Source: Gemmatimonadota bacterium (GTDB lineage Bacteria; Gemmatimonadota; Gemmatimonadetes; Longimicrobiales; Gaopeijiaceae). From it: a DNA stretch of 64,000 nucleotides. Location of the stretch: contig JAGWBQ010000002.1 in NCBI GenBank assembly GCA_021295815.1, positions 62,001 through 126,000 of the forward strand. Reading direction: 5' to 3'. The notes beneath the pieces are model-generated. The model did no database searches. It was not told where the DNA came from and was given only the letters and a program-made list of their open reading frames with translations. Positions 1 to 64,000 of this stretch are shown one piece after another (position 1 is the stretch's first letter; every line of letters begins with the position of its first letter). A program made the translations under genes and the position numbers.

Positions 1-1
1 T

Positions 2-1168
2 CTGCGCCTGGAGGCCGAGCGGGCGACGCGCACGGGCGAGCTCAACCGCGTGGCCGAGATACGCTACGGCGAGATCCCTGCGGCCGAAGGCGAAATCGAG
101 TCGCTGACCGTTCGTCTGGACGAGCTCCAGTCGGTGGAATCCTTCCTGCGCGAGGAGGTGAGCGCCGACGACATCGCTGCGGTGGTGGCCGAATGGACAG
201 GCATTCCCGTCACCCGCCTGGTGTCGAGCGAACGCGATCGCCTCGTCGATCTCGAGGTCCATCTCGGGAGTCGCGTGATCGGCCAGCCCGCCGCTCTCGC
301 CGCCGTATCCAACGCGGTGCGACGGGCCCGCGCCGGAATTCAGAATCCGGATCGTCCGGTGGGCTCCTTCATCTTCCTTGGGCCGACCGGGGTGGGCAAG
401 ACCGAGACCGCCCGCGCTCTTGCCGACTTCATCTTCGACGACGAACGCGCCATGGTGCGCATCGACATGTCGGAGTACATGGAGAAGCACGCGGTGTCGC
501 GGCTTATCGGAGCGCCGCCCGGGTACGTGGGCTTCGAAGATGGCGGGCAGCTTACCGAGGCGGTCCGGCGCAGGCCGCATGCGGTCATCCTTTTCGACGA
601 GATCGAAAAGGCCCATCCCGAAATCTTCAACGTCCTGCTCCAGCTTCTGGACGACGGCAGACTCACCGACGCCAAGGGACGGGCGGTCGACTTCCGAAAC
701 GCGGTGGTCATCATGACCTCCAACATCGGCGGCGACCGCATTCTCCAAGCGGGTGAGCGAGGAACCGTCGAGACCGAGTGGGAAGCGATCGAAAGGGATG
801 TTCGGAGCGGACTCCGCTCCCGCTTCCGACCCGAGTTCCTCAACCGGGTGGACGAGATCGTGGTTTTCCGACCGCTGGGAGTCGAGGCGCTCGCCGAGAT
901 AGTCGAGATCCAGCTCGCAAAAGTCGCCGAGCTGGCGCGGAGCGCGGGCATCGAACTCGAGACCACCCCCGAAGCGCGCCGCCGGCTCGCGGTCCGAGGC
1001 TTCGATCCCGCCTTCGGAGCGCGTCCCTTGAGGAGGGAGATCCAGCGATCCGTCCAGGATCCGCTCGCCCTCCTCATGCTCGAAAGCGAACTTCCCGAAA
1101 ACGCGCGCGTCGTCGTCGAAACGGAAGGGGATGCGCTGCGGCTGCGGGTTTCGGGAGAGAAAGAATGA
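2..1168 (+). CDS. clpB: ATP-dependent disaggregase ClpB, C-terminal part (5' end off window)
   Basis: The frame is open from the first bases, so the gene starts upstream. What is left is the end of the middle domain and the whole second AAA+ domain. Visible motifs are Walker A GPTGVGKT, Walker B VILFDEIEKAH, the pore-loop region GAPPGYVGFEDGG, sensor-1 MTSNIGG and the arginine-finger region FRPEFLNRVDEIVVF, followed by the C-terminal small domain with GFDPAFGARPLRR. ClpB is a cytoplasmic hexameric chaperone that threads aggregated proteins with DnaK. The stop overlaps the next start in an ATGA arrangement. Family identity is firm; ClpC or ClpA is less likely given the N-terminal remnant ERATRTGELNRVAEIRYGEI, which is ClpB-like. 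Confidence 0.95.
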   Translation: MRLEAERATRTGELNRVAEIRYGEIPAAEGEIESLTVRLDELQSVESFLREEVSADDIAAVVAEWTGIPVTRLVSSERDRLVDLEVHLGSRVIGQPAALAAVSNAVRRARAGIQNPDRPVGSFIFLGPTGVGKTETARALADFIFDDERAMVRIDMSEYMEKHAVSRLIGAPPGYVGFEDGGQLTEAVRRRPHAVILFDEIEKAHPEIFNVLLQLLDDGRLTDAKGRAVDFRNAVVIMTSNIGGDRILQAGERGTVETEWEAIERDVRSGLRSRFRPEFLNRVDEIVVFRPLGVEALAEIVEIQLAKVAELARSAGIELETTPEARRRLAVRGFDPAFGARPLRREIQRSVQDPLALLMLESELPENARVVVETEGDALRLRVSGEKE

Positions 1169-1698
1169 AGCCCGGGCCGCTCCTGGTCGTTCTGCTCTCG
1201 ACCTGGTTCGCCGGTTGCGCAGCCGCCGGAATCCAAGAGACCGGCACGGAGGCCATGACGCCTGCGGATAGCCGGCCCCCGGCGGCCGGGCCGCGGTCCA
1301 CCGACCTTCCGCCTTTGGCGGCGGCCCGCACCCTTTCCAGGAGGAGGACGGCCGAGGGCTCCGTGCTTTCCTTCCTCGCCGCGACCAGGGAGCGCGACCT
1401 GGCCGTCATGGGAGAGCTCTTCGGAACCCGAGCAGGGTCGATCACCAACCGGGACGGAGATCGTGACGCCCAGGTGCGCATGGAGGCGATGGCTTCCATC
1501 CTCACCTTCGAGTCGTGGCACGTCGTCGGCAGCGAGGAGGTCGCCGGGGAGCTCGGCGGCGCCGTCAGATTCCTGATCGACCTGGAGCGGGAGACCGGGA
1601 CTGTGAACGCCGTGCCCTTCGTAGCCGTGCTGGGAGTCGATCGACGCTGGTACGTGCGCGAGGTGGACCTGGCCCTCGTGATGGCCGGGAGGAGCTAA
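1165..1698 (+). CDS. Predicted lipoprotein of unknown function
   Basis: The 177-aa product starts at the ATG that overlaps the clpB stop by 4 bp. Residues 1-19 form a lipoprotein signal (LLVVLLSTWFAGC), so the mature protein should be acylated and membrane anchored. A proline-rich linker (about 20-55) precedes a compact C-terminal domain of about 110 residues with alternating charge and a WHVVGSEEV...RWYVREVDLAL pattern. This loosely recalls NTF2-like folds, but I do not recognise a family. Coupling to clpB suggests co-transcription. It converges on the next gene, and the two stop codons overlap. Confidence 0.75.
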   Translation: MKPGPLLVVLLSTWFAGCAAAGIQETGTEAMTPADSRPPAAGPRSTDLPPLAAARTLSRRRTAEGSVLSFLAATRERDLAVMGELFGTRAGSITNRDGDRDAQVRMEAMASILTFESWHVVGSEEVAGELGGAVRFLIDLERETGTVNAVPFVAVLGVDRRWYVREVDLALVMAGRS

Positions 1699-2168
1699 TC
1701 CCGTTCGACCAGTTCCACGAGCACGCCACCTGCGCTCCCGGGATGCACGAACGCCACCAGACCGTGGGCTCCCGGCCTCGGCTTCTCGTCGATCAGCCTA
1801 ACTCCTTTCCGGGTAAGGAGCCCGAGCTCCTTCTCGATGTTCTCCACGCGGAAAGCCACGTGGTGAAGCCCAGGCCCGCGTCTCGCCAGGAAGCGCCCGA
1901 CCGGCGTATCGGGACCGAGCGGTTCCAGAAGCTCCACGCCACCGACGAAGGCCACCCTGACGCCCTGGTCGGCGATCTCGACGACCGGCTCGGCTCGGTC
2001 TCCGACGATCAGCTCCCAGGCTGCGAGCGACTCCGAAATGGAAGGGACCGCGATCCCAACGTGATCCACGGGGCGTTCGACGGGATGAGTCGGGGCGTCT
2101 CCGGCCGACGGTTCCGAGCCCGCCCGACCGGCTCCTGGGGCGTCCGAACCTTCACGAATCTCGATCAT
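1695..2168 (-). CDS. mce: Methylmalonyl-CoA epimerase
   Basis: The 157-aa VOC-fold protein interconverts (R)- and (S)-methylmalonyl-CoA in propionate and odd-chain metabolism. After a Pro/Ala-rich N-terminal extension of about 35 residues come the two half-domains. Likely metal ligands are the His in VDHVGIAV, a Glu in VELLEPLG (the family often has Gln near here), the His pair in GPGLHHVAFRV and the Glu in GVLVELVE. The partner mutase is not in the window. The extension is longer than usual, so a start nearer VDHVGIAV is possible. It is transcribed towards the lipoprotein gene and divergently from trxA. Confidence 0.88.
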   Translation of the reverse strand: MIEIREGSDAPGAGRAGSEPSAGDAPTHPVERPVDHVGIAVPSISESLAAWELIVGDRAEPVVEIADQGVRVAFVGGVELLEPLGPDTPVGRFLARRGPGLHHVAFRVENIEKELGLLTRKGVRLIDEKPRPGAHGLVAFVHPGSAGGVLVELVERD

Positions 2169-2232
2169 GGATTAACTTTGTGCCGGCGGTATCGCCCTCG
2201 GCCGGATCATCCTTCAGTGGGAGTGCATAGAG

Positions 2233-2568
2233 ATGGCAGGAAACAACGGATTGCTCGAAGTTACCGACGACAACTTCGCGTCGGAAGTAGAGGCGGGAGA
2301 AGGTTTGCGCGTGATCGACTTCTGGGCCGAATGGTGCGGCCCGTGTCGAATCATCGGTCCGATCGTCGCGGATCTGGCATCCGACTACTCCGACAAGGGA
2401 GTAAAGGTCGGCAAGCTCGATGTCGACGCCAACCAGAGGACCGCATCCCGGTTCAACGTGCTTTCGATCCCGACCATCATCTTTTTCAAGAACGGCGAAG
2501 AGGTGGGCCGTCACGTCGGGCTCGCGCCCAAGAAGAACCTGGCGAAGAAGATCGAGAGCTTCCTTTAG
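2233..2568 (+). CDS. trxA: Thioredoxin
   Basis: The 111-aa protein is of standard thioredoxin length, with active site WAEWCGPC at about residues 31-38, the buried Asp in VIDFWAE and the cis-Pro loop SIPTIIFFKNGEEVGRHVG. It is a cytoplasmic disulfide reductant serving ribonucleotide reductase, peroxiredoxins and similar partners. It has its own upstream region, diverging from mce across about 64 bp, which must hold both promoters. The gap of about 184 bp to the next gene carries a dispersed repeat copy. Confidence 0.96.
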   Translation: MAGNNGLLEVTDDNFASEVEAGEGLRVIDFWAEWCGPCRIIGPIVADLASDYSDKGVKVGKLDVDANQRTASRFNVLSIPTIIFFKNGEEVGRHVGLAPKKNLAKKIESFL

Positions 2569-2697
2569 CTGCCCGTGGACAAAGCTCCCTGCGGTAGAAC
2601 GATGACGCACCCGCGCCGGACGTCGCGCTCGGCGTTGCTCTTCGGGCGAACATCGGTGCTTTTCGTCCCCTGTCGCGCCGCGCCCGGATGCCACGTC

Positions 2698-2740
2698 GCA
2701 TTCGGCGCTCGCGTGGGTTTCGCCGCAGGCCGCTGAGGTC
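2698..2740 (-). repeat. Dispersed GC-rich repeat, copy 1 (minus orientation)
   Basis: Read on the minus strand this segment contains CGGCCTGCGGCGAAAC followed by CCACGCGAGCGCCGA. It aligns over about 43 bp with copies at 28582-28622, 34601-34645, 60398-60420 and 60458-60500 (core GCGGCGAAACTCGCACGAGC). It lies in the gap between trxA and rsmI. This is the most diverged copy in the CTCGCACGAG centre. A 44-codon open frame at 2602-2736 crosses it and is probably fortuitous. Confidence 0.6.
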
Positions 2741-2752
2741 AACGTTTTTCGC

Positions 2753-3607
2753 TTGGGGAAGCTCTATCTGGTAGCGACCCCCATCGGCAATCTCCAGGAC
2801 CTTTCACCAAGGGCGACGGCGACGCTGGCGGGGGCGGACCGTATCTTGGCGGAAGACACGCGCCGTACCCGCGTGCTCGCCCAACATGTCGGGTCTGGAG
2901 CACCTGTGACCGCAATCCACGAGCACAACGAACGAGCACGGACCGGCCGCGTGCTCGAGTGGCTGGCTGCGGGAGAGTCGCTGGCCCTGGTCTCGGATGC
3001 CGGCACGCCGCTCGTTTCCGATCCGGGCGGGGTGATGGTGAGGGAGGCCATCCGCGCGGGCCACGAGGTGATTCCGATCCCGGGCCCCTCGGCGACGACC
3101 ACCGCGCTGGCGGCCTCCGGACTCGCGACCGGCCGCTTCCTCTTCCTGGGTTTCGCCCCTCGCAAGGGCAGGGAGCGCCGCGCCTGGCTCCGCCGGGTGC
3201 GCGACGCCGAAGAGCCCGTCGTGGTCTTCGAATCGCCGAAGCGGCTCGCAGCGCTGCTCGACGAACTCGCGGGGCTCTGCGGGTCCGACCGGCCGGCGGC
3301 GGTCGCCCGCGAACTGACCAAGGTGCACGAGGAGATTCGCCGACACGGCTTGGGCGAACTCGCCGCGCATTTCCGAGAGCATCCGCCTCGGGGCGAGGTG
3401 ACGGTAGTGGTCGGAGCCGTCGAAGCCGCCACCGGCGAGGTCGCGACCGACAGGGAGATGTCCGAGGAGCTGGCCCGGGCCATGCTCGATGAGGGATTGC
3501 CGCCCTCCGGTGTGGCCCGCGTTATCGCCGCCGGCTGCGGCATGAGCAGGAACGCCGCCTACCGGCTTGCCCAGGAGCTTGCGTCCGCCGAGGATCGCTC
3601 GGCATGA
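2753..3607 (+). CDS. rsmI: 16S rRNA (cytidine-1402 2'-O)-methyltransferase RsmI
   Basis: The 284-aa tetrapyrrole-methylase-fold enzyme 2'-O-methylates C1402 in the decoding centre of 16S rRNA using SAM. Motifs in order are LVATPIGNLQDLSPRA at the N-terminus, ILAEDTRRTRVLAQH, LVSDAGTPLVSDPG, IPGPSATTTALAASG and VVFESPKRL, ending in a small helical C-terminal domain. The start is a TTG chosen because the conserved YLVATPIGN begins five residues later. The stop overlaps the following ATG by 4 bp. It heads a run of overlapping genes to 11968 that are probably co-transcribed. Confidence 0.95.
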   Translation: MGKLYLVATPIGNLQDLSPRATATLAGADRILAEDTRRTRVLAQHVGSGAPVTAIHEHNERARTGRVLEWLAAGESLALVSDAGTPLVSDPGGVMVREAIRAGHEVIPIPGPSATTTALAASGLATGRFLFLGFAPRKGRERRAWLRRVRDAEEPVVVFESPKRLAALLDELAGLCGSDRPAAVARELTKVHEEIRRHGLGELAAHFREHPPRGEVTVVVGAVEAATGEVATDREMSEELARAMLDEGLPPSGVARVIAAGCGMSRNAAYRLAQELASAEDRSA

Positions 3608-4413
3608 GGGTCCGGGCACCTTCGCTCGCCCTGGCGGCGCTCGGCGCGTCTTTGCCGATTTCCGCGCCGCCCGTCACGTCCTTGCTCGCAACGCCGTCCG
3701 CCGCCGCAACTCTCGCCCTGCGCGCTCCCGAGCATTCGGCCTCGATCCCCACGGGACCGGCGTCCTTGGCCGAACCGGCGATCTCGGCGAACCCGGTGTC
3801 CGGCGACACCATCACCATCGCGCGTGTGAGGTACGACGGCGGAGGCGACTGGTACGCCGATCCCACCTCGCTCTCCAACCTTCTCCTGGCCATCCGCACG
3901 CGCACCGGTATCCCGGTTTCCAGCCGCGAGACCGTCGTTCGACCTCTCGACCCTGCGCTGAGCGACTCCCCCTATCTCTACATGACGGGTCATGGCGACG
4001 TTCGCTTCTCGCCTCAGGAACGGGCGGCCTTGCGCGCCCACCTCGAGGCCGGAGGATTCCTGCACGTCGACGACAATTACGGGCTCGACGAGTCGTTTCG
4101 CGAAGAACTCCTTCATATCTTCCCTGAAACCGAGCTCACCGAAATCCCGCCCGACCATCCCGTCTTCCACGCCTTCTACACCTTTCCCGACGGTCTGCCG
4201 AAGATCCACGAGCACGACGGAGAACCGCCGCAGGCTTTCGGCATCTTTCTGAATGGCAGGCTCGCGCTCTTTTATTCCTTCGAATCCGATCTCGGAGACG
4301 GCTGGGAGGACTCCTCGATCCACGGGGACTCTCCCGAACTCCGGGAAGCCGCTGTTCGTATGGGAGTCAACCTCTTCGTCTACGCTCTGGGTCAGACGGT
4401 AAGGAGGCCGTGA
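3604..4413 (+). CDS. Secreted DUF4159 domain protein
   Basis: The 269-aa protein has an N-terminal signal-like segment (about residues 1-36) and a Ser/Pro/Ala-rich stretch, then a DUF4159-type domain from about residue 66. It begins ITIARVRYDGGGDWYADPTS and continues with YLYMTGHGDVRFSPQE, GGFLHVDDNYGLDESF and PDHPVFHAFYTF. DUF4159 proteins have a glutamine-amidotransferase-like fold without known activity and often sit beside MoxR, DUF58 and von Willebrand-type genes. Those partners are not seen here; DUF4175 follows 4 bp later. An extracytoplasmic or membrane-edge role is inferred. Start ATG overlaps the rsmI stop. Confidence 0.8.
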   Translation: MRVRAPSLALAALGASLPISAPPVTSLLATPSAAATLALRAPEHSASIPTGPASLAEPAISANPVSGDTITIARVRYDGGGDWYADPTSLSNLLLAIRTRTGIPVSSRETVVRPLDPALSDSPYLYMTGHGDVRFSPQERAALRAHLEAGGFLHVDDNYGLDESFREELLHIFPETELTEIPPDHPVFHAFYTFPDGLPKIHEHDGEPPQAFGIFLNGRLALFYSFESDLGDGWEDSSIHGDSPELREAAVRMGVNLFVYALGQTVRRP

Positions 4414-4417
4414 CCGA

Positions 4418-7400
4418 GTGTCGCCCGTGAGACCCGCTGCGACCGAACTTCGCAGCCGCGTTCGCGATGTCGGAGCGTACCTGAGCCGAAGGGTGTGGAC
4501 CGCCTTCGCGTTCTGGCTCGGTTCGGCGGTAGCCGCGGCCCTCGTCGTGGTCTGGTTCGCAGTGGGCGCCGACGGTTGGCGCTCCGGGAGCGACCTACCG
4601 GCGCTGGTGGATGCGGGGCTCCTGACGCTGGGGGCGGGTTCGGCGGCCTGGCTCGCTCTGAGAATCAGGCGGTGGCTGAGCGGCCCCGGCCTTTCGGAGG
4701 CGCTCGAGGAATCGCTCGAACTTAGAGCGGGCGAACTGCGGGGCGCCCTCGAACTGGGAGATGGGGTGGGACCGCACTGCTCGCCATCCCTGGCCGAAAT
4801 GGCTTCCAGGAGGATGGTAGCCGCGCTCGAAGACCGAAGTCGGGACGAACTGGTCGGCAAGCTGGGGTCGCGAGTTCGTCTGTGGGCGAAGCGAGGCATC
4901 GTTTGCGCCGGCTTCGTCGTCGGACTTCTTTGCGCCCTGACCATTTACGAACCCGTCCGCACGGCCGCCGCCTGGGCCCCGCTCACGAATCCGATCTCGA
5001 TGCTCCGCGACCCCGAGCTGGAACCGGTGACCATCGAGCCCGGCGATTTCGAGGTGGAACGGGGGGCATCGCTCTCGGTCGTCGTCTCGGCCCCGGGGCG
5101 CACAGGGGCTCTGGAGGTCTTCTGGCAGGAGGAAGGCGACATCGCTCGCTCCGCCGTCCTGATACCGGACAGCGATGGTCGTGCCGAGCACCGCTTCAGT
5201 GAGATCGCGGCCCCTATCCGCTACCGCGCCAGAGCGAGCGACGGGAGCGAGAGCGAGAGCTACCTGATCGTTCCGGTGGATCCGCTCTTCGTGAATCAGG
5301 TGAGCATCGCTATCGACTATCCGCCCCACACCGGACTCGAAGCCGAAGAAGTGGCTGCGGACGTGGGGGAGCTCGTGGTCCCGGCGGGTACGCGCTTCAG
5401 CTTCGACGGAAGGGGCAGCAGGGCTTTCGGCCGGGCCGAGCTCGTCGACTCCGGCGGCTCTACGGCCGTCGAGTTGAGCATCGACGGTGCAGGTCTTTCC
5501 GGAACCTGGCGACCTTCCGCGACCGGCACATACTCCTGGGCGCTCACCGATGAGAGCGGGACCGACGCCGCATTGACGCCGCCTCCCCTGACGATCACCC
5601 TGCTGCCTGATCAGCCGCCTCAGGTCGACATTCCCGTCCCGGGTCGCGATACGGTCGTCTCCCCCGACCTGCGCCAGCTTCTGGTGATCGACGCAGCCGA
5701 CGATTACGGCCTCGATCGTTTGGAACTGATCGCGTATCGGGTCACGGCGCTGGGCGAAAGAACGGAACCGGTGGTGACTGCAGTAAGCGCGGAAGGGCTG
5801 AGAGCGGCCCGAGCGCAGCCGGTCCTCGATTTGCGATCATGGTCGCTCATGCCCAACGACACCGTCAGATACCGGGCTCGGGTGGTGGATCGCTCCCCTG
5901 CGGCGCAAATTGCGGAGTCGAGAGAGTACGTGCTGGTGATGCCGGGCTCGGCAGAGATCCACCGAACGGCCGAGGAGATGATCGCCGAGGCCGGCGAAGA
6001 TCTCGGCGAGCTAGCGGAGAAGGCCGCCGCCGAGGCCCGGAAGAACCGAAATGCGGCCCGGCGGTCCGAAGCCGACACCGGGGAGTTCGACGATAGGGAG
6101 GCGCTGCGGCAGTCGCTGGAGGACCAGGAGCGGATCGCCGACGAGATAGAGGCTCTTCGGGAGGACCTGGTCGACCTGGAAGAGCTCATTGGCGAGACCG
6201 GAAGCGGCGATCCCGAACTCGACGCCGAACTGGAGGAGCTTCAGGATTTCCTGCGCGAACTCATGCGCAGCGGCGACCTCCAGCAGCGGATGGACGAGGT
6301 GGCCGAAACGCTGTCCGCCGAGGACGTTTCCAGCGCCGCCGAGGAACTGGAGTCGCTTGCGGAAGAGCAGGAAGCCCTGCGCGAACGGCTCATGGAGACC
6401 GTGGAACGCTTCCGGCGCGCGGCGGTGGATCAGGACTTCCGGGCGACGAGGGAGGAAGCGGCAGAGCTCGCCCGTCTCCAGGAGGCGCTTGCTGATGCCA
6501 TGCGCGAGGGCGACCGACCGGAAGCGAGGGCCGAGCAGCAGGCCGAGCTCGCCGGGCGGGCGACCGACCTCGAAGCGCGCTTGGAGCGATTGGCCGAGTC
6601 GCTCGCCGAGATCGAGGAGGAGCGCGCGGGCGAGAGGGTTCGCGGAGCCGGCGAAGCTCTTGAGAGCGCTCAGGAGCGCATGGATGCCGCCGAGCGGGCG
6701 GCGCGGAAATCTGAGACGGAGGAAGCCGCCGCCCAGGCGGAAAAGGCCCGAGAGGAGCTGGAAGAGCTGGTGCGGGAACTCTCCGGCGCGCAGGAGGAAA
6801 TGGCGGACATGTCCGGCGCGAGAGTGCAGGAGGCCCTCACGGTCGCAGCCGACGACGCGCTCGCGCTCGCTCGGCGGCAGTCCGATCTGCGTCAGGAGAT
6901 GATCGGCGCCGGCCCCGACCGGATCGCCGGGATGCGGGTGAACGAGGCCGGCGTTCTCGAAGGAGTCGACAATCTGGCCCGCAACCTCCAGTTCGCCTCC
7001 CAGGGGACGATCCTGCCCGGTACGGGGGTCTGGGAGCAGCTCGGACTGGCCATCGACGCCATCCGCCGCACCCTGGTCACGATGGAGGTGCGACGGGGCG
7101 GTGCGCAGCAGCCCCAGGTCGCTGCCGAAGGCGCCGTGAACGAGCTGAACCAGTTCGCCCTCGTCGCGCAACTGCTGGCGAAACAGCTCGGCGAGTCGGG
7201 CAGTTCGAGCCAGGAGATGGCGGATCAGCTCGAAGACCTGGCTCAGCGGCAGGGTGAAATGATGAATCAGGCTGCCGAACTGATGCCGCTCGAACTCGGT
7301 GAAGAGGCGATGGCGCAACAGATGCGGAAAATGGCGCAGGGCCAGGAGGCGATATCCGACGATCTCGGTGAACTTGCCGACGCCCCCTCCGCATCCGAGG

Positions 7401-7756
7401 CCCTCGGCGACTTGGATCGGTTGAGCGAGGAGGCGGCGCAGATAGCGGAGATGCTCGCCCGGGCGGATCGGCTCACAGCTGAGGTCTCCCGCCGTCAGGA
7501 GCGTCTCTTCCACCGGCTTCTCGACGCGGGTCGGTCCCTTGAGCGGGAGGAGTATTCGGAAGAACGCGAGTCGGAAGAACCGGAGGAGTACGAACGCGGC
7601 ACCGTCAATCCGCTCTCCGCCGACCAGATGGGGCTGGCAAGATTTCCGGGGCCGAGCGCGGACGAGCTCTCGGCGCTGCCGCCGGCTTTGCGGGCGCTCG
7701 TGCTCGGCTACTTCGAGCGTCTCAACCGGGGTGGCGGCGGAGAGCCCGACCGATGA
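4418..7756 (+). CDS. Large DUF4175-type membrane protein with long coiled coil
   Basis: The 1112-aa protein starts at GTG, 4 bp after the DUF4159 gene. Three hydrophobic segments (about 27-50, 60-82 and 157-180) are followed by a beta-rich extracytoplasmic region (about 190-510). Then comes a very long Glu/Ala/Arg-rich helical region (about 515-1050) full of heptad-like AEEL, EELEELVRE and ARLERLAE repeats, and a charged tail. This architecture matches the DUF4175 family of unknown function. Coupling to DUF4159 suggests they work at the same envelope site. A scaffold or stalk-like role is speculation from the coiled coil. Confidence 0.75.
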   Translation: MSPVRPAATELRSRVRDVGAYLSRRVWTAFAFWLGSAVAAALVVVWFAVGADGWRSGSDLPALVDAGLLTLGAGSAAWLALRIRRWLSGPGLSEALEESLELRAGELRGALELGDGVGPHCSPSLAEMASRRMVAALEDRSRDELVGKLGSRVRLWAKRGIVCAGFVVGLLCALTIYEPVRTAAAWAPLTNPISMLRDPELEPVTIEPGDFEVERGASLSVVVSAPGRTGALEVFWQEEGDIARSAVLIPDSDGRAEHRFSEIAAPIRYRARASDGSESESYLIVPVDPLFVNQVSIAIDYPPHTGLEAEEVAADVGELVVPAGTRFSFDGRGSRAFGRAELVDSGGSTAVELSIDGAGLSGTWRPSATGTYSWALTDESGTDAALTPPPLTITLLPDQPPQVDIPVPGRDTVVSPDLRQLLVIDAADDYGLDRLELIAYRVTALGERTEPVVTAVSAEGLRAARAQPVLDLRSWSLMPNDTVRYRARVVDRSPAAQIAESREYVLVMPGSAEIHRTAEEMIAEAGEDLGELAEKAAAEARKNRNAARRSEADTGEFDDREALRQSLEDQERIADEIEALREDLVDLEELIGETGSGDPELDAELEELQDFLRELMRSGDLQQRMDEVAETLSAEDVSSAAEELESLAEEQEALRERLMETVERFRRAAVDQDFRATREEAAELARLQEALADAMREGDRPEARAEQQAELAGRATDLEARLERLAESLAEIEEERAGERVRGAGEALESAQERMDAAERAARKSETEEAAAQAEKAREELEELVRELSGAQEEMADMSGARVQEALTVAADDALALARRQSDLRQEMIGAGPDRIAGMRVNEAGVLEGVDNLARNLQFASQGTILPGTGVWEQLGLAIDAIRRTLVTMEVRRGGAQQPQVAAEGAVNELNQFALVAQLLAKQLGESGSSSQEMADQLEDLAQRQGEMMNQAAELMPLELGEEAMAQQMRKMAQGQEAISDDLGELADAPSASEALGDLDRLSEEAAQIAEMLARADRLTAEVSRRQERLFHRLLDAGRSLEREEYSEERESEEPEEYERGTVNPLSADQMGLARFPGPSADELSALPPALRALVLGYFERLNRGGGGEPDR

Positions 7757-8403
7757 GAACGTCGGTCGGTTCCCTCTTCCACGCCCTCGCCTCCTTTGCC
7801 CTCGCGACATTCCTTGCGCCGGTTCCCGCCGTCGCTCAGGATGCCGCGCCGCCGTCGGTCGCCGAAGTCGACCCGGACGCCTTGCTTGACGAGGCCTTCG
7901 AGCTGCTCGTAACCGACGTCGAAGAAGCCCAGTCGGCGTTCATCGCAGCCGCCCGCCTGCTTCCGCCGGAACGGGCCACCGAGGTGGTTCAGCTCGCCAA
8001 TCTGCTCTTCCGCCTCCCGCCCGAGCCCGGCCGCGTCCTCGCCGCCGCCGAGCTCGCGGCTCGGCAGGGCGGGGGAGCGTCGGCCGCGCAGGCGCTGGCC
8101 GCCGCCGACTCGTTTCCCGACCCCACGCGGGCGGTTTTGCTCGCCCACGCGGCGCGCATGGCCGACCGCGCTGACCGGGCGGAACTCGCCGCGAGCTTCC
8201 GCGAGCGACTCCTCGAGGAGCTCGCGGAACAGCCCGAAGCGAGCGAGGCGGCGCTCGAGCTGGCCCGCCATCTCGCCCTGCGGCCGGAAGGAGTGGCGCG
8301 GGCTGTCGAGGTTCTCGAAGAGCTGATCACGAGCCGTCCCAACGCAGCCGTCACGCCGACGGCGCGAGTCGAGCTCGAGCGGCTGCGTAGGGGCGGCTCG
8401 TGA
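7753..8403 (+). CDS. Secreted helical repeat-like protein
   Basis: The 216-aa protein has a clear signal peptide (LASFALATFLAPVPAVAQ, cleavage about residue 29). The rest is Ala/Leu/Glu-rich and helical, with TPR-like spacing (AAELAARQGGGASAAQ, ELARHLALRPEGVARAVEVLEELI). It lacks catalytic-looking residues. Its start overlaps the DUF4175 stop by 4 bp and its stop overlaps the next GTG, so translation is coupled. A periplasmic adaptor or assembly role is an inference from repeat shape and context only. Confidence 0.65.
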   Translation: MRTSVGSLFHALASFALATFLAPVPAVAQDAAPPSVAEVDPDALLDEAFELLVTDVEEAQSAFIAAARLLPPERATEVVQLANLLFRLPPEPGRVLAAAELAARQGGGASAAQALAAADSFPDPTRAVLLAHAARMADRADRAELAASFRERLLEELAEQPEASEAALELARHLALRPEGVARAVEVLEELITSRPNAAVTPTARVELERLRRGGS

Positions 8404-9680
8404 CGGGCGGGCGCCGGCCGCTGCTCGCCTTGGTCCTGCAGGCCTTCCTCCTCTCTGCCGGAACCGGCCTGACCGCCCAGCATCTCCTCGTCCCGATGGA
8501 CCGAGATCAGGCGAATCACCTGCGCGCCTACGGACTGACCTACTGGGTTCTCGAACAGGAGGAGGCGGCGGAGTGGTTCCTCAACTACCGCGGCGGCTCC
8601 TTCCTCTTGCCGGACCTTTCATCGGTAAGACGCGAAGCGGCTCTGCGCGGAGTCTCGACCGAGAACGTGGGCGCCGGCGATCTCGCCGTGATCCGCGCCG
8701 CCATCGCCGACGGGAACATGGAAGCGATACCGCTCGAACGCGCTCCCGAGGTGGCAATCTACACTCCGCCCAATTCGGTGCCGTGGGGCGACGCCGTGAC
8801 GATGGTGCTAGAATACGCCGACATACCCTACGCCGAGATCTGGGACTACGAGGTCCTCGACGGGGATCTCTCCGAATACCAGTGGATCCATCTCCACCAC
8901 GAGGATTTCACCGGGCAGTATTCCAAGTTCTACATCACCTTCGCCGGTTCGCCGTGGCTCCAGGAGGAGGTCGCGCGCAACGAGGAGGTCGCCGCCCGGC
9001 TCGGATACCCCGACGTTCCGACGCTGAAGAAGGCGGTCGCTTCCAGGATGCGTGAATACGTGGCGGAGGGTGGTTTCCTCTTCGCCATGTGCGCCGCGAC
9101 CGAAACCCTCGAGCTCGCTCTCGCCGCCCACGACGTGGACATCGCCGCCGCCTACGCCGACGGCACCGCGGTGGCGCCGGACGCCGACCGCCTCATGGAC
9201 TGGCAGCGCTCCTTGGCCTTCACGGGCGCGCAGATTCAGACCTCTCCTTCGGTGAACGCCTTCTCCGACATCGACGCCCACCAAGTGAACACCCCATGGC
9301 GAAGAGAGCTGGGTTACTTCACCCTTTTCGAATTCTCGGCCAAGTTCGACCCGGTACCCGCCATGCTGACCCAGAACCACGAGGCTGCGGTACCTGATTT
9401 CTATGGTCTCACGACGGCCTTCCGGCGCTCTTTGCTGAAACCCGAGGTCGTGGTCCTGGCGGAAGAGGTGCGAGGGGGCGCGCACTGGGCCAAGTACGTC
9501 CACGGCAACGTGGGCGAAGGCACCTGGACCTACTACGGCGGCCACGATCCGGAAGATCGGGAGCATCAGATCGGAGACGCGAAGACCGACTTGGCCCTCC
9601 ATCCCAACTCCGCAGGTTACCGGCTCATCCTCAACAACGTCCTCTTCCCTGCGGCCAGGAAGAAGAAGCACAAGACCTGA
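8400..9680 (+). CDS. Secreted conserved protein of unknown function (sometimes labelled asparagine synthetase B-like)
   Basis: The 426-aa product starts at a GTG inside the previous stop (GTGA) and has a signal peptide (LALVLQAFLLSAGTGLTAQ). Recognisable stretches include LRAYGLTYWVLEQ, YRGGSFLLPD, VAIYTPPNSVPWGDAVTMVL, WIHLHHEDFTGQYSKFY, GGFLFAMCAATETLELALA and GTWTYYGGHDPEDREHQIG. I recall similar secreted proteins being annotated asparagine synthetase B, but no N-terminal Cys amidotransferase or PP-loop is visible, so that label is probably wrong. The ATP/GATase1-like pattern AMCAATE could be a degenerate nucleophile elbow. It is the last envelope gene before the helicase. Confidence 0.65.
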   Translation: MTGGRRPLLALVLQAFLLSAGTGLTAQHLLVPMDRDQANHLRAYGLTYWVLEQEEAAEWFLNYRGGSFLLPDLSSVRREAALRGVSTENVGAGDLAVIRAAIADGNMEAIPLERAPEVAIYTPPNSVPWGDAVTMVLEYADIPYAEIWDYEVLDGDLSEYQWIHLHHEDFTGQYSKFYITFAGSPWLQEEVARNEEVAARLGYPDVPTLKKAVASRMREYVAEGGFLFAMCAATETLELALAAHDVDIAAAYADGTAVAPDADRLMDWQRSLAFTGAQIQTSPSVNAFSDIDAHQVNTPWRRELGYFTLFEFSAKFDPVPAMLTQNHEAAVPDFYGLTTAFRRSLLKPEVVVLAEEVRGGAHWAKYVHGNVGEGTWTYYGGHDPEDREHQIGDAKTDLALHPNSAGYRLILNNVLFPAARKKKHKT

Positions 9681-11968
9681 TGGACGCCGAAGCGCGTCCT
9701 CGTCTTAGAAGCGCCGAGCTGGAGGAACTGCTGGGACCCGAGGGGCCGATGGCGTCCCTTTACGCCAGCTGGGAGGACCGACCCACGCAGCGAGAGGTGC
9801 TCGCGGAGATCGTGGAGAGATTCAACCGAGGCGGCGTCTCGCTGGTCGAAGCGGGAACCGGAACCGGCAAGTCGCTCGCATATCTGATACCGGCCCTGAG
9901 CTGGGCGGACGGGGGGGGAGGGCTTACGGTCGTTTCCACCAATACGATCAACCTCCAGGAACAGCTCGGCACCAAGGACCTGCCGTTGGCCTCGACCCTG
10001 ATGGAATCCCAGGTGCCCTGGGCCGTCCTCAAGGGCCGCCACAACTACGTGTCCATCAGACGCGCCCGCCTCGCGGTCGACGAACAGACACTGCTTCTGC
10101 CGGACGAGAGGAGGGGTCAGCTCGGCGAGGAACTGGCGCGGATCCTCGAATGGAGCCTCGACACCGAAGAAGGCAGCCGCTCCGACCTCGACTTCACGCC
10201 CAGCATGGACGCCTGGGAGGAGGTTCGGAGCGACTCGGACATCTGTCTCAACGTCGAATGCGAGTTCTTCAAGCGCTGTCACTATCAGAAGGCTCGCCGC
10301 CGCGCGGGGGCCTCCGGGGTGCTCGTGGTGAACCACGCCCTTCTGCTTACCGACGTCGCGGCGCGCATCGACTCCGACAACTGGAAGGGCTCGGCGGTGC
10401 TCCCGTCCCATACCAAGCTCATTGTCGACGAGGCCCACAATCTGGAAGACGCCGCCACGTCCCACCTGGGTGTGGAGGTCAGCGGCTTCGGCATGAATCG
10501 GACCTTCAACCGACTCGACCGCGGCGGTAAGGGCGTGCTCGGCGCCCTTCACCTCGCCTTGGATGAGGTCGAGTGGGGTGCCATCTTGCGCGAACGGGTC
10601 GAAAACAAGATCAGACCCGCCCTCCAGGACGCCCGTTCGGCGACTTCCGGCTTCGTCGACGCGGTAAGGGAGATCTTCGGCCGCGTCCGCCTCGAAGACA
10701 CTCCGTTCGGAGGAAGCGGCCCGGGCAGGGCTCAGCCCACCCAGATTCGGCTCGGCGGCCGGGGCATCGGGGAGCCGGCCGAACCCGGGACCGAACTCCA
10801 CCGACGGCTCGTCAGGTTGAGCGAAACATTAGGCTCGCTGGCTCTCGAGCTCGACACCCTCGGAAAACGGATCGTCGATCAACTGGAGGAGAGGAACGCC
10901 GAGTTCGACCCTGAGGGCAACGGTTCGCCGTTCCCGTCCGCCGCCCCCCCGGGCCGGCTCGAAGAGCGTCAGCTCGACATTCGCGCTGCCGTGCGCCGCC
11001 TGGAGGCATTCGCCGAGGGGTTGGGCGTCGTCTTCGGGCTCGACGAACGCAAAGAGGAATACGTACGCTGGCTCGAGCTGAGAGGGCGCAGTCCGGCGCA
11101 CCGCTATCCGGTGATGCGGGCGGCCCCGCTCCGTCCGGGCGACCTTCTGGCGAAAACGCTTTTCAGTAAGCTTGACTCGGTCGTCCTCACCTCGGCCACT
11201 ATGACGACCGGCGGCAGTTTCGCCTACCTGCGAGACCGCCTCGGACTTTCAGAGGACTCGCTCGACAGCCTCGGCGAGGACGCTCCCTCGGTGAACGAGC
11301 TCGTCGCGCCGTCTCCTTTCGATTACGAGCGCCAGACCATGATCGGCCTCCCCACCGGACTCCCGTCTCCGAAGTCGAACTCCAGAGCCTTCAACGACAG
11401 GACGGCGGCGCTTGTCGCCGAACTGGCCGAGATCACCGGCGGCGGACTCTTCGTCCTCTTCACCGCCTACGTGGCGATGAACCGTGTGGCGGATGCGCTA
11501 CGCCATCACCCGCGCTGGCGCTTCCCGCTCCTGGTCCAGGGAGAGCGCTCCCGCTCCCGCCTCCTGAGCGACTTCAAGCGAGACGGCGACGCCGTGCTGC
11601 TGGGTACCTCCTCGTTCTGGGAGGGAGTCGACGTTCCCGGCGACGCGCTTCGTGCCCTCGTCCTCCAGAAGCTTCCCTTCCCGCGGCCGAACGAACCGGT
11701 GACCGAGGCGCGCACGGAGGCGATCGAGGCGGCGGGTGGCAACGGCTTCGTCGAGCTCTTTCTTCCTCAGGCCGCGCTCCGGCTCAAGCAGGGGTTCGGT
11801 CGACTCGTGCGCCGAAGGAGCGACAGCGGGGCCGTCCTGATCCTCGACGACCGCATCACTACCAGACGTTACGGCAGCTACCTGGCGGGATCGCTGCCCG
11901 AAGCTCCCGCCACCGTCGGTCCGTGGGAACGGGTGCGGCGCGAACTGGAGATGTTCTACGGTAGATGA
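9680..11968 (+). CDS. DinG/Rad3-type ATP-dependent DNA helicase
   Basis: The 762-aa superfamily-2 helicase overlaps the preceding stop by one base. Motifs are Q-motif region WEDRPTQREVL, Walker A EAGTGTGKSLAYLIPAL, DEAH box LIVDEAHNLEDAA, motif V GTSSFWEGVDVPGDALRALVLQKLPFPRP and motif VI QGFGRLVRRRSDSGAVLILDDR. DinG/XPD helicases carry a 4Fe-4S cluster on four cysteines. Here C189, C194 and C200 match the last three in spacing, but the expected first cysteine, in the NYLC-like position, is serine (KGRHNYVS, S125). The probable role is 5'-3' unwinding at R-loops or damaged forks. Confidence 0.88.
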   Translation: MDAEARPRLRSAELEELLGPEGPMASLYASWEDRPTQREVLAEIVERFNRGGVSLVEAGTGTGKSLAYLIPALSWADGGGGLTVVSTNTINLQEQLGTKDLPLASTLMESQVPWAVLKGRHNYVSIRRARLAVDEQTLLLPDERRGQLGEELARILEWSLDTEEGSRSDLDFTPSMDAWEEVRSDSDICLNVECEFFKRCHYQKARRRAGASGVLVVNHALLLTDVAARIDSDNWKGSAVLPSHTKLIVDEAHNLEDAATSHLGVEVSGFGMNRTFNRLDRGGKGVLGALHLALDEVEWGAILRERVENKIRPALQDARSATSGFVDAVREIFGRVRLEDTPFGGSGPGRAQPTQIRLGGRGIGEPAEPGTELHRRLVRLSETLGSLALELDTLGKRIVDQLEERNAEFDPEGNGSPFPSAAPPGRLEERQLDIRAAVRRLEAFAEGLGVVFGLDERKEEYVRWLELRGRSPAHRYPVMRAAPLRPGDLLAKTLFSKLDSVVLTSATMTTGGSFAYLRDRLGLSEDSLDSLGEDAPSVNELVAPSPFDYERQTMIGLPTGLPSPKSNSRAFNDRTAALVAELAEITGGGLFVLFTAYVAMNRVADALRHHPRWRFPLLVQGERSRSRLLSDFKRDGDAVLLGTSSFWEGVDVPGDALRALVLQKLPFPRPNEPVTEARTEAIEAAGGNGFVELFLPQAALRLKQGFGRLVRRRSDSGAVLILDDRITTRRYGSYLAGSLPEAPATVGPWERVRRELEMFYGR

Positions 11969-12030
11969 GCTCCGCGAAACAGAGAGCGGCGCGGTGGCGA
12001 GCAGCGCTGCCGCCCGCCGTGCGGCTAAAT

Positions 12031-12059
12031 TGACCTGACTGCGACCACCTTCTTACCGG
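12031..12059 (+). promoter_or_regulatory. Possible promoter for the small membrane protein and FAH gene
   Basis: TTGACC at 12031-12036 is followed after 17 bp by TTACCG at 12054-12059. The -35 match is good and the -10 match poor. The next ATG is only about 10 bp downstream and has no Shine-Dalgarno sequence, so the transcript could be nearly leaderless. Confidence 0.3.
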
Positions 12060-12068
12060 ACCGACGCA

Positions 12069-12284
12069 ATGTTGAAAAAGGTATTCGGCTTCATCGTCGC
12101 CATCGTATGGGCGGGTATCGCCTGGATGGCGCTCACCCACGCAGCCGCTGGCCGCGAGGGAGGACACGGGGATCTCGAGCTGTGGTGGACCGTGATCGCG
12201 GCGCTGCTGCTGATAGCCGCCGGCGGCGCCGTCATCGGGACGGTCGTCCACATGAGGGAAGGACGTCGCGAGGTGGACGGCTGA
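12069..12284 (+). CDS. Small two-helix membrane protein
   Basis: The 71-aa protein has two transmembrane helices (VFGFIVAIVWAGIAWMALTH and WWTVIAALLLIAAGGAVIGTVV) separated by a short charged loop with HGDLELW, and a basic tail MREGRREVDG. No family is recognised. Its stop overlaps the probable CTG start of the FAH gene (CTGA), so the two should be translationally coupled. Codon use looks like its neighbours. Confidence 0.6.
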   Translation: MLKKVFGFIVAIVWAGIAWMALTHAAAGREGGHGDLELWWTVIAALLLIAAGGAVIGTVVHMREGRREVDG

Positions 12285-12901
12285 GCCTTCCGCCGCCGGG
12301 CAAGATCGTCTGCGTCGGACGCAACTACGGGCTGCACGCCAGGGAGCTCGGCCACGATCTTCCCGCCGAACCGCTGATCTTCCTCAAACCCTCCTCGTCT
12401 CTAATCGCCGACGGCGAAGAAATAGTCGCCCCCGGCTGGGCGGGCAGAGTGGATTTCGAGGGTGAGATCGGACTCGTAATAGGAGAGGAGGCGAAACACG
12501 TCCAGCGTGGCGAGGCTTGGAGCGTCGTAGCCGGCGTGGCCCCGGTGAACGACGTCACCGCCCGCGATCTCCAACGTTCCGACAGCCAGTGGAGCCGGGC
12601 GAAGGGCTTCGACACTTTCTGCGCTCTCGGCGAAATGACGCCGCTGGCGGAGGTGGACCGCGCCGAACTGACGGTCACCACGACGGTGAACGGACGGGAA
12701 CGGCAGCGAGGCTCGATCGGCGAGATGATCTTCTCTCCGCCGGTGGTGATCGAATACGTCACCCGCTTCATGACTCTGGAACCGGGCGACCTCGTCGCCA
12801 CCGGCACGCCGGCCGGGGTCGGTCCCTTGAGAGACGGCGACATCGTCGAGGTCTCGATCGGCGGTGCGGGATCGGTGACCAACGGAGTCAGAGCGGTGTA
12901 G
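12281..12901 (+). CDS. Fumarylacetoacetate hydrolase-family protein (probable CTG start)
   Basis: The 206-aa single-domain FAH-fold protein belongs to a family including acylpyruvases, oxaloacetate decarboxylases and related C-C hydrolases. Motifs are GKIVCVGRNYGLHARELG, PLIFLKPSSSLI, RVDFEGEIGLVIGEEAK, VNDVTARDLQ, AKGFDTFCALGEMTP, FSPPVVIEYVTRFMTLEPGDLVATGTPAGVGPL. No ATG or GTG fits the N-terminus. A strong GAGGTG at 12270-12275 lies 5 bp before CTG at 12281, which also overlaps the upstream stop. I therefore choose CTG. Exact substrate cannot be told; acylpyruvate hydrolase is a reasonable guess. Confidence 0.85.
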   Translation: MSLPPPGKIVCVGRNYGLHARELGHDLPAEPLIFLKPSSSLIADGEEIVAPGWAGRVDFEGEIGLVIGEEAKHVQRGEAWSVVAGVAPVNDVTARDLQRSDSQWSRAKGFDTFCALGEMTPLAEVDRAELTVTTTVNGRERQRGSIGEMIFSPPVVIEYVTRFMTLEPGDLVATGTPAGVGPLRDGDIVEVSIGGAGSVTNGVRAV

Positions 12902-12926
12902 GAAGCTCGGATACCCGGGCGGAACG

Positions 12927-12954
12927 TTGTCCTGCTCCTCTACCGGGTTACCTT
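12927..12954 (+). promoter_or_regulatory. Probable promoter of tRNA(CAU)
   Basis: TTGTCC (12927-12932) and TACCTT (12949-12954) are separated by 16 bp and sit about 10 bp ahead of the mature tRNA end. Both hexamers keep the best conserved positions of sigma-70 promoters, and the -10 stands out in GC-rich sequence. Confidence 0.45.
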
Positions 12955-12964
12955 ATTGGGGTCA

Positions 12965-13038
12965 GGGCCCGTAGCTCAGTCGGTTAGAGCAGCCGACTCA
13001 TAATCGGTAGGTCCCAGGTTCGAGTCCTGGCGGGCCCA
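12965..13038 (+). tRNA. tRNA with CAU anticodon, probably tRNA-Ile2 (or elongator Met)
   Basis: A full cloverleaf is readable. The acceptor is GGGCCCG paired with CGGGCCC, the D-arm GCTCAGTCGGTTAGAGC, the anticodon stem GCCGA/TCGGT with loop CTCATAA, and the T-arm CCAGGTTCGAGTCCTGG, with discriminator A. CCA is not encoded. The anticodon is CAU. Acceptor pairs C4-G69 and C5-G68 are known recognition elements for TilS, which converts CAU to lysidine-AU, so tRNA-Ile2 is favoured over elongator Met. Initiator tRNA is unlikely because the acceptor end is fully paired. Confidence 0.92.
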
Positions 13039-13109
13039 TCATCCGCTTCCGCGCGACGCGGCATCCGACCGTGCGCTCCGGGAGACGCATTGGAAGGATC
13101 GTCGAGTCG

Positions 13110-14414
13110 ATGAACGCAAGCGGTTCCCAGAGCGAGCCGGGCCTTACCCCGAGCGAGACGGGCACGAAGTTCATATACCTCGCCGCAGCGAGCATCGTGG
13201 TCGTCATGGGGTTGCGACTGGGGGCTCCAATCCTGCTTCCCACCGTTCTCGCGCTCTTTCTGGCCATACTCAGCCTGCCACTGAAGCTCTGGCTGCATCG
13301 TAAGAGGATGCCGCACTGGCTGGCCACCATCGTCACGGTGATCGCGGTCGTAGCGGCGGTGAGCGGGATGATCTTCCTCACGGGCATGTCAGCCTCCGAG
13401 CTCCAACGTTCGATCGGCTCGAGCCCGAACGTCTTGGACTCGCCAACCGACGACGGGGGCGTCGCCACCGACGCGGGAGCCCCCGCGATCGGAGCGGTTC
13501 CGCCGGAGCGTCTCCTGGTCGCGGACTCTCCGGCGGTCGCGGACGGCAACGGACTGATCGACCGCCTGACCGAACGCCGCGACGAATTCGTCGGCTGGGT
13601 CACGCGTGTGCAGGAAGAGTGGAATCTCCCCTTCGAACCGGGCGACGTGCGTACCACGGTCGAGGGGCTGCTCAATCCAACCTGGATGGTGGAATTGGTG
13701 GGCGGACTCGTGGGCCGGGCCGCCCAGGTGGTGTCGATGTCGGTACTGATCTTCATCATCATGGCCTTCACTCTGGTCGAGGCGAGCGTGCTGCCGCGCA
13801 AGCTTCAACTGGCCTTCGGCGTGGTTCCCGCCGCAGGCGGTCGCGAGATGCGAATCGTGCGGGAGATCCGAACCTATCTCGGGATAAAGTCCGCCGCTTC
13901 CGCTATCACCGGGGTCACGATGGGAGCCTTCGCCCACTTCATGGGCCTCGAATTCCCGATCCTTCTCGGCATGATCGCGTTCGTCATGAACTATGTGCCG
14001 ACAGTCGGATCCATTATCGCGGCAGTTCCGGCTGTGGCGCTGTCGCTCCTCCTCGACGGAAGCATAGGCCACGCACTCACGGTAACGCTCGGGTACGTCG
14101 TCGTCAACACCATCATCGGCAGCATCCTCGAACCCAATTTCCTAGGGAGAAGCCTGAACATCTCCACCCTGGCGGTGGTGCTCTCCCTGCTTTTCTGGGG
14201 CTGGGTCTGGGGCCCGGTGGGGGCGCTGCTCTCGGTGCCGCTCACGGCGATGCTCAAGATCTGGCTCGAGCACACGCCCGACCTCCGCTGGGCGGCGATC
14301 CTCCTCGACAAGGGCGTTCCCGAACCGGAGGAAGAGGGTGGCGGAGCCTATGGCCGAAGCTTGCCGGTCCCGGCGCGAGTCGCCGCGACCGACTCCGATA
14401 CCGCAGACTCCTGA
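13110..14414 (+). CDS. AI-2E/PerM-family membrane transporter
   Basis: The product is 434 aa from ATG 13110; a GTG at 13071 would add 13 residues. N-terminal helices ILLPTVLALFLAILSLPLKLWL and WLATIVTVIAVVAAVSGMIFL are followed by an extracytoplasmic insert (about 90-200). Then come the conserved helices and loops with SMSVLIFIIMAFTLVEASV, VREIRTYLGIKSAASAITG, GMIAFVMNYVPTVGSIIAAVPAV and VVVNTIIGSILEPNFLGRSLNISTLAVVLSLLFWGWVWGPVGALLSVPL. The family includes TqsA and PerM; some members export autoinducer-2 and others act as ion antiporters. The acid, Pro-rich tail is family typical. Substrate is unknown. Confidence 0.88.
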   Translation: MNASGSQSEPGLTPSETGTKFIYLAAASIVVVMGLRLGAPILLPTVLALFLAILSLPLKLWLHRKRMPHWLATIVTVIAVVAAVSGMIFLTGMSASELQRSIGSSPNVLDSPTDDGGVATDAGAPAIGAVPPERLLVADSPAVADGNGLIDRLTERRDEFVGWVTRVQEEWNLPFEPGDVRTTVEGLLNPTWMVELVGGLVGRAAQVVSMSVLIFIIMAFTLVEASVLPRKLQLAFGVVPAAGGREMRIVREIRTYLGIKSAASAITGVTMGAFAHFMGLEFPILLGMIAFVMNYVPTVGSIIAAVPAVALSLLLDGSIGHALTVTLGYVVVNTIIGSILEPNFLGRSLNISTLAVVLSLLFWGWVWGPVGALLSVPLTAMLKIWLEHTPDLRWAAILLDKGVPEPEEEGGGAYGRSLPVPARVAATDSDTADS

Positions 14415-14422
14415 GCCCGAAC

Positions 14423-14947
14423 ATGCCTCAATTCCCGCTCTCCGCTCTGTCTCCCCGATCAAGGCTCTGGGTTTTCCCTTCCGACACCGGGCTGGGCGAG
14501 GACGCGGCGTCCGCCCTGCTAGGAGAGGTGGACGCCTTCCTTCCAGAGTGGGCGGCCCACGGACGTGCTCTAAGATCGGGGCGCGAGCTCTACGAGAACC
14601 GTTTCCTGGTGGTCGCCGTCGATGAAGACCGCAGTGCGGCTTCGGGCTGCTCGATCGACGCCCTCACCCGCAAGATGCGCGAACTGGGCCGACTGGTCGG
14701 TAGTTCGCTCGTGGACCACTCCAAGGTGTGGTACAGGGATGATGCGGGCATCGTTCGCTGCGTGAGCCGGAGCCGCTTCCGGATGCTGGCCGAGTCCGGA
14801 GCGATCGGCCCGGAGACCCCGGTCTTCGATACGACCTTCAGCAACCTCGGCGACATGCGGTCGCGCGGACTCGAGCGCCCGGCAGGCAAGAGCTGGCACG
14901 CCCGCCTGACTCGCGGAGCCTGGGAAAGAGGCCGATCCGGTACCTGA
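14423..14947 (+). CDS. Conserved hypothetical protein
   Basis: The 174-aa soluble protein starts at ATG, 8 bp after the permease gene. The signature SRLWVFPSDTGLGEDAA, FLPEWAAHGRALRSG, LYENRFLVVAVDEDRSAASGCSIDAL and VWYRDDAGIVRCVSRSRFR looks like a small family known to me from Bacteroidota, sometimes misnamed ABC transporter ATPase. There is no Walker motif here, so that name does not apply. The conserved Trp, Asn-Arg-Phe and Gly-Cys-Ser-Ile-Asp suggest a real fold or binding site. Function is unknown. Confidence 0.7.
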   Translation: MPQFPLSALSPRSRLWVFPSDTGLGEDAASALLGEVDAFLPEWAAHGRALRSGRELYENRFLVVAVDEDRSAASGCSIDALTRKMRELGRLVGSSLVDHSKVWYRDDAGIVRCVSRSRFRMLAESGAIGPETPVFDTTFSNLGDMRSRGLERPAGKSWHARLTRGAWERGRSGT

Positions 14948-14982
14948 TCAGCGGCCCTTCCGCAGCCCCTTAAATGGCAGAA

Positions 14983-15010
14983 CCGCCCCGAAGCCGAAGC
15001 TTCGGAGCGG
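14983..15010. terminator. Hairpin between convergent genes, possible bidirectional terminator
   Basis: CCGC-c-CCGAAG (14983-14993) pairs with CTTCGG-a-GCGG (15000-15010), giving a 10-pair stem with one mismatch and a six-base loop. It lies in the 95-bp gap between the end of 14423-14947 and the end of the minus-strand cold-shock gene. No strong T tract follows on either strand, so termination is inferred from position and stem strength. Confidence 0.4.
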
Positions 15011-15042
15011 CTCCAGGTGTACGACCGTGTTAACGGCGTTGC

Positions 15043-15255
15043 TCAGGCACCATCCCGAGAGACGTTCTCAGCTGACGGGCCCTTGGGGCCTTCGGTCAGG
15101 TCGAACTGGACTCGCTCTCCCTCGGCCAGGGTCCTGAAGCCCTCGCCTTGGATCGCGGAGTAGTGCACGAAGCAGTCCTTCTGACCGCCTTCGGGGGCGA
15201 TGAAGCCGAATCCCTTGGCGTCGTTGAACCACTTCACTGTTCCGTTCATCCGCAT
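15043..15255 (-). CDS. Cold-shock domain protein
   Basis: The 70-aa CspA-type OB-fold RNA/ssDNA-binding protein has [20 protein letters not shown] (RNP1 KGFGFI) and CFVHYSAI (RNP2), ending ENVSRDGA. Such proteins melt RNA secondary structure and act as chaperones in cold or stationary phase. ATG at 15255 or 15249 (MNGTVKW) could start it. A GAAGGAG lies about 11 bp ahead of the first and about 17 ahead of the second, favouring 15255. Upstream about 100 bp may contain a structured leader, as in many csp genes, but I see no clear element. Confidence 0.93.
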
Positions 15256-15447
15256 GTTCTGTACCGCTCCTTCGAGTTACTGGGTTTGGCGTGCCGGGGT
15301 GGCCGCGCCGGGTTATGAAGCCGTCTCCGCTCGCAGAGCGCTCCCGGTGACGACAGGGAAATCTAACCGAAAACCGGGGTAGCGGTCAACTGCCACCACC
15401 CCGGCATACGGTCGAGGTGCGTCCAGCGGGGTGAAGGAACCCGGTCG

Positions 15448-15479
15448 TTCCATCCGCCGGACTCGATTCCCGTTATAAT
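15448..15479 (+). promoter_or_regulatory. Promoter with consensus -10 for the efflux operon
   Basis: A perfect TATAAT occurs at 15474-15479, striking in GC-rich surroundings and 32 bp ahead of the GTG start at 15512. The best upstream hexamer is TTCCAT at 15448-15453, 20 bp away and weak, so activation by a regulator is possible. It would drive the channel-adaptor-pump operon. Confidence 0.5.
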
Positions 15480-15511
15480 TTCAGTCCAGCAACCATGAGG
15501 ACATAGGCATC

Positions 15512-16993
15512 GTGCGACACGTGACGAGGGGGGCGGCCCTCGCGGCAATTCTGACGGCCGCAAGCGGGGGAATGCGGGCCGGGTCGGCTCAAGACGACGA
15601 CCGACTAACCGTTCCTGACGGCCGGATCGTCGGTATCGAGGAAGCCGTGCGGATAGCGCTCGACGGAAGTCGCGAGCTCGCGGCGGCACGTTTCGGAATC
15701 GCCGAAGCTTCCGGATTCGTCTCGGAGGCGTGGTCCGCCGCGCTTCCAACCGTCGATCTCAACTCGAGCTTCACCCGCAACATCAACGCCGCAGTCAATT
15801 TCCTGCCTGCTCGCGTCTTCGATTCGTCGGCAGGGGAGGACGACTACCTGGCCGTCCGCTTCGGCGCCGACAACCAGTGGAGCTCCGGGCTCTCGGTCGA
15901 ACAGGCGCTCTTTCGTCCCGAGCTGCTCAGCATCGGAGCGGCGTCGCGGCTCGAAGATCTGGAGTACGAGTCGGTCAGAGGTCAGGAGCAGGCAGTGGTC
16001 ACGCAGGTAAGATTGGCTTATTACGCCCTTCTGCTCGCCGAGGAACGGCTGCGCCTATCCCAGGAATCTCTCGCCCGGGTGGAAGCTTCTCTCGAAGAGA
16101 CCCAGGCGCGCTTCGAGGCGGGATTCGTCGAGCGGTACGACGTGCTCCGGCTTCAGGTCGAAGTGGCCACGCTGCGTCCTCGGCTCGTGGACGCCGAAAA
16201 CGAAAGAAACTCCGCAGAGCGAAATCTCGCGGCGGCCATGGACTACGGCTTCGGCGGAGGACTCGGCGTCACCGGATCGCTTTCCGAGATCGACCTGGAA
16301 ACGCCCCACGCGAACACGCCCGAGAACCGGGCGCTTCTCGAGTTCGCAGGCTCAGAAGCGGGTTCCGAGATCGAGCCTCTTTTCTCCACTTCACGCGAAC
16401 TGCGCTCCGACCTTCGGCAGCTCGACATCACCGGGGACCTTACGAGAGCCGAGCTCCGACTGGAGAAGCTGAAGTACCTGCCGAGCATCACCATTTTCGG
16501 GAATTACGCCGTGAGCGCTCAGGACAACGGCTCCCCGAACTTCTTCGCCCGAGGTGACGGTCAGCGCGCCTGGTCGCAGTTCGCGGGCATTCGCGTGAGC
16601 ATTCCGGTATTCAGAGGGCTTTCCCGAGACGCGCGCATCGACCAGAAGGCCGCGTTGGTCAGGCAGGCGGACGAGCTTCGCGAGCGGGCGGTCGATGTCG
16701 CCCGTCTGGAACTGACCACCCTGCATGAAGACGAGCTCGGAGCCAGATCGAGGGCGATCGGGCAACGCGCCGCAGTCGCTCTGGCCGAACTCGCCTTCGA
16801 GATCGCTCAGAACTCCTACGAAGAGGGGGTGGCCGACCGGCTCGATCTGATCGACGCCGAACTGGCGCTCCGGGAGAGCGAAGTGAGCTACGCGGAGGCC
16901 GTGCACGACTATCTGGTGGCACGCGCGCAACTCGATCACGCCGCCGGAACCGTGCCCCTGGTAAACGCCGATCCCCTGACATCGAACCGATGA
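15512..16993 (+). CDS. TolC-family outer-membrane efflux channel
   Basis: The 493-aa protein has an N-terminal signal (AALAAILTAASGGMRAGSAQ) and two OEP-type repeats. The first runs from IGIEEAVRIALDGSRELAAARFGIAEA with long helices ALLLAEERLRLSQESLARVEASLEETQARFEAGFVERYDVL. The second, after a mid-region with FFARGDGQRAWSQFAGIRVSIPVFRGLSRDARIDQKAALVRQADELRERAVD, ends with SYEEGVADRLDLIDAELALRESEVSY. TolC proteins trimerise into the outer-membrane exit duct of tripartite pumps. Start is a GTG; the stop overlaps the adaptor gene by 4 bp. It is the first gene of a complete channel-adaptor-RND set. Confidence 0.9.
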   Translation: MRHVTRGAALAAILTAASGGMRAGSAQDDDRLTVPDGRIVGIEEAVRIALDGSRELAAARFGIAEASGFVSEAWSAALPTVDLNSSFTRNINAAVNFLPARVFDSSAGEDDYLAVRFGADNQWSSGLSVEQALFRPELLSIGAASRLEDLEYESVRGQEQAVVTQVRLAYYALLLAEERLRLSQESLARVEASLEETQARFEAGFVERYDVLRLQVEVATLRPRLVDAENERNSAERNLAAAMDYGFGGGLGVTGSLSEIDLETPHANTPENRALLEFAGSEAGSEIEPLFSTSRELRSDLRQLDITGDLTRAELRLEKLKYLPSITIFGNYAVSAQDNGSPNFFARGDGQRAWSQFAGIRVSIPVFRGLSRDARIDQKAALVRQADELRERAVDVARLELTTLHEDELGARSRAIGQRAAVALAELAFEIAQNSYEEGVADRLDLIDAELALRESEVSYAEAVHDYLVARAQLDHAAGTVPLVNADPLTSNR

Positions 16994-18120
16994 CCACCGA
17001 AACAGCGAAATGGCTGACGAAGACCTTTCATTCGAAACGAGCTCCGGCCCGATGGACCGCGGTCGCTTGTCTCGCCGCCGGCCTTCTCTCCTGCCGGGGG
17101 ACTCCTCCTGCGGAAGGGGCGACCGACGGAGCCGCATCGGTCCAGGCCCCGGCCGGACGGGTGATCAACGTCGAGATCACGACGCTCGTCCCCATGGATT
17201 TCAGCGAGACGTTCTCCTTCACGGGGGTGGCCGAAGCCAACCGCGACGCCCGGATCTCGGCTGAGGAAGCGGGGCCGGTGCGGGAGCTCTTCGTTTCGGA
17301 AGGATCGAGAGTCGAAGCGGGAGACACCCTGCTCAAGATCGACGACCGGGTGTTGGCGTCACAGGTCGAACAGGCCCGGGCGGCGGCTGAGCTGGCCACC
17401 GAGACTTGGACGAGAACGGAGCGGCTCTACGAAGAGGAATCGATCGGGAGCGAGCTCGATTACCTGAACGCGAAATTCGCGGCCGAACAGGCCGCCGCGG
17501 CCCTGCAGGCGCTCGCGGTACGCTTGGACCGGACCAACCTTCACGCCCCTTTCGCCGGGATCGTGGATGAACTCGACATAGAGCTCGGCGAATCGGTGTC
17601 TCCCGGGCAGCCCGTCATACGCCTCGTCGACCTCTCGAGGGTCAAGGTGGTGGCCGGAGTGCCGGAACGCTTCGCCCCTGACGTACGGCCCGGTAGCAGG
17701 GCCACCATCACCTTCGACGTCCTTGCTGAACCTTTCGACGCCGCAGTGGTCCGGGTCGGCCAATCGATCGATCCCGGAAACCGCACCTTCGACGTCGAGA
17801 TGCGACTCGCCAATCGAGACGGACGCATCCGCCCAGAAATGCTGGCCAGGATCGTCCTCGACCGTCGGACAATTCCGAATGCCATCGTCGCGCCCCGGGA
17901 CGCTGTCCTCAGATCCGAGACGGGGTACATCGCATACGTCGCGGTGTCCGGCGAAGACAGGGGTGAGATCGCGGAAGCTCGGTCGGTGACCGTCGGCCCC
18001 TCGAGTGACGTTCATGCGGTGGTCGAATCCGGACTTGCCGAAGGAGACCGGCTCGTGGTGGTCGGCCATCGAGCTCTAGCGGACGGTGACCGAGTGAACG
18101 TGGTCGGAGAAAGGGAGTGA
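16990..18120 (+). CDS. RND efflux periplasmic adaptor lipoprotein
   Basis: The 376-aa membrane-fusion protein has a lipobox (VACLAAGLLSC, Cys about 35). The body shows the usual order: beta-barrel strand VINVEITTLVPMDFSETFSFTG, lipoyl half-motif DARISAEEAGPVRELFVSEG, a short helical hairpin (QVEQARAAAELATETWTRTERLYEEESI), second lipoyl half RTNLHAPFAGIVDELDIELGESVSPGQPVIRLVDLSRVKV, and a C-terminal membrane-proximal domain with APRDAVLRSETGYIAYV. It links the inner-membrane pump to the channel. ATGA overlap upstream and near-overlap downstream support operon structure. Confidence 0.92.
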   Translation: MTTETAKWLTKTFHSKRAPARWTAVACLAAGLLSCRGTPPAEGATDGAASVQAPAGRVINVEITTLVPMDFSETFSFTGVAEANRDARISAEEAGPVRELFVSEGSRVEAGDTLLKIDDRVLASQVEQARAAAELATETWTRTERLYEEESIGSELDYLNAKFAAEQAAAALQALAVRLDRTNLHAPFAGIVDELDIELGESVSPGQPVIRLVDLSRVKVVAGVPERFAPDVRPGSRATITFDVLAEPFDAAVVRVGQSIDPGNRTFDVEMRLANRDGRIRPEMLARIVLDRRTIPNAIVAPRDAVLRSETGYIAYVAVSGEDRGEIAEARSVTVGPSSDVHAVVESGLAEGDRLVVVGHRALADGDRVNVVGERE

Positions 18121-18122
18121 AG

Positions 18123-21100
18123 ATGAAGAAAGACACGGGAGGTCACGAGAAGACCGGGAGGAGATCGTTCCGCGAGTTCGCACCCACCGTCTTCGCGGTA
18201 AGGCACTCGACCTCGGTTCTGGTCCTGCTGGGTATCATCGTGCTCATGGGCTTCCTCGCCTATCGGGTCACTCCCAAGGAATCGTTTCCCGAGATCGCGG
18301 TACCGATCATCGCGGTCAACACGATTTACGCGGGAGCGTCGCCGGCCGACGTCGAGAGCCAGGTCACTCGCATTATCGAGGAAGATCTTTCGACCCTCAG
18401 CGAGATCGACGATCTGACCTCGACCTCGGTCGAGGGCTACTCGAGCATAGCCGCCGAGTTCGACCCCTCTGTGGAACTGGAGTACGCCGTTCAGAAGGTC
18501 CGGGAAAAGGTCGATCTGGCCAAGCCCGACCTTCCGACCGACGCCGAAGAGCCTTCGATCGTCGAGTTCAGCTTCTCGGAGGTCCCCATTCTCCAGGTGA
18601 ACCTCTCCGGCAACTACGACCTCGTGCGCCTTAAGGAGATTGCGGAGGACCTGGAGGATCGGCTGGAGACGCTTCCCCAGGTGCTCCGGGTGGATGTGCG
18701 AGGCGGGCTGGAGAGGGAGGTCAAGGTGGATGTCGATCTTGCCAGGCTGACCTACTACGAACTCGCTCTGAAGGACGTGATCGACCGGATCGACGAGGAG
18801 AACGTCAACTTTCCGGGCGGATCCCTTCCCGTGGGAGCCGACGACTACCTCCTAAGAGTGGACGGCGAATTCGACGATCCCGAACTCATCGAGGACCTCG
18901 TTGTCGCCATCGTCGACGGACGTCCGATCTACCTGCGGGACATCGGTTCGGTGGACTTCGGTTTCAGCGAACGGGAGAGCTATGCCCGCCTGGAAGGATC
19001 GGAAGTGGTGACCCTCGACGTGATCAAGCGCTCGGGCGCCAACATCATCGAGACGTCGGAGCTCGTCAAGGCCCAGATCGAGGCTATGGAGCCCGGCTTC
19101 CCACCCTCCACCAGAGCTGTGATCACCTCGGACCAGTCGTCCGATATCGCTCAAATGGTTTCGAGCCTCGAGAACAACATCGTTTCGGCTCTGATTCTGA
19201 TAGTCGGAATTCTTCTCTTCTTCCTCGGGGCCCGCACCTCGATCTTCGTCGCGATCTCAATTCCCACCTCCATGTTCCTCTCCTTCATCGTACTTCGGTT
19301 GATGGGGCTGACGATGAACATGGTCGTGCTCTTCTCGCTCATCCTGGCCTTGGGAATGCTCGTCGACAACGCGATCGTCGTCGTCGAAAACATCTACCGT
19401 TTCCTCGAGGAGGGCTGGTCGAGAAGGAAGGCCGCCATTAAGGGAACGGGCGAGGTCGCCATTCCGATAATCGCGGCGACGGCCACCACTCTGGCCGCCT
19501 TCATCCCGCTTCTCTTCTGGTCCGGAATCATCGGCGACTTCATGAGCTATCTTCCGAAGACGCTGATCGTGACGCTGACGAGCTCGCTCTTCGTCGCGCT
19601 CTGCATCGTGCCCACGCTGTGCTCGATGTTCATGACCCTGGACGGCGACAGGAGGCCCGGGCTCCGGCCGGCCGGACGCTGGACCCTCATCGGAGCGGGT
19701 GCGCTCGTCGTTCTGGCAGTCGCTTCGGCCAACCCTCTCGCCGCAGGACTGCTCGTGGCGACGGTCGTGGGAGTCTGGGGCGGGTACCGGCTGGTGCTCA
19801 GGAGGGCGGCCGTGTTCTTCAGGATCCGGGTTCTGGTGCGCGTTCTCGAGATCTACGAACTGGGGCTTCGCTGGTCGCTCTCGCATCGGTTGGCGCTCTT
19901 GGGGCTCACCTTGGTCGGGTTCGTAGCGGCCGCAGGGCTCTGGGGCATGTTCAGCAGAGGAGTCGAGCTCTTTCCGGAGTCGATGCCGCCCGCGCAACTG
20001 CTCGTTGACGTGAGCGCGCCGGTCGGGACCCGCTTAGAGGTCACGGACTCGCTCAGCAGGGAGGTCGAGAGAGAACTTGCCGACCTCGGCGTGACCGACG
20101 CCGAATCGATGGTGGCGGTCGTGGGGAGTTCAGGCGGAGGCGCGGACCCGCTGGGCGGCGGCGGTCCGACGGGACCCGAAGGAGGTCGCGTGACCATCTC
20201 GCTGGTCGATTACCAGCTCCGCGAGCGGGACTCCTTCGAGCTCCTGGCCGATCTCCAGACTCGGATCGGCCGCCGGATCGCCGGAGCCGAGATCACCGTG
20301 GACAAGGTGGAGGCGGGCCCCGCCCAGGGCGCCCCGGTGAGCATCGAGGTCGTCGGTGACGATCCGGAACTCCTCAAGGCTCTCTCCGACAGCGTGCTCA
20401 ACGTGCTCGAAGCTTCCTCGGCGTACCCGAAGCTCGTGGGACTCAAGAGCGATCTCGACGAGGCCCGACCACAGCTCTCCATCTCCGTCGACCGTGAATT
20501 GGCGGCCATTTTCGGTCTCAACACCACGAAGATCGGACAGGCCATCCGCAGCTCGGTGAACGGAATCGAAGCGGCGAAATTCAGAGCCGGCAACGACGAG
20601 TACGACATCGTCGTCCGACTCGACGAATCCTACCGGCAGGACCTCGACGGTCTCCGCGACCTGAGCCTCATGACCGAGGGCGGCGAGCAGATACCTCTGG
20701 TGGAAGTCGCGTCCTGGGCGGTGGAGGAAGGAGCCGGATCCATCCGCCGCAGAGACAGGTCGCGCCTGGCCACCATCACCTCCGATGTCGCGGCCGGCTA
20801 CGCCAACAACGCGGTCCTCGGCGAAGTGCAGGGCGTGCTCGCCGACTTCGAAGCAGGGCTGCCGCCGGGTTACACCATACGGTATACCGGCCAGAACGAG
20901 GATCAGGAGGAGGCGTCGGCCTTCCTGCTCACCGCGTTCATGATCGCCTTCCTGCTCATCAGCTTCATTCTCATATCGCAGTTCAACTCGGTGGTGAAGC
21001 CCGTCATCATCATGACCTCGGTCTTCATGTCCACCACGGGTGTGCTGATCGGGCTGCTCGTCTTCAACATGCCTTTCGGCATAATCAACACCGGGGTCGG

Positions 21101-21569
21101 GATCATCTCGCTCGCTGGAATCGTGGTCAACAACGCCATCATCCTGATCGACTATATCGACGTGCTGCGCAACCGGGACGGTATCGATCGTCGCGAGGCG
21201 CTGGTGCAGGGAGGCAAGACCCGGTTCCGACCGGTGGTGCTCACCGCGACCACGACCGCGCTCGGGCTGGTTCCGCTCGCGGTCGGCCTCAACTTCGACT
21301 TTTTCGGCCTTTACGGCTCCCTTTCCCCGGAGCTCTACTGGGGTGGCGAGCAGGCTGCATGGTGGGGTCCCATGGCGGTCGCCATCATCGCCGGCGTCCT
21401 CTTCGCGACCTTCCTCACGCTCGTGCTCGTGCCGGTCATGTACTCGCTGGTCGACGACATGAGCGCTTTCTTCGCCAAGCACTTCTCGACCCGCGGACGC
21501 CAGGTGGCGCCGGTGCCGGTCCCGGCGGGCGGAGTCATGCGCTCTCCGAGCTCGGCTCCAGAGGCGTGA
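18123..21569 (+). CDS. RND-family efflux pump permease
   Basis: About 1148 aa from ATG 18123 with GGGAG 5 bp upstream; GTG 18117 is an alternative. The AcrB-type layout has a first helix VLVLLGIIVLMGFLAYRV, porter domain beginning SFPEIAVPIIAVNTIYAGASPADVESQVT, and helices with the proton-relay region ALGMLVDNAIVVVENIYRFLEEG. A second half repeats this with NAIILIDYIDVLRNRDGIDRREA and FRPVVLTATTTALGLVPLAVG. Between the halves (about residues 505-600) two extra hydrophobic helices replace the usual short cytoplasmic link. Drug, metal or lipid substrate cannot be told; the adaptor type suggests the HAE1 group. Confidence 0.92.
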   Translation: MKKDTGGHEKTGRRSFREFAPTVFAVRHSTSVLVLLGIIVLMGFLAYRVTPKESFPEIAVPIIAVNTIYAGASPADVESQVTRIIEEDLSTLSEIDDLTSTSVEGYSSIAAEFDPSVELEYAVQKVREKVDLAKPDLPTDAEEPSIVEFSFSEVPILQVNLSGNYDLVRLKEIAEDLEDRLETLPQVLRVDVRGGLEREVKVDVDLARLTYYELALKDVIDRIDEENVNFPGGSLPVGADDYLLRVDGEFDDPELIEDLVVAIVDGRPIYLRDIGSVDFGFSERESYARLEGSEVVTLDVIKRSGANIIETSELVKAQIEAMEPGFPPSTRAVITSDQSSDIAQMVSSLENNIVSALILIVGILLFFLGARTSIFVAISIPTSMFLSFIVLRLMGLTMNMVVLFSLILALGMLVDNAIVVVENIYRFLEEGWSRRKAAIKGTGEVAIPIIAATATTLAAFIPLLFWSGIIGDFMSYLPKTLIVTLTSSLFVALCIVPTLCSMFMTLDGDRRPGLRPAGRWTLIGAGALVVLAVASANPLAAGLLVATVVGVWGGYRLVLRRAAVFFRIRVLVRVLEIYELGLRWSLSHRLALLGLTLVGFVAAAGLWGMFSRGVELFPESMPPAQLLVDVSAPVGTRLEVTDSLSREVERELADLGVTDAESMVAVVGSSGGGADPLGGGGPTGPEGGRVTISLVDYQLRERDSFELLADLQTRIGRRIAGAEITVDKVEAGPAQGAPVSIEVVGDDPELLKALSDSVLNVLEASSAYPKLVGLKSDLDEARPQLSISVDRELAAIFGLNTTKIGQAIRSSVNGIEAAKFRAGNDEYDIVVRLDESYRQDLDGLRDLSLMTEGGEQIPLVEVASWAVEEGAGSIRRRDRSRLATITSDVAAGYANNAVLGEVQGVLADFEAGLPPGYTIRYTGQNEDQEEASAFLLTAFMIAFLLISFILISQFNSVVKPVIIMTSVFMSTTGVLIGLLVFNMPFGIINTGVGIISLAGIVVNNAIILIDYIDVLRNRDGIDRREALVQGGKTRFRPVVLTATTTALGLVPLAVGLNFDFFGLYGSLSPELYWGGEQAAWWGPMAVAIIAGVLFATFLTLVLVPVMYSLVDDMSAFFAKHFSTRGRQVAPVPVPAGGVMRSPSSAPEA

Positions 21570-21823
21570 GCCCGGACGGCGGAAAGGCCGGCCTGCTGCG
21601 GATCGCGTTAGTTCTGGCGGCCTACTGTGTCGCCGCCTTTCTCCTGGTCCTGCCGCTGGCGTCCTTCCTCCGGCGTGCGCTGGTGCTTCCCGAGAGCTTC
21701 GACACGCTAGTGGGCTGGGGTCTCGTGGTGGGAGGTGCGGCGGCGGTGCTTTTCGCCTGGCACTATCCCAGGCTGGGCTGGCACGGCGGCGCCGCGCCCG
21801 AGGACGAAGCTTCCGGGGAATGA
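21566..21823 (+). CDS. Small two-helix membrane protein at end of efflux operon
   Basis: The 85-aa product starts at a GTG inside the pump stop (GTGA) and its own stop overlaps the next ATG. Two transmembrane helices (IALVLAAYCVAAFLLVLPLASFL and TLVGWGLVVGGAAAVLFAWHY) and an acidic tail are visible. Its sequence matches no family I know. Position suggests an accessory subunit of the pump, but translational coupling is the only evidence. Confidence 0.6.
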   Translation: MSPDGGKAGLLRIALVLAAYCVAAFLLVLPLASFLRRALVLPESFDTLVGWGLVVGGAAAVLFAWHYPRLGWHGGAAPEDEASGE

Positions 21824-23424
21824 GCGATCGGCCTGCCGGTGAGGGGGCCGGTGCGCACTCGAAGCGCGCACTCGGAACGATCTCGATCCGAGCCCTCCTG
21901 CCCGAAGATTGGTCGGAGGTCGCCGACATCTACCGGCAGGGGATCGAGACCGGGGACGCGACGTTCGAGACGGAGGTGCCCGCATGGGAGGAATGGGACC
22001 GGTCCAAGGAGCCCCATTCACGCCTGGTTGCAGTGGCCGAGGAACTGACCGGCGGAGATTCGGGTTCAGGCAGGGAAAGGATCGTGGGGTTCGCCGCGCT
22101 CTCGCCGGTATCCGGCCGCTGCTGCTACGCAGGGGTCGCGGAGGTCATGGTCTACGTGGGTGCGCCCTGGCGAGGTCGCGGCCTCGGACGAAAACTGCTA
22201 AGCTCTCTGATCGAATCCGGTGAGCGTAACGGCATATGGACGATGCTCGCCGGGATATTTCCCGAAAACGCCGCTTCGGTAAGAATTCATGACGCGCTCG
22301 GCTTCCGGCTGATCGGAAGCCACCGCCGGATCGGTCGGATGGCCGACGGACGCTGGCGCGACACTCTCCTCCTCGAGCGCAGGAGCGAGCTCGTCGGGGT
22401 CGATTCCGGCACCGGCGACACACCGAGCGCGGCGTCGCGCCGCCGTAGCAGGCTTGGCTCAGAGGCTGTCAGGTCACATGCCATGTCGACTGCCCAACGT
22501 CGCAGTCTGGTCGACAACCTGGGCGCCGACCGCCTCAAGCGGGGAGCGGCTCTCGCTCCGCTGACCACATTCCGGATCGGCGGACCCGCCGAACTCCTCT
22601 ACGAAGCGCACACCGCCGAAGAGCTCGCTTCCTCGGTTCTCGCGGCCCGCCGTCTCGGCGCCCCTCACTTCGTCATGGGGCGGGGGGCGAACATCCTGGT
22701 GGGTGATCTGGGATTCCGCGGCCTGATCATTCTCAACCGGGTCGCCGGGATCGACTTCCTCGCCGGCGGTCGCGTGCGGGCGGGAGCGGGCGTGGACTCC
22801 TTTCCGGACCTCATCAACGCCACCGTCGAGCGTGGATTGGGAGGGCTCCACCACTTCGTGGGCATCCCGAGCAGCATCGGCGGAGCGCTTTGGCAGAACT
22901 TGCACTTCCTGGAACCCGAACCGGCTCGCAAACGCACCGTCTTCATCGAAGAAGTGCTGGAAGAGGCGGAGATACTCAGCGAAGAGGGCGAGAGACGAAC
23001 TGTCCCTGTGGAGTACTTCGAGTTCGGCTACGACCGGAGCATTCTCCACGAGCGCGACGACATCGTCCTCTCGGCCACTTTCCGACTCGCGCCGGCTCCG
23101 AAGGTGGAGCTCAGACGGGTGATGCGGGAGAATCTCGAGTGGCGGGACGAGCGCCACCCCGACCTCTGGCTCTATCCGAGCGCCGGCTCCATCTTCAAGA
23201 AGATCGAAGGCGTCGGAGCGGGGAGGCTGATCGACGAGTGCGGCCTGAAGGGTCGGGTCGACGGGGCGGCGGCCATCTTCCACAAGCACGCGAACATCAT
23301 TGTGAACCTGGGAGGCGCGACCGCCGCCGAGGTGCGCCGGCTGATCGACCTGGCCCGCGAAACCGTGGCGCGAGAGCAGGGACATGAGCTTGTCACCGAG
23401 ATCGACTTCATCGGGGAGTTCTAA
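21820..23424 (+). CDS. murB: GNAT acetyltransferase fused to UDP-N-acetylmuramate dehydrogenase (MurB)
   Basis: One 534-aa frame carries two enzymes. Residues about 20-195 form a phosphinothricin-acetyltransferase-like GNAT domain (SIRALLPEDWSEVADIYRQG, VAEVMVYVGAPWRGRGLGRKLL, GIFPENAASVRIHDALGFR). After a basic linker, residues about 222-534 are MurB, which reduces enolpyruvyl-UDP-GlcNAc in peptidoglycan synthesis. FAD-site motifs are TTFRIGGPAELL and GRGANILVGD, then GIPSSIGGALWQNLHFL, catalytic Ser457 in SAGSIFKKI and Glu527 in VTEIDFIGEF. An internal ATG at 22483 (residue 222) could make free MurB. ATGA overlap with the preceding gene. No stop lies between the domains. Confidence 0.88.
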   Translation: MSDRPAGEGAGAHSKRALGTISIRALLPEDWSEVADIYRQGIETGDATFETEVPAWEEWDRSKEPHSRLVAVAEELTGGDSGSGRERIVGFAALSPVSGRCCYAGVAEVMVYVGAPWRGRGLGRKLLSSLIESGERNGIWTMLAGIFPENAASVRIHDALGFRLIGSHRRIGRMADGRWRDTLLLERRSELVGVDSGTGDTPSAASRRRSRLGSEAVRSHAMSTAQRRSLVDNLGADRLKRGAALAPLTTFRIGGPAELLYEAHTAEELASSVLAARRLGAPHFVMGRGANILVGDLGFRGLIILNRVAGIDFLAGGRVRAGAGVDSFPDLINATVERGLGGLHHFVGIPSSIGGALWQNLHFLEPEPARKRTVFIEEVLEEAEILSEEGERRTVPVEYFEFGYDRSILHERDDIVLSATFRLAPAPKVELRRVMRENLEWRDERHPDLWLYPSAGSIFKKIEGVGAGRLIDECGLKGRVDGAAAIFHKHANIIVNLGGATAAEVRRLIDLARETVAREQGHELVTEIDFIGEF

Positions 23425-23525
23425 ACGCTGGAACTCTTCGGTGGGCGGTCCCTCCCCCTCGCCGTAGAAAGCTCGTCGACGACCGTATCCGCACTGGCGT
23501 CCTCGCGAGTTGGCCCACGGGGGTG

Positions 23526-26063
23526 CTAGAGCGCCTCGAAAGCTCTCCGCTGCCGCTCGAGCCGCGCGTCACGCTCCGCTGCAAAACGTCTCATGGCCGA
23601 GAAGATCGAATCCGGGTCGAGGCCGGCCTCGGCGATCACATCGTCTTCGGTGCCGCCGGTAAGCCAGCGATCGTCCGCGTCTCCATAAAGTGAGTATTCC
23701 TCGGTGAGCGGACCGAGATCGGGAAGCGGCGGCACGCGCTTGGTCATCGTGCTTACAACCATGGAGTCGAAGCGCGACGACGCCGGATAGATCTTCTTAC
23801 GGTACTCCTCGGGCTGATCCGCGAAGAGCTCCGGGCTGATCACCGATGCCACCCTCACGTTGACCCCCTCGTCCTCGAGACGGTCGAGCGCCCGAACCAC
23901 GTTCACGGTCGAGCTCGATCCCTGGGCCCACACGGTCCCCATGGGAGGAAGGTCGGGATCGTAGTCTCTGATGAGGTAGATGCCCTTGGCGGACGCGCGC
24001 GGATCGGTGTCGGCGAAGCGGCTGCGATCCGCAACGGGCGAGTCGGGACGGGCCACGTGGATGACGATGATGCCGACCTTGGGCTCCTGCACGGCTTTCG
24101 CGACCGCAGCGAAATAACCGGGCGCCACGTCGTTGTAGTCCCAGAAGTAGAGGTTGACGACCTGGTCTCTCGGGAAGAGCGTCCACACCTGAGGGGCGAA
24201 GATGCCGAAATGGGTCCTCGCATCGGCCGCCGTCTCCGGCCCCGAGTGACCCGCCAGAACGGTCAGCACGCCCAGCCGGAAGGGCGAGTCCTGATTCTGC
24301 TGGCTGAAGACTCGCGCCGGCGTGTACATGAGTGGCGTGAAAGCCCCGTAGGTTCCCGAGATGCCCCAGAGTCCGGAGTGAAGATCGGGATCGGCGGATG
24401 CGGTCTGGTTCACGACGCCGATCATGGTGGAGGCGTTGACCGCCTCCTGAATGCCCGCCTTCAGCCGTGTCCCCGAGGGGTTGGCGACGGGGTCGTAGTG
24501 GCCGAAGAAGTGGGCCTTCTCCACGTTGATCGATCCCGAAAGGTCGGCGGCGACGGTCAGGAATCGGCCTTCGGTCACGTGGTTCATCCACGCTCCGATC
24601 TCGCTGATCGCGCGGCGGCTACCCCACTTCCTGCCCGGCGGCATGAAGAGGCTGATCGTCCGCTCCACCTCGCGTCCGGTGGCGGGGTCGGTCGCCCTGA
24701 CCTCGACCGGCTCCTCGGGCAGTCCCCCCGGGGTCAGCCGTTCGTCGACGAAGGGATCCTTCGTAACGTCGAAACGGAGTTTGGGCGAGCGTTCGAGCCC
24801 GTCCGCGATCGAGACGACGCGCTCCGCTATCCACTCGCCCAGTCCGTTCCGGTCCAGGGTGGAAAGAGCGATATCGACGTTGGTCTTGAACTGAACGAGC
24901 TTTTCCGCCTCGGTCGACGGTGCCGGATCCCCGAGCCCCTCGAAATCGACTCCGAAGCGCTTCTCGAAGGTGTCGGCGAGCGCCACGAAGTAGGGATCGT
25001 TGAGCGCCATGGCGTACGGATGGCTGTCGTAGCTCACCATCTGCGGACCGTAACCGGGAATTCCGCCGTTCTCGGCGGCCGGCCACCATCCCTTGACCGT
25101 CGGGCCGATCGCGATGTGCGGGCGCCGATCATCCGCCGGCCAGCGCTCCATCGCGAACATCGCGGCAAGCACTTGGTCGAAATCGCTGCCGTCCTCAAGG
25201 CTGAGCACGTTCCATCCGTACGACGACCATTGCTGAGCGAGATCGTAGCCGTCGACGTCGGCGACGACTCCGCCGACGAGTTCGTCGTCGATGCCGGCGT
25301 TGTTGTAGGAGAGCAGGATGCGGAGCCGCTTGCCCACCCTCTGCGCCACCGCAGCGGTCTTGAGCTCCTGGGCGTGGCCCTCGGTCATGGCGAACTCGCC
25401 TTCGAGCGCGAGAATCTTAAGGCTCTCGGGCGCTCCGGCGTAATCCCAGAAGACCGCCTTGCCTGCAGATGTGGAGATTCCTATCCCCGACGGGCCGCCG
25501 TTGACGTCGTTGGTGACGTCGGTGCTTTCGGCGTGGCCCATCAACGGACGGATGCCTCTGATTCCGGCCTCGCGGAAGAGCGGGTGGTCCGCAAGCCCCA
25601 GGTCGTCGAGAAGCGTCTTCACCGCCCCTGGACTCCGTCTGAAGCCGAGGCAGTCGACAGGCAGGACGGCGTCCTCGGGATCGAAGCCGTAGCGCGGGTC
25701 GCCCGTGGCCCGATGTTGACGACCCAGGGCGGCGTAGAGGATCATCCAGAGGGCGTAGCAGGTGGGAATGCAGTGCCCTCCGGAAAGCATGAAGCGGTCG
25801 GCGAACGGGTGCTTGGGTTCCCGGAGATCGTATGAGAGTCCTCCGAGCTCGGGGCCGGCCAGGTGCGCCGCGACGTTGTACGGCGTGTATGCCAAAGGTC
25901 CCCCGAAATGACCCGATCCCCGGTAGTTTCCGAGAATGGTCAGTAGCATCGCCGTGAGAAAGGAGACTTCCTCGAACCGCTCCTTGTCGTAGGCGGGGAG
26001 GTCCACGGGAAGGGGTCGGTTCCGGTGGTCTCTACCGGCGAACTGAAGCGTCACGGTCTTCAC
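23526..26063 (-). CDS. Large transketolase-like thiamine-diphosphate enzyme
   Basis: At 845 aa this is well above the usual transketolase length of about 620-700. ThDP-binding features are the GGHCIPTCYALW region (95-106) where transketolases have a GHGS-type motif, ALEGEFAMTEGHAQELKTAA to LSYNNAGIDD (219-260), and TVKGWWPAAENGG. The middle Pyr-like domain has ADLSGSINVEKAHFF, GSSS and LAGHSGPETAADARTHFGIFAPQVWTLFP, followed by a C-terminal transketolase-C domain (GTVWAQGSSSTVNVVRALDRLEDEGVNVRV). It probably transfers two-carbon ketol units in the pentose-phosphate network, but phosphoketolase- or other variants are not excluded. It is monocistronic or follows the 51-aa gene on the same strand. 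Confidence 0.78.
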   Translation of the reverse strand: MKTVTLQFAGRDHRNRPLPVDLPAYDKERFEEVSFLTAMLLTILGNYRGSGHFGGPLAYTPYNVAAHLAGPELGGLSYDLREPKHPFADRFMLSGGHCIPTCYALWMILYAALGRQHRATGDPRYGFDPEDAVLPVDCLGFRRSPGAVKTLLDDLGLADHPLFREAGIRGIRPLMGHAESTDVTNDVNGGPSGIGISTSAGKAVFWDYAGAPESLKILALEGEFAMTEGHAQELKTAAVAQRVGKRLRILLSYNNAGIDDELVGGVVADVDGYDLAQQWSSYGWNVLSLEDGSDFDQVLAAMFAMERWPADDRRPHIAIGPTVKGWWPAAENGGIPGYGPQMVSYDSHPYAMALNDPYFVALADTFEKRFGVDFEGLGDPAPSTEAEKLVQFKTNVDIALSTLDRNGLGEWIAERVVSIADGLERSPKLRFDVTKDPFVDERLTPGGLPEEPVEVRATDPATGREVERTISLFMPPGRKWGSRRAISEIGAWMNHVTEGRFLTVAADLSGSINVEKAHFFGHYDPVANPSGTRLKAGIQEAVNASTMIGVVNQTASADPDLHSGLWGISGTYGAFTPLMYTPARVFSQQNQDSPFRLGVLTVLAGHSGPETAADARTHFGIFAPQVWTLFPRDQVVNLYFWDYNDVAPGYFAAVAKAVQEPKVGIIVIHVARPDSPVADRSRFADTDPRASAKGIYLIRDYDPDLPPMGTVWAQGSSSTVNVVRALDRLEDEGVNVRVASVISPELFADQPEEYRKKIYPASSRFDSMVVSTMTKRVPPLPDLGPLTEEYSLYGDADDRWLTGGTEDDVIAEAGLDPDSIFSAMRRFAAERDARLERQRRAFEAL

Positions 26064-26224
26064 TGGGCGGTCGCTGCGGGTTGGAGGGAGTTTCGGTGCG
26101 CCTTAAATTACGGTAGGTTCGCCCGGTAAGATAGCGCATGAGACCGCGTGCATCGTCGGCCTGACGCTCGGCCGCGGAACCCGAGGCAGCCCCCGAACAG
26201 GAGGCGCGAACCCTCTTCCTGGAC

Positions 26225-26380
26225 TCAGCGCCGCCGCCGACGTCGACGCTTGCGCCTGAGCAAGGCCAGCGGATCCGGGCCGGGCACCTTGTCGACCGGT
26301 TTCGGCGGTCTGATCGGCTTGGGGCTTCCGGGCGGCTTGGGGGCTCCGGTGTCGGGTAGTTTGAAGGGCCATATCCTCAT
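26225..26380 (-). CDS. Candidate 51-aa proline/arginine-rich basic protein
   Basis: A short frame starts at ATG 26380 with AGGTG 5 bp upstream. It encodes MRIWPFKLPDTGAPKPP, a run of Lys-Pro and Arg-Pro repeats (PKPIRPPKPVDKVPGPDPL) and a tail of LLRRK plus seven arginines. Composition is far from random translation of GC-rich DNA, and the start context is good. It could bind nucleic acid or ribosomes; that is a guess from charge. It lies 161 bp upstream of the transketolase-like gene on the same strand. No known family recognised. Confidence 0.45.
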   Translation of the reverse strand: MRIWPFKLPDTGAPKPPGSPKPIRPPKPVDKVPGPDPLALLRRKRRRRRRR

Positions 26381-26587
26381 CGTGTCACCTGTGGTTCAGG
26401 TTGCGGATCGAGTCGACATTACGAAGGATACTCCCTCCGAGTGCCGTCGCAAGATCGGCGCGCCCGTTACGAAGCATCCCCCACACCGCCGCGGGCGCGT
26501 CTCCGCTCGCCGCCTCTAACCTGAAGACCGCTGAACGATCGTCCGCTCGCGCTGCTCACTCGCTGGGCCTCGTCGTCTCCCCACGGA

Positions 26588-27013
26588 GTGAGGGCACTCG
26601 TGCTCAAGGGGGAACACGTCCGTCCGGGAGCCCGTCCCGCGCCTGGAGCCGAACTGGAGATAGCCGTTTTCGCCGACAGGCCGCGAGAGCTTATCGAGAG
26701 CGCAAGGGAGCAGCCGGGCGCAGACGTATCGGCGGAGCATCTCTCGCTCGCGGACGAGTCCGATCCGGCGGACCCGCCGGGATCGCACGTGCGGCCGCTC
26801 GGGGTCTGCCGCCTCATTTGCGACGGCTGCCCGCCCATCGTCTTTTTCCTCTACGCGACCGACACCCTCCGGGCGCTCGCCCTGCTTCCCTCTCTTCCGC
26901 CCTGGCTCGACGCCGGCTACCGGGTCGTCTACGATCCCGACGACCTGACCGGCAAGATGGTACCGCCGTCGGGTCGCGGAGAGTCGACGGCCGATCCCGG
27001 CGGCCGATCCTAG
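26588..27013 (+). CDS. Hypothetical protein
   Basis: The 141-aa frame starts at GTG. The first 70 residues are unremarkable, but the second half looks like real protein: GVCRLICDGCPPIVFFLYATDTLRALALLP, WLDAGYRVVYDPDDLTGKMVPP. No family recognised and no signal or membrane anchor is clear. The region 26381-27157 is otherwise without a convincing gene; a long minus-strand frame across 26516-27277 has a shadow-like, Arg/Gly-rich composition and was set aside. Confidence 0.4.
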   Translation: MRALVLKGEHVRPGARPAPGAELEIAVFADRPRELIESAREQPGADVSAEHLSLADESDPADPPGSHVRPLGVCRLICDGCPPIVFFLYATDTLRALALLPSLPPWLDAGYRVVYDPDDLTGKMVPPSGRGESTADPGGRS

Positions 27014-27157
27014 CGTCACGCGGACCAAGCTCCGCACGGCATGGCGAACGCCGACACGTCCGCATAGGTTCATAAAAGGGCCAGGGTGACATCCTCCTGG
27101 CTTCAGGGTATGGAGCGTCGTTCTCGTTGCACGGACCGCCGATTCACGAGCACCGAC

Positions 27158-28552
27158 ATGACCGCGACCCGCTTCGCCACCACCGCACTCTTCGCTGTCT
27201 TCGTCCTGACCTGCGACATCACGGAGGTTGAAGGGCCCCCAGCTGACAACCCGGATGCCGAGCCTGAGTTGACGCATGCCGAGCCTGAGTTGACGCCCTG
27301 GGAGCCCTGGGATCTTGTCCAGGCTTACCGCCGAATGCTTGGGCTACTTGAGCTGCAGGAACGGGTGAATGCCTACCAGGAGCAGCCGATGTACCGCTAC
27401 GAGAGCCAGAACACCGAAACGGCACCGGCGGCTTCCCAACTCGCTCCTCAAACCATCGTGGAAAGCGATTCCCCCGGCAGAGCCGACCTTGTGCTCGCCG
27501 ACGAGCCGCTGATGCGGATCGGCTTGCTCGACGGGCCCGACGAATTCCTCTTCGGCAACATCACCGGTGCCGTCCGCCTCGAGGACGAGAGCGTCGTCGT
27601 CGCGGACCAGTCGATCTTCGAGATCCGAAAGTTCGACGCCCGGGGGCGGCACGTGTGGTCGAGCGGGCGGAAAGGCGAGGGACCGGGGGAATACGAGGGG
27701 CTCCGGCTGATGCGTGGCTGCCCCGGAGCGGCGGTCACGGCATACGACGGGCAGTTGGACCGAATCACCGAACTTGATTCGGACGGCGTCGTGACCGACA
27801 CACGGAGGTTCGGCGGGGCCGGCCCGTACGGGGTACCCGCATGCTCGCCGGACGGCCACGTGGTCTTCACTGCCTGGCCGGACACTGAATGGGAGCTCAC
27901 CCTGGCCGAGGGTACCAGGTACCGGTGGGAAATGTCGCTGACCCTGGAGCGGGACGACAGTGTGGCCACCCTGCGCTCGGGCATCCCCGGGACGGAGCGC
28001 TACATCCATACCGAGTATGGTTCCTCCGCTCCGGTGACGTGGGGGAGGGACATGGCCCTCGCGGTCACGGCCACCGGCGTCTGGTACGGATCGGCGGATG
28101 ACTACGAGCTGGAACACGTCGACTGGACCGGCCGCGTCACGCATGTCGCGAGGTGGGCAGGACCGGACCTCGAGGTCACGAGCGAGCACCTGGATCGCTA
28201 CCGCGACGCCTACCTGGCCCGGTACGAAACGGCCGAGGAGCGCCGACGTTTCGAGAGGGAAAGGTGGCCGAGCATTCGGGACGACCTGCCGGAGAGCTTT
28301 CCCGCCTACGTGTCGGAAGGGCTCCTGTCGCTACCGAACGGCAGCATGCTGGTGGTGCCGCACCCCTGGCGAGAGCTGGGGGGTCGCGACGAGTTCCACC
28401 TCCTGGGTGCGGACGGCACATGGCTCCACCGCCTCATGATACCGTCCGGCCGGACGCTCCTCGACGCGGGCCCGGGCTGGGTGTTGCTGCTTGAGAGAGG
28501 CGAGTTCGACGAGCAGAGCGTGGCGGTCTACGAGCTGGTGGAGGGTTCGTGA
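27158..28552 (+). CDS. Six-bladed beta-propeller lipoprotein
   Basis: The 464-aa product starts at ATG 27158, chosen because it gives a lipoprotein signal (ATTALFAVFVLTC, Cys about 19). A spacer with a duplicated AEPELT motif and a helical stretch (AYRRMLGLLELQERVNAY) precedes a propeller domain (about 120-464). Blade-like repeats include ITGAVRLEDESVVVADQSIFEIRKFDARG and WSSGRKGEGPGEYEG. The GEGPGE motif is typical of 6-bladed propeller lipoproteins that are abundant in Bacteroidota and Gemmatimonadota. The protein at 45880-47103 is a distant paralogue with FGRSGEGPGEL. Ligand and function unknown. Confidence 0.75.
   Translation: MTATRFATTALFAVFVLTCDITEVEGPPADNPDAEPELTHAEPELTPWEPWDLVQAYRRMLGLLELQERVNAYQEQPMYRYESQNTETAPAASQLAPQTIVESDSPGRADLVLADEPLMRIGLLDGPDEFLFGNITGAVRLEDESVVVADQSIFEIRKFDARGRHVWSSGRKGEGPGEYEGLRLMRGCPGAAVTAYDGQLDRITELDSDGVVTDTRRFGGAGPYGVPACSPDGHVVFTAWPDTEWELTLAEGTRYRWEMSLTLERDDSVATLRSGIPGTERYIHTEYGSSAPVTWGRDMALAVTATGVWYGSADDYELEHVDWTGRVTHVARWAGPDLEVTSEHLDRYRDAYLARYETAEERRRFERERWPSIRDDLPESFPAYVSEGLLSLPNGSMLVVPHPWRELGGRDEFHLLGADGTWLHRLMIPSGRTLLDAGPGWVLLLERGEFDEQSVAVYELVEGS
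27255..27296 (+). repeat. Perfect 21-bp tandem duplication inside the propeller lipoprotein gene
   Basis: The unit ATGCCGAGCCTGAGTTGACG plus C is present twice back to back (27255-27275 and 27276-27296). It duplicates seven codons in the low-complexity linker after the lipid anchor, so the frame is kept. Identity is complete, suggesting a recent slippage event. Confidence 0.85.
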
Positions 28553-28581
28553 TGCGATCGGTTGGGCGAATAGCGCCGCGC

Positions 28582-28622
28582 CGCTCTCGGTGCTCGTGCG
28601 AGTTTCGCCGCAGCCGCTAGCG
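28582..28622 (-). repeat. Dispersed GC-rich repeat, copy 2 (minus orientation)
   Basis: Its 20-bp core at 28592-28611 is the exact reverse complement of the core at 34607-34626 (GCGGCGAAACTCGCACGAGC). On the minus strand it is preceded by GCTAGCGGCT and followed by ACCGAGAGCGGCGCGG, both partly shared with other copies. It sits in the 64-bp gap between convergent genes and touches the last codons of the DUF1080 gene. Confidence 0.75.
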
Positions 28623-29942
28623 ACGGGGGCGTTCTGCAGCCAAATCCACGACGCGGATATCGCGCCACCTCACCTTGATACCGCCGCCGTCGTGGATCTG
28701 GAGGGCGATCGAACCGTCTCCGGCTCCGATGCGGTCGTCCTCGAAATCGACCATCGCCACCCCGTTGAGCCAGGTCCTCACCCGGGAGCCCTCCGCGCGG
28801 ACCCGCATGGTGTTCCACTCGCCCATGCGCAGAGCCCGGTCTAGCTCGGGCTCGGGCCGCACCAGCCAGCCTCGGCCGTAGGATTCGTAGATGCCGCCGG
28901 TATGCAGCCCCGGCGGCGCGACCTCGGCCTGCCAGCCGTTCACCACCGTGCCTTCCACGCTTGAACGGAAGAAGACACCGCTGTTGCCGTCGGCCTCCTG
29001 CTTGAAGTCGAGCGTCAAGTCGAAGTCGCGGAACGTGTACTCCGTGGCGAGATAGCCGTAGGCGGCATCCGGTCCGCTCTCGCAGACCAGTTCTCCCTCC
29101 TCGACGTACCACAGTTCGGTGCCGTGGACCGTCCATCCGCCAAGATCGTCGCCGTTGAAGAGTGCCACCGGCTCCAGTCGCCGGATCCTGATGCTCCGGA
29201 ACCAGACCTTGCGTCCATGATCCTGAAGCCCGATCGGTCCCGACCCCGCCGTGCCGTATTCGGGATAGGGCGAGAACTTGCTGGCGGCCACCATCTCCTC
29301 CCACTCGGAAGAACCGAGCTCGTATTCGACGGTCTTCTCGCCGTTGAGCCAGTGCTCCACCAGCTCCCCTTGAACTCGGATTCGGCCACTGTTCCACTCT
29401 CCGGGTCCGTGCAGGGTCTTGGGGCCGGAGGCGTGCAGGTCGTAATTGTCGCCGGTGAGGTGGGTGTTCATGTCCATGGTCCCCATCTCCAGGTAGGCGT
29501 CGTCGTCCAGGACCTGGTATTCGGGCGCGTTGTGCCAGATCGCCGCCCCTTCATTTTCGATCACACGGTAGAGCACGCCGCTGTTGGCGATGTCGGAGAG
29601 CATGAACTCGAAGCGCAGGTCGAAGTCGGCGAAGGACTCGGTGGTGACGATGTCGCCTCCGACCGCGACGTCGGGGTCGGTTGCGGTGGCGCCCACGACG
29701 AGAGCGCCGTCGATCACCGCCCACCCCGTGTCGGGGAAGTTCTCCCGACCGTAGCCGCGCCAGCCGGAGGTCGTCTCGCCGTCGAAGAGAAGCTCCCAAC
29801 CTGCCTCGGCTTCGTCGGGCGTGAGCGTGTTGGGGACCGCTCCGGCCTCGTCCCGAACGTCGTTCGCCGGGTTGCACGCCGCCGCGACGAGCGCCAGCGC
29901 GGCCAGCTCGCGTCGGTGCGCGCGACCTCTCGTCGCCATCAT
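28617..29942 (-). CDS. Lipoprotein with two DUF1080 (3-keto-disaccharide hydrolase-type) domains
   Basis: The 441-aa protein begins MMATRGRAHRRELAALALVAAAC, a lipoprotein signal. Two DUF1080 domains follow. The first, about 45-255, contains WELLFDGETTSGWRGYG, DFDLRFEFMLSDIANSGVLYR, APEYQVLDDD and GEWNSGRIRVQGELVEHWLNGEKTVEYE. The second, about 260-441, contains VALFNGDDLGGWTVHG, FDLTLDFKQEADGNSGVFFRS and GEWNTMRVRAEGSRVRTWLNGVAMVDF. These jelly-roll, concanavalin-like domains hydrolyse 3-keto-glycosides in characterised members. The start overlaps the oxidoreductase stop by 4 bp, fitting a route in which that enzyme oxidises sugars at C3. Confidence 0.85.
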   Translation of the reverse strand: MMATRGRAHRRELAALALVAAACNPANDVRDEAGAVPNTLTPDEAEAGWELLFDGETTSGWRGYGRENFPDTGWAVIDGALVVGATATDPDVAVGGDIVTTESFADFDLRFEFMLSDIANSGVLYRVIENEGAAIWHNAPEYQVLDDDAYLEMGTMDMNTHLTGDNYDLHASGPKTLHGPGEWNSGRIRVQGELVEHWLNGEKTVEYELGSSEWEEMVAASKFSPYPEYGTAGSGPIGLQDHGRKVWFRSIRIRRLEPVALFNGDDLGGWTVHGTELWYVEEGELVCESGPDAAYGYLATEYTFRDFDLTLDFKQEADGNSGVFFRSSVEGTVVNGWQAEVAPPGLHTGGIYESYGRGWLVRPEPELDRALRMGEWNTMRVRAEGSRVRTWLNGVAMVDFEDDRIGAGDGSIALQIHDGGGIKVRWRDIRVVDLAAERPRR

Positions 29943-31363
29943 CGTTCCCTCATCCGATCGGGGTCCCAGCGCACCATGCGTTCCTCGAAGTAGCTCGTGT
30001 TGCAGGCGAGAGACGGCGCGGCCGCCCTCAGGCCGAACACCGAGTTCTCCGCCACGGGAGGGCCTCCGCGCACGGCCCGGAAGAAATTGTAGAAGTGATC
30101 CAGGTGAGCGCCGCCGTATCCCGTTTCGACCCGGTAGACCGCCTCGGCGGGCGGGAGCATCCGGGCCCGCGGAGGCATGTCCGTTACCGCACCCGTCGTC
30201 TCCGCCATCTTCTCCTGCAGGAAGGCGTCGGCCATGGGATCGACGGGGGCGTTCTTGCGGAGTACCACCTCGGTCCAGGTGACGTCCATCGAACCCTCGC
30301 TTCCCACCATCCTCAGGAAGGTGCTTCCGGACGTTCCGTCGACGAAGTTCACACGGAGCGAGAGGTTGAAACCGGGATGGGAATCCGACTCCGGATAGTC
30401 GAATACGCCTATCAGCACGTCGGGCACCTCGCGACCGTCGTCCCAGTAGCGGAGTCCGCCCGCCGCCTGCACGCGTACCGGGCCGCGTGAGCCGGTTATG
30501 AAGTGCAGGCTCGAGAAGAGATGAACGAAGAGGTCGCCCGCCACCCCGGTGCCGTAGTCCCGATAGTTCCGCCAGCGAAAGACGCGCAGCGGGTCGTACG
30601 GCCGGTGCGGCGCCGAGCCCAGGAAGCCTTCCCAATCGACCGTCTCTTCGGAAGCCTCCGGGGGGATGGGATACTGCCAGGCGCCGATCGGGTCGTTGCG
30701 CGCCCAGTAACCTTCGGCGTAGTTGAGCTCGCCGATGGCTCCAGCCTCGTAGAGCTCCTTTGCCTTCTCGTTGCCGAGCGAGCTCATGCCTTGGCTCCCG
30801 ACCTGGAAGACCTGACCCGAGTCTCTCTCCGCCTCGATGATCTCGGCTCCCTCCGAAATGGAGTGGACCATCGGCTTCTCGCAGTACACCGCCTTGCCGG
30901 CGCGAAGGGCGTCTACCGAGATCCGGGTGTGCCAGTGGTCGGGCGTCCCCACGATCACGGCGTCCACGTCGTCGCGCGCGAGGATTTCACGGTAGTCGCG
31001 CGTGGTGAAGAGTTCGCCGTGTCGCTCGATGGCGGAACTCAAACGGCCGTCGAAGATGTCGCACGCCGCCACCAGCTTCACACCGGGTACGTGGAGCGCG
31101 GTGTTCGCGTCGGCCATTCCCATGCCGCCCGCTCCGACGACGGCCAAGCCGAGAACGTCGGAAGGAGGGAGCGGGTCCGCCTCCGGCTTCCGGCTGCGAG
31201 AGAGCCAACCGGAGACCGCAGTGCCGGCCGGAGCTACCGAGCCGCCCATCAGACCGGGCGCGAAAGCGGCGGCGGCGGAGCTCTGTGCCATTCGTCGGAG
31301 AAAGTGACGTCTGGGCCGGCGCTTAGGCTGCGAAGCGGGAGCGCTGGGCGGTTTTCTCTTCAT
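29939..31363 (-). CDS. Tat-exported Gfo/Idh/MocA-family oxidoreductase
   Basis: The 474-aa protein starts at ATG 31363, giving a twin-arginine signal (RPRRHFLRRMAQSSAAAAFAPG). The NAD(P)-binding Rossmann domain starts LAVVGAGGMGMADANTAL, followed by RDYREILARDDVDAVIVGTPDHWHTRISVDALRAGKAVYCEKPM with the family EKP motif. The C-terminal substrate domain contains WRNYRDYGTGVAGDLFVHLFSSLHFITG and GSEGSMDVTW. Exported members act in the periplasm with tightly bound cofactor, for example in glycoside 3-oxidation. It is coupled to the tandem DUF1080 lipoprotein. It is divergent from rplU across about 250 bp. Confidence 0.88.
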   Translation of the reverse strand: MKRKPPSAPASQPKRRPRRHFLRRMAQSSAAAAFAPGLMGGSVAPAGTAVSGWLSRSRKPEADPLPPSDVLGLAVVGAGGMGMADANTALHVPGVKLVAACDIFDGRLSSAIERHGELFTTRDYREILARDDVDAVIVGTPDHWHTRISVDALRAGKAVYCEKPMVHSISEGAEIIEAERDSGQVFQVGSQGMSSLGNEKAKELYEAGAIGELNYAEGYWARNDPIGAWQYPIPPEASEETVDWEGFLGSAPHRPYDPLRVFRWRNYRDYGTGVAGDLFVHLFSSLHFITGSRGPVRVQAAGGLRYWDDGREVPDVLIGVFDYPESDSHPGFNLSLRVNFVDGTSGSTFLRMVGSEGSMDVTWTEVVLRKNAPVDPMADAFLQEKMAETTGAVTDMPPRARMLPPAEAVYRVETGYGGAHLDHFYNFFRAVRGGPPVAENSVFGLRAAAPSLACNTSYFEERMVRWDPDRMRER

Positions 31364-31611
31364 GCTGAGTTCGGTCGAGTGGGCGGGCAGGGAAGGCGTG
31401 CGGTCACCAGAACGACGACCCGGAACCCTGGGCGGCGGGTCGCATTCTAACTTCCACCCGAAACCGGAGGTTTGCAAGGCGGGAGCAGGGCACGGACGCG
31501 ACGGTGCGCGGTCGCCATTCCCTCCCGGCGGCTTCAACGCTATCTTTCCATGCTGTTCACGAAACCATCACCCCTCGTCGGAGCGTCCGCGTCCGACAAC
31601 CGCAAGCGCCG

Positions 31612-31944
31612 ATGACTTACGCAGTGTTCGAGACCGGAGGCAAGCAGTTCCGCGCCGCGCAGGGCGCCAGGCTTCGCGTACCCTCGCTCGATGCCGAAAT
31701 CAGCGAGTCCGTGACCTTCGACCGCGTCCTCCTCGCCTCCGCAGGGGAAGAGGTTCGCGTGGGCGATCCCGTCATCGACGGAGCCTCGGTCCGAGCGGAG
31801 GTGCTTCGCCACGGACGCGACAAGAAGATCGTGGTGTTCAAGCGCAAGCGGCGCAAGGGATACCGCCGAAAGCAGGGACACCGGCAAGGGTACACCGAGG
31901 TCCTCGTCGAAGAGATCGCTCTACGGACCGCCGAGGTCGTATAG
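31612..31944 (+). CDS. rplU: 50S ribosomal protein L21
   Basis: The 110-aa protein starts [24 protein letters not shown] and shows the family's [48 protein letters not shown]21 binds 23S rRNA domain V. It is the usual partner of rpmA, which follows 21 bp later. The upstream 248-bp intergenic region diverges from the Tat oxidoreductase gene and must hold its promoter; I see no clear L21 leader structure. Confidence 0.97.
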
Positions 31945-31965
31945 CGGAACCGAAAGGAACGGATC

Positions 31966-32220
31966 ATGGCACACAAGAAGGGCGTAGGCTCGAGCCGGAA
32001 CGGAAGAGACAGCAACCCGAAGCGGCTGGGGGTCAAGACCTTCGCCGGAGAGACGGTCACGGCGGGGAGCATTATCGTGCGCCAGCGCGGAACGAAATTC
32101 CACCCTGGCCGGAACGTCGGCAAGGGGTCCGACGACACCCTTTTCGCAAAAGCGGACGGCGTGGTGAAATTCGAGCGCATCCGGTCGCGCGCGGTGGTGT
32201 CGGTCTACGCCGCCGGTTAG
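31966..32220 (+). CDS. rpmA: 50S ribosomal protein L27
   Basis: The 84-aa protein begins [17 protein letters not shown], the mature type of N-terminus with no Firmicute-like cleaved leader. It continues with [53 protein letters not shown]27 reaches the peptidyl-transferase centre. GAAAGGA-type Shine-Dalgarno sits ahead of the ATG. rplU-rpmA is a near-universal pair; obg, often next, is absent and a cell-envelope gene follows. Confidence 0.97.
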
Positions 32221-32275
32221 CCCACGGCCTTCCGGAAACGGTCCGACCGATCGCGAACTTCGGCGGCTCGCCGAG

Positions 32276-33487
32276 GTGCCGCCCCACACCTCCGACGACG
32301 GGTATTCGGTGACCGCCTCGTCCGCAGACAGGCCGGCACCTCGCATTCTGTCCGTGATCGGAACCCGTCCCGAGGCCGTCAAGATGGCCCCGGTGATCGA
32401 AGCCGTCACCGCCCGAGGCGGTTGCGATCACCGCCTGCTCCTCACCGGTCAGCATACCGACCTCGTCGACCAGGTGCTCGCGCATTTTCGGATCCGCAGC
32501 GATTACGACCTGGACCTGATGAAGCCCGGCCAGAGCCTCTTCGACGTCGGCACGGGATGCCTCGACGGCATGCGTGGGGTGCTGGAGGAATTCCGGCCCG
32601 ACGTGACCATCGTCCAGGGTGACACGGCCACCGTTTTTTTCGCCGGAGTGGCGAGCTTCCTCCGGAGAGGCAGGCTGGCGCATGTGGAGGCCGGTCTGCG
32701 CAGCCGTCGCAAATGGTCGCCCTTTCCTGAGGAAATGCTGCGCCGAATGACCGACACCATCTCGGATTTCTGCTTCGCGCCTACTCCCGCCGCAGCCGAC
32801 AACCTGCGGGCCGAGGGCGTGGAGGAGGAGCGCATCTGGGTGACCGGCAACACCGTGGTCGATGCGGTGGAGAGCGCCAAATCCCGCAGCATGGTGCCGG
32901 ATGACCCCACGGTTGCGGAGCTGCTCGCCTCGCCAAGGCGTCTTGTGCTCCTGACCGCGCATCGCCGCGAGTCCTTCGGCGAACCGCTGAAGCGGGTGTT
33001 TTCAGCCGTGGCGGAGCTCTCCGACCGCTTTCCCGATCTCAACATCCTCTACCCGGTGCATCCCAACCCCAACGTGCGGAAACCTGCGTACCGTCTGTTG
33101 GGCACACCGGAGCGGAGCGGCCGCATCCACCTCACGGGTTCGCTCTCGTACCGGGACATGCTCGCGGTTCTCTCGGGAGCGTCGCTCGTGCTGACCGACT
33201 CGGGAGGCATCCAGGAGGAGGCGCCCGCCTTCAACGTCCACACCCTTGTGCTTCGCGACGTGACCGAACGTCCGGAAGGAGTACGAGCCGGCGTTGCCAC
33301 CCTGGTGGGAACCGATTCGAGACTCATTCTCGCCGAGGCGACGCGCAGACTCTCCGACGTCGCCGCCGGACTTCCCGCCAACCCTTACGGCGACGGGAAG
33401 GCGGGAGAGCGCATAGCGGACATCATCCTCTCCAGCCTCGCCGGCCGTCCCCGACGTACGACCGACTGGCAACCCTCGGGAACATAG
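32276..33487 (+). CDS. wecB: UDP-N-acetylglucosamine 2-epimerase (non-hydrolysing)
   Basis: The 403-aa GT-B-fold enzyme interconverts UDP-GlcNAc and UDP-ManNAc for surface polysaccharide. Motifs are ILSVIGTRPEAVKMAPVIEAV, LLTGQHTDLVDQVLAHF, VQGDTATVFFAGVASF, HVEAGLRSRRKWSPFPEEMLRRMTD, VTGNTVVDAV, LLTAHRRESFGEPLKRVF and LTDSGGIQEEAPAF. The listed start is a GTG at 32276; the first 22 residues are not conserved, so a start at 32309 is possible. The next gene, a glycosyltransferase, begins 6 bp downstream. Confidence 0.93.
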   Translation: MPPHTSDDGYSVTASSADRPAPRILSVIGTRPEAVKMAPVIEAVTARGGCDHRLLLTGQHTDLVDQVLAHFRIRSDYDLDLMKPGQSLFDVGTGCLDGMRGVLEEFRPDVTIVQGDTATVFFAGVASFLRRGRLAHVEAGLRSRRKWSPFPEEMLRRMTDTISDFCFAPTPAAADNLRAEGVEEERIWVTGNTVVDAVESAKSRSMVPDDPTVAELLASPRRLVLLTAHRRESFGEPLKRVFSAVAELSDRFPDLNILYPVHPNPNVRKPAYRLLGTPERSGRIHLTGSLSYRDMLAVLSGASLVLTDSGGIQEEAPAFNVHTLVLRDVTERPEGVRAGVATLVGTDSRLILAEATRRLSDVAAGLPANPYGDGKAGERIADIILSSLAGRPRRTTDWQPSGT

Positions 33488-33493
33488 TCGCTC

Positions 33494-34648
33494 TTGAAGA
33501 TCGTCTTCCACTGCGTCTACTACCCGCCGGAGGTCGGCGGCCTGGAGAGCCACGTCAGCTTCCTCTGCCGCGAGCTTGCCCGCAGGGGCCACGAAATCTC
33601 GATCGTCACCTCACTATCCCGTCCTGGCCTGCCTGTCTTCGAGGAGGAGGACGGCGTTTCCGTGTGGCGCACGCCGCTCCCGACCCGCACTCCCGTCGGT
33701 TGGTTCCTCCACGCGCTCGGCTCCACTCCTCGCACGCGGGCGGTCGTACGGGGCGCCGATCTCGTCCACGCCCAGGCCTTTCCCTCGATCCTTCCCCTGA
33801 ATCTGGCCCTCGCCGGTGCCGGAACGCCGCTCGTGTGCACGCTTCACACCTCCCACTTTCTGCGGCTGGCCTCCAATCCGCTCGTCGCTGGACCTCTGGG
33901 CGCACTGATCGCCAGGAGCGACCACAACTTCGCCTCCAGCGGCGAGATCGCTCAGGTGGGCGAAGGGCTCAGGCGTGGCATCTCGGTCGAGCCTCTCGTG
34001 AACGGCGTGGACACCGAACTCTTCCGGCCCGGCCCGGCGACCTTGCCGCCCGGCGCAAGGAGGTGGAGACTGATGGTGCCTCGTCGTCTCTTCTCCAAGA
34101 ACGGAGTCGAGTTCTTCGTGCGCGCCATGCCGTCGATAGTCGCCGAAGCCGACGTCGAAGCGGTTTTCGTAGGTGATGGGCCAGAGCGGAAGCGGCTGGA
34201 GGAGCTCGGCGGGGAACTCGGGGTCGCCGACCGGATGACCTTCCTCGGCTCGCGTCGCCACGCCGAGATGCCCGGGTTGCTGGCGTCAGCCGATCTCGCC
34301 GTATTTCCGTCCCTGATGGAAGCCACCTCCGTCGCCGCACTGGAGTGCATGGCCTGCGGCCTGCCTGTGGCGGCTTCCGATGTCGGCGGACTGCCCGAGA
34401 TCGTCGACGACTCCGTTGGAGGCCTCTTCCAGCCGGCGGATCCGAGCGGTCTCGCCGCCAAGGTCCTCGAACTGCTCTCGGTGGAAGAGCTCGCCCGCCG
34501 CGGGGCCGAGGGCCGGAGGCGGGTGACCCGTCACTGGAGCAACGCCCGCCTGGTGGATCGACACCTGGAGGTCTACCGGAAGCTCCTCCGCCCGGGCCGG
34601 CAGCGTGCGGCGAAACTCGCACGAGCGCCGGGAGCGCCGCCGGGCTAG
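33494..34648 (+). CDS. Family-4 (GT-B) glycosyltransferase
   Basis: The 384-aa protein starts at TTG (MKIVFHCVYYPPEVGGLESHVSFLCRELARRGHEISI). The C-terminal Rossmann domain has RRLFSKNGVEFFVRAMP, VFVGDGPERKRLEELGGEL, and the donor-binding E-x7-E motif in FPSLMEATSVAALECMACGLPVAASDVGGLPEIV. Retaining transfer of a sugar to a lipid-linked or glycan acceptor is expected; the exact donor is unknown. It is coupled to the UDP-GlcNAc 2-epimerase gene, so UDP-ManNAc-derived glycan synthesis is plausible. The last 15 codons lie within a dispersed repeat copy, giving a basic Ala/Pro tail. Confidence 0.9.
   Translation: MKIVFHCVYYPPEVGGLESHVSFLCRELARRGHEISIVTSLSRPGLPVFEEEDGVSVWRTPLPTRTPVGWFLHALGSTPRTRAVVRGADLVHAQAFPSILPLNLALAGAGTPLVCTLHTSHFLRLASNPLVAGPLGALIARSDHNFASSGEIAQVGEGLRRGISVEPLVNGVDTELFRPGPATLPPGARRWRLMVPRRLFSKNGVEFFVRAMPSIVAEADVEAVFVGDGPERKRLEELGGELGVADRMTFLGSRRHAEMPGLLASADLAVFPSLMEATSVAALECMACGLPVAASDVGGLPEIVDDSVGGLFQPADPSGLAAKVLELLSVEELARRGAEGRRRVTRHWSNARLVDRHLEVYRKLLRPGRQRAAKLARAPGAPPG
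34601..34645 (+). repeat. Dispersed GC-rich repeat, copy 3, inside the 3' end of the glycosyltransferase gene
   Basis: Core GCGGCGAAACTCGCACGAGC at 34607-34626 is identical to copy 2 in reverse complement; flanks CAGCGT and GCCGGGAGCGCCGCC match the other copies partly. It supplies the codons for QRAAKLARAPGAPPG at the C-terminus, so the repeat appears to have entered, or displaced, the end of a coding sequence. Confidence 0.75.
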
Positions 34649-34660
34649 CCGGTCGGACGC

Positions 34661-35002
34661 CTATCCCGTTCCCTTCTCCTGGGCGGCCCGGGCGGAGGCG
34701 ATAACCCGCCAGAGGACGTCGCGCACCATCTCCTGGTCGATCCCTCGTTCTCGCGCGATCTCGCTCGCCCTGCGGATCACCAGCGCTTCACGCGCCGGGT
34801 CGAGCACCTGCATGCCCAATTCGGTCTTGGCCCTGCCGATGGCGAGCACGAGCTCCCGCCTCGCGCCCAGTATCTCCACGAGCTCTCTGTCGGTCTCAGT
34901 GACCTGCCGCCGCAGAACGTCGAGATCGGCCGGTCCGGTCGCTGCCCGTGCTTCCGTTCCTTCGGCATCCGAAACCGCACCATCCGCAGGGGATCGGCTC
35001 AC
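34661..35002 (-). CDS. AroQ-type chorismate mutase
   Basis: The 113-aa all-helical protein has a 25-residue acidic N-terminal extension and the AroQ helix pair LDVLRRQVTETDRELVEILGARRELVLAIGRAKTELGMQVLDPAREALVIRRASEIA. The Arg, Arg, Lys and Asp/Glu positions expected for chorismate binding are in place, and a Gln sits near the end. It converts chorismate to prephenate for Phe and Tyr. It is a stand-alone domain, not fused to a dehydratase or DAHP synthase. Its start overlaps the symporter stop by 4 bp, an odd operon partner. Confidence 0.85.
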   Translation of the reverse strand: MSRSPADGAVSDAEGTEARAATGPADLDVLRRQVTETDRELVEILGARRELVLAIGRAKTELGMQVLDPAREALVIRRASEIARERGIDQEMVRDVLWRVIASARAAQEKGTG

Positions 35003-36477
35003 CGCCCGCCCTCCACGAAGTCCGCCACATGCTCCGGATCCTGACGCCTGGTGGTCAGGCTGACCCCGACGAGCACCGGCAACTGGATCGCCAGCCCGAG
35101 GACGCCTTCATGGATGTCGAAGGGCTTAAGGTCGGGGTTCAGGAAGAAGAAGACGGAAGTCGCCACCCCGGCAAGAAGTCCGAACGCCACTCCCGGCGTC
35201 GTCGCCCGTCGCCAGTAGAGCGCGGCGAATACCGGTGGCGCGAGCTGTGAAATGGGGCCGTATGCTGAGAGGAGAATCTGCACCAGCGACGTGCCTCCCT
35301 GGAGAGCGAACACGTATGCGAGGGTCCCCGTCACGAGAACCGTTATTCTGATCAGGCTGCGACGCGCGCGTTCGTCCATCTGCCGGTAGAGAGCCACTCC
35401 GTCCTCCACGAACACCGATGCGGCCGCATGCATGAGAGCGTCACCGGTCGACATCGAGGCCGAGAGAGCGCCCGCGCAGAAAAGTCCAACGACCAGCACA
35501 GGCATCCCGGTCTCCAGAATCATGAATGGGAGGATCGAGTCCGAGTCGACGGGTCCGCCTCCTTGCCGACCGGCGAAGAGCACCCCGGCGAAACCGATAA
35601 GGAAGATCGGAATCAGGAAGAGCTGGAAGGTCGGGAAGAGGACGACAGTGCGCCGTAGAGTGGCGTCGTCCTTGGCGGTAAAGGCCTTCATGAAGAGGTG
35701 CGGCCACATCATCAGACCGACCGCGCTCGCCAGAATGACGCTGGAGAAGGCGCCCCAGGTCCAGGGGCTCCCGCTCGCCGTCAACCCGGGCATGGCCAGC
35801 AGTTCGGGACGGGCGTCCGCGATGCCCTCGAACATCGGGCCGATGCCCCCGTAGAGATGGTAGGGCAGGTAGAGCCCCAGCGACCAGGCGATCACGACCA
35901 TGAAGACGCCCTGGAAGGTGTTCGTCCACCCCACCGCCATCGCCCCCGAGCGCAGCACGTATGCGGTCACGATCCCATACGCGGCCAGGGCGCCGACCCA
36001 CAGGGGGACGTTGCCGTCGGTGACCGCGTTTATGACGATCCCCGCACCCCGCATCTGAATGGACACGTAGGGAACGAACGCCACTATCGAGATCAGAGCC
36101 ATCAGGAGGGAGAGCTCTCGCGATCGGAACCTGCCCGTCACGAGCTGGGCCTGAGTGACGAATCCGAAGCGTCTGCCCAGAGCCGCCACTCTCGGCCCCC
36201 ACCAGTAGAACGGAGCCATGCCCAGGGCGCCGTAGGCCAGAATGTAGAAGGCCGCCGCGCCGCGCGAGTAGGCCCAACCGGGACCGCCGAGAAATGCGAA
36301 GGCGCTGAAGACCGACGCCCCGGTCACGAAGTACATGACGACCAGACCGAAGGACCGGTCCGCCGCCACGTATCCGGTCACGCTCTCGCTGGACCGCCGT
36401 CCGGCCCGGAATCCTATGGCGAGCGTCGCACCCAGATAGAGAACGATGATGGACGTGATCCACAGCCAGCGCTCCAT
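34999..36477 (-). CDS. Sodium:solute symporter (SSS family)
   Basis: The 492-aa membrane protein starts at ATG 36477, with GAGAGGAG about 8 bp upstream. About 13 helices are readable. Conserved stretches include GRRSSESVTGYVAADRSFGLVVMYFVTGASVFSAFAFLGGPGWAYSRGAAAFYI, WTNTFQGVFMVVIAWSLGLYLPY, GLMMWPHLFMKAFTAKDD, GLFCAGALSASMSTGDALMHAAASVFVEDG and QLAPPVFAALYW. SSS proteins import sugars, amino acids, acetate or pantothenate with Na+. Pairing with a small DUF3311-like protein upstream is typical of a subgroup. The substrate is not evident. Confidence 0.9.
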   Translation of the reverse strand: MERWLWITSIIVLYLGATLAIGFRAGRRSSESVTGYVAADRSFGLVVMYFVTGASVFSAFAFLGGPGWAYSRGAAAFYILAYGALGMAPFYWWGPRVAALGRRFGFVTQAQLVTGRFRSRELSLLMALISIVAFVPYVSIQMRGAGIVINAVTDGNVPLWVGALAAYGIVTAYVLRSGAMAVGWTNTFQGVFMVVIAWSLGLYLPYHLYGGIGPMFEGIADARPELLAMPGLTASGSPWTWGAFSSVILASAVGLMMWPHLFMKAFTAKDDATLRRTVVLFPTFQLFLIPIFLIGFAGVLFAGRQGGGPVDSDSILPFMILETGMPVLVVGLFCAGALSASMSTGDALMHAAASVFVEDGVALYRQMDERARRSLIRITVLVTGTLAYVFALQGGTSLVQILLSAYGPISQLAPPVFAALYWRRATTPGVAFGLLAGVATSVFFFLNPDLKPFDIHEGVLGLAIQLPVLVGVSLTTRRQDPEHVADFVEGGR

Positions 36478-36716
36478 CACTCGTCTCCTCTCGGTGAGCG
36501 AGGGTCGGCCGCAAGTGCCCGACGGTCGACGGCGTCCAGGATCGCGAAGACCACTGTGAACCCGGCCACCCAGCCTGCAATCCACGCCATGGAGAAAGGA
36601 AGCCCGAGAACGAGCGGTCTTGCGGCGGAGAAGGGGAGGATGCCCGGCCAGGTCACGGCGACGAGGGCAAGGCCGGTGTAGGCGACGGCGAATCCCCGAA
36701 CGACTTTAGGCGCCAT
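36477..36716 (-). CDS. DUF3311-like small membrane protein, partner of the symporter
   Basis: The 79-aa protein has two helices (FAVAYTGLALVAVTWPGILPF and PLVLGLPFSMAWIAGWVAGFTVVFAILDAVD) and a charged C-terminus. Its stop and the symporter start overlap (TGATG). Small proteins like this accompany some SSS transporters and may stabilise them. It starts the minus-strand operon, divergent from the S9 peptidase gene over about 290 bp, in which I see no other gene. Confidence 0.78.
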   Translation of the reverse strand: MAPKVVRGFAVAYTGLALVAVTWPGILPFSAARPLVLGLPFSMAWIAGWVAGFTVVFAILDAVDRRALAADPRSPRGDE

Positions 36717-37007
36717 AGAGCGACGGGTTGATGGTTTTGCGGACCGGAGCCGGGTCCGACGAGGTTGGAATGATACAACATAGGGGGCCGGACGCCATGC
36801 CGCCCGAGCGGCGACCCGTCCGCACGGAGGGCGCTCGAACGGTGCCGAAGACCTTCGGCGACACTTGCGGCCGCCGCCCCACCCGCCCGGCGACGCACCG
36901 GGAGTCTCGCTCTCGTGGTGTGCCTGCCGTCTGTCAGCTACCTTGTGTCGTTAGGCTATCTTTACCCGCATCACGTCGTGGACCCTTCTACCAACTCTGA
37001 GGCTTCC

Positions 37008-39884
37008 ATGGTTTTCACCCCGATCCGTCTTTCGGCGCTCGTCCTCCTGGGCGCCTTCGCAATCCCGTCCGGCGTCGACGCCCAGAAGCGCGCCCTCGAC
37101 CACGACGACATCCTGACCTGGCGCACCATACAGGCGCCGTCGCTCTCGCCGGACGGAGCGTGGCTGACCTACGCGCTCTCCCCCGTGGAGGGAGATCCCG
37201 TGGTGATCGTCCGGCAGGCGCTGGAGGACGGAGTCTCGCTCGAGTTCCGGGGCGAGCGGCCGGCCTTCACTTCGGACTCCAGGTACGTGGTAGTCTCGAT
37301 CCCACCTGTCGAGGCGACCGTCGACTCTCTCCGGCGGGAAGGGGTTCGCAACTCCGAGCTGCCCGGGGACTCGCTCGCAGTCGTGGAGCTGGCGGAGATT
37401 TCCGGCATGGGCTTGGAAGCGGTGCGGAGACTGGGGGCGGTGGAGAGCTACCGGACGGCCGGGTACGGTCCATGGCTCGCTTATCGTCCCGCGGAAGAGG
37501 AGGGCGAGGGCGAGGACGACCCGGATGATGAGGAGAAGGGGGAAGAAGAGCCCGCCGAGCAGGAAGGCGAGGCGGAGGACGAGGAGAACGACAAGACCAA
37601 GGAGGCCGGAGACGCTCTCGTCCTGGTCGACCTGGTATCCGGCTCCGAAACCAGGTTCGAGCTCGTTGACGAATTCGTCTTCGCCGACGAGGGCGGCGTC
37701 TTCGCCTACGCGACCTCGTCGGAGGACGGAAGCGAGGACGGCGTGTACGTGCTCGAGCTGGGCGGCTCCTCGGACGCCGGCGCCGTGTTCCGGGGAGCGA
37801 GCCATTACCGCGAACTCACCCTCTCCGAAAACGGTGACCGGCTCGCCTTCCTGGCGGACCGCGACGACTATCAGGCCGATCAGCCCGAGTTCGTTCTCTA
37901 CCAGAGCTCGGCTCCCGAATGGGACGAGGCGACAGCGGTCGCGAGTTCCGGAAGCGGCAGCATTCCGGCCGGATGGTGGGTGAGCGAGCACGGCTTCCTG
38001 TCCTACTCCGACGACGGCGAGCGGCTCTACTTCGGCACGGCGCCACGCCCCGAGCCCGAGGTCGAGGACGACACGCCCGACGACGACAAGGTCGAGATCG
38101 ACATTTGGAGCTGGAAGGACCCCTACCTCCAACCCATGCAGCTCGTGCAGGCTAACCGGGAGCGCGACCGGACCTACCGGGCGGTGGCCCATCTCGCCAC
38201 CGGCTCCCTGGTCCAGCTCGCGACCAAGGAGGTGCCCGATGTCGCCATGGCCGACGCCGCAGGCGCCGGGTTCGCGCTCGGACTGTCCTCGCTGCCTTAC
38301 CGGCAGATGGTATCGTGGGACGGCACCTACCGGGACTTCTACGTGGTGGACATGGCCACCGGCGATCGACGCAAGGTCGCGGAGATGGTCAAGTCTTTCG
38401 CCTCCATCTCGCCCGAAGGTCGGTACCTGACCTGGTGGGATGGGGTCGAGAGACACTGGGTGGTCGCGCCCACGGACGGTGGCGGTCCGTTGTTCGCGAG
38501 CGCCGGCGTTCCACATCCAGTCTGGAACGAACTTGACGACCATCCGGATCTGCCTCCCTCCTACGGCTCGGCAGGATGGACCGAAGGAGACGAGGCCTTT
38601 CTTTTCTACGACGACTTCGACATCTGGCGCTTCGAGCCGGCCTCGGGCGAAACCACGAATCTGACGGCGGGCAGGGGGCGCGCGGAGGGCATTCGCTTCC
38701 GTTACTCCCGTACCGATTTCGACCAGCTCGCGATCGAGGAAGGCGAGGCTCTCCTGAGCGCGTTCCACAAGACCGACAAACGCTCGGGTTTCTACCGCGG
38801 GAGAACGGATCGAGCGGCGGCGCCGAGCGAGGTGGTGATGGCCGAGAAGCGTTTGCAACTGCGCGGCAAGGCCGAAGATGCGGAGCGCTGGCTCCTGACC
38901 AGACAGGACTTCCGCGAATACCCGGATCTCTGGGTCACCGACGGTTCGTTCACCGACGCATTCAAAGTCTCGGAGGCGAACCCCCAGCAAGAGGAATTCA
39001 CCTGGGGCGACGCTGAGCTCGTGGAGTGGCGTTCCAACGACGGCACGCCCCTACAGGGCATTCTCGTCAAGCCCGACGACTTCGACCCGTCGGACAACTA
39101 CCCGATGATGGTCTATTTCTACGAGCGCATGTCCGACGGACTCTACAGCTACCGGCCTCCGACGCCGGGCGGTTCGTCGGTGGCGATCTCCTTCTACGTA
39201 TCGAGGGGCTACCTGGCGTTCATACCCGACATCCCGTACGAGGTCGGCTACCCCGGCGAGAGCGCCTTGGACGCGGTGGTGCCCGGCGTCCTCTCCCTGG
39301 TCGATCGCGGATTTGTGGACCAGGCGCGCATCGGTGTGCAGGGACACTCCTGGGGCGGGTACCAGATCGCCTACATGATCACCAAGACCGATCTCTTCGC
39401 CGCCGCGGAGGCCGGAGCCCCGGTTTCCAACATGACGAGCGCGTACGGGGGCATACGCTGGTCGTCGGGGATGAGCCGCATGTTCCAGTACGAGCGCACG
39501 CAGAGCCGGATCGGCGGTACCCTGTGGGAGGAGACCCAGACCTACCTGCACAACTCGCCCGTCTTCTTCGCGGACAAGGTCCGGACGCCGCTCCTGATGA
39601 TGCACAACGACGAGGACGGCGCCGTTCCGTGGTATCAGGGAATTGAGATGTTCGTGGCTCTGCGCCGGTTGGGCAAGCCGGTCTGGATGCTCAACTACAA
39701 CGGCGAGGGCCACGGGCTCTCGCGCCTTCCCAACCGCAAGGACTGGGCCCTGAGGATGCAGCAGTTCTTCGATCACTATCTCATGGACGCCCCGGCGCCG
39801 GTCTGGATGGAGGAAGGCGTGCCCGCGATCCTCAAAGGCGTCACTTTGGGAACGGAGCTCACGAGTCGCAGTGGAATCAGTTGA
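37008..39884 (+). CDS. Secreted S9-family prolyl oligopeptidase-like peptidase
   Basis: The 958-aa protein starts at ATG 37008, which gives a signal peptide (LSALVLLGAFAIPSGVDAQ). An N-terminal beta-propeller (about 30-690) carries DDILTWRTIQAPSLSPDGAWLTYAL and an acidic insert (about 163-205, rich in Glu and Asp). The C-terminal alpha/beta-hydrolase has nucleophile Ser781 in GHSWGGYQIAY, the acid region NDEDGAVPW (about 868) and His902 in GEGHGLS. It should hydrolyse peptides outside the cytoplasm for nutrient scavenging. The catalytic triad is intact. The next gene overlaps by one base. Confidence 0.93.
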   Translation: MVFTPIRLSALVLLGAFAIPSGVDAQKRALDHDDILTWRTIQAPSLSPDGAWLTYALSPVEGDPVVIVRQALEDGVSLEFRGERPAFTSDSRYVVVSIPPVEATVDSLRREGVRNSELPGDSLAVVELAEISGMGLEAVRRLGAVESYRTAGYGPWLAYRPAEEEGEGEDDPDDEEKGEEEPAEQEGEAEDEENDKTKEAGDALVLVDLVSGSETRFELVDEFVFADEGGVFAYATSSEDGSEDGVYVLELGGSSDAGAVFRGASHYRELTLSENGDRLAFLADRDDYQADQPEFVLYQSSAPEWDEATAVASSGSGSIPAGWWVSEHGFLSYSDDGERLYFGTAPRPEPEVEDDTPDDDKVEIDIWSWKDPYLQPMQLVQANRERDRTYRAVAHLATGSLVQLATKEVPDVAMADAAGAGFALGLSSLPYRQMVSWDGTYRDFYVVDMATGDRRKVAEMVKSFASISPEGRYLTWWDGVERHWVVAPTDGGGPLFASAGVPHPVWNELDDHPDLPPSYGSAGWTEGDEAFLFYDDFDIWRFEPASGETTNLTAGRGRAEGIRFRYSRTDFDQLAIEEGEALLSAFHKTDKRSGFYRGRTDRAAAPSEVVMAEKRLQLRGKAEDAERWLLTRQDFREYPDLWVTDGSFTDAFKVSEANPQQEEFTWGDAELVEWRSNDGTPLQGILVKPDDFDPSDNYPMMVYFYERMSDGLYSYRPPTPGGSSVAISFYVSRGYLAFIPDIPYEVGYPGESALDAVVPGVLSLVDRGFVDQARIGVQGHSWGGYQIAYMITKTDLFAAAEAGAPVSNMTSAYGGIRWSSGMSRMFQYERTQSRIGGTLWEETQTYLHNSPVFFADKVRTPLLMMHNDEDGAVPWYQGIEMFVALRRLGKPVWMLNYNGEGHGLSRLPNRKDWALRMQQFFDHYLMDAPAPVWMEEGVPAILKGVTLGTELTSRSGIS

Positions 39885-40348
39885 TGGAAGCGCCGCATCC
39901 GGTTCTGAGGCCTGAGCCGCCCGAGGCGATCCGTTTCTGGGCGCTAGCCGCAGACCGGGCGAAGCTGTCGGCGATGATGGTGGAATTCGAGCAGATCTGC
40001 ACCGACTGGGGCGTGCCGCGCTCAGCGTCGTTCAATCTCGAGCTGGCCATCGACGAACTCGTCACCAACTCGATCAGCTACGGATTCAACGAGTCGGAGG
40101 CGAAGCCGGACATCCGGGTCGCCGCCGCCACCGAGGCCGATACGGTCGCAGTCTGCATCGAAGACAATGGGGCTCCCTTCGATCCATTCGAGGAGGCGCC
40201 GGCGCCCGACTTCGAACTTGGAATCGAGGAGCAGCCGGTAGGGGGGCTGGGAGTTCACCTGGTCAAGAACATGGTCGAAGAGTACCGCTACGAGCGGCTG
40301 GACGGATACAACCGGCTCCTGCTACGCATGGCGCTGGCCGGCAAGTAG
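39884..40348 (+). CDS. RsbW/SpoIIAB-like serine kinase (anti-sigma type ATPase)
   Basis: The 154-aa protein has a single HATPase domain. It shows N-box-like FNLELAIDELVTNSISYGF (Glu and Asn of ATP/Mg binding), G1-like VCIEDNGAPFDPFEEAP and G2-like PVGGLGVHLVKNMVEEYRYE. These proteins bind or phosphorylate anti-sigma-factor antagonists in partner-switching. No STAS antagonist or sigma factor is beside it, so the target is elsewhere. The ATG lies in the previous stop; a TTG three bases earlier is an alternative. It could be co-transcribed with the polyamine-type transporter, 31 bp downstream. Confidence 0.85.
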   Translation: MEAPHPVLRPEPPEAIRFWALAADRAKLSAMMVEFEQICTDWGVPRSASFNLELAIDELVTNSISYGFNESEAKPDIRVAAATEADTVAVCIEDNGAPFDPFEEAPAPDFELGIEEQPVGGLGVHLVKNMVEEYRYERLDGYNRLLLRMALAGK

Positions 40349-40379
40349 AAATCTGCGGACCTACTCCCCAGGGGACGTC

Positions 40380-41498
40380 GTGTCACGAATGGAAGCGGAA
40401 GCGGACCACCCTCACGTCGAATTCCGCGAGGTCTCCAAGAGCTACGACGGAACCGCCCTCGCCGTGAGCGGGGTCTCGTTCTCCGTCGAAAGAGGTGAAT
40501 TTCTTAGTCTGCTCGGCCCCTCGGGATCGGGGAAGACCACCTGCCTCTCCATGCTCGCGGGTTTCGAAGAGGTGACGGACGGCGACATCCGTCTGGGGGG
40601 ACGCTCCCTGCGCGGTATGCCGCCTCGCAAGCGGGGGATCGGCATGGTCTTCCAGAACTACGCCCTTTTTCCGCACATGACGGTCGCCGCGAATCTGGAA
40701 TTTCCGCTCGAGGTCCGGGGCGTCTCCCGAACCGAGCGGCGCGACCGGGTCGGGCGGGTTCTCGACCTCGTGCGTCTCGCTAAGATGGAGGACCGCCGAC
40801 CTGCGGAGCTCTCCGGCGGCCAGCAACAGAGAGTCGCGATAGCCCGAGCGCTCGTCTTCGAGCCCGACCTGGTGCTGATGGACGAGCCGCTGGGGGCGCT
40901 CGACCGCCGGCTCCGCGAGGAACTGCAGTACGAGATCAGACGCATCCATCGAACCCTGGGCGTGACCGTCGTATACGTGACCCACGACCAGGGCGAGGCG
41001 ATGGTGATGTCCGACCGCATCGCGGTGATGAAGGACGGCGGGATCCAGCAGGTAGCCGCTCCCGAAACTCTCTACGAGGAGCCGGACACCGCTTTCGTGG
41101 CCCGTTTCGTCGGAGAAAACAACACCTTCCGGGGGAGAGTCGAACGAGTTGACGGAACGCTGTGCGATGTGGCCCTGCACGGTCGCGGCGATGGCCGCCC
41201 GCACGAGGTGAGCGCCATGCGGATCGCCGATCTCTCGCCCGGAGACGAGACCACGCTCTCGATCCGACCGGAACGAATGGCCATCGCGCCCGAAGCAGGT
41301 CTCTACCGGAACGAGTTCGACGCCGAGATCGAGGACATCACCTTCCTGGGCGACCACCTGCGCATCCGGCTCGCCTTGTTTGGCGGCGCCTGCATCGCCA
41401 AGATTCCGAACCAGCTCGGCCAAGGCAGGGTCCTCGGCGGGGATCGGGTGAGAATCGGATGGACGGCCGTCGATTGTCGGGCTCTCGATGCCGATTGA
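40380..41498 (+). CDS. potA: ABC transporter ATP-binding subunit, spermidine/putrescine (PotA) type
   Basis: The 372-aa ATPase has Walker A LLGPSGSGKTTCLSML, Q-loop VFQNYALFPHMTV, signature LSGGQQQRVAIARALVFEP, Walker B LVLMDEPLGALDRRLREE and H-loop VTHDQGEAMVMS. A C-terminal TOBE-type domain (about 245-372, with AMRIADLSPGDETTLSIRPERM) follows. It powers uptake of polyamines or related cations, although the family also handles thiamine, iron or opines. The GTG at 40380 or ATG at 40389 may start it. It is the first of a set with binding protein and two permeases. Confidence 0.9.
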   Translation: MSRMEAEADHPHVEFREVSKSYDGTALAVSGVSFSVERGEFLSLLGPSGSGKTTCLSMLAGFEEVTDGDIRLGGRSLRGMPPRKRGIGMVFQNYALFPHMTVAANLEFPLEVRGVSRTERRDRVGRVLDLVRLAKMEDRRPAELSGGQQQRVAIARALVFEPDLVLMDEPLGALDRRLREELQYEIRRIHRTLGVTVVYVTHDQGEAMVMSDRIAVMKDGGIQQVAAPETLYEEPDTAFVARFVGENNTFRGRVERVDGTLCDVALHGRGDGRPHEVSAMRIADLSPGDETTLSIRPERMAIAPEAGLYRNEFDAEIEDITFLGDHLRIRLALFGGACIAKIPNQLGQGRVLGGDRVRIGWTAVDCRALDAD

Positions 41499-42612
41499 CG
41501 TGAGGTCCGGCGGAGAGCACCGAAATGCCGCCCGCCGGAGTCACCTTCGCATCATGATCGCGCTGCTCGCCGCAGCGCCCGGATGCGGCACCGACGACGG
41601 CTCCCTCACCGTCGTGTCCTGGGGCGGTTCTTACGCCCGTGCCTGCGTTCTCGGATACTATCAGCCCTTCACGGCGGAGACCGGGATTCCGATCAGCCTG
41701 GAGGACTACAACGGCGGCCTCGCCCAGATAAGGGCGCAGGTGGACCTCGGCAGCGTCCACTGGGACGTGGTGGACATGAACGTCGCCGACGCGACGCGGG
41801 GTTGCGAGGAGGGGCTGTTCGAACCGATCGATACCGGAGACCTCGCCCCTTCGGACGGGGGAGAGAGCATCGAAGACGACTTCTACGAAGGCACCATTTC
41901 CGAATGCGGTGCGGGAACGCTCTTCTATTCCACCGTGGTGGCGTACAACGAGACCAGCGTGGGCGCCAGCCCACCTGCGCGCCTCGACGATTTCTTCGAT
42001 CTGGTGGCGTTCCCGGGTCGGAGAGGGATGAGGCGCACGCCCGAGGTCAATCTCGAGTTCGCGCTGATGGCGTCGGGGGTGGCGCCGGAAGACGTCTATA
42101 CCGTCTTGAGCGGTCCGGGTGGCGTGGAGCGCGCCTTCGCCAAGCTCGACGAAATCAAGGACCAGGTCGTCTGGTGGGAGGCCGGAGCCCAGCCGCCTCA
42201 GATGCTGGCGGACGGAGAGGTCCTGATGACGACGGCCTACAACGGTCGCATCTTCAACGCACAGGTCTTGGAGCGACAGCCCTTCACGATCATTTGGGAC
42301 GGTCAGGTACTGGACTTGGGGATGCTCGTAATCGTGGCCGGCACTCCCAACCTGCAGCAGGCCAAGGAATTCCTGCGCTTCTCCTCGCGGGCGAGTTCGC
42401 AGGCCGGCGTCGGGCGCTACATCGCCTACGCCCCGGTGCGTCGTTCTGCGGAGCCGCTCATTTCGGTCCACGCCGAGACCGGGGAGGAAATGGCTCACCA
42501 TATGCCCACACACCCCGACCACATGCGGCGGGTGCTGCTGTTCGACGCCTCGTGGTGGGTGGACCACAAGGATGAGATGAACGAACGCTTCACCGCCTGG
42601 CTCACGCGATGA
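41488..42612 (+). CDS. potD: ABC transporter substrate-binding lipoprotein (PotD-like)
   Basis: The 374-aa periplasmic-binding protein has a lipobox around residue 33 (IALLAAAPGC) and begins its mature domain SLTVVSWGGSYARACVLGYYQPFTAETGIPISLEDYNGG. Other landmarks are VHWDVVDMNVADATRGCEEGL, AGTLFYSTVVAYNE, FPGRRGMRRTPEVNLEFALMASGV and YAPVRRSAEPLI. PotD family members bind spermidine, putrescine or other substrates. The start ATG lies inside potA, overlapping by 11 bp; a later ATG at 41554 is possible. Ligand specificity cannot be read with confidence. Confidence 0.87.
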   Translation: MPIDVRSGGEHRNAARRSHLRIMIALLAAAPGCGTDDGSLTVVSWGGSYARACVLGYYQPFTAETGIPISLEDYNGGLAQIRAQVDLGSVHWDVVDMNVADATRGCEEGLFEPIDTGDLAPSDGGESIEDDFYEGTISECGAGTLFYSTVVAYNETSVGASPPARLDDFFDLVAFPGRRGMRRTPEVNLEFALMASGVAPEDVYTVLSGPGGVERAFAKLDEIKDQVVWWEAGAQPPQMLADGEVLMTTAYNGRIFNAQVLERQPFTIIWDGQVLDLGMLVIVAGTPNLQQAKEFLRFSSRASSQAGVGRYIAYAPVRRSAEPLISVHAETGEEMAHHMPTHPDHMRRVLLFDASWWVDHKDEMNERFTAWLTR

Positions 42613-43826
42613 TCGTTCCCGGGCGCCGACGCCCCCTGGCCGACCTCTCCGCGCGAACGAGGGCCGCGCTACTGGTTCTGCCGCTGCTGGCGTTCGTCGG
42701 GGTCTCCTTCGCGGCCCCGCTCACGACGGTACTCGTGCGCAGCTTCCACGACCCGGTCGTCGCCGACGCGCTTCCGGAAACACTCTCGCTGCTCGACGAC
42801 TGGGACGGCGCCGACGGGCCTGCGGACTCGGTATTCGCAGCTCTGGCCGTCGAGTTCTTCAAGGCCGGAGAGGAACGGACCATCGGCAGGGTGGCGGGAC
42901 GGGTGAATAGAGTCCGTTCCGGTTCGCGCGGCCTCATCGTGTCGACGGAACGGGCGCTGCGGGAGACCGAGGGACCGCGCGACCGCGCGGCCTTCCTGGC
43001 CCATGACCCCGCATGGGCGGAAGCGGAACCGTGGCGGGCGCTCGCAGTCGCAGGGGAGCGCTACACCCTCCGCAACTTCCTCGCGGCTCTCGATCTGGAA
43101 CGGGTGCCCGGCGAGGGTGTCGTGCGAGTTCCGGAAGAACGGCGCGCCTATGCGCGACTCTTTGTAAGAACCCTGTCGGTCAGTCTGGGCGTCACCGCGA
43201 TCTGCCTTCTGTTGGGCTACCCTCTCGCTCACCTGATCGCGAACTCGAAAGGCAGGAGGGCGACGATCCTTCTGGTCCTCGTGCTGGTGCCCTTCTGGAC
43301 ATCGCTGCTGGCTCGCACGACCTCATGGATAGTGCTGCTCCAGATGCAGGGCGTCATCAACGACATTCTGGTCTGGACGAAACTGGTGGACGACGACGGC
43401 CGGCTGGCGCTCGTCTACAACATGACCGGGACGGTCATCGCCATGACCCACGTGCTGCTGCCTTTCATGGTGCTCCCGCTCTACTCGGTGATGAAGCGCA
43501 TTCCGCCAGGTCACATGCGGGCGGCGGCGTCGCTGGGCGCCGGACCGGTACGGTCGTTCCTGAGGGTCTACTGGCCCCAGAGCCTGCCGGGCGTGGGGGC
43601 GGGCTCCCTGCTGGTTTTCGTGCTCGCGACCGGTTACTACATCACACCTGCGCTGGTGGGAGGAAGTTCGGGCCAGCTCATATCCAACATGATCGCGTAC
43701 CACATGCAGGAATCCCTGAATTGGGGACTCGCCGCCGCCCTGGGCGCGATCATCCTAGTCGCGGTGGCGCTGATCTTCGTTCTTTACGACCGGCTCGTGG
43801 GAATGAGCGGCATCGAGCTGCGGTAG
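42609..43826 (+). CDS. potB: ABC transporter permease (PotB-like), with long extracytoplasmic insert
   Basis: The 405-aa permease starts in ATGA overlap with the binding-protein gene. Helix 1 (LLVLPLLAFVGVSFAAPLTTVLV) is followed by a long polar insert (about 45-175) before TLSVSLGVTAICLLLGYPLAHLIANSKG. Core helices end with the EAA-like loop MRAAASLGAGPVRSFLRVYWPQSLPGVGAGSLLVFVLATGYYITPALVGGSSGQLISNMI. The insert makes it longer than typical PotB of about 285 aa; such longer permeases occur in the same family. Forms the channel with the next permease. Confidence 0.88.
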   Translation: MIVPGRRRPLADLSARTRAALLVLPLLAFVGVSFAAPLTTVLVRSFHDPVVADALPETLSLLDDWDGADGPADSVFAALAVEFFKAGEERTIGRVAGRVNRVRSGSRGLIVSTERALRETEGPRDRAAFLAHDPAWAEAEPWRALAVAGERYTLRNFLAALDLERVPGEGVVRVPEERRAYARLFVRTLSVSLGVTAICLLLGYPLAHLIANSKGRRATILLVLVLVPFWTSLLARTTSWIVLLQMQGVINDILVWTKLVDDDGRLALVYNMTGTVIAMTHVLLPFMVLPLYSVMKRIPPGHMRAAASLGAGPVRSFLRVYWPQSLPGVGAGSLLVFVLATGYYITPALVGGSSGQLISNMIAYHMQESLNWGLAAALGAIILVAVALIFVLYDRLVGMSGIELR

Positions 43827-43861
43827 CGGCACGTGGACGAACCTCTTTCAGCTTTCCGACG

Positions 43862-44725
43862 ATGCTGGACCCGGAGGTCGGCGGCGGCGATGAGTGGCGG
43901 GCAGGAATGAACGGGGCGGCGGCCCGCGCCGGCAGAGGCGTCTACCTCGGGTTCTCGGCGGCGGTTCTCTGCTTTCTGGTCCTACCGCTCTTGGTCGTGG
44001 TTCCGCTCAGCTTCAACGCCGAACCCTACTTCACCTTCTCCGAGGGCATGCTCGCTCTCGACCCCGACGCATACTCCCTGCGCTGGTACCGGGCCATCAC
44101 CGAAGACAGCATGTGGCGCGGAGCCCTGGTGAACTCGGTCGTGATCGGGAGCTCCGCCACCCTCTTGGCGACCGCGCTGGGAACTCTGGCCGCCTTCGGG
44201 CTCACCAACCCCGCCATGCCGCTGCGCAGGACGGTCACGGCTATCCTGCTCTCACCCCTGGTCACCCCGATCGTCATCGCGGCGGCAGGCATGTACTTCT
44301 TCTATTCCCGCGCCGGTCTGGGACAATCGCACCTAGGGCTCATCCTGGCGCACGCCGTCTTGGGAACGCCATTCGTGGTCATTACCGTCACGGCCACACT
44401 TGCGGGCTTCGACCGCAATCTGACCCGAGCCGCAGCCTCTCTGGGCGCCGGCTCCTGGCGCATCTTCCGCAAGGTCCAGCTTCCGCTCATCGCTCCCGGG
44501 GTCCTCTCGGGCGCACTCTTCGCCTTCGCGACCTCTTTCGATGAAGTCGTGGTGGTGATCTTCCTGGGCGGCGTCTCCCAACGCACCGTTCCCAGACAGA
44601 TGTGGGCCGGCATCCGAGAACAGATCTCCCCGGCCATCCTCGCCGCCGCGACGCTGCTGATCCTCTTCGCGGTCGGCCTTCTGCTGACCACCCGCTGGCT
44701 CGCCGCTCGGACCGCCTCCACCTGA
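43862..44725 (+). CDS. potC: ABC transporter permease (PotC-like)
   Basis: The 287-aa permease shows helix 1 GVYLGFSAAVLCFLVLPLLVVVPLSFN, then SLRWYRAITEDSMWRGALVNSVVIGSSATLLATALGTLAAFGL and the EAA loop LTRAAASLGAGSWRIFRKVQLPLIAPGVLSGALFAFATSFDEVVVVIFLGG, which contains the FDEVVV signature of PotC proteins. ATG 43862 is used; an internal ATG at 43907 (MNGAAARAGRGVYL) is equally possible because neither has a clear Shine-Dalgarno. It completes the importer and ends 9 bp before the next gene. Confidence 0.9.
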   Translation: MLDPEVGGGDEWRAGMNGAAARAGRGVYLGFSAAVLCFLVLPLLVVVPLSFNAEPYFTFSEGMLALDPDAYSLRWYRAITEDSMWRGALVNSVVIGSSATLLATALGTLAAFGLTNPAMPLRRTVTAILLSPLVTPIVIAAAGMYFFYSRAGLGQSHLGLILAHAVLGTPFVVITVTATLAGFDRNLTRAAASLGAGSWRIFRKVQLPLIAPGVLSGALFAFATSFDEVVVVIFLGGVSQRTVPRQMWAGIREQISPAILAAATLLILFAVGLLLTTRWLAARTAST

Positions 44726-44734
44726 GTCCAACCG

Positions 44735-45748
44735 ATGTCCGACCCCTTCAAGCAAGCGGGAGCCGAAAAACCCGACCTCGGCCTCCTTCTCAGAGCGACG
44801 TCACGAACGTTCGCGCTGAGCATCGAAATGTTGCCCCGGCCATTGAGAAAGCAGCTCACGGTCGGGTACCTGGTTCTCCGCGTCTCGGATTATTTGGAAG
44901 ACAACTCCGCGATGAGCGCCGCCGCCAAGACCAGCGCTCTCGACCTATGGGCTGCGGTACTGGAGGCGAGGGCGGACGCCGACGAACTTGAAGAGCTCCT
45001 GGACGACTCTCCCTCAGATTCCATCCCCGATTTTCATGCGGCGCGGGCCGCCGGAAGGATAGCGGCCAGCCTCGGACGCCTTCCGCCTCGGGCCCGGGAG
45101 TTGATCGTGCGCCACACGGTCGCGACCACGCGCGGGATGGCGCGCTGGGTCGAACGAGGCCCCGATTTTGCCGACCTGGACGACCTCGACGACTACATGC
45201 ACGAGGTCGCGGGTCGGGTCGGCCACCTGGTCACCTCGCTAGCCGCGCTCCGTTGGCAGGGGGTGTGCAGAGACCTGGAAGAACGAATGCGACTCGCCAG
45301 AGAGTTCGGGCTCGGTCTCCAGACCGTAAACGTGCTGCGTGGACTGAGCTCGGACCGCGACCGAGGGTGGATTTTCGTGCCGCGCTCGATGCTCCCACCC
45401 GGTATGGCCCCTTCTTCGATCTTCGACGAAGCGCACCGCGAGACCGCCGTCTCCGCAGTGCTGGAACTCGCCGACAAGGCCGAAGCCCACCTGGAGGGAG
45501 CTCTCGCCTGGGTCACATCGTTGCCGCTATCCGCCACCCGGCTGAAAATCGCGTTCGTCATGCCTCTCCTCTTCGGTGCGCGCACCCTGGCGCTCTGCCG
45601 CGAGCGGCCGGGCGAGGTGGTCGACGGAACGGTGAAGATGACCCGCTCGGAGGTGACGGCCCTGGTCAGGAAAACTCTCGCACTAGGCTGGTCCAACGCC
45701 TGGGTGCGTGGCAAGACACGGGGTTTGCTCCGACCCAGGCCGTCATGA
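44735..45748 (+). CDS. Squalene/phytoene synthase-family protein
   Basis: The 337-aa all-alpha prenyl-condensing enzyme-like protein has LLRATSRTFALSIEMLP, first acidic motif SDYLEDN (Asp52-Asp56), TRGMARWVERG, LDDYMHEVAGRVGHLVTSL and a second motif NVLRGLSSDRDRGWIFVPRSML. In most enzymes of this family the second motif is N-x2-RD-x3-D; here the Asp after Arg is Gly203, leaving Asp207. It probably condenses two isoprenyl diphosphates to squalene or a carotenoid/hopanoid precursor, but the missing acidic residue makes activity uncertain. It is 9 bp after the permease gene, an unusual partner. Confidence 0.82.
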   Translation: MSDPFKQAGAEKPDLGLLLRATSRTFALSIEMLPRPLRKQLTVGYLVLRVSDYLEDNSAMSAAAKTSALDLWAAVLEARADADELEELLDDSPSDSIPDFHAARAAGRIAASLGRLPPRARELIVRHTVATTRGMARWVERGPDFADLDDLDDYMHEVAGRVGHLVTSLAALRWQGVCRDLEERMRLAREFGLGLQTVNVLRGLSSDRDRGWIFVPRSMLPPGMAPSSIFDEAHRETAVSAVLELADKAEAHLEGALAWVTSLPLSATRLKIAFVMPLLFGARTLALCRERPGEVVDGTVKMTRSEVTALVRKTLALGWSNAWVRGKTRGLLRPRPS

Positions 45749-45879
45749 TGGGGTGGACCGCACGCGAGCTGAGGATCCCGTGTCGCACCGCCGCATCCGC
45801 GGATCTTTCAGCAGCCCGTGGACAGTCTCACGCGAGCCCGGAGAACGGTGCAAGCGACCGGATATTCCACGGACGGCCG

Positions 45880-47103
45880 CTACAGCCCCGAGACATCGTA
45901 CACCTCGATTCGCACGCCCTCGAGCTCCTGCCACCCGGCTAGGATGGAGATCCCGTCGGTGAACAGGTAATCGGCTGCGGGAACCGGCCAGCGCAGGAAT
46001 CCATCCTCCGAGAGAACCCCGAGCGTCGCGGCCGAATCCAGCGGATCTTCCGATCGCGGAACGAGCATTCTGTAGATGAGGCCCTCTTCGCCGCCGATCG
46101 CGAAATCGAAGGGTGGTAAGCTCTTCGGCAGAGTCATGTCGGCCATGATCTCTTCGAGCGCCGCCAATTCTCCTTCCGACGCCTCTCGGTCTTCCAGGAG
46201 CTGGGTCTGGATCGCCCCGAGCGCGTTGTCCGGCAAAGGATGCCGAGGAAGGCGGGAGTGGCAGACATCCCCGGTTTTGACGCCGTTGAGCGCGTAGGCG
46301 GTCAGACATTCGTCCTCCGCGTAACCCATTACGAAGCCGCCGTCGTACGCGGCCATGACGGGATGGAACCGGCTCAGGTCCGTCGAAAGTCCTGCGAGCG
46401 CCTCTTGAATACCTAAGGGATCCTCCCCGATCACCTCCAGCCATCCGCCCTCGTCCGTCGCGATCGCGACTCGATCGGCATCCCGGCCCGGGTAGCAGCC
46501 GTAACGGACCGCGAGTCCGGTGTCGAGCTCGACCAGCTTCCTGAGGGCGGGCATGGGACAATCGTTCATCGAGAACCGTCGCTCGTCCAGATGATTGCCC
46601 TCCGTGTCGAATATCTCGATGATCAAGCCGTCGAGTACCGCGACATTCGGACCGTAGGACGAAATATCGATCGGCAGTTCCAGTTCACCCGGCCCTTCGC
46701 CGCTACGGCCGAAACTGGACACGAGACCGGCATCGCTGTCGACTCGATGAAGGCGTCCGGCCAAGCCGTCGAGGACGAACCAGTCGCCGCCCACGCGCGC
46801 CGCCGCCGATGCCGAGAGCACCTCCGCGTGGAGGATGGCCTCGGGGGGTGCGCTGACCTCGGTCATCGGTAAATCGGTCGCACCGGCATCCGCACCTCCC
46901 CTGGAGTCACCGGCCTGGCAGCTTGCCAGGAGGAGGGTGCCGACGAGGAGCGTGGGGAGAGAAGAGGGAAGGGCTCCGCCATCCGATCTCGCCGCTGCGA
47001 AACGCGAGCGGCGGCGAGGGCGCCGGTGTCGCGGGTTGAGCGGGGGGACGGGGTTGGCCGCGCTGGTGCGGGCCACCCAGCCGGATACGTTGCATTGGCA
47101 CAT
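45880..47103 (-). CDS. Six-bladed beta-propeller lipoprotein
   Basis: The 407-aa frame from ATG 47103 has a long basic N-terminus before a signal-like segment LPTLLVGTLLLASC (Cys about 62), so the true start may be nearer that segment. The mature protein has blade repeats such as ARVGGDWFVLDGLAGRLHRVDSDAGLVSSFGRSGEGPGELELPIDIS. The GEGPGE motif and size match the lipoprotein at 27158-28552, with low overall similarity. It is convergent with the squalene-synthase-like gene and has no evident partner. Function unknown. Confidence 0.7.
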   Translation of the reverse strand: MCQCNVSGWVARTSAANPVPPLNPRHRRPRRRSRFAAARSDGGALPSSLPTLLVGTLLLASCQAGDSRGGADAGATDLPMTEVSAPPEAILHAEVLSASAAARVGGDWFVLDGLAGRLHRVDSDAGLVSSFGRSGEGPGELELPIDISSYGPNVAVLDGLIIEIFDTEGNHLDERRFSMNDCPMPALRKLVELDTGLAVRYGCYPGRDADRVAIATDEGGWLEVIGEDPLGIQEALAGLSTDLSRFHPVMAAYDGGFVMGYAEDECLTAYALNGVKTGDVCHSRLPRHPLPDNALGAIQTQLLEDREASEGELAALEEIMADMTLPKSLPPFDFAIGGEEGLIYRMLVPRSEDPLDSAATLGVLSEDGFLRWPVPAADYLFTDGISILAGWQELEGVRIEVYDVSGL

Positions 47104-47273
47104 TTGTCGTTCCTTTGAAAAGGCTGAATGGAGGCGCCGCCTAGCGGATGAGGTATTCGAACCTCGATGTGAGACCTGCCTGACGTGACTGCATCCGGTA
47201 ACCTACATGCCGGAACGGGGCAAAAGGATGGCGTTTTGGGACGACGTCGACATGAGAGCGTCGCCATCCGCTT

Positions 47274-47558
47274 TCAGAGGTTTCCGACGACTCCCTCGCG
47301 AACCGCGATCTCATCCGTGCCGGCCGAGCCGAAATCCGGAGGCCAGGCGACCGAACCTCCAGCGGCTATCCGGAGCCGTCGCATTACGTCCATGGTGAGG
47401 GCGACTCCGGGAAACATCTCGGCCGAGCCCGGATGTTCGTAGAAATAGACGCCCCGCACCGCAGGTCCGTGGACCGAGGCCGCGGCGCCTTGGATGACGA
47501 GCGCCGTCCGCTCGTTCAGGCCGACCCCGAACACCGCCGCTCCGCCGAGCGCGACCAC
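47274..47558 (-). pseudogene. Truncated fragment resembling the C-terminus of a peptidase S51/cyanophycinase-like protein
   Basis: A 94-codon frame from GTG 47558 reads GGAAVFGVGLNERTALVIQGAAASVHGPAVRGVYFYEHPG, then MFPGVALTMDVMRRLRIAAGGSVAWPP. The GxGLNERTALV...VYFYEH pattern recalls the final beta-strands of cyanophycinase-like S51 peptidases. Those are usually 250 aa or more, with the catalytic Ser and His upstream. Nothing corresponding precedes it: the crotonase gene ends at 47600. It is best read as a remnant. A free small protein cannot be ruled out. Confidence 0.35.
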
Positions 47559-47599
47559 TGGAAACCGACCCCGAGCCGGTCGCCGGGGTGCGGCCGACC

Positions 47600-48382
47600 T
47601 TATCTTCCGCGAAACTCCGGTCTCCTCTTCTCGATGAAGGCGCGCACGCCCTCCCTGCCGTCCTCGGAGGCGAAGGCTTCCATGAAGAGATCCTTCTCCA
47701 GCAAAAGTCCGTCGGCGAGCGGGTGTTCGAACGCCTGCCTGAGCGCCCGCTTCGCGAGCCGAAGCGCGACCGGACTCCAGCGCGCGATCCGCCGGGCGAT
47801 CTCCAGCGCCCGCTCCAGATGCTCGCCGGGCGCCGTAACCTCGTCGACGAGGCCGATGCGCAGGGCGTCGTCGCTGCCCACGAAGTCGCCGGTGAAGCAC
47901 ATGATCGACGCCCAGCCTCTCCCGACTAGCCGGGGCAGACGCTGACTCCCGCCACCGCCCGGAATGAGTCCCAGCCTGATCTCCGCCTGTGAGATGAGCG
48001 TACCGGAATCCGCCACGCGCATGTCGCAGGCGAGCGCGAGTTCGGTCCCTCCACCGATGCAATATCCATGCAGGGCGGCGATTACCGGCAGCTCGAAGTC
48101 GGCAACGGTCTCGAAGACCCGTCTGGCCATGTAGGTCGCTCTCTGCTCTTCGGGCGATCGGGCCGCGAAGTCCCGGATGTCGGCTCCAGCGGCGAAGGCG
48201 CGATTGCCGGCGCCGCAAAGCACGACGGTCCGGACCTCCTCGTCGGAGCCCAGGGAGTCGAAGGCTTCGCAGAGTCGCGCGCGCAGTTCGGAGTTGAGCG
48301 CGTTCAACCTCTCGGGTCGATTCAAGGTCACCACGGCGACGCCCTCGTGCGGACGTTCGACGATAACCGTGGGGGCCGTCAC
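47600..48382 (-). CDS. Enoyl-CoA hydratase/isomerase (crotonase family)
   Basis: The 260-aa protein has VIVERPHEGVAVVTLNRPERLNALNSELR, oxyanion-hole segment RAFAAGADIRDFAARSPEE, PVIAALHGYCIGGGTELALACDMRVA with the catalytic Glu region, and AEIRLGLIPGGGGSQRLPRLVG. It hydrates trans-2-enoyl-CoA to 3-hydroxyacyl-CoA in beta-oxidation or butanoate metabolism. It is the last gene of a five-gene minus-strand operon and overlaps the dehydrogenase stop by 4 bp. The remnant fragment lies just downstream. Confidence 0.92.
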   Translation of the reverse strand: MTAPTVIVERPHEGVAVVTLNRPERLNALNSELRARLCEAFDSLGSDEEVRTVVLCGAGNRAFAAGADIRDFAARSPEEQRATYMARRVFETVADFELPVIAALHGYCIGGGTELALACDMRVADSGTLISQAEIRLGLIPGGGGSQRLPRLVGRGWASIMCFTGDFVGSDDALRIGLVDEVTAPGEHLERALEIARRIARWSPVALRLAKRALRQAFEHPLADGLLLEKDLFMEAFASEDGREGVRAFIEKRRPEFRGR

Positions 48383-49272
48383 TCGGCGTCACCTGCGGTC
48401 GTCTTGGCGTCCTCCTCCCTCGGCCAATGGTAAAACCCCCTTCCCGACTTCTTCCCGAGCCTGCCCTCGGCGACCATCTCGCGCAGAAGCGTCGGGGGCG
48501 TGAAACTTGAGGAACCGAGTTCCTCGTGGAGATAGTCGGCAATGGCGAGCCGCACGTCCAGCCCCACGAGATCGGTAAGTCGAAGCGGCCCCATCGGATG
48601 GCCGTACCCCAGCTTCATCGCCTTGTCGATGTCCGCCGGCGAAGCCACCTCCTCCTCGACCATCCGAATGGCCTCCATGCCCAGGGCGATGCCGAGACGA
48701 GAAGAGGCGAAGCCGGGGGAATCCCTGACGACTATGGGATCCTTGCCCAGGCGTTCCGAGAACGCGACCGCGATCGCCACCGTGTCGGGGGAGGTCTCGG
48801 GGCCGGCCACGACCTCCACCAGCCGCATGATGTGGACGGGATTGAAGAAGTGCATCCCCACGAAGCGCGTCGGTTCGGGCGCGCCAGGAGCCAGCCCGGC
48901 GACGGAAAGCGAGGAGGTGTTGGTGGCGACGACGGCGGTATCGGTCAACGCTCCGTTCAATTCGGCTAGGATGCGCCGTTTGACCTTTGCCACCTCGGGC
49001 GCGGCTTCTACGACCAGGTCGGCCTCGTCGACCGCTTCCCTTACGCTGGGCGCGGACTCGATCAAGGAGAGCGTCTTGTCGCGGTCCGTCTCGCTGAGCT
49101 TCCCCAAGGAGACTCCCTTGTCGAGGTTGGCCCGGATGCGGTCGCGAGCGTTGCTCCACCCGCCGGGTGCGGGATCGTAAACCCTGACCTCGCATCCGGC
49201 CTGCGCGCACACTTGCGCGATGCCGTGACCCATGGTACCGGCTCCGATGACCGCCGCGCGCTCGATCTTCAT
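48379..49272 (-). CDS. 3-hydroxyacyl-CoA (3-hydroxybutyryl-CoA) dehydrogenase
   Basis: The 297-aa protein has the NAD-binding start KIERAAVIGAGTMGHGIAQVCAQAG, VVEAAPEVAKVKRRILAEL, active-site region TNTSSLSVAGLAPG and RFVGMHFFNPVHIMRLVEVV with the His-Glu pair. The C-terminal domain has KDPIVVRDSPGFASSRLGIAL, YGHPMGPLRLTDLVGLDVRLAI and SGRGFYHW. It oxidises 3-hydroxyacyl-CoA to 3-ketoacyl-CoA (or the reverse). A GGGAGGGT stands 6 bp before the ATG at 49272. ATGA overlaps on both sides support a single transcript. Confidence 0.94.
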   Translation of the reverse strand: MKIERAAVIGAGTMGHGIAQVCAQAGCEVRVYDPAPGGWSNARDRIRANLDKGVSLGKLSETDRDKTLSLIESAPSVREAVDEADLVVEAAPEVAKVKRRILAELNGALTDTAVVATNTSSLSVAGLAPGAPEPTRFVGMHFFNPVHIMRLVEVVAGPETSPDTVAIAVAFSERLGKDPIVVRDSPGFASSRLGIALGMEAIRMVEEEVASPADIDKAMKLGYGHPMGPLRLTDLVGLDVRLAIADYLHEELGSSSFTPPTLLREMVAEGRLGKKSGRGFYHWPREEDAKTTAGDAE

Positions 49273-50471
49273 GACGTACCCTCCCAGAGCGTGACGATAC
49301 CCTGTCCGACACCGATGCACATGGTCGCGAGGGCCTTGGCGCTGCCGCGCCGCTTCATCTCGTGCACGAGCGTCGTCACGATGCGCGCCCCCGAGCAACC
49401 GAGCGGATGGCCGAGCGCGATCGCGCCCCCGTTCACGTTGACGGTATCGGGATCGAGGCCGATCTCTCGGACGCAAGGGACGGCTTGGGCCGCAAAGGCC
49501 TCGTTTACCTCCGCAAGCTCGATCTCCGACGCCTCCCAGCCGGCTCGACGAAGCGCCCTTCCGCTAGCCGACACCGGGCCGAGTCCCATCAGGTCCGGCT
49601 CGACTCCCGCCAGAGCCGATCCGACGAAGCGCGCCATCGGCTCGAGACCGAGTTCGCGCCCCCGAGTCGAGGAGGAGAGCAGGAGGGTCGCAGCACCGTC
49701 GTTCAGGCCTGAGGAGTTGCCGGCGGTCACGGAGCCGTCCGCACGGAAAACGGGACGCAGACGGGCCAGTTCCTCCATGTCGGTTCCAGGTCTCGGGTGT
49801 TCGTCGCGGTCGACCATCTCGACTCCGCGCCGGCGCTTGATTTCCACCGGTACGATCTCGGCGTCGAAACGCCCGGCTTCCATTGCGGCGTGAGCCGCCT
49901 TCTGGCTCCTTACCGCGAATTCGTCCTGAAGCTCCCGCGTGACCGAGCGAACCTCCGCCACCCGCTCGGCGGTCTCGCCCAGGCTCACCGTCCAATCGGA
50001 GGAGAACGCGGGGTTCGCGAACCGCCATCCCAGCACGGTGTCGGCGAACTCAGGCACGCCCCTTGCGAACGCTTTCTCCGCCTTGAGCATTACCAGGGGG
50101 GCGCGACTCATGCTTTCCACACCGCCCGCGATGAAAAGGTCGCCCTCTCCGGCCGCGATGGCGTGACCCGCCGCGATTATCGCCTGCATGCCCGAGCCGC
50201 ATAGCCGGTTCACGGTCTGGCCCGGGACGCCCACCCCGAGTCCGGCGCGGAGCGCGGCCATGCGAGCGACATTTCGATTGTCTTCGCCGGCCTGGTTTGC
50301 GCAGCCCATGATCACGTCGTCGACGATAGCGGGATCGATGCCGGAGCGTTCGACGAGGGCTTCCACCGCGACCGCCGCCAGATCGTCGGGGCGCACGGAG
50401 GCGAGCGCACCGCCGTGGCGGCCGATGGGGGTTCTGACCGCAGCCAGGACCCAGACCTCCCGCGCACCCAT
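49269..50471 (-). CDS. Acetyl-CoA acyltransferase/acetyltransferase (thiolase)
   Basis: The 400-aa thiolase starts at ATG 50471 (MGAREVWVLAAVRTPIGRHGG). Acylated Cys91 lies in TVNRLCGSGMQAI. The C-terminal half has NEAFAAQAVPCVREIG, GGAIALGHPLGCSGARIVTTL with catalytic His, and TMCIGVGQGIV with the second Cys. PcaF/PaaJ-like 3-oxoadipyl-CoA thiolases have a similar Arg-Thr-Pro-Ile-Gly start, so an aromatic-acid route is possible. It cleaves 3-ketoacyl-CoA to acetyl-CoA. It is 2 bp from the aldehyde dehydrogenase gene. Confidence 0.93.
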   Translation of the reverse strand: MGAREVWVLAAVRTPIGRHGGALASVRPDDLAAVAVEALVERSGIDPAIVDDVIMGCANQAGEDNRNVARMAALRAGLGVGVPGQTVNRLCGSGMQAIIAAGHAIAAGEGDLFIAGGVESMSRAPLVMLKAEKAFARGVPEFADTVLGWRFANPAFSSDWTVSLGETAERVAEVRSVTRELQDEFAVRSQKAAHAAMEAGRFDAEIVPVEIKRRRGVEMVDRDEHPRPGTDMEELARLRPVFRADGSVTAGNSSGLNDGAATLLLSSSTRGRELGLEPMARFVGSALAGVEPDLMGLGPVSASGRALRRAGWEASEIELAEVNEAFAAQAVPCVREIGLDPDTVNVNGGAIALGHPLGCSGARIVTTLVHEMKRRGSAKALATMCIGVGQGIVTLWEGTS

Positions 50472-50473
50472 CT

Positions 50474-51946
50474 TCAGTCGAGCGCGACCCAGACGCTCTT
50501 GGTCTGGGTGTATTTCTCGAGCGCCGATTCGTAGCCGAGATCCCGCCCGAAACCGCTCATCTTGAAGCCGCCGAACGGAGAAGAGGCGTCGTAACGATTG
50601 TACGCGTTGACCCAGACCACACCGGCATCGAGGGCCGCCGCGACCCGATGAGCCTTGCCCGTGTCGCGAGTCCAAACCCCTGCCGCCAAACCGTAGATGG
50701 TGTCGTTGGCCTTCGCGACGGCGTCATCCACATCGTCAAAGGGGATCACGGCGGCGACCGGGCCGAAGATCTCTTCACGGGCAATCTTCATCTCCGGCTC
50801 GACGTCTGCGAACACCGTGGCTTCCACGAAGTTGCCCCTGCCGTTCACCGTGCGCCTCTCGCCTCCAGCGACTAGACGGGCGCCTTCGTTCCTTCCCGCC
50901 TCCACATAAGCCATGACCCGCTCGAGCTGCTCTTCGCTCACTATCGCGCCGATGCGGGTCGCGCGGTCGAAGGGATCGCCCACGGGCATGAACGCCGTCG
51001 AACCGGCGTAGTTTTCCACGAACTCGTCGTACACCGCTCGCTCGACCAGCACGCGGGAACCTGCGGCGCACACCTCGCCCTTGCCGTAGAAGACTCCCAT
51101 GGTCGCTCCCTTGAGAGCCGCCTTCAGATCGGAGTCGGCGAAGACGATGTTGGGAGATTTGCCGCCGAGCTCGAGCGAGATCTTCTTCAGGGTCTCGGCC
51201 GCCGCCCGCATGACCTTCTTGCCGACCTCCGTGGAACCGGTGAAGGAGATGGCGTCCACGAGCGGATGCTCCACCAGGGCCGCGCCGGCTCCCTCGCCGT
51301 AGCCGGGCACCACGTTGAGGGTTCCGGCCGGGAAACCGACCTCGGCTGCGAGCTCGCCGAGACGCAGCGCGGTGAGCGGCGTCTGCTCCGCCGGCTTGAG
51401 CACCACCGCGTTGCCGGTGGCGAGAGCCGGAGCGACCTTCCAGCTCGCGAGCGAGAGCGGGAAATTCCAGGGGACGATGCACCCGACCACGCCAACGGGC
51501 TCGCGGAGAGTGTAATTGAGGAAGGCTCCCTGCACGGGAATGGTCGCGCCCTGCACCTTGTCGGCGAGCCCTGCGAAGTAGCGGAAGACACGGACGACCA
51601 TGGGGATATCGACGAAGCGCGACTCGAAGTAGGGCTTGCCGTTGTCCAAGGTCTCCAGGCGGGCGAGCAGGTCGGCCTCGGCCTCGATGGCGCCGGCGAG
51701 TCGCCACAGGAGCTCCGCCCGTTCGGCCCCTTCGGCGGCGGCCCACTCTCCTCCCCTGACCGCGGCCGCCTTCGCCGCCTCTACCGCGCTGTCGATGTCG
51801 GCGTTCTCGGCCAGGGCGACCTCGGCGATCACCTCGCCGGTGGCGGGATTGCGCGTAAGGAAGCTCTTACCGGAAACCGCCTCGCGCCACTCGTTGGCGA
51901 TCCAGAGCTTTCCGTCGCCCGGGACCGGTGCCTTGGGTTCGTCCAT
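50474..51946 (-). CDS. NAD(P)-dependent aldehyde dehydrogenase
   Basis: The 490-aa protein starts at ATG 51946. Conserved features are FLTRNPATGEVIAEVALA, VVGCIVPWNFPLSLASWKVAPALATGNAVVLKPAEQTPLTAL, cofactor loop SFTGSTEVGKKVMRAAAETLKKISLELGGKSPNIVFADSD with the general-base Glu, catalytic Cys in GEVCAAGSRVLVE, EEIFGPVAAVIPFDD and SPFGGFKMSGFGRDLG. It oxidises an aldehyde to the acid; the betaine/phenylacetaldehyde-type subgroup is likely. In this operon it could feed an acid into CoA activation encoded elsewhere. No CoA ligase is present. Confidence 0.93.
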   Translation of the reverse strand: MDEPKAPVPGDGKLWIANEWREAVSGKSFLTRNPATGEVIAEVALAENADIDSAVEAAKAAAVRGGEWAAAEGAERAELLWRLAGAIEAEADLLARLETLDNGKPYFESRFVDIPMVVRVFRYFAGLADKVQGATIPVQGAFLNYTLREPVGVVGCIVPWNFPLSLASWKVAPALATGNAVVLKPAEQTPLTALRLGELAAEVGFPAGTLNVVPGYGEGAGAALVEHPLVDAISFTGSTEVGKKVMRAAAETLKKISLELGGKSPNIVFADSDLKAALKGATMGVFYGKGEVCAAGSRVLVERAVYDEFVENYAGSTAFMPVGDPFDRATRIGAIVSEEQLERVMAYVEAGRNEGARLVAGGERRTVNGRGNFVEATVFADVEPEMKIAREEIFGPVAAVIPFDDVDDAVAKANDTIYGLAAGVWTRDTGKAHRVAAALDAGVVWVNAYNRYDASSPFGGFKMSGFGRDLGYESALEKYTQTKSVWVALD

Positions 51947-51953
51947 GCGGCGG

Positions 51954-52754
51954 TTACTTCCCGGTGAAATTGGCCCTTCGCTTCTGCACGTAGGCGGAGA
52001 GTCCTTCGCCGGCGTCGCTCGACGCGAACAGCTGGGCCTGGAGCTCACGTTCGAGTGCGAGCGCCAGTTCGAAGGGCACCTCGGCGCCGGTCTGTACCGA
52101 CCGCTTGATAAGCCCGACCGCCTTGCTCGCCTTGCCGGGCGTCGTGAAGCCGGCGGCGTAATTCAGGACCGCCTCCACGAACGCCTCCGTCGAATCGGCT
52201 TCGATCACCTCGTTGACGATACCGAGCTCTTCCGCCCGTTCGAACGGGAAGGTGCTTCCCTCCGCCATGAGCTGGATGGCGCGGGATTTGCCGACGATGC
52301 GCGCGAGGCGCTGGGTGCCGCCCGTTCCCGGCAGCACACCCAGGTTCACCTCCGGCAGACCGGCCTTGCCCGCGTCCTTGCGCGCAAGCCGGATATCGGC
52401 GGCCATCGCGATTTCGAGGCCGCCCCCGACCGTGTGTCCGTTAAGAGCCGCGATCACGAGCTTGGGCGTTTGCTCCAGACGGTTGAGCGTCTCGTTGGCG
52501 TGGAGGCAGAAGCAGTACTTCCAGTCCGGATCGGCGCTGTCGAGCATGTTGATGTTCGCGCCGGCGCAGAAGAAGCGGTCGCCTTTGCCGGTAATGACCA
52601 CGACCTCGACCTCCTTGTCGAAGCGCACGCTCACGATGTGCTCGTCGAGCTGACGCATCATCTCGTGGGTGTAGGTGTTCGCAGGAGGATCGTCGAGCGT
52701 CAGAAGGGCGATCCTGTCCTTCACATCGAGGTGAACTAGGGTGTTTTCGGCCAT
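51954..52754 (-). CDS. Enoyl-CoA hydratase/isomerase (crotonase family), second copy
   Basis: The 266-aa protein is only moderately similar to the 47600 crotonase. It has DRIALLTLDDPPANTYTHEMMRQLDEHI, oxyanion segment RFFCAGANINMLDSADPDW, LVIAALNGHTVGGGLEIAMAADIRLA and EVNLGVLPGTGGTQRLARIVGKSRAIQL. The Asp-Trp-Lys-Tyr-Cys-Phe-Cys stretch after the oxyanion segment is unusual. It is the first gene of the operon, 7 bp before the aldehyde dehydrogenase. The 150 bp upstream should contain the operon promoter, which I could not define. Confidence 0.92.
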   Translation of the reverse strand: MAENTLVHLDVKDRIALLTLDDPPANTYTHEMMRQLDEHIVSVRFDKEVEVVVITGKGDRFFCAGANINMLDSADPDWKYCFCLHANETLNRLEQTPKLVIAALNGHTVGGGLEIAMAADIRLARKDAGKAGLPEVNLGVLPGTGGTQRLARIVGKSRAIQLMAEGSTFPFERAEELGIVNEVIEADSTEAFVEAVLNYAAGFTTPGKASKAVGLIKRSVQTGAEVPFELALALERELQAQLFASSDAGEGLSAYVQKRRANFTGK

Positions 52755-52907
52755 GGTCCGTGGGTAGCGGTGAGAGGTCGCCGACGGCGAGTCGGGAAGC
52801 CTTACACACCTGTTCCCGGCTGGTTCACCTGATCGATGTCAAGACTCCATGAGGTCGACGAACCTCTCAGCCGTTCTCGACTCCACGCGCGGATCGTCCA
52901 CGGACCG

Positions 52908-54167
52908 TCAGAAGCGGATGTTCACCAACGAGATCCGCCAGGAAACGCCTGCGTCGTCGAGGTGGGGTGGAGGGTCGCTCTCCAGACGTACCGGCGTCGG
53001 AATCGGCAGCCCAAGGGAGAGTTCGTTTTCGTGCCATGCGATGAGAGAGCCGGCGGCCAGGACACCGGAGGCGGGTGGCGCCGCCCTCGGGTTCGATCTA
53101 TCCAACAGTAGGGAAGCCCGGACCGTCGCCTCCGGCAGGATCTCCGAATCGGACCTGCTGAAAACCGCGCCGCCTACAAGGCCGGCCACGCTGCCGGCAA
53201 GCGGGAGTGCCAACCACGATCTGTCGGCCTCCGGTCGCGCGATGAGGGTTACACCCAAACCGACCGCGCCTCCGAGCACTCCGACCAAGCTGACCGCGCG
53301 CGCCTGACTGCGGCTCAACCCCACCCCGTGAGCCAATCCCGCACCCGCGATCAGGCCGACATTCCCGGTGATGAGCGCGGCCGCCATGCGGTCGCCGTCG
53401 TCGAGATCGAAGAGCGCCCCCGCAGCCGTGCCGAACCACATGCCCCACAGACTGCCGAGGCTTGCGGTCTCGGCCACCCCTTCGGTGACGTCCCGCCTGG
53501 CCAGCAGCAGACCCGCCAGGAGTCCGACGCCGCTGCCGGCGATGGTCGCTCCGTCGTCGACACGTTCCCGGGCGACGAAGGACCAGCCCCCTCCCTGTAT
53601 CGCCCCCCAGGTTCCGCCCCATGTGATCGCCCGCGCCTGTCCCATCGTGTAGGGACGTCTTCCGGAGAGCGCCCGTCCACCAAAGAAGCCCGCCGGCCCG
53701 CCCAACAGAATGCCGACGCCGTAAGGCTCGGTCCCGTCGGCGTCCAGAGCGACCGGAATCATCACCCCCAGAAAGAGTCCGTACATGGTCGACCAGACCC
53801 GGAGCTCGAGAGAGCCGCTGCCGATCGTCGCCTGGCCGACGCGGTCTCGAATCAGCTCCGCGACCGGTGTGTCGGGGAACTTCAAGAGAATGAATTCGTA
53901 GAGCGCGGACGCCACCTCCTCGTCTCCCGCCCGTTGGAAGGATTCGGCGGCCCCGAGTAGGATCGACGCCGAGTCGGCTGAGCTCTGGGCCCTCCCGGTC
54001 GTGGGTGCGAGGGCGTGGAGTGCAAACGACATCGAGCAGATGAACGCTGTTCTCGCCACCCACCGGATGAGAGGTGCGCAACGCCTGCGGACCGCTCGGC
54101 CGCCGCGCCGTGGGAGACCGCGTTCATGGGAGCGCGGACTTGAGTTCGTGCCGGTCGGTCTGAACAT
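52908..54167 (-). CDS. Glycine-rich protein with signal peptide and many hydrophobic segments
   Basis: The 419-aa frame from ATG 54167 has a basic N-terminus and a signal-like segment VARTAFICSMSFALHALAPTTGRAQ, so the true start may be later. Residues about 60-110 look like a TPR-type helix pair (ILLGAAESFQRAGDEEVASALYEFILLKFPDTPVAEL). The rest alternates hydrophobic Gly/Ala-rich segments with VGLLAGLLLARRD, GLGVTLIARPEADRS and GSVAGLVGGAVFSRSDSE, ending in a beta-like C-terminus WRISLVNIRF. The final Phe suits outer-membrane insertion. No family is recognised. Confidence 0.65.
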   Translation of the reverse strand: MFRPTGTNSSPRSHERGLPRRGGRAVRRRCAPLIRWVARTAFICSMSFALHALAPTTGRAQSSADSASILLGAAESFQRAGDEEVASALYEFILLKFPDTPVAELIRDRVGQATIGSGSLELRVWSTMYGLFLGVMIPVALDADGTEPYGVGILLGGPAGFFGGRALSGRRPYTMGQARAITWGGTWGAIQGGGWSFVARERVDDGATIAGSGVGLLAGLLLARRDVTEGVAETASLGSLWGMWFGTAAGALFDLDDGDRMAAALITGNVGLIAGAGLAHGVGLSRSQARAVSLVGVLGGAVGLGVTLIARPEADRSWLALPLAGSVAGLVGGAVFSRSDSEILPEATVRASLLLDRSNPRAAPPASGVLAAGSLIAWHENELSLGLPIPTPVRLESDPPPHLDDAGVSWRISLVNIRF

Positions 54168-54236
54168 GTCGGGGAGGATCCGTCGAGGAGGGTCGTACTT
54201 GGCGGGCGGGCGGTGAAGGACGCCGGCTCGGAGTAC

Positions 54237-54337
54237 GTAACTTACGGGACGAGGAAGCTCGCGTTTCGGCGCCGTCGTACTCCGCGACGTCCTAGCCTGT
54301 CCGTATTCCGTAACTTACGGGCCAAGGGAGCTCGCGT
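54237..54337. repeat. Duplicated 28-bp element with palindrome GTAAcTTAC upstream of nfeD
   Basis: Two copies of a 28-bp sequence, 54237-54264 and 54310-54337, differ at only three positions and lie 73 bp apart. Each begins GTAACTTACGGG, whose GTAA-C-TTAC is an inverted repeat, and ends GCTCGCGT. They occupy the 197-bp gap between the minus-strand membrane protein gene and nfeD, 28 bp from the nfeD start. Paired identical sites suggest binding of a regulator; no candidate factor is nearby. Confidence 0.65.
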
Positions 54338-54364
54338 CGCATTTTCAACACCAATCCAGACAAT

Positions 54365-55765
54365 ATGAAGTTTTCGGAAATGGTCACGGATTCGACTCTG
54401 CGGAGAGCGGTCTCGGCGATCGCCGCTGCGCTTGCGCTCGGGGCTTGGATCCTCCCCGATTCACAGGAATCCGGCCCGGTTCTGGTCGTCCCCGTGACAG
54501 GCGAGATCGAGCACGGACTCGCGCCCTTCATAGAGAGGTCGATCAGGGAGGCGGTCGAACGTGGGGCCGGTGTGGTCGTGCTCGAGATCGACACCCCGGG
54601 CGGGCGGGTCGACGCCGCTCAGCGCATAGTGGACGCGGTCACCGATTCCGAGACGCCCGTCTACGCCTTCGTCAACCGACGAGCGTTCTCGGCCGGCGCC
54701 ATGATCGCGCTCGCCACCGATGGCGTCCGCATGCGGCCGGGAGCCGTGATCGGCGCAGCGACTCCGGTTCTCGGTACCGAAAAGGCGCCGGAGAAGTACG
54801 TTTCGGCCATGCGCAGTGAGATGCGCGCCATCGCCGAGCTCCGGGGACTCGACCCCGACGTGGCTGAAGCCATGGTAGACGAATCTGTCGCGGTTGAGGG
54901 TGTGAGCGAAGCGGGAAAACTCCTTACGCTTACGACGGAAGAGGCGGTGGAGGTGGGATACGCCGATGAGGTGGAAAACCTCGACGCCCTCCTCGCCGAC
55001 CTGGGTTTCGCCGCTTCGGAGGTCGTGCTCATGGAGGTGAACTGGGCCGAGCACTTCGTGCGCTTTCTGGCGAATCCGGCCATAACCTCCCTGCTGCTCT
55101 CCATCGGTGTCCTCGGGCTCATCACCGAGATCAAGTCGCCCGGTTTCGGCCTCGCGGGAGCGGCCGGCGCCGTCGCTCTTTTCCTCTTCTTCGGCTCCCA
55201 TCTGATACTGGGTCTGGCCGGAATCGAAGATGTGCTTATTTTCACGGCTGGGCTCGTGCTCATCGCCGTCGAGGTCCTGCTGCTGCCCGGATTCGGCATT
55301 TTCGGGATTCTGGGGCTGCTCGGCGTGGTCGGGGGCATCTACATGGGCCTGCTGGGTTCGCTCCCGCTGGCCGTCGACTTCACCAGGGCAGGTATGGTTC
55401 TCACCGTTGTGCTGCTCGCCACCGTCGTGACCGGCGGTGTGCTCGTGTACAAGCTACCCGGCAGCGCGACGCTTCTGCGCAGTTCGATCTTCCTGGGCCG
55501 TCGCATGGACCGAAGCACGGGCTTCGAGTCGCAGCACGTGCGCTCCGAACTGGTGGGACGACGGGGTCAGGCGGTCACCGATCTGCGCCCGTCGGGTACC
55601 GCTCTCATCCACGGAGAGCGCGTCGACGTGGTGTCGGATTCGGAATGGATCGATGCGGGAACCCAGGTCGAGGTAATCTCGGCGGAGGGTTACCGCCAGG
55701 TCGTCCGCCCCGTGACCCGGGAGCGGATTCCTCCACCTCAACCAAGTCTCGATCAGGACGGATAA
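54365..55765 (+). CDS. nfeD: NfeD-family membrane serine protease
   Basis: The 466-aa protein has an N-terminal signal/anchor and a ClpP-like protease domain: VLVVPVTGEIEHGLAPFIERSIREAVERGAGVVVLEIDTPGGRVDAAQRI, then nucleophile region RRAFSAGAMIALATDGVRMRPGAVIGAATPV and a downstream Lys. Several transmembrane helices follow (ITSLLLSIGVLGLITEIKSPGFGLAGAAGAVALFLFF, LLLPGFGIFGILGLLGVVGGIYMGLLG). The C-terminal OB-fold NfeD domain runs LVGRRGQAVTDLRPSGTALIHGERVDVVSDSEWIDAGTQVEVISAEGYRQVVRPV. It acts with stomatin/flotillin proteins in membrane-protein quality control; FloA is directly downstream. Confidence 0.92.
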   Translation: MKFSEMVTDSTLRRAVSAIAAALALGAWILPDSQESGPVLVVPVTGEIEHGLAPFIERSIREAVERGAGVVVLEIDTPGGRVDAAQRIVDAVTDSETPVYAFVNRRAFSAGAMIALATDGVRMRPGAVIGAATPVLGTEKAPEKYVSAMRSEMRAIAELRGLDPDVAEAMVDESVAVEGVSEAGKLLTLTTEEAVEVGYADEVENLDALLADLGFAASEVVLMEVNWAEHFVRFLANPAITSLLLSIGVLGLITEIKSPGFGLAGAAGAVALFLFFGSHLILGLAGIEDVLIFTAGLVLIAVEVLLLPGFGIFGILGLLGVVGGIYMGLLGSLPLAVDFTRAGMVLTVVLLATVVTGGVLVYKLPGSATLLRSSIFLGRRMDRSTGFESQHVRSELVGRRGQAVTDLRPSGTALIHGERVDVVSDSEWIDAGTQVEVISAEGYRQVVRPVTRERIPPPQPSLDQDG

Positions 55766-56761
55766 ATGGAAAACAATCTCGACTCTCTCTTCAGCCTGAT
55801 GGGTGTCTTCGCACTCATTTTCGTGGCCGGCGTCTTCCTGTGGGCCGTGCCGGTGCGTCTTTGGATCGAGGCGATCTCGGCGGGCGTCCGGGTGGGCATC
55901 GGCTATCTGGTCGGTATGCGTCTCCGCAAGGTGTCGCCGCCGGCGGTGGTGCGCCCTCTCATCTGGTCCACCAAGGCGGGTCTCGACCTCGAGATCGCCG
56001 ACTTGGAGGCCCACTATCTTGCCGGAGGTCAGGTGCACAGGGTGGTGCGGGCGCTGATCTCGGCCGACAAGGCGAACATCGAGCTCTCCTTCAATCAGGC
56101 GGCGGCCATCGATCTGGCGGGGCGAGACGTTTTCGAGGCGGTGCAGGTCTCGGTCAACCCCAAGGTCATCAACACGCCCAAGGTCGCGGCTATGGCCAAG
56201 GACGGCATCCAGCTCATCGCTCTCGCCCGGGTGACCGTGCGCGCCAACATCAATCGTCTCGTGGGCGGCGCGGGCGAGGAGACCATTCTGGCCCGCGTGG
56301 GCGAGGGCATCGTCTCCACGATCGGTTCCTCGGGAACCCACAAGGGAGTGCTCGAGAACCCGGACGCCATCTCGCAGACGGTCCTGCAGAAGGGGCTCGA
56401 TTCGGGCACGGCCTTCGAAATCCTCTCGATCGACATCGCCGACGTGGATGTGGGCAAGAACATAGGTGCCGAGCTCCAGACCGATCAGGCGGAGGCCGAC
56501 AAGAGGGTGGCCCAGGCCAGGGCGGAAGAGCGCAGAGCCATGGCGGTCGCCTCCGAGCAGGAGATGACGGCCAGGGTGGCCGAAATGAGGGCCGAGGTGG
56601 TCAAGGCCGAGGCCCAGGTGCCGCTCGCCATAGCCGACGCCTTCCGTTCCGGCAATCTCGGCATTATGGACTACGTCAAGTACCAGAACGTCGAGGCGGA
56701 CACCTCCATGAGACGGTCAATCGCCGCTCCGGACGACACCGGCGGCGAACAGGGAAGCTGA
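55766..56761 (+). CDS. floA: Flotillin-like protein FloA
   Basis: The 331-aa protein starts immediately after the nfeD stop. It has an N-terminal membrane helix ([26 protein letters not shown]), then the conserved FloA body [95 protein letters not shown] and [45 protein letters not shown]. An Ala/Glu coiled coil ([27 protein letters not shown]) ends it. FloA organises membrane microdomains. Adjacency to NfeD matches the usual nfeD-floA operon. Confidence 0.96.
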
Positions 56762-56776
56762 CCGACCCCGCGAACC

Positions 56777-57610
56777 ATGGAGTATCTCGTAATTCTGGCT
56801 GTTCTGGCGACGCTCTTCGACGCCATGAACAAGAAGAACAAGCAGAAACGCCAGAGGGCCGAGCTCGAGGAGATCGAACGTCGCGAGGCCCAAGGCGACA
56901 CACCCTCGGCGGTGGCGGAACGGGCCGCGACGAAAGAGACGACGGGGCGGTCTGACGGGTCGCCTCCGTCGGTCGCGTCGGTCCCGGTTGAGACCAGACC
57001 GCGGTCGCGCACGGAAGTCGCGGAAGATCCCGATGCGGTGCGACTGATGCTGAAGCAGCTCGGGCTCGGTGTCGAACCACCCGGGCTCGAGACTCCGACC
57101 GTGCCGCCACCGAGCAGCCGGCAGGATACGGCTCCGCGCCCTCCGGGCCGGCGAGGCTCCGGAGGCCGGGGCGTACCTGCCTACAGAGGCGCCTCCGAGC
57201 ACGGCGGCGGAAGCGCGAGCTCCGCGCGGCGGCGGGTTCCCGAGCGCCACAGGGCCGCCCCGGCCTCGCGGGACGTGGCGCCGCCCGACTTTCGGGCGCC
57301 CGCCGCAACGGAGCGGCGGGACCGGCAGCCGACGTCCGTCCGCACCCGCCGTCCTGTTGCCGCCGAAGCGACCTCGGTCGCGAGAAGAGACCACCCGCTC
57401 CACCGGCGGAGCCGGGGCTACGGAACCGCCCCTTCCACCCGAGCCCCCTCGCGATGGGGACTCAAGGCGGAGAAGCGCTCCCCGGGAAGCGACGTTCGGG
57501 CCATGCTCGCCGGCTCGGATTCGCGCTCCCTCAGGAACGCGATCATCCTCCGGGAGGTGTTCGGGCCGCCCGCCGGCACCAGGAAGGATCCCGCCGACCC
57601 ACGCTCGTGA
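56777..57610 (+). CDS. Basic low-complexity protein of the nfeD-floA operon
   Basis: The 277-aa protein has an N-terminal hydrophobic segment (MEYLVILAVLATLFDAM) followed by a basic stretch (NKKNKQKRQR). A long disordered region is rich in Arg, Ser, Pro and Gly (about 40-240). A short conserved-looking C-terminal motif reads LAGSDSRSLRNAIILREVFGPPAG. That final Leu-Arg-x-Ala-Ile-Ile-Leu-Arg-Glu-x-x-Gly-Pro-Pro pattern is seen at the ends of other small envelope proteins I know, but no function is assigned. It follows floA by 15 bp, so it may be an accessory or anchoring protein. Confidence 0.6.
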   Translation: MEYLVILAVLATLFDAMNKKNKQKRQRAELEEIERREAQGDTPSAVAERAATKETTGRSDGSPPSVASVPVETRPRSRTEVAEDPDAVRLMLKQLGLGVEPPGLETPTVPPPSSRQDTAPRPPGRRGSGGRGVPAYRGASEHGGGSASSARRRVPERHRAAPASRDVAPPDFRAPAATERRDRQPTSVRTRRPVAAEATSVARRDHPLHRRSRGYGTAPSTRAPSRWGLKAEKRSPGSDVRAMLAGSDSRSLRNAIILREVFGPPAGTRKDPADPRS

Positions 57611-57623
57611 GACCTGCAGGCCG

Positions 57624-60338
57624 CTAGACGACCTCCTCCTTCGTCATCTGCCGCAGCACCGCCCGCAGGATACCCCCTTCCCGGTAGTAGCGGACGTCCA
57701 CCTCGGAATCAAGACGGGCCACGGCGCCGAATCGGGTTTCACGGCCGTCGCCCCGTGCGACGATGTCCACTTCGGCCCGAGGCGCGAGCCCGTTCTCGAT
57801 GCCGAGCACGTCGTACACCTCGGTGCCGTCCAGACCGAGCGCGCCGGGGCTTTCACCCGGCATGAATTCCAAAGGCAGCACGCCCATCCCGACGAGATTG
57901 CTGCGGTGGATGCGCTCGTAGCTCTCGGCGATCACGGCGCGCACGCCGAGTAGCGCGGTACCCTTGGCGGCCCAGTCCCTCGAGCTGCCCGTGCCGTACT
58001 CCGCTCCCGCCAGCACCACCAGCGGCGTCCCGTCCTCCCGGTATCTCAGAGCGGCGGCGTAGATGCTCATCTCCTCGCCGCTGGGATGATGGATGGTGCG
58101 GCCGCCCTCGCGTCCGCCGAGCAGAAGGTTTCTGATGCGCACGTTCGCGAAGGTGCCCCGCATCATCACCTCGTGGTTGCCGCGCCGCGCACCGAAGGTG
58201 TTGAAATCCTTCACCGCGACTCCCAGCGAACGCAGGTAGCTGCCGGCCGATCCCGCCTTGGCTATGGCTCCGGCCGGCGAGATGTGGTCCGTGGTGACCG
58301 ACTGCCCCAGCACCGCCAGCGTCCGCGCACCGCGGATGTCGGTCGGGGGAGTCGCGTCCGAAGCCATGCCTTCGAAGAACGGAGGATAGCGAACGTATGT
58401 CGATTCCGGTTCCCACTCGAATAGCCCTCCCTCCTCGGGAAGAGGCAGGTTGCGCCAGTTGGCGTCGCCGTCGGCCACGCGGGCGTAGCGTTTCGCGAAC
58501 ATCTCCGGCTTCAGCGAGGCGGAGATGGTGTCCCTGACCTCCTCGGGAGACGGCCAGATGTCTGAGAGAAAGACTGCGCTGCCGTCGGAGCCCGTACCGA
58601 GTGGTTCGGCGCTCAGATCGATATCGACCCGCCCGGCGATCGCGTAGGCCACTACCAGGACCGGCGAGGCGAGGTAGTTGGCGCGGACCGCCGGATGGAT
58701 CCGAGCTTCGAAATTACGGTTGCCGGAGAGCACCGACGCCACCACCAATCCTCCATCCTCGACCTCGCGCTGCACGGCGACGGGCAGCGGACCGCTGTTG
58801 CCGATGCAGGTCATGCAGCCGTAGCCCACAACGTGAAAGCCCAGGGCTTCGAGGTAGGGAAGGAGTCCGGCCTGCTCGAGATAGTCCGTAACCACGCCGC
58901 TCCCGGGCGCCATCGCCGTCTTCACGGCATCGGGAACCGAGAGACCGCGCTCGACCGCCGCCTTCGCGAGCAGACCGGCGCCGACCATCACGGAGGGGTT
59001 GGAAGTGTTGGTGCAGCTCGTAATGGACGCAATCACCACGCTGCCGTGGTCGAGCGAGCCGGCGGTGCGCTCCGTTCCCGAGCCGTTCGACGCCGCGCTT
59101 CTTCCGTTCGCGGACGCGCCGGCGGGCAGGAGGCCGGGGAGGTCGCGGGTGAAGCTTTCGCGCATCTCGCTCATGCGGATCCGGTCCTGAGGTCGCCTGG
59201 GTCCGGCGAGCGACGGTTCGACCGAACCGAGGTCGAGCGCCACCGAGGAGGTGTACCGGGGGTCCGGCGTCCCGTCGGTGCGGAAGAGCCCCATCGTTCT
59301 GGAGGCGCGTTCCACCCGCTCGATGTGAGCCTCGCTTCTGCCGGTGCCACGCAGGTATGCGAGCGCTTGGGCGTCCACCGGAAAGAAACCGACGGTGGCC
59401 CCGTACTCGGGCGACATGTTGGCTAGGGTCGCGCGGTCGGGAAGCGAGAGCGCATCCAGACCCGGACCGTGGTATTCGACGAAGCGCCCCACCACGCCGT
59501 GCTCGCGGAGCAGCTCGGTAACCCTCAGGACGAGGTCGGTCGCGGTGGAGCCGCGCGGCAGGGATCCGCTCAAGCGCACGCCGACCACCTCGGGAAGCAG
59601 CATGTAGTAGGGCTGCCCGAGCATGACCGCCTCCGCCTCGATGCCGCCCACGCCCCATCCCAGCACGCCGAGACCGTTCACCATCGTCGTGTGCGAGTCG
59701 GTGCCGACGAGCGTGTCGGGGTAGAGCATCGGCCCGCCGCTCTCGTTTCGGTGGACCACCGAAGCCAGGTGTTCGAGGTTCACCTGATGTACGATGCCGG
59801 TGCCCGGCGGCACCACGGAGAAGTTGTCGAAGGCCTGTTGCGCCCAGCGTAACAGCGCGTAGCGTTCCCGGTTGCGTTCGAACTCGCGCTCCACGTTGAG
59901 TCGGAAGGCGTCGGCGAAGCCGAAGTGATCCACTTGGACCGAGTGGTCGATGACCAGGTCTACCGGCACGACCGGGTTGATGCGATCCGGGTCGCCCCCC
60001 AGAGCCTTGATACCGTCGCGCATAGCGGCGAGATCCACCACGGCCGGGACGCCGGTGAAATCCTGGAGTACGACGCGGGCGGGCATGAAGGGGAGCTCGA
60101 AGCCGGAGGTCTCCGGACTCCAGGCGGCCACCGCCTCCACATGGGCCGCGGTGGTCGCCCCGCCGAGGAGGCCAAGCGCGTTCTCGAGGAGCACTCGGAT
60201 GGTGAAGGGCAGAGCGGCAAGATCGTCGACGATACCCGCATCCTCGAGGCCGCCCAGACGGTGGCACGAGGCGCTCCCTTCGGCGAGGTCGAGAGATACG
60301 AGGGTTCCGAAAGGGTCTGTGGCGGATGGATGGCTCAC
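57624..60338 (-). CDS. acnA: Aconitate hydratase
   Basis: The 904-aa enzyme isomerises citrate to isocitrate in the TCA cycle. It shows DPFGTLVSLDLAEGSASCHRLGGLEDAG, LPFTIRVLLENALGLL, MPARVVLQDFTGVPAVVDLAAMRDG, DLVIDHSVQVDHFG, GTDSHTTMVNGLGVLGWGVGGIEAEAVMLGQPYYMLLP and 4Fe-4S cysteines in SITSCTNTSNPSVM and GYGCMTCIGNSGPLP. The swivel domain has NTFGARRGNHEVMMRGTFANVRIRN and AGAEYGTGSSRDWAAKGTALLGVRAVIAESYERIHRSNLVGMGVLPLEF. It is of full AcnA length, transcribed away from the tRNA-Leu/citrate synthase side; the 250 bp between them carry repeat copies 4 and 5. Confidence 0.96.
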   Translation of the reverse strand: MSHPSATDPFGTLVSLDLAEGSASCHRLGGLEDAGIVDDLAALPFTIRVLLENALGLLGGATTAAHVEAVAAWSPETSGFELPFMPARVVLQDFTGVPAVVDLAAMRDGIKALGGDPDRINPVVPVDLVIDHSVQVDHFGFADAFRLNVEREFERNRERYALLRWAQQAFDNFSVVPPGTGIVHQVNLEHLASVVHRNESGGPMLYPDTLVGTDSHTTMVNGLGVLGWGVGGIEAEAVMLGQPYYMLLPEVVGVRLSGSLPRGSTATDLVLRVTELLREHGVVGRFVEYHGPGLDALSLPDRATLANMSPEYGATVGFFPVDAQALAYLRGTGRSEAHIERVERASRTMGLFRTDGTPDPRYTSSVALDLGSVEPSLAGPRRPQDRIRMSEMRESFTRDLPGLLPAGASANGRSAASNGSGTERTAGSLDHGSVVIASITSCTNTSNPSVMVGAGLLAKAAVERGLSVPDAVKTAMAPGSGVVTDYLEQAGLLPYLEALGFHVVGYGCMTCIGNSGPLPVAVQREVEDGGLVVASVLSGNRNFEARIHPAVRANYLASPVLVVAYAIAGRVDIDLSAEPLGTGSDGSAVFLSDIWPSPEEVRDTISASLKPEMFAKRYARVADGDANWRNLPLPEEGGLFEWEPESTYVRYPPFFEGMASDATPPTDIRGARTLAVLGQSVTTDHISPAGAIAKAGSAGSYLRSLGVAVKDFNTFGARRGNHEVMMRGTFANVRIRNLLLGGREGGRTIHHPSGEEMSIYAAALRYREDGTPLVVLAGAEYGTGSSRDWAAKGTALLGVRAVIAESYERIHRSNLVGMGVLPLEFMPGESPGALGLDGTEVYDVLGIENGLAPRAEVDIVARGDGRETRFGAVARLDSEVDVRYYREGGILRAVLRQMTKEEVV

Positions 60339-60397
60339 AATGTCTCCGGCTGGGGTTGCTGCTGGGCACTACCGTCGGCTCGTAATTTTGTGCCTGG

Positions 60398-60420
60398 CAG
60401 CTCGTGGCGAAACTCGCGCG
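60398..60420 (+). repeat. Dispersed GC-rich repeat, copy 4
   Basis: GCAGCTCGTGGCGAAACTCG followed by CGCG matches the left half of copy 5, 60 bp downstream, and the core of copies 2 and 3. Its right flank diverges. It lies between acnA and tRNA-Leu. Confidence 0.6.
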
Positions 60421-60457
60421 AAGCCTTGACGCGGGCGGGGCGAAGTGCGACCATATA

Positions 60458-60500
60458 GCAGTTCGTGGCGAAAACTCGCGCTAGTACCGAGAGCGGCGAA
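60458..60500 (+). repeat. Dispersed GC-rich repeat, copy 5
   Basis: GCAGTTCGTGGCGAAAACTC, then GCGCTAGTACCGAGAGCGGCGAAG. The right half shares ACCGAGAGCGGCG exactly with copy 2. Together with copy 4 it forms a same-orientation pair in the leader region of tRNA-Leu and gltA. Confidence 0.65.
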
Positions 60501-60588
60501 GAGAATGCAAGGTCGCGCTGTTGGTGGGAGGCTTTGCCCACGGGCCGATTAGTCCCGCCCGGGATTGGCGTGCCGTACGCGCGTTCGG

Positions 60589-60671
60589 GCCGGGGTGGCG
60601 GAACGGTAGACGCGGCGGCCTCAAAAGCCGCTGTCCGCAAGGACGTGCGGGTTCGATTCCCGCCCCCGGTA
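60589..60671 (+). tRNA. tRNA-Leu (anticodon CAA)
   Basis: The class-II cloverleaf has acceptor GCCGGGG pairing with CCCCGGT, giving a G1-U72 wobble, and D-arm GTGGCGGAACGGTAGACGC. The anticodon stem is GCGGC/GCCGC with loop CTCAAAA (anticodon CAA). A long variable arm with GTCCGCAAGGAC precedes the T-arm GCGGGTTCGATTCCCGC and discriminator A. No CCA directly follows. It precedes gltA by 56 bp and may be co-transcribed with it. Confidence 0.93.
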
Positions 60672-60727
60672 TGCCATGACAACTGAGTCGATCGAGCCCA
60701 TCGCGGCTCCACTGTGAGGAACACCTG

Positions 60728-62038
60728 ATGGAAGCGGAAGCAGGAGCTGAGAAGAGCCCCACTCTGAGAATGCGGGACGACCGCACCGGGAGGGAATATG
60801 CCTCTCAGATTCTCGAGGGCGACGTGGTTCGCGCCATGGACCTTAGGAGAATCAGAGTCGAGGATTCGGATTTCGGCATGATGTCGTACGATCCGTCCTT
60901 TTCGAACACGGCGAGCACACGCTCCGCCGTAACCTACGTCGACGGCGGCAAGGGCGTCTTGCGCCACCGAGGCTACCCGATCGACCAGCTTGCGGAGCGG
61001 TCGAGCTTCCTGGAGGTGTCCTTCCTGATCCTCAACGGGGAACTTCCGACGGCGGACGAACTGGAAGCCTTCGAGAAGACGGTCGCGGCCGAGTACGCCT
61101 TGCCGGCGCACATGGACGGCCTCTTCGACTCGTTCCCGCACGCGGCATCGCCCATGGCGATGGTCATGACCGGAGTGAGCGCCTTGGCGGCGGTCTCGCC
61201 GGAGGCCCGCGATGTGACCGATCCCGAGGCTCGCCGGCGCGAGACCGTCAAGCTCATCGCCAAGATGCCGACGCTGGCCGCTCACGCATTTCGCCGGAGT
61301 TTGGGAGAGCCCTATTTGGCCCCGGTCGGCGGGAGCTATGCCGGCAACTTCCTTCATATGCTCTTCGACAGCGACGACGGCGAGCGGGACCCCAACCCGG
61401 TCTTCGAGAAGGCCCTCGACCTGCTTTTCGTTCTCCACGCCGACCATGAGCAGAACTGCTCGACGACGGCGATGCGGGTGATCGGCTCGTCTCACGCCGA
61501 CCCCTATTCGGCGCTGGCGGGCGCGATCGGCGCCCTGTCCGGACCGCTCCACGGCGGAGCCAACGAGGCGGTTCTGCGCATGTTGCGCCGGATCGGCACC
61601 GTCGACCGGATTCCCGAGTTCCTCGACGGCGTGAAGGACAAACGGGAAAGACTCATGGGCTTCGGACACCGGGTTTACCGCGCCTACGATCCGCGCGCCA
61701 GCATCATCAAGCGTGCCGCCGACGAGGTATTTCAGGTAGCAGGGCGCAATCCGCTTCTCGATGTCGCCGTCGAGCTCGAGCGCATCGCTCTCGACGAGGA
61801 CTACTTCATCTCCCGCAACCTCTACCCGAACGTCGATTTCTACTCCGGACTCATCTATCAGGCGATCGGTCTTCCGATGGGGATGTTCCCCGTGCTCTTC
61901 GCCGTTCCGCGCACGGTCGGTTGGTTGACGCAGTGGGACGAGATGCTTCGAGATCCCGAGCAGCGCATCGCGAGACCTCGACAGGTCTACGTGGGTCACG
62001 ACGAGAGGCCGTACGTGGGCGTGGATGCCCGGGAATGA
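60728..62038 (+). CDS. gltA: Citrate synthase
   Basis: The 436-aa enzyme condenses oxaloacetate and acetyl-CoA. It shows MMSYDPSFSNTASTRSAVTYVDGGKGVLRHRGYPIDQLAERSSFLEVSFLILNGELPT, VLHADHEQNCSTTAMRVIGSSHADPYSALAGAIGALSGPLHGGANEAVL with the two catalytic histidine regions, GFGHRVYRAYDPRASIIK and NVDFYSGLIYQAIGLPMGMFPVLFAVPRTVGWLTQWDEM with the catalytic Asp. It is of the standard GltA length. Aconitase lies on the opposite strand upstream, and the next gene overlaps the 3' end by 14 bp. Confidence 0.96.
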   Translation: MEAEAGAEKSPTLRMRDDRTGREYASQILEGDVVRAMDLRRIRVEDSDFGMMSYDPSFSNTASTRSAVTYVDGGKGVLRHRGYPIDQLAERSSFLEVSFLILNGELPTADELEAFEKTVAAEYALPAHMDGLFDSFPHAASPMAMVMTGVSALAAVSPEARDVTDPEARRRETVKLIAKMPTLAAHAFRRSLGEPYLAPVGGSYAGNFLHMLFDSDDGERDPNPVFEKALDLLFVLHADHEQNCSTTAMRVIGSSHADPYSALAGAIGALSGPLHGGANEAVLRMLRRIGTVDRIPEFLDGVKDKRERLMGFGHRVYRAYDPRASIIKRAADEVFQVAGRNPLLDVAVELERIALDEDYFISRNLYPNVDFYSGLIYQAIGLPMGMFPVLFAVPRTVGWLTQWDEMLRDPEQRIARPRQVYVGHDERPYVGVDARE

Positions 62039-62933
62039 CCCCACGGCGGTAGGCGACCTGACCCTGATCGATCTCCGCCATCAGGGAAACGGAGGAGCGA
62101 TCGCCTGTTATCTGCTCGATGCCGAAGGGCCGACGATAGTCGATCCCGGTCCGTCCACGACCGTCGACAGACTCGTGGACGAGCTGGCGGCTCGGGGTGT
62201 CGGCCGAGACGATCTCAGGCACGTGCTGCTGACGCACGTCCATCTCGACCATGCCGGAGCGACCGGCCATCTTCTCAGACGTTTCCCGCAGGCCAAGGTG
62301 TGGCTTCACGCCGACGCCGCTCCTCACCTGATCGATCCCACCCGACTTGTGGCGAGCACGCGCAGGACCTTCGGCGCGATGCACGACGAGCTCTGGGGCG
62401 AGGTCTTGCCGGCGGCCGGGAGCAGGGTCGAGGCGGTCGGGCTCGGCTGGCGGCTGGGACGGCTCAGGGCGATTCACACTCCCGGTCACATTTCCCATCA
62501 TCTCGCCTACCTCGACGAGGGGGAAGGCACCCTCTACTCCGGCGATTCCATGGGGATCGTGCTGGGAGGCGGACCGACCCACCCTCCCACGCCTCCGCCT
62601 GCCGTCGATCTCCGAGCATGGGAGAACACGCTCGCCGCGCTGGCCGCTTTCGGAATCGAGCGTTTCGCGGCCACGCACTTCGGAACGCATTCCGACTTCG
62701 AGAAGCGTCGCACCGATTTGGCCGACCGACTGTGCAAGCTCGAGGCCGAAGTACGTCAAGCCATGGCCAGGAACGACGACGGGGCGGGCGCCCGCTACCA
62801 CGAGAGAGCGCTGGCCGAGCAGTCGGTGGGGCGAGATGACTCCGACCGGAAGGCGATGAAGCGATATTTCGACACCTTTCCCGCGCGAACCGACTGGGCC
62901 GGCGTCGTCTTTTACCTGGAGCGAAACCCCTAG
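62025..62933 (+). CDS. Metallo-beta-lactamase-fold hydrolase
   Basis: The 302-aa protein has the zinc motif LLTHVHLDHAGATGHLLRRF, then AIHTPGHISHHLAYLD, YSGDSMGIVLGG and ATHFGTHSDF, matching the five canonical MBL metal-binding motifs. A C-terminal helical extension (about 215-302) is typical of glyoxalase-II-like and thioesterase-type members. The substrate is unknown. The start ATG lies inside the last codons of gltA, so expression is coupled to citrate synthase. A perfect palindrome begins at its stop codon. Confidence 0.87.
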   Translation: MPGNDPTAVGDLTLIDLRHQGNGGAIACYLLDAEGPTIVDPGPSTTVDRLVDELAARGVGRDDLRHVLLTHVHLDHAGATGHLLRRFPQAKVWLHADAAPHLIDPTRLVASTRRTFGAMHDELWGEVLPAAGSRVEAVGLGWRLGRLRAIHTPGHISHHLAYLDEGEGTLYSGDSMGIVLGGGPTHPPTPPPAVDLRAWENTLAALAAFGIERFAATHFGTHSDFEKRRTDLADRLCKLEAEVRQAMARNDDGAGARYHERALAEQSVGRDDSDRKAMKRYFDTFPARTDWAGVVFYLERNP

Positions 62934-62948
62934 CGGTCCGCGGACCGC
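62933..62948. promoter_or_regulatory. Perfect 16-bp palindrome at the MBL gene stop
   Basis: GCGGTCCGCGGACCGC is a perfect inverted repeat that shares its first base with the TAG stop codon and lies about 70 bp ahead of the M1 peptidase gene. It has no loop, so a snapped-back hairpin with a 4-base loop or protein binding are both possible. No T tract follows. Confidence 0.4.
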
Positions 62949-63017
62949 CCGGCAATCGGTGCGACTCCCTAAGTGGAGGCGACCGCAGCAACTCCGCGAT
63001 TCCGGAGGAACCGCACG

Positions 63018-64000
63018 ATGACATTCGAACAGATCGCGCATGTCGCCAAGATCATGGCGCTGCTCGCCTGCCTGCCGCTTACTGCGGCTTCCCCTGCCGC
63101 ATCGGCCCAGGACACAACCCGCCTGCGCGCGGTACCGCCGCCGGTCGTCACTCCACCCTTCATGCAGCGCGCCTACGAGCGGGGATGGAGAGACAGGGAC
63201 GGCTCGCCCGGCGAGGACTACTGGATCCAGGGCGGCACCTACGAGCTCGCGGCCAGGCTTTTTCCCGACGAATCCCGAGTGGAAGGCAGCGTGCGCATAC
63301 TCTACGCGAGCGCGGCGCCAGGACGATTTCCCACGGTCTGGCTGCACCTCCATCAGAACCTTCATTCCGAAGGGGTTCCCAGGGAGGAGCCCGTCGAGAT
63401 AACGGGAGGCATCAACGTGCGCGGCGTCGCCGTGGACGGCGACCCGCTGGAGGAGCTCGACGACCCGATCACCCCCGGTCAGACAGGGTACCACATCGCC
63501 GGGACCTTGATGGAAATCGCGCCCCGGGAGCCTCTCCAGGCCGGGGATTCCATGGAAATCACGATGGATTTCGACTTCGTCGTGCCGGAGAGCGGAGCGG
63601 GACGCATGGGGCGCTCCGAACGCGAAGTCTACTTCATCGGGTACTGGTTCCCCAAGATGGCGGTTCTGGACGACCTGCGCATCTGGAACGTCGACCCCTA
63701 CCTGGGCAGGGGAGAGTTCTACGACGGCTTCGCCGACTACTCGGTCGAGATCTCGGTGCCGGAAGGATGGACGGTGATGGGAACCGGGGAGCTGCAAAAT
63801 CCGCAGGAGGTTTTTTCGGCCCTGACTCTCGAACGCCTGGCCGAAGCCCGCGAATCCGACTCACGCGTGGTCATCGCCGGCCGCGGGGAACGGGGAATTG
63901 GCGCCGTGACTCGCGAGGGGGTCAACGGCTGGCTTACCTATCGTTTCAGCGCCACGCAGGTGCGCGATTTCGCGTGGACCGCCTCCAACGTTCAGAACTG
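63018..64000 (+). CDS. M1-family-like secreted metallopeptidase, N-terminal part (3' end off window)
   Basis: The frame runs off the window, with at least 327 codons present. The ATG at 63018 is preceded by GGAGGAA at 7 bp. A signal peptide (MALLACLPLTAASPAASAQ) precedes a beta-rich N-terminal domain with YERGWRDRDGSPGEDYWIQGGTYELAARLFPDESRVEGSVRILYASAAPGRFPTVWLHLHQNL, and YFIGYWFPKMAVLDDLRIWNVDPYLGRGEFYDGFADYSVEISVPEGWTVMGTGEL. These are typical of M1 aminopeptidases before the HExxH zinc site, which would lie beyond 64000. The call is therefore by the N-terminal domain only. Confidence 0.8.
   Translation, partial: MTFEQIAHVAKIMALLACLPLTAASPAASAQDTTRLRAVPPPVVTPPFMQRAYERGWRDRDGSPGEDYWIQGGTYELAARLFPDESRVEGSVRILYASAAPGRFPTVWLHLHQNLHSEGVPREEPVEITGGINVRGVAVDGDPLEELDDPITPGQTGYHIAGTLMEIAPREPLQAGDSMEITMDFDFVVPESGAGRMGRSEREVYFIGYWFPKMAVLDDLRIWNVDPYLGRGEFYDGFADYSVEISVPEGWTVMGTGELQNPQEVFSALTLERLAEARESDSRVVIAGRGERGIGAVTREGVNGWLTYRFSATQVRDFAWTASNVQN

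Follow-up and report, generated by a model that had tools for sequence, protein, structure and literature searches.

The stretch of DNA analyzed here (the window; 64,000 nucleotides) comes from a 2.47-Mb draft genome that is in 35 contigs and 96% complete. Positions 21820 to 23424 of its forward strand form a single open frame, running from an ATG to a TAA, with 534 codons, a 534-amino-acid product, and no internal stops. It begins with a GNAT acetyltransferase domain and ends with MurB, and it lies deep within a contig that is 126 kb or longer. An earlier note on this DNA had described a GNAT and a MurB in one open frame, joined by a basic linker. The frame and its coordinates were confirmed, library searches confirmed both domains, and the linker is indeed basic. 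The locus is organized as follows:

15512 to 16993, forward strand: outer-membrane efflux protein, TolC-type (PF02321)
16990 to 18120, forward strand: membrane-fusion subunit, HlyD/CusB-type (PF16576, PF13437)
18117 to 21569, forward strand: RND efflux pump of the AcrB family, located 5' of GNAT and in the same orientation (PF00873)
21820 to 22404, forward strand: GNAT (PAT/ArsN1-like) domain, residues 1 to 195 (Pfam/NCBIfam and 33 relatives with a readable C-terminus)
22405 to 22482, forward strand: linker of 26 residues, 196 to 221 (GC by codon position; gene ends of relatives)
22483 to 23424, forward strand: MurB domain, residues 222 to 534, and the stop (Pfam/NCBIfam, alignment with relatives, AlphaFold)
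23526 to 26063, reverse strand: thiamine-diphosphate transketolase-like enzyme, convergent with murB (PF00456, PF22613)

The size and sequence of the transketolase-like enzyme suggest that it is a phosphoketolase. There is also a short frame between the AcrB and GNAT genes (21570 to 21823, at most about 80 amino acids), which is rich in hydrophobic residues and overlaps the GNAT start by ATGA. A longer frame around these positions had no Pfam match. We saw no ars operon beside the GNAT gene.

Pfam places the GNAT domain at approximately residues 23 to 187, with a PF00583 score of 43 bits (cut-off, 20.7). The acetyl-CoA loop is present as RGRGLG at residues 118 to 123 (pattern used, R/Q-x-x-G-x-G/A). 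The score and the loop together place this part in the GNAT superfamily. The solved proteins closest to it are phosphinothricin N-acetyltransferases. However, its NCBIfam scores were below the equivalog cut-offs, at 123.9 bits for NF040503 (ArsN1a; cut-off, 170) and 53.3 bits for NF040502 (cut-off, 300). By these comparisons, the GNAT part is related to the PAT/ArsN1 group, and we have not filed it as an equivalog member or assigned a substrate, for which a score above these cut-offs would be required. In this group, the characterized members are acetyltransferases that act on the alpha-amino group of glutamate-like antibiotics (PMC6465285).

The MurB part is recognized at approximately residues 237 to 533 by TIGR00179 (157.2 bits; cut-off, 144.5) and by the MurB_C model PF02873 (81.7 bits; cut-off, 27). 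Both scores exceed the curated cut-offs and the catalytic Ser and Glu are present, which places it in the MurB family. In an AlphaFold model of the fusion, the MurB part (residues 221 to 534) was confident except for two short stretches. Residues 1 to 219 had no confident model because the alignment contained no GNAT sequences, and the model does not inform on domain packing.

All MurB catalytic residues had been described as kept. This holds for Ser457 (in the GSxF motif) and the C-terminal Glu527, which are invariant in an alignment with 22 relatives. It does not hold for the Arg of the YRxS motif, which belongs to the active site of well-studied MurBs. Here, that Arg is replaced by Asp405 (23032 to 23034), so that the motif reads YDxS. 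The replacement is lineage-wide: 89 of 90 related MurB loci (L002 to L093) have YDxS, and all 23 aligned sequences have the Asp. Because the related loci share it, YDxS is a trait of these Gemmatimonadota MurBs, and neither damage nor a defect of the fusion. We did not treat the Arg as MurB-defining, because many related genomes depend on a single MurB that lacks it. How the YDxS MurBs work without this Arg may merit a separate study. The relatives also share with this MurB approximately eight additional residues that follow the QN motif (WQNLHFLEPEPARKR; 22891 to 22950, approximately residues 358 to 377) and are missing from the best-matching solved MurBs.

The fusion was sought in relatives, which was the check proposed in the earlier note. 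The named relatives found by sequence were nearly all Gemmatimonadota. A whole-protein search found no match spanning GNAT and MurB in 58 relatives; the two domains matched at separate places. There was no second fusion among 63 loci fetched from the genome collection, and no spanning match among the matches listed for a 395-genome sample of the phylum (three candidates scored per genome). None of the papers found described a GNAT-MurB fusion. A few matches began before MurB (L031 from residue 171, and G074 and G080, which have a stop), and these were taken as alignment extension. L031 was rejected as a second fusion, its upstream frame not being GNAT-like. A conserved functional fusion would be present in several related species, and this pattern was not found. 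Instead, the relatives have separate MurB and GNAT genes, mostly unlinked or convergent, and their GNAT gene has its own stop codon.

Homology of the GNAT part to its relatives begins at approximately residues 15 to 23 and extends to a conserved native C-terminus, ERRS-ELVGVD. Among the 33 relatives whose GNAT end could be read, the protein stops exactly six residues past the conserved ERRS in 30. Their usual terminus is ERRSxVxGVD followed by a stop (almost always TGA or TAG among those read), whereas the fused frame has ERRSELVGVD and then a serine codon. The six native terminal residues are kept. Therefore, the GNAT domain is complete, and only its stop is gone. Across 121 same-family genomes, most GNAT matches that reach the C-terminus hit a stop there, and a few end earlier. 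One match (G020) continued to residue 204 without a stop, yet the MurB gene of that genome is on a different contig. Two positions at this junction matter for what follows:

22405 to 22407, forward strand: TCC (Ser196) at the ancestral GNAT stop position (DNA comparison)
22446 to 22448, forward strand: TAG in frame +2, the sole stop in any forward frame from 22313 to 22490

Separate genes in close relatives had been proposed as a sign of a read error or a local mutation in this genome. The first of these belongs to a broader possibility, that the true genome has a stop between the two genes or that the contig is misjoined. The fusion does occur in a single draft genome (35 contigs), and the genomes compared included none of the same genus. 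Furthermore, if one base were missing upstream, the GNAT frame would end at the 22446 TAG, 34 bases before the MurB ATG. However, no single-base substitution, insertion, or deletion at the 22405 site restores a stop, which makes a sequencing error at that position unlikely. The GNAT frame is also intact up to its exact native C-terminus, and both genes are single-copy and far from a contig end. We consider an assembly or sequencing artefact unlikely, and the fused frame is very probably real. The difference from the relatives thus points to a local mutation rather than to a read error.

The 78-base linker (22405 to 22482) spans the former stop and intergenic DNA. Its GC contents at the first, second, and third codon positions are 0.62, 0.81, and 0.73, with no coding periodicity, compared to 0.71, 0.44, and 0.81 for MurB. 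A second-position value of 0.81 was reached by just 0.4% of 1851 windows of 26 codons from neighbouring genes. By this comparison, the linker appears to be former intergenic DNA that is now read through, because the GNAT stop position and the native MurB start (see below) bracket it. Approximately 63% of shuffled linkers had no in-frame stop. Therefore, an open path through the linker needs no special cause. Once the GNAT stop was lost, a chance in-frame run would need a stop-free linker and a 1-in-3 phase, which is not improbable. The end of the AcrB gene (21504 to 21519) and the start of the linker at the lost stop (22406 to 22421) form a 16-nucleotide inverted repeat (94%). Its position is suggestive of a breakpoint, at about chance level: the same 4.5 kb has 11 inverted pairs, and by a rough estimate chance would give about one of this quality. 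We did not adopt it as a breakpoint trace.

The gene order is also rearranged. At linked loci of relatives, MurB and AcrB are on opposite strands with AcrB 3' of MurB (13 of 13), and MurB and GNAT are convergent (4 of 4), 2 to 6 kb apart with other genes between them. In the window, AcrB, GNAT, and MurB are all on the forward strand. The efflux cluster itself (outer-membrane protein, membrane-fusion protein, and AcrB) is found close to murB across the family as a conserved feature (L088, L032, and L043), and GNAT is downstream of AcrB on the same strand in L088, L034, and L036. Genes found around MurB in relatives encode a DinB-like protein, two alpha/beta hydrolases, a DUF4442 protein, and a nitronate monooxygenase. 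When the L043 DinB-like protein, two hydrolases, and nitronate monooxygenase were compared to the source genome, none of the four matched (a search with no formal positive control). In the relatives' loci, the transketolase-like gene was not seen as a neighbour of murB. At 2.5 Mb, the source genome is smaller than those of most relatives: many of their genomes are 3 to 5 Mb, and a few are smaller than the source genome.

The initial Met of the relatives' MurB proteins aligns with M222 of the fusion. For example, L034 begins with MTLTTDSKQALSEALGADRIELD, and the fusion from M222 reads MSTAQRRSLVDNLGADRLKRG. On this alignment, the ATG at 22483, which had been put forward as a candidate internal start, is the native start of MurB. 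The source genome has one MurB_C (PF02873) match, and we found no second MurB copy in this assembly, which is approximately 96% complete. Therefore, the fused frame must supply MurB. Each of the 27 genomes counted had a single MurB_C match. Two relatives (G058 and G089) each have a second MurB-like gene, which is 58 to 60% identical to the fused MurB.

This raises the possibility of two products from one frame, with MurB made mainly by internal initiation at 22483 and the GNAT-MurB read-through being minor or non-functional. Initiation at this ATG is possible. It is the native start of an essential enzyme for which one copy was found, and a short AGGT precedes it by 10 nucleotides. However, the ribosome-binding energy there is ordinary (38% of nearby positions are equal or better), and no sigma-70-like promoter was found from 21500 to 23600, a consensus that may not apply in this phylum. 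We regard two products as a plausible explanation that falls somewhat short of probable. It overlaps our preferred explanation, described below, which does not fix how much of each product is made.

A fusion that was selected as a bifunctional enzyme is a different matter. Here, GNAT would acetylate a peptidoglycan precursor or amino sugar, or it would dimerize MurB, and the fusion would couple both activities. Both domains are full length with their key motifs (RGRGLG at residues 118 to 123; Ser457 and Glu527), and other MurB fusions are known, such as MurC-MurB of Verrucomicrobium spinosum (PMC4803751). However, the fusion was in no relative searched, the GNAT and MurB genes are not adjacent in most of them, and the linker resembles former intergenic DNA. 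The studied relatives of the GNAT part also acetylate glutamate-like amines, not sugars (PMC6465285). We think that this explanation is very unlikely. The earlier suggestion of a bifunctional protein that acetylates a cell-wall or precursor molecule found no support. No evidence connected the GNAT part to cell-wall precursors, and the characterized PAT/ArsN1 members act on glutamate-like antibiotics (PMC6465285). A related idea is that a newly fixed bifunctional enzyme has been caught soon after its origin, with GNAT acting on a precursor or inhibitor connected to MurB, or dimerizing MurB and changing its control. That is highly improbable. A joint role for GNAT and MurB has no positive support, and two domains with their old jobs are most likely.

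Our preferred explanation, which we consider probable, is a lineage-restricted accidental fusion that arose by rearrangement with deletions and stop loss, and in which the domains keep separate activities. In the relatives, a PAT/ArsN1-like GNAT gene follows an RND-pump cluster, and murB is a separate gene that, when linked, is a few kilobases away and in the opposite orientation. In this lineage, a rearrangement with deletions would have moved murB to a position immediately downstream of GNAT, with both genes on one strand. The simplest account is that murB was inverted or transposed and its neighbours were lost. With the GNAT stop lost, the former intergenic DNA (78 bases) would have become an in-frame path into murB. 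Translation from the ATG at 21820 would produce a predicted 57-kDa protein, and we infer that this protein is made and that both of its domains work, presumably with no functional coupling. The GNAT domain would acetylate a small amine, and the MurB domain would reduce UDP-GlcNAc-enolpyruvate. The native ATG at 22483 may also yield some stand-alone MurB. If this explanation is right, the locus is a clear and traceable example of the birth of a bacterial gene fusion, in which a rearrangement, a stop loss, and an intergenic linker joined an essential enzyme to an unrelated domain. It is also a caution that a domain pair from one genome should not be read as joint function.

Each part of the fusion has known counterparts. 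The GNAT part is homologous over residues 20 to 188 to the ArsN1/phosphinothricin N-acetyltransferases (9igk, 4jxq, and 5dwm; Pseudomonas putida ArsN1, PMC6465285). It differs from them in falling below the NCBIfam equivalog cut-offs, in being encoded behind an RND pump, and in its fusion to MurB. The whole MurB part is homologous to the stand-alone MurB 4pyt (E = 7.5e-37) and to the type II MurB of Staphylococcus aureus, 1hsk (E = 1.3e-29). The fused MurB keeps the Ser and Glu of these enzymes. It differs from them in its N-terminal GNAT, in having YDxS instead of YRxS, and in the approximately eight additional residues that follow the QN motif. The closest parallel for the fusion itself is MurC-MurB of V. 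spinosum (PMC4803751), in which MurB is likewise the C-terminal half of a single-frame, linker-joined, lineage-confined fusion. However, the V. spinosum partner is MurC, which acts next to MurB in the pathway (PMC4803751), whereas the partner here is an unrelated GNAT. MurC-MurB is also common to specific lineages of Verrucomicrobia (PMC4803751), whereas GNAT-MurB is in one genome.
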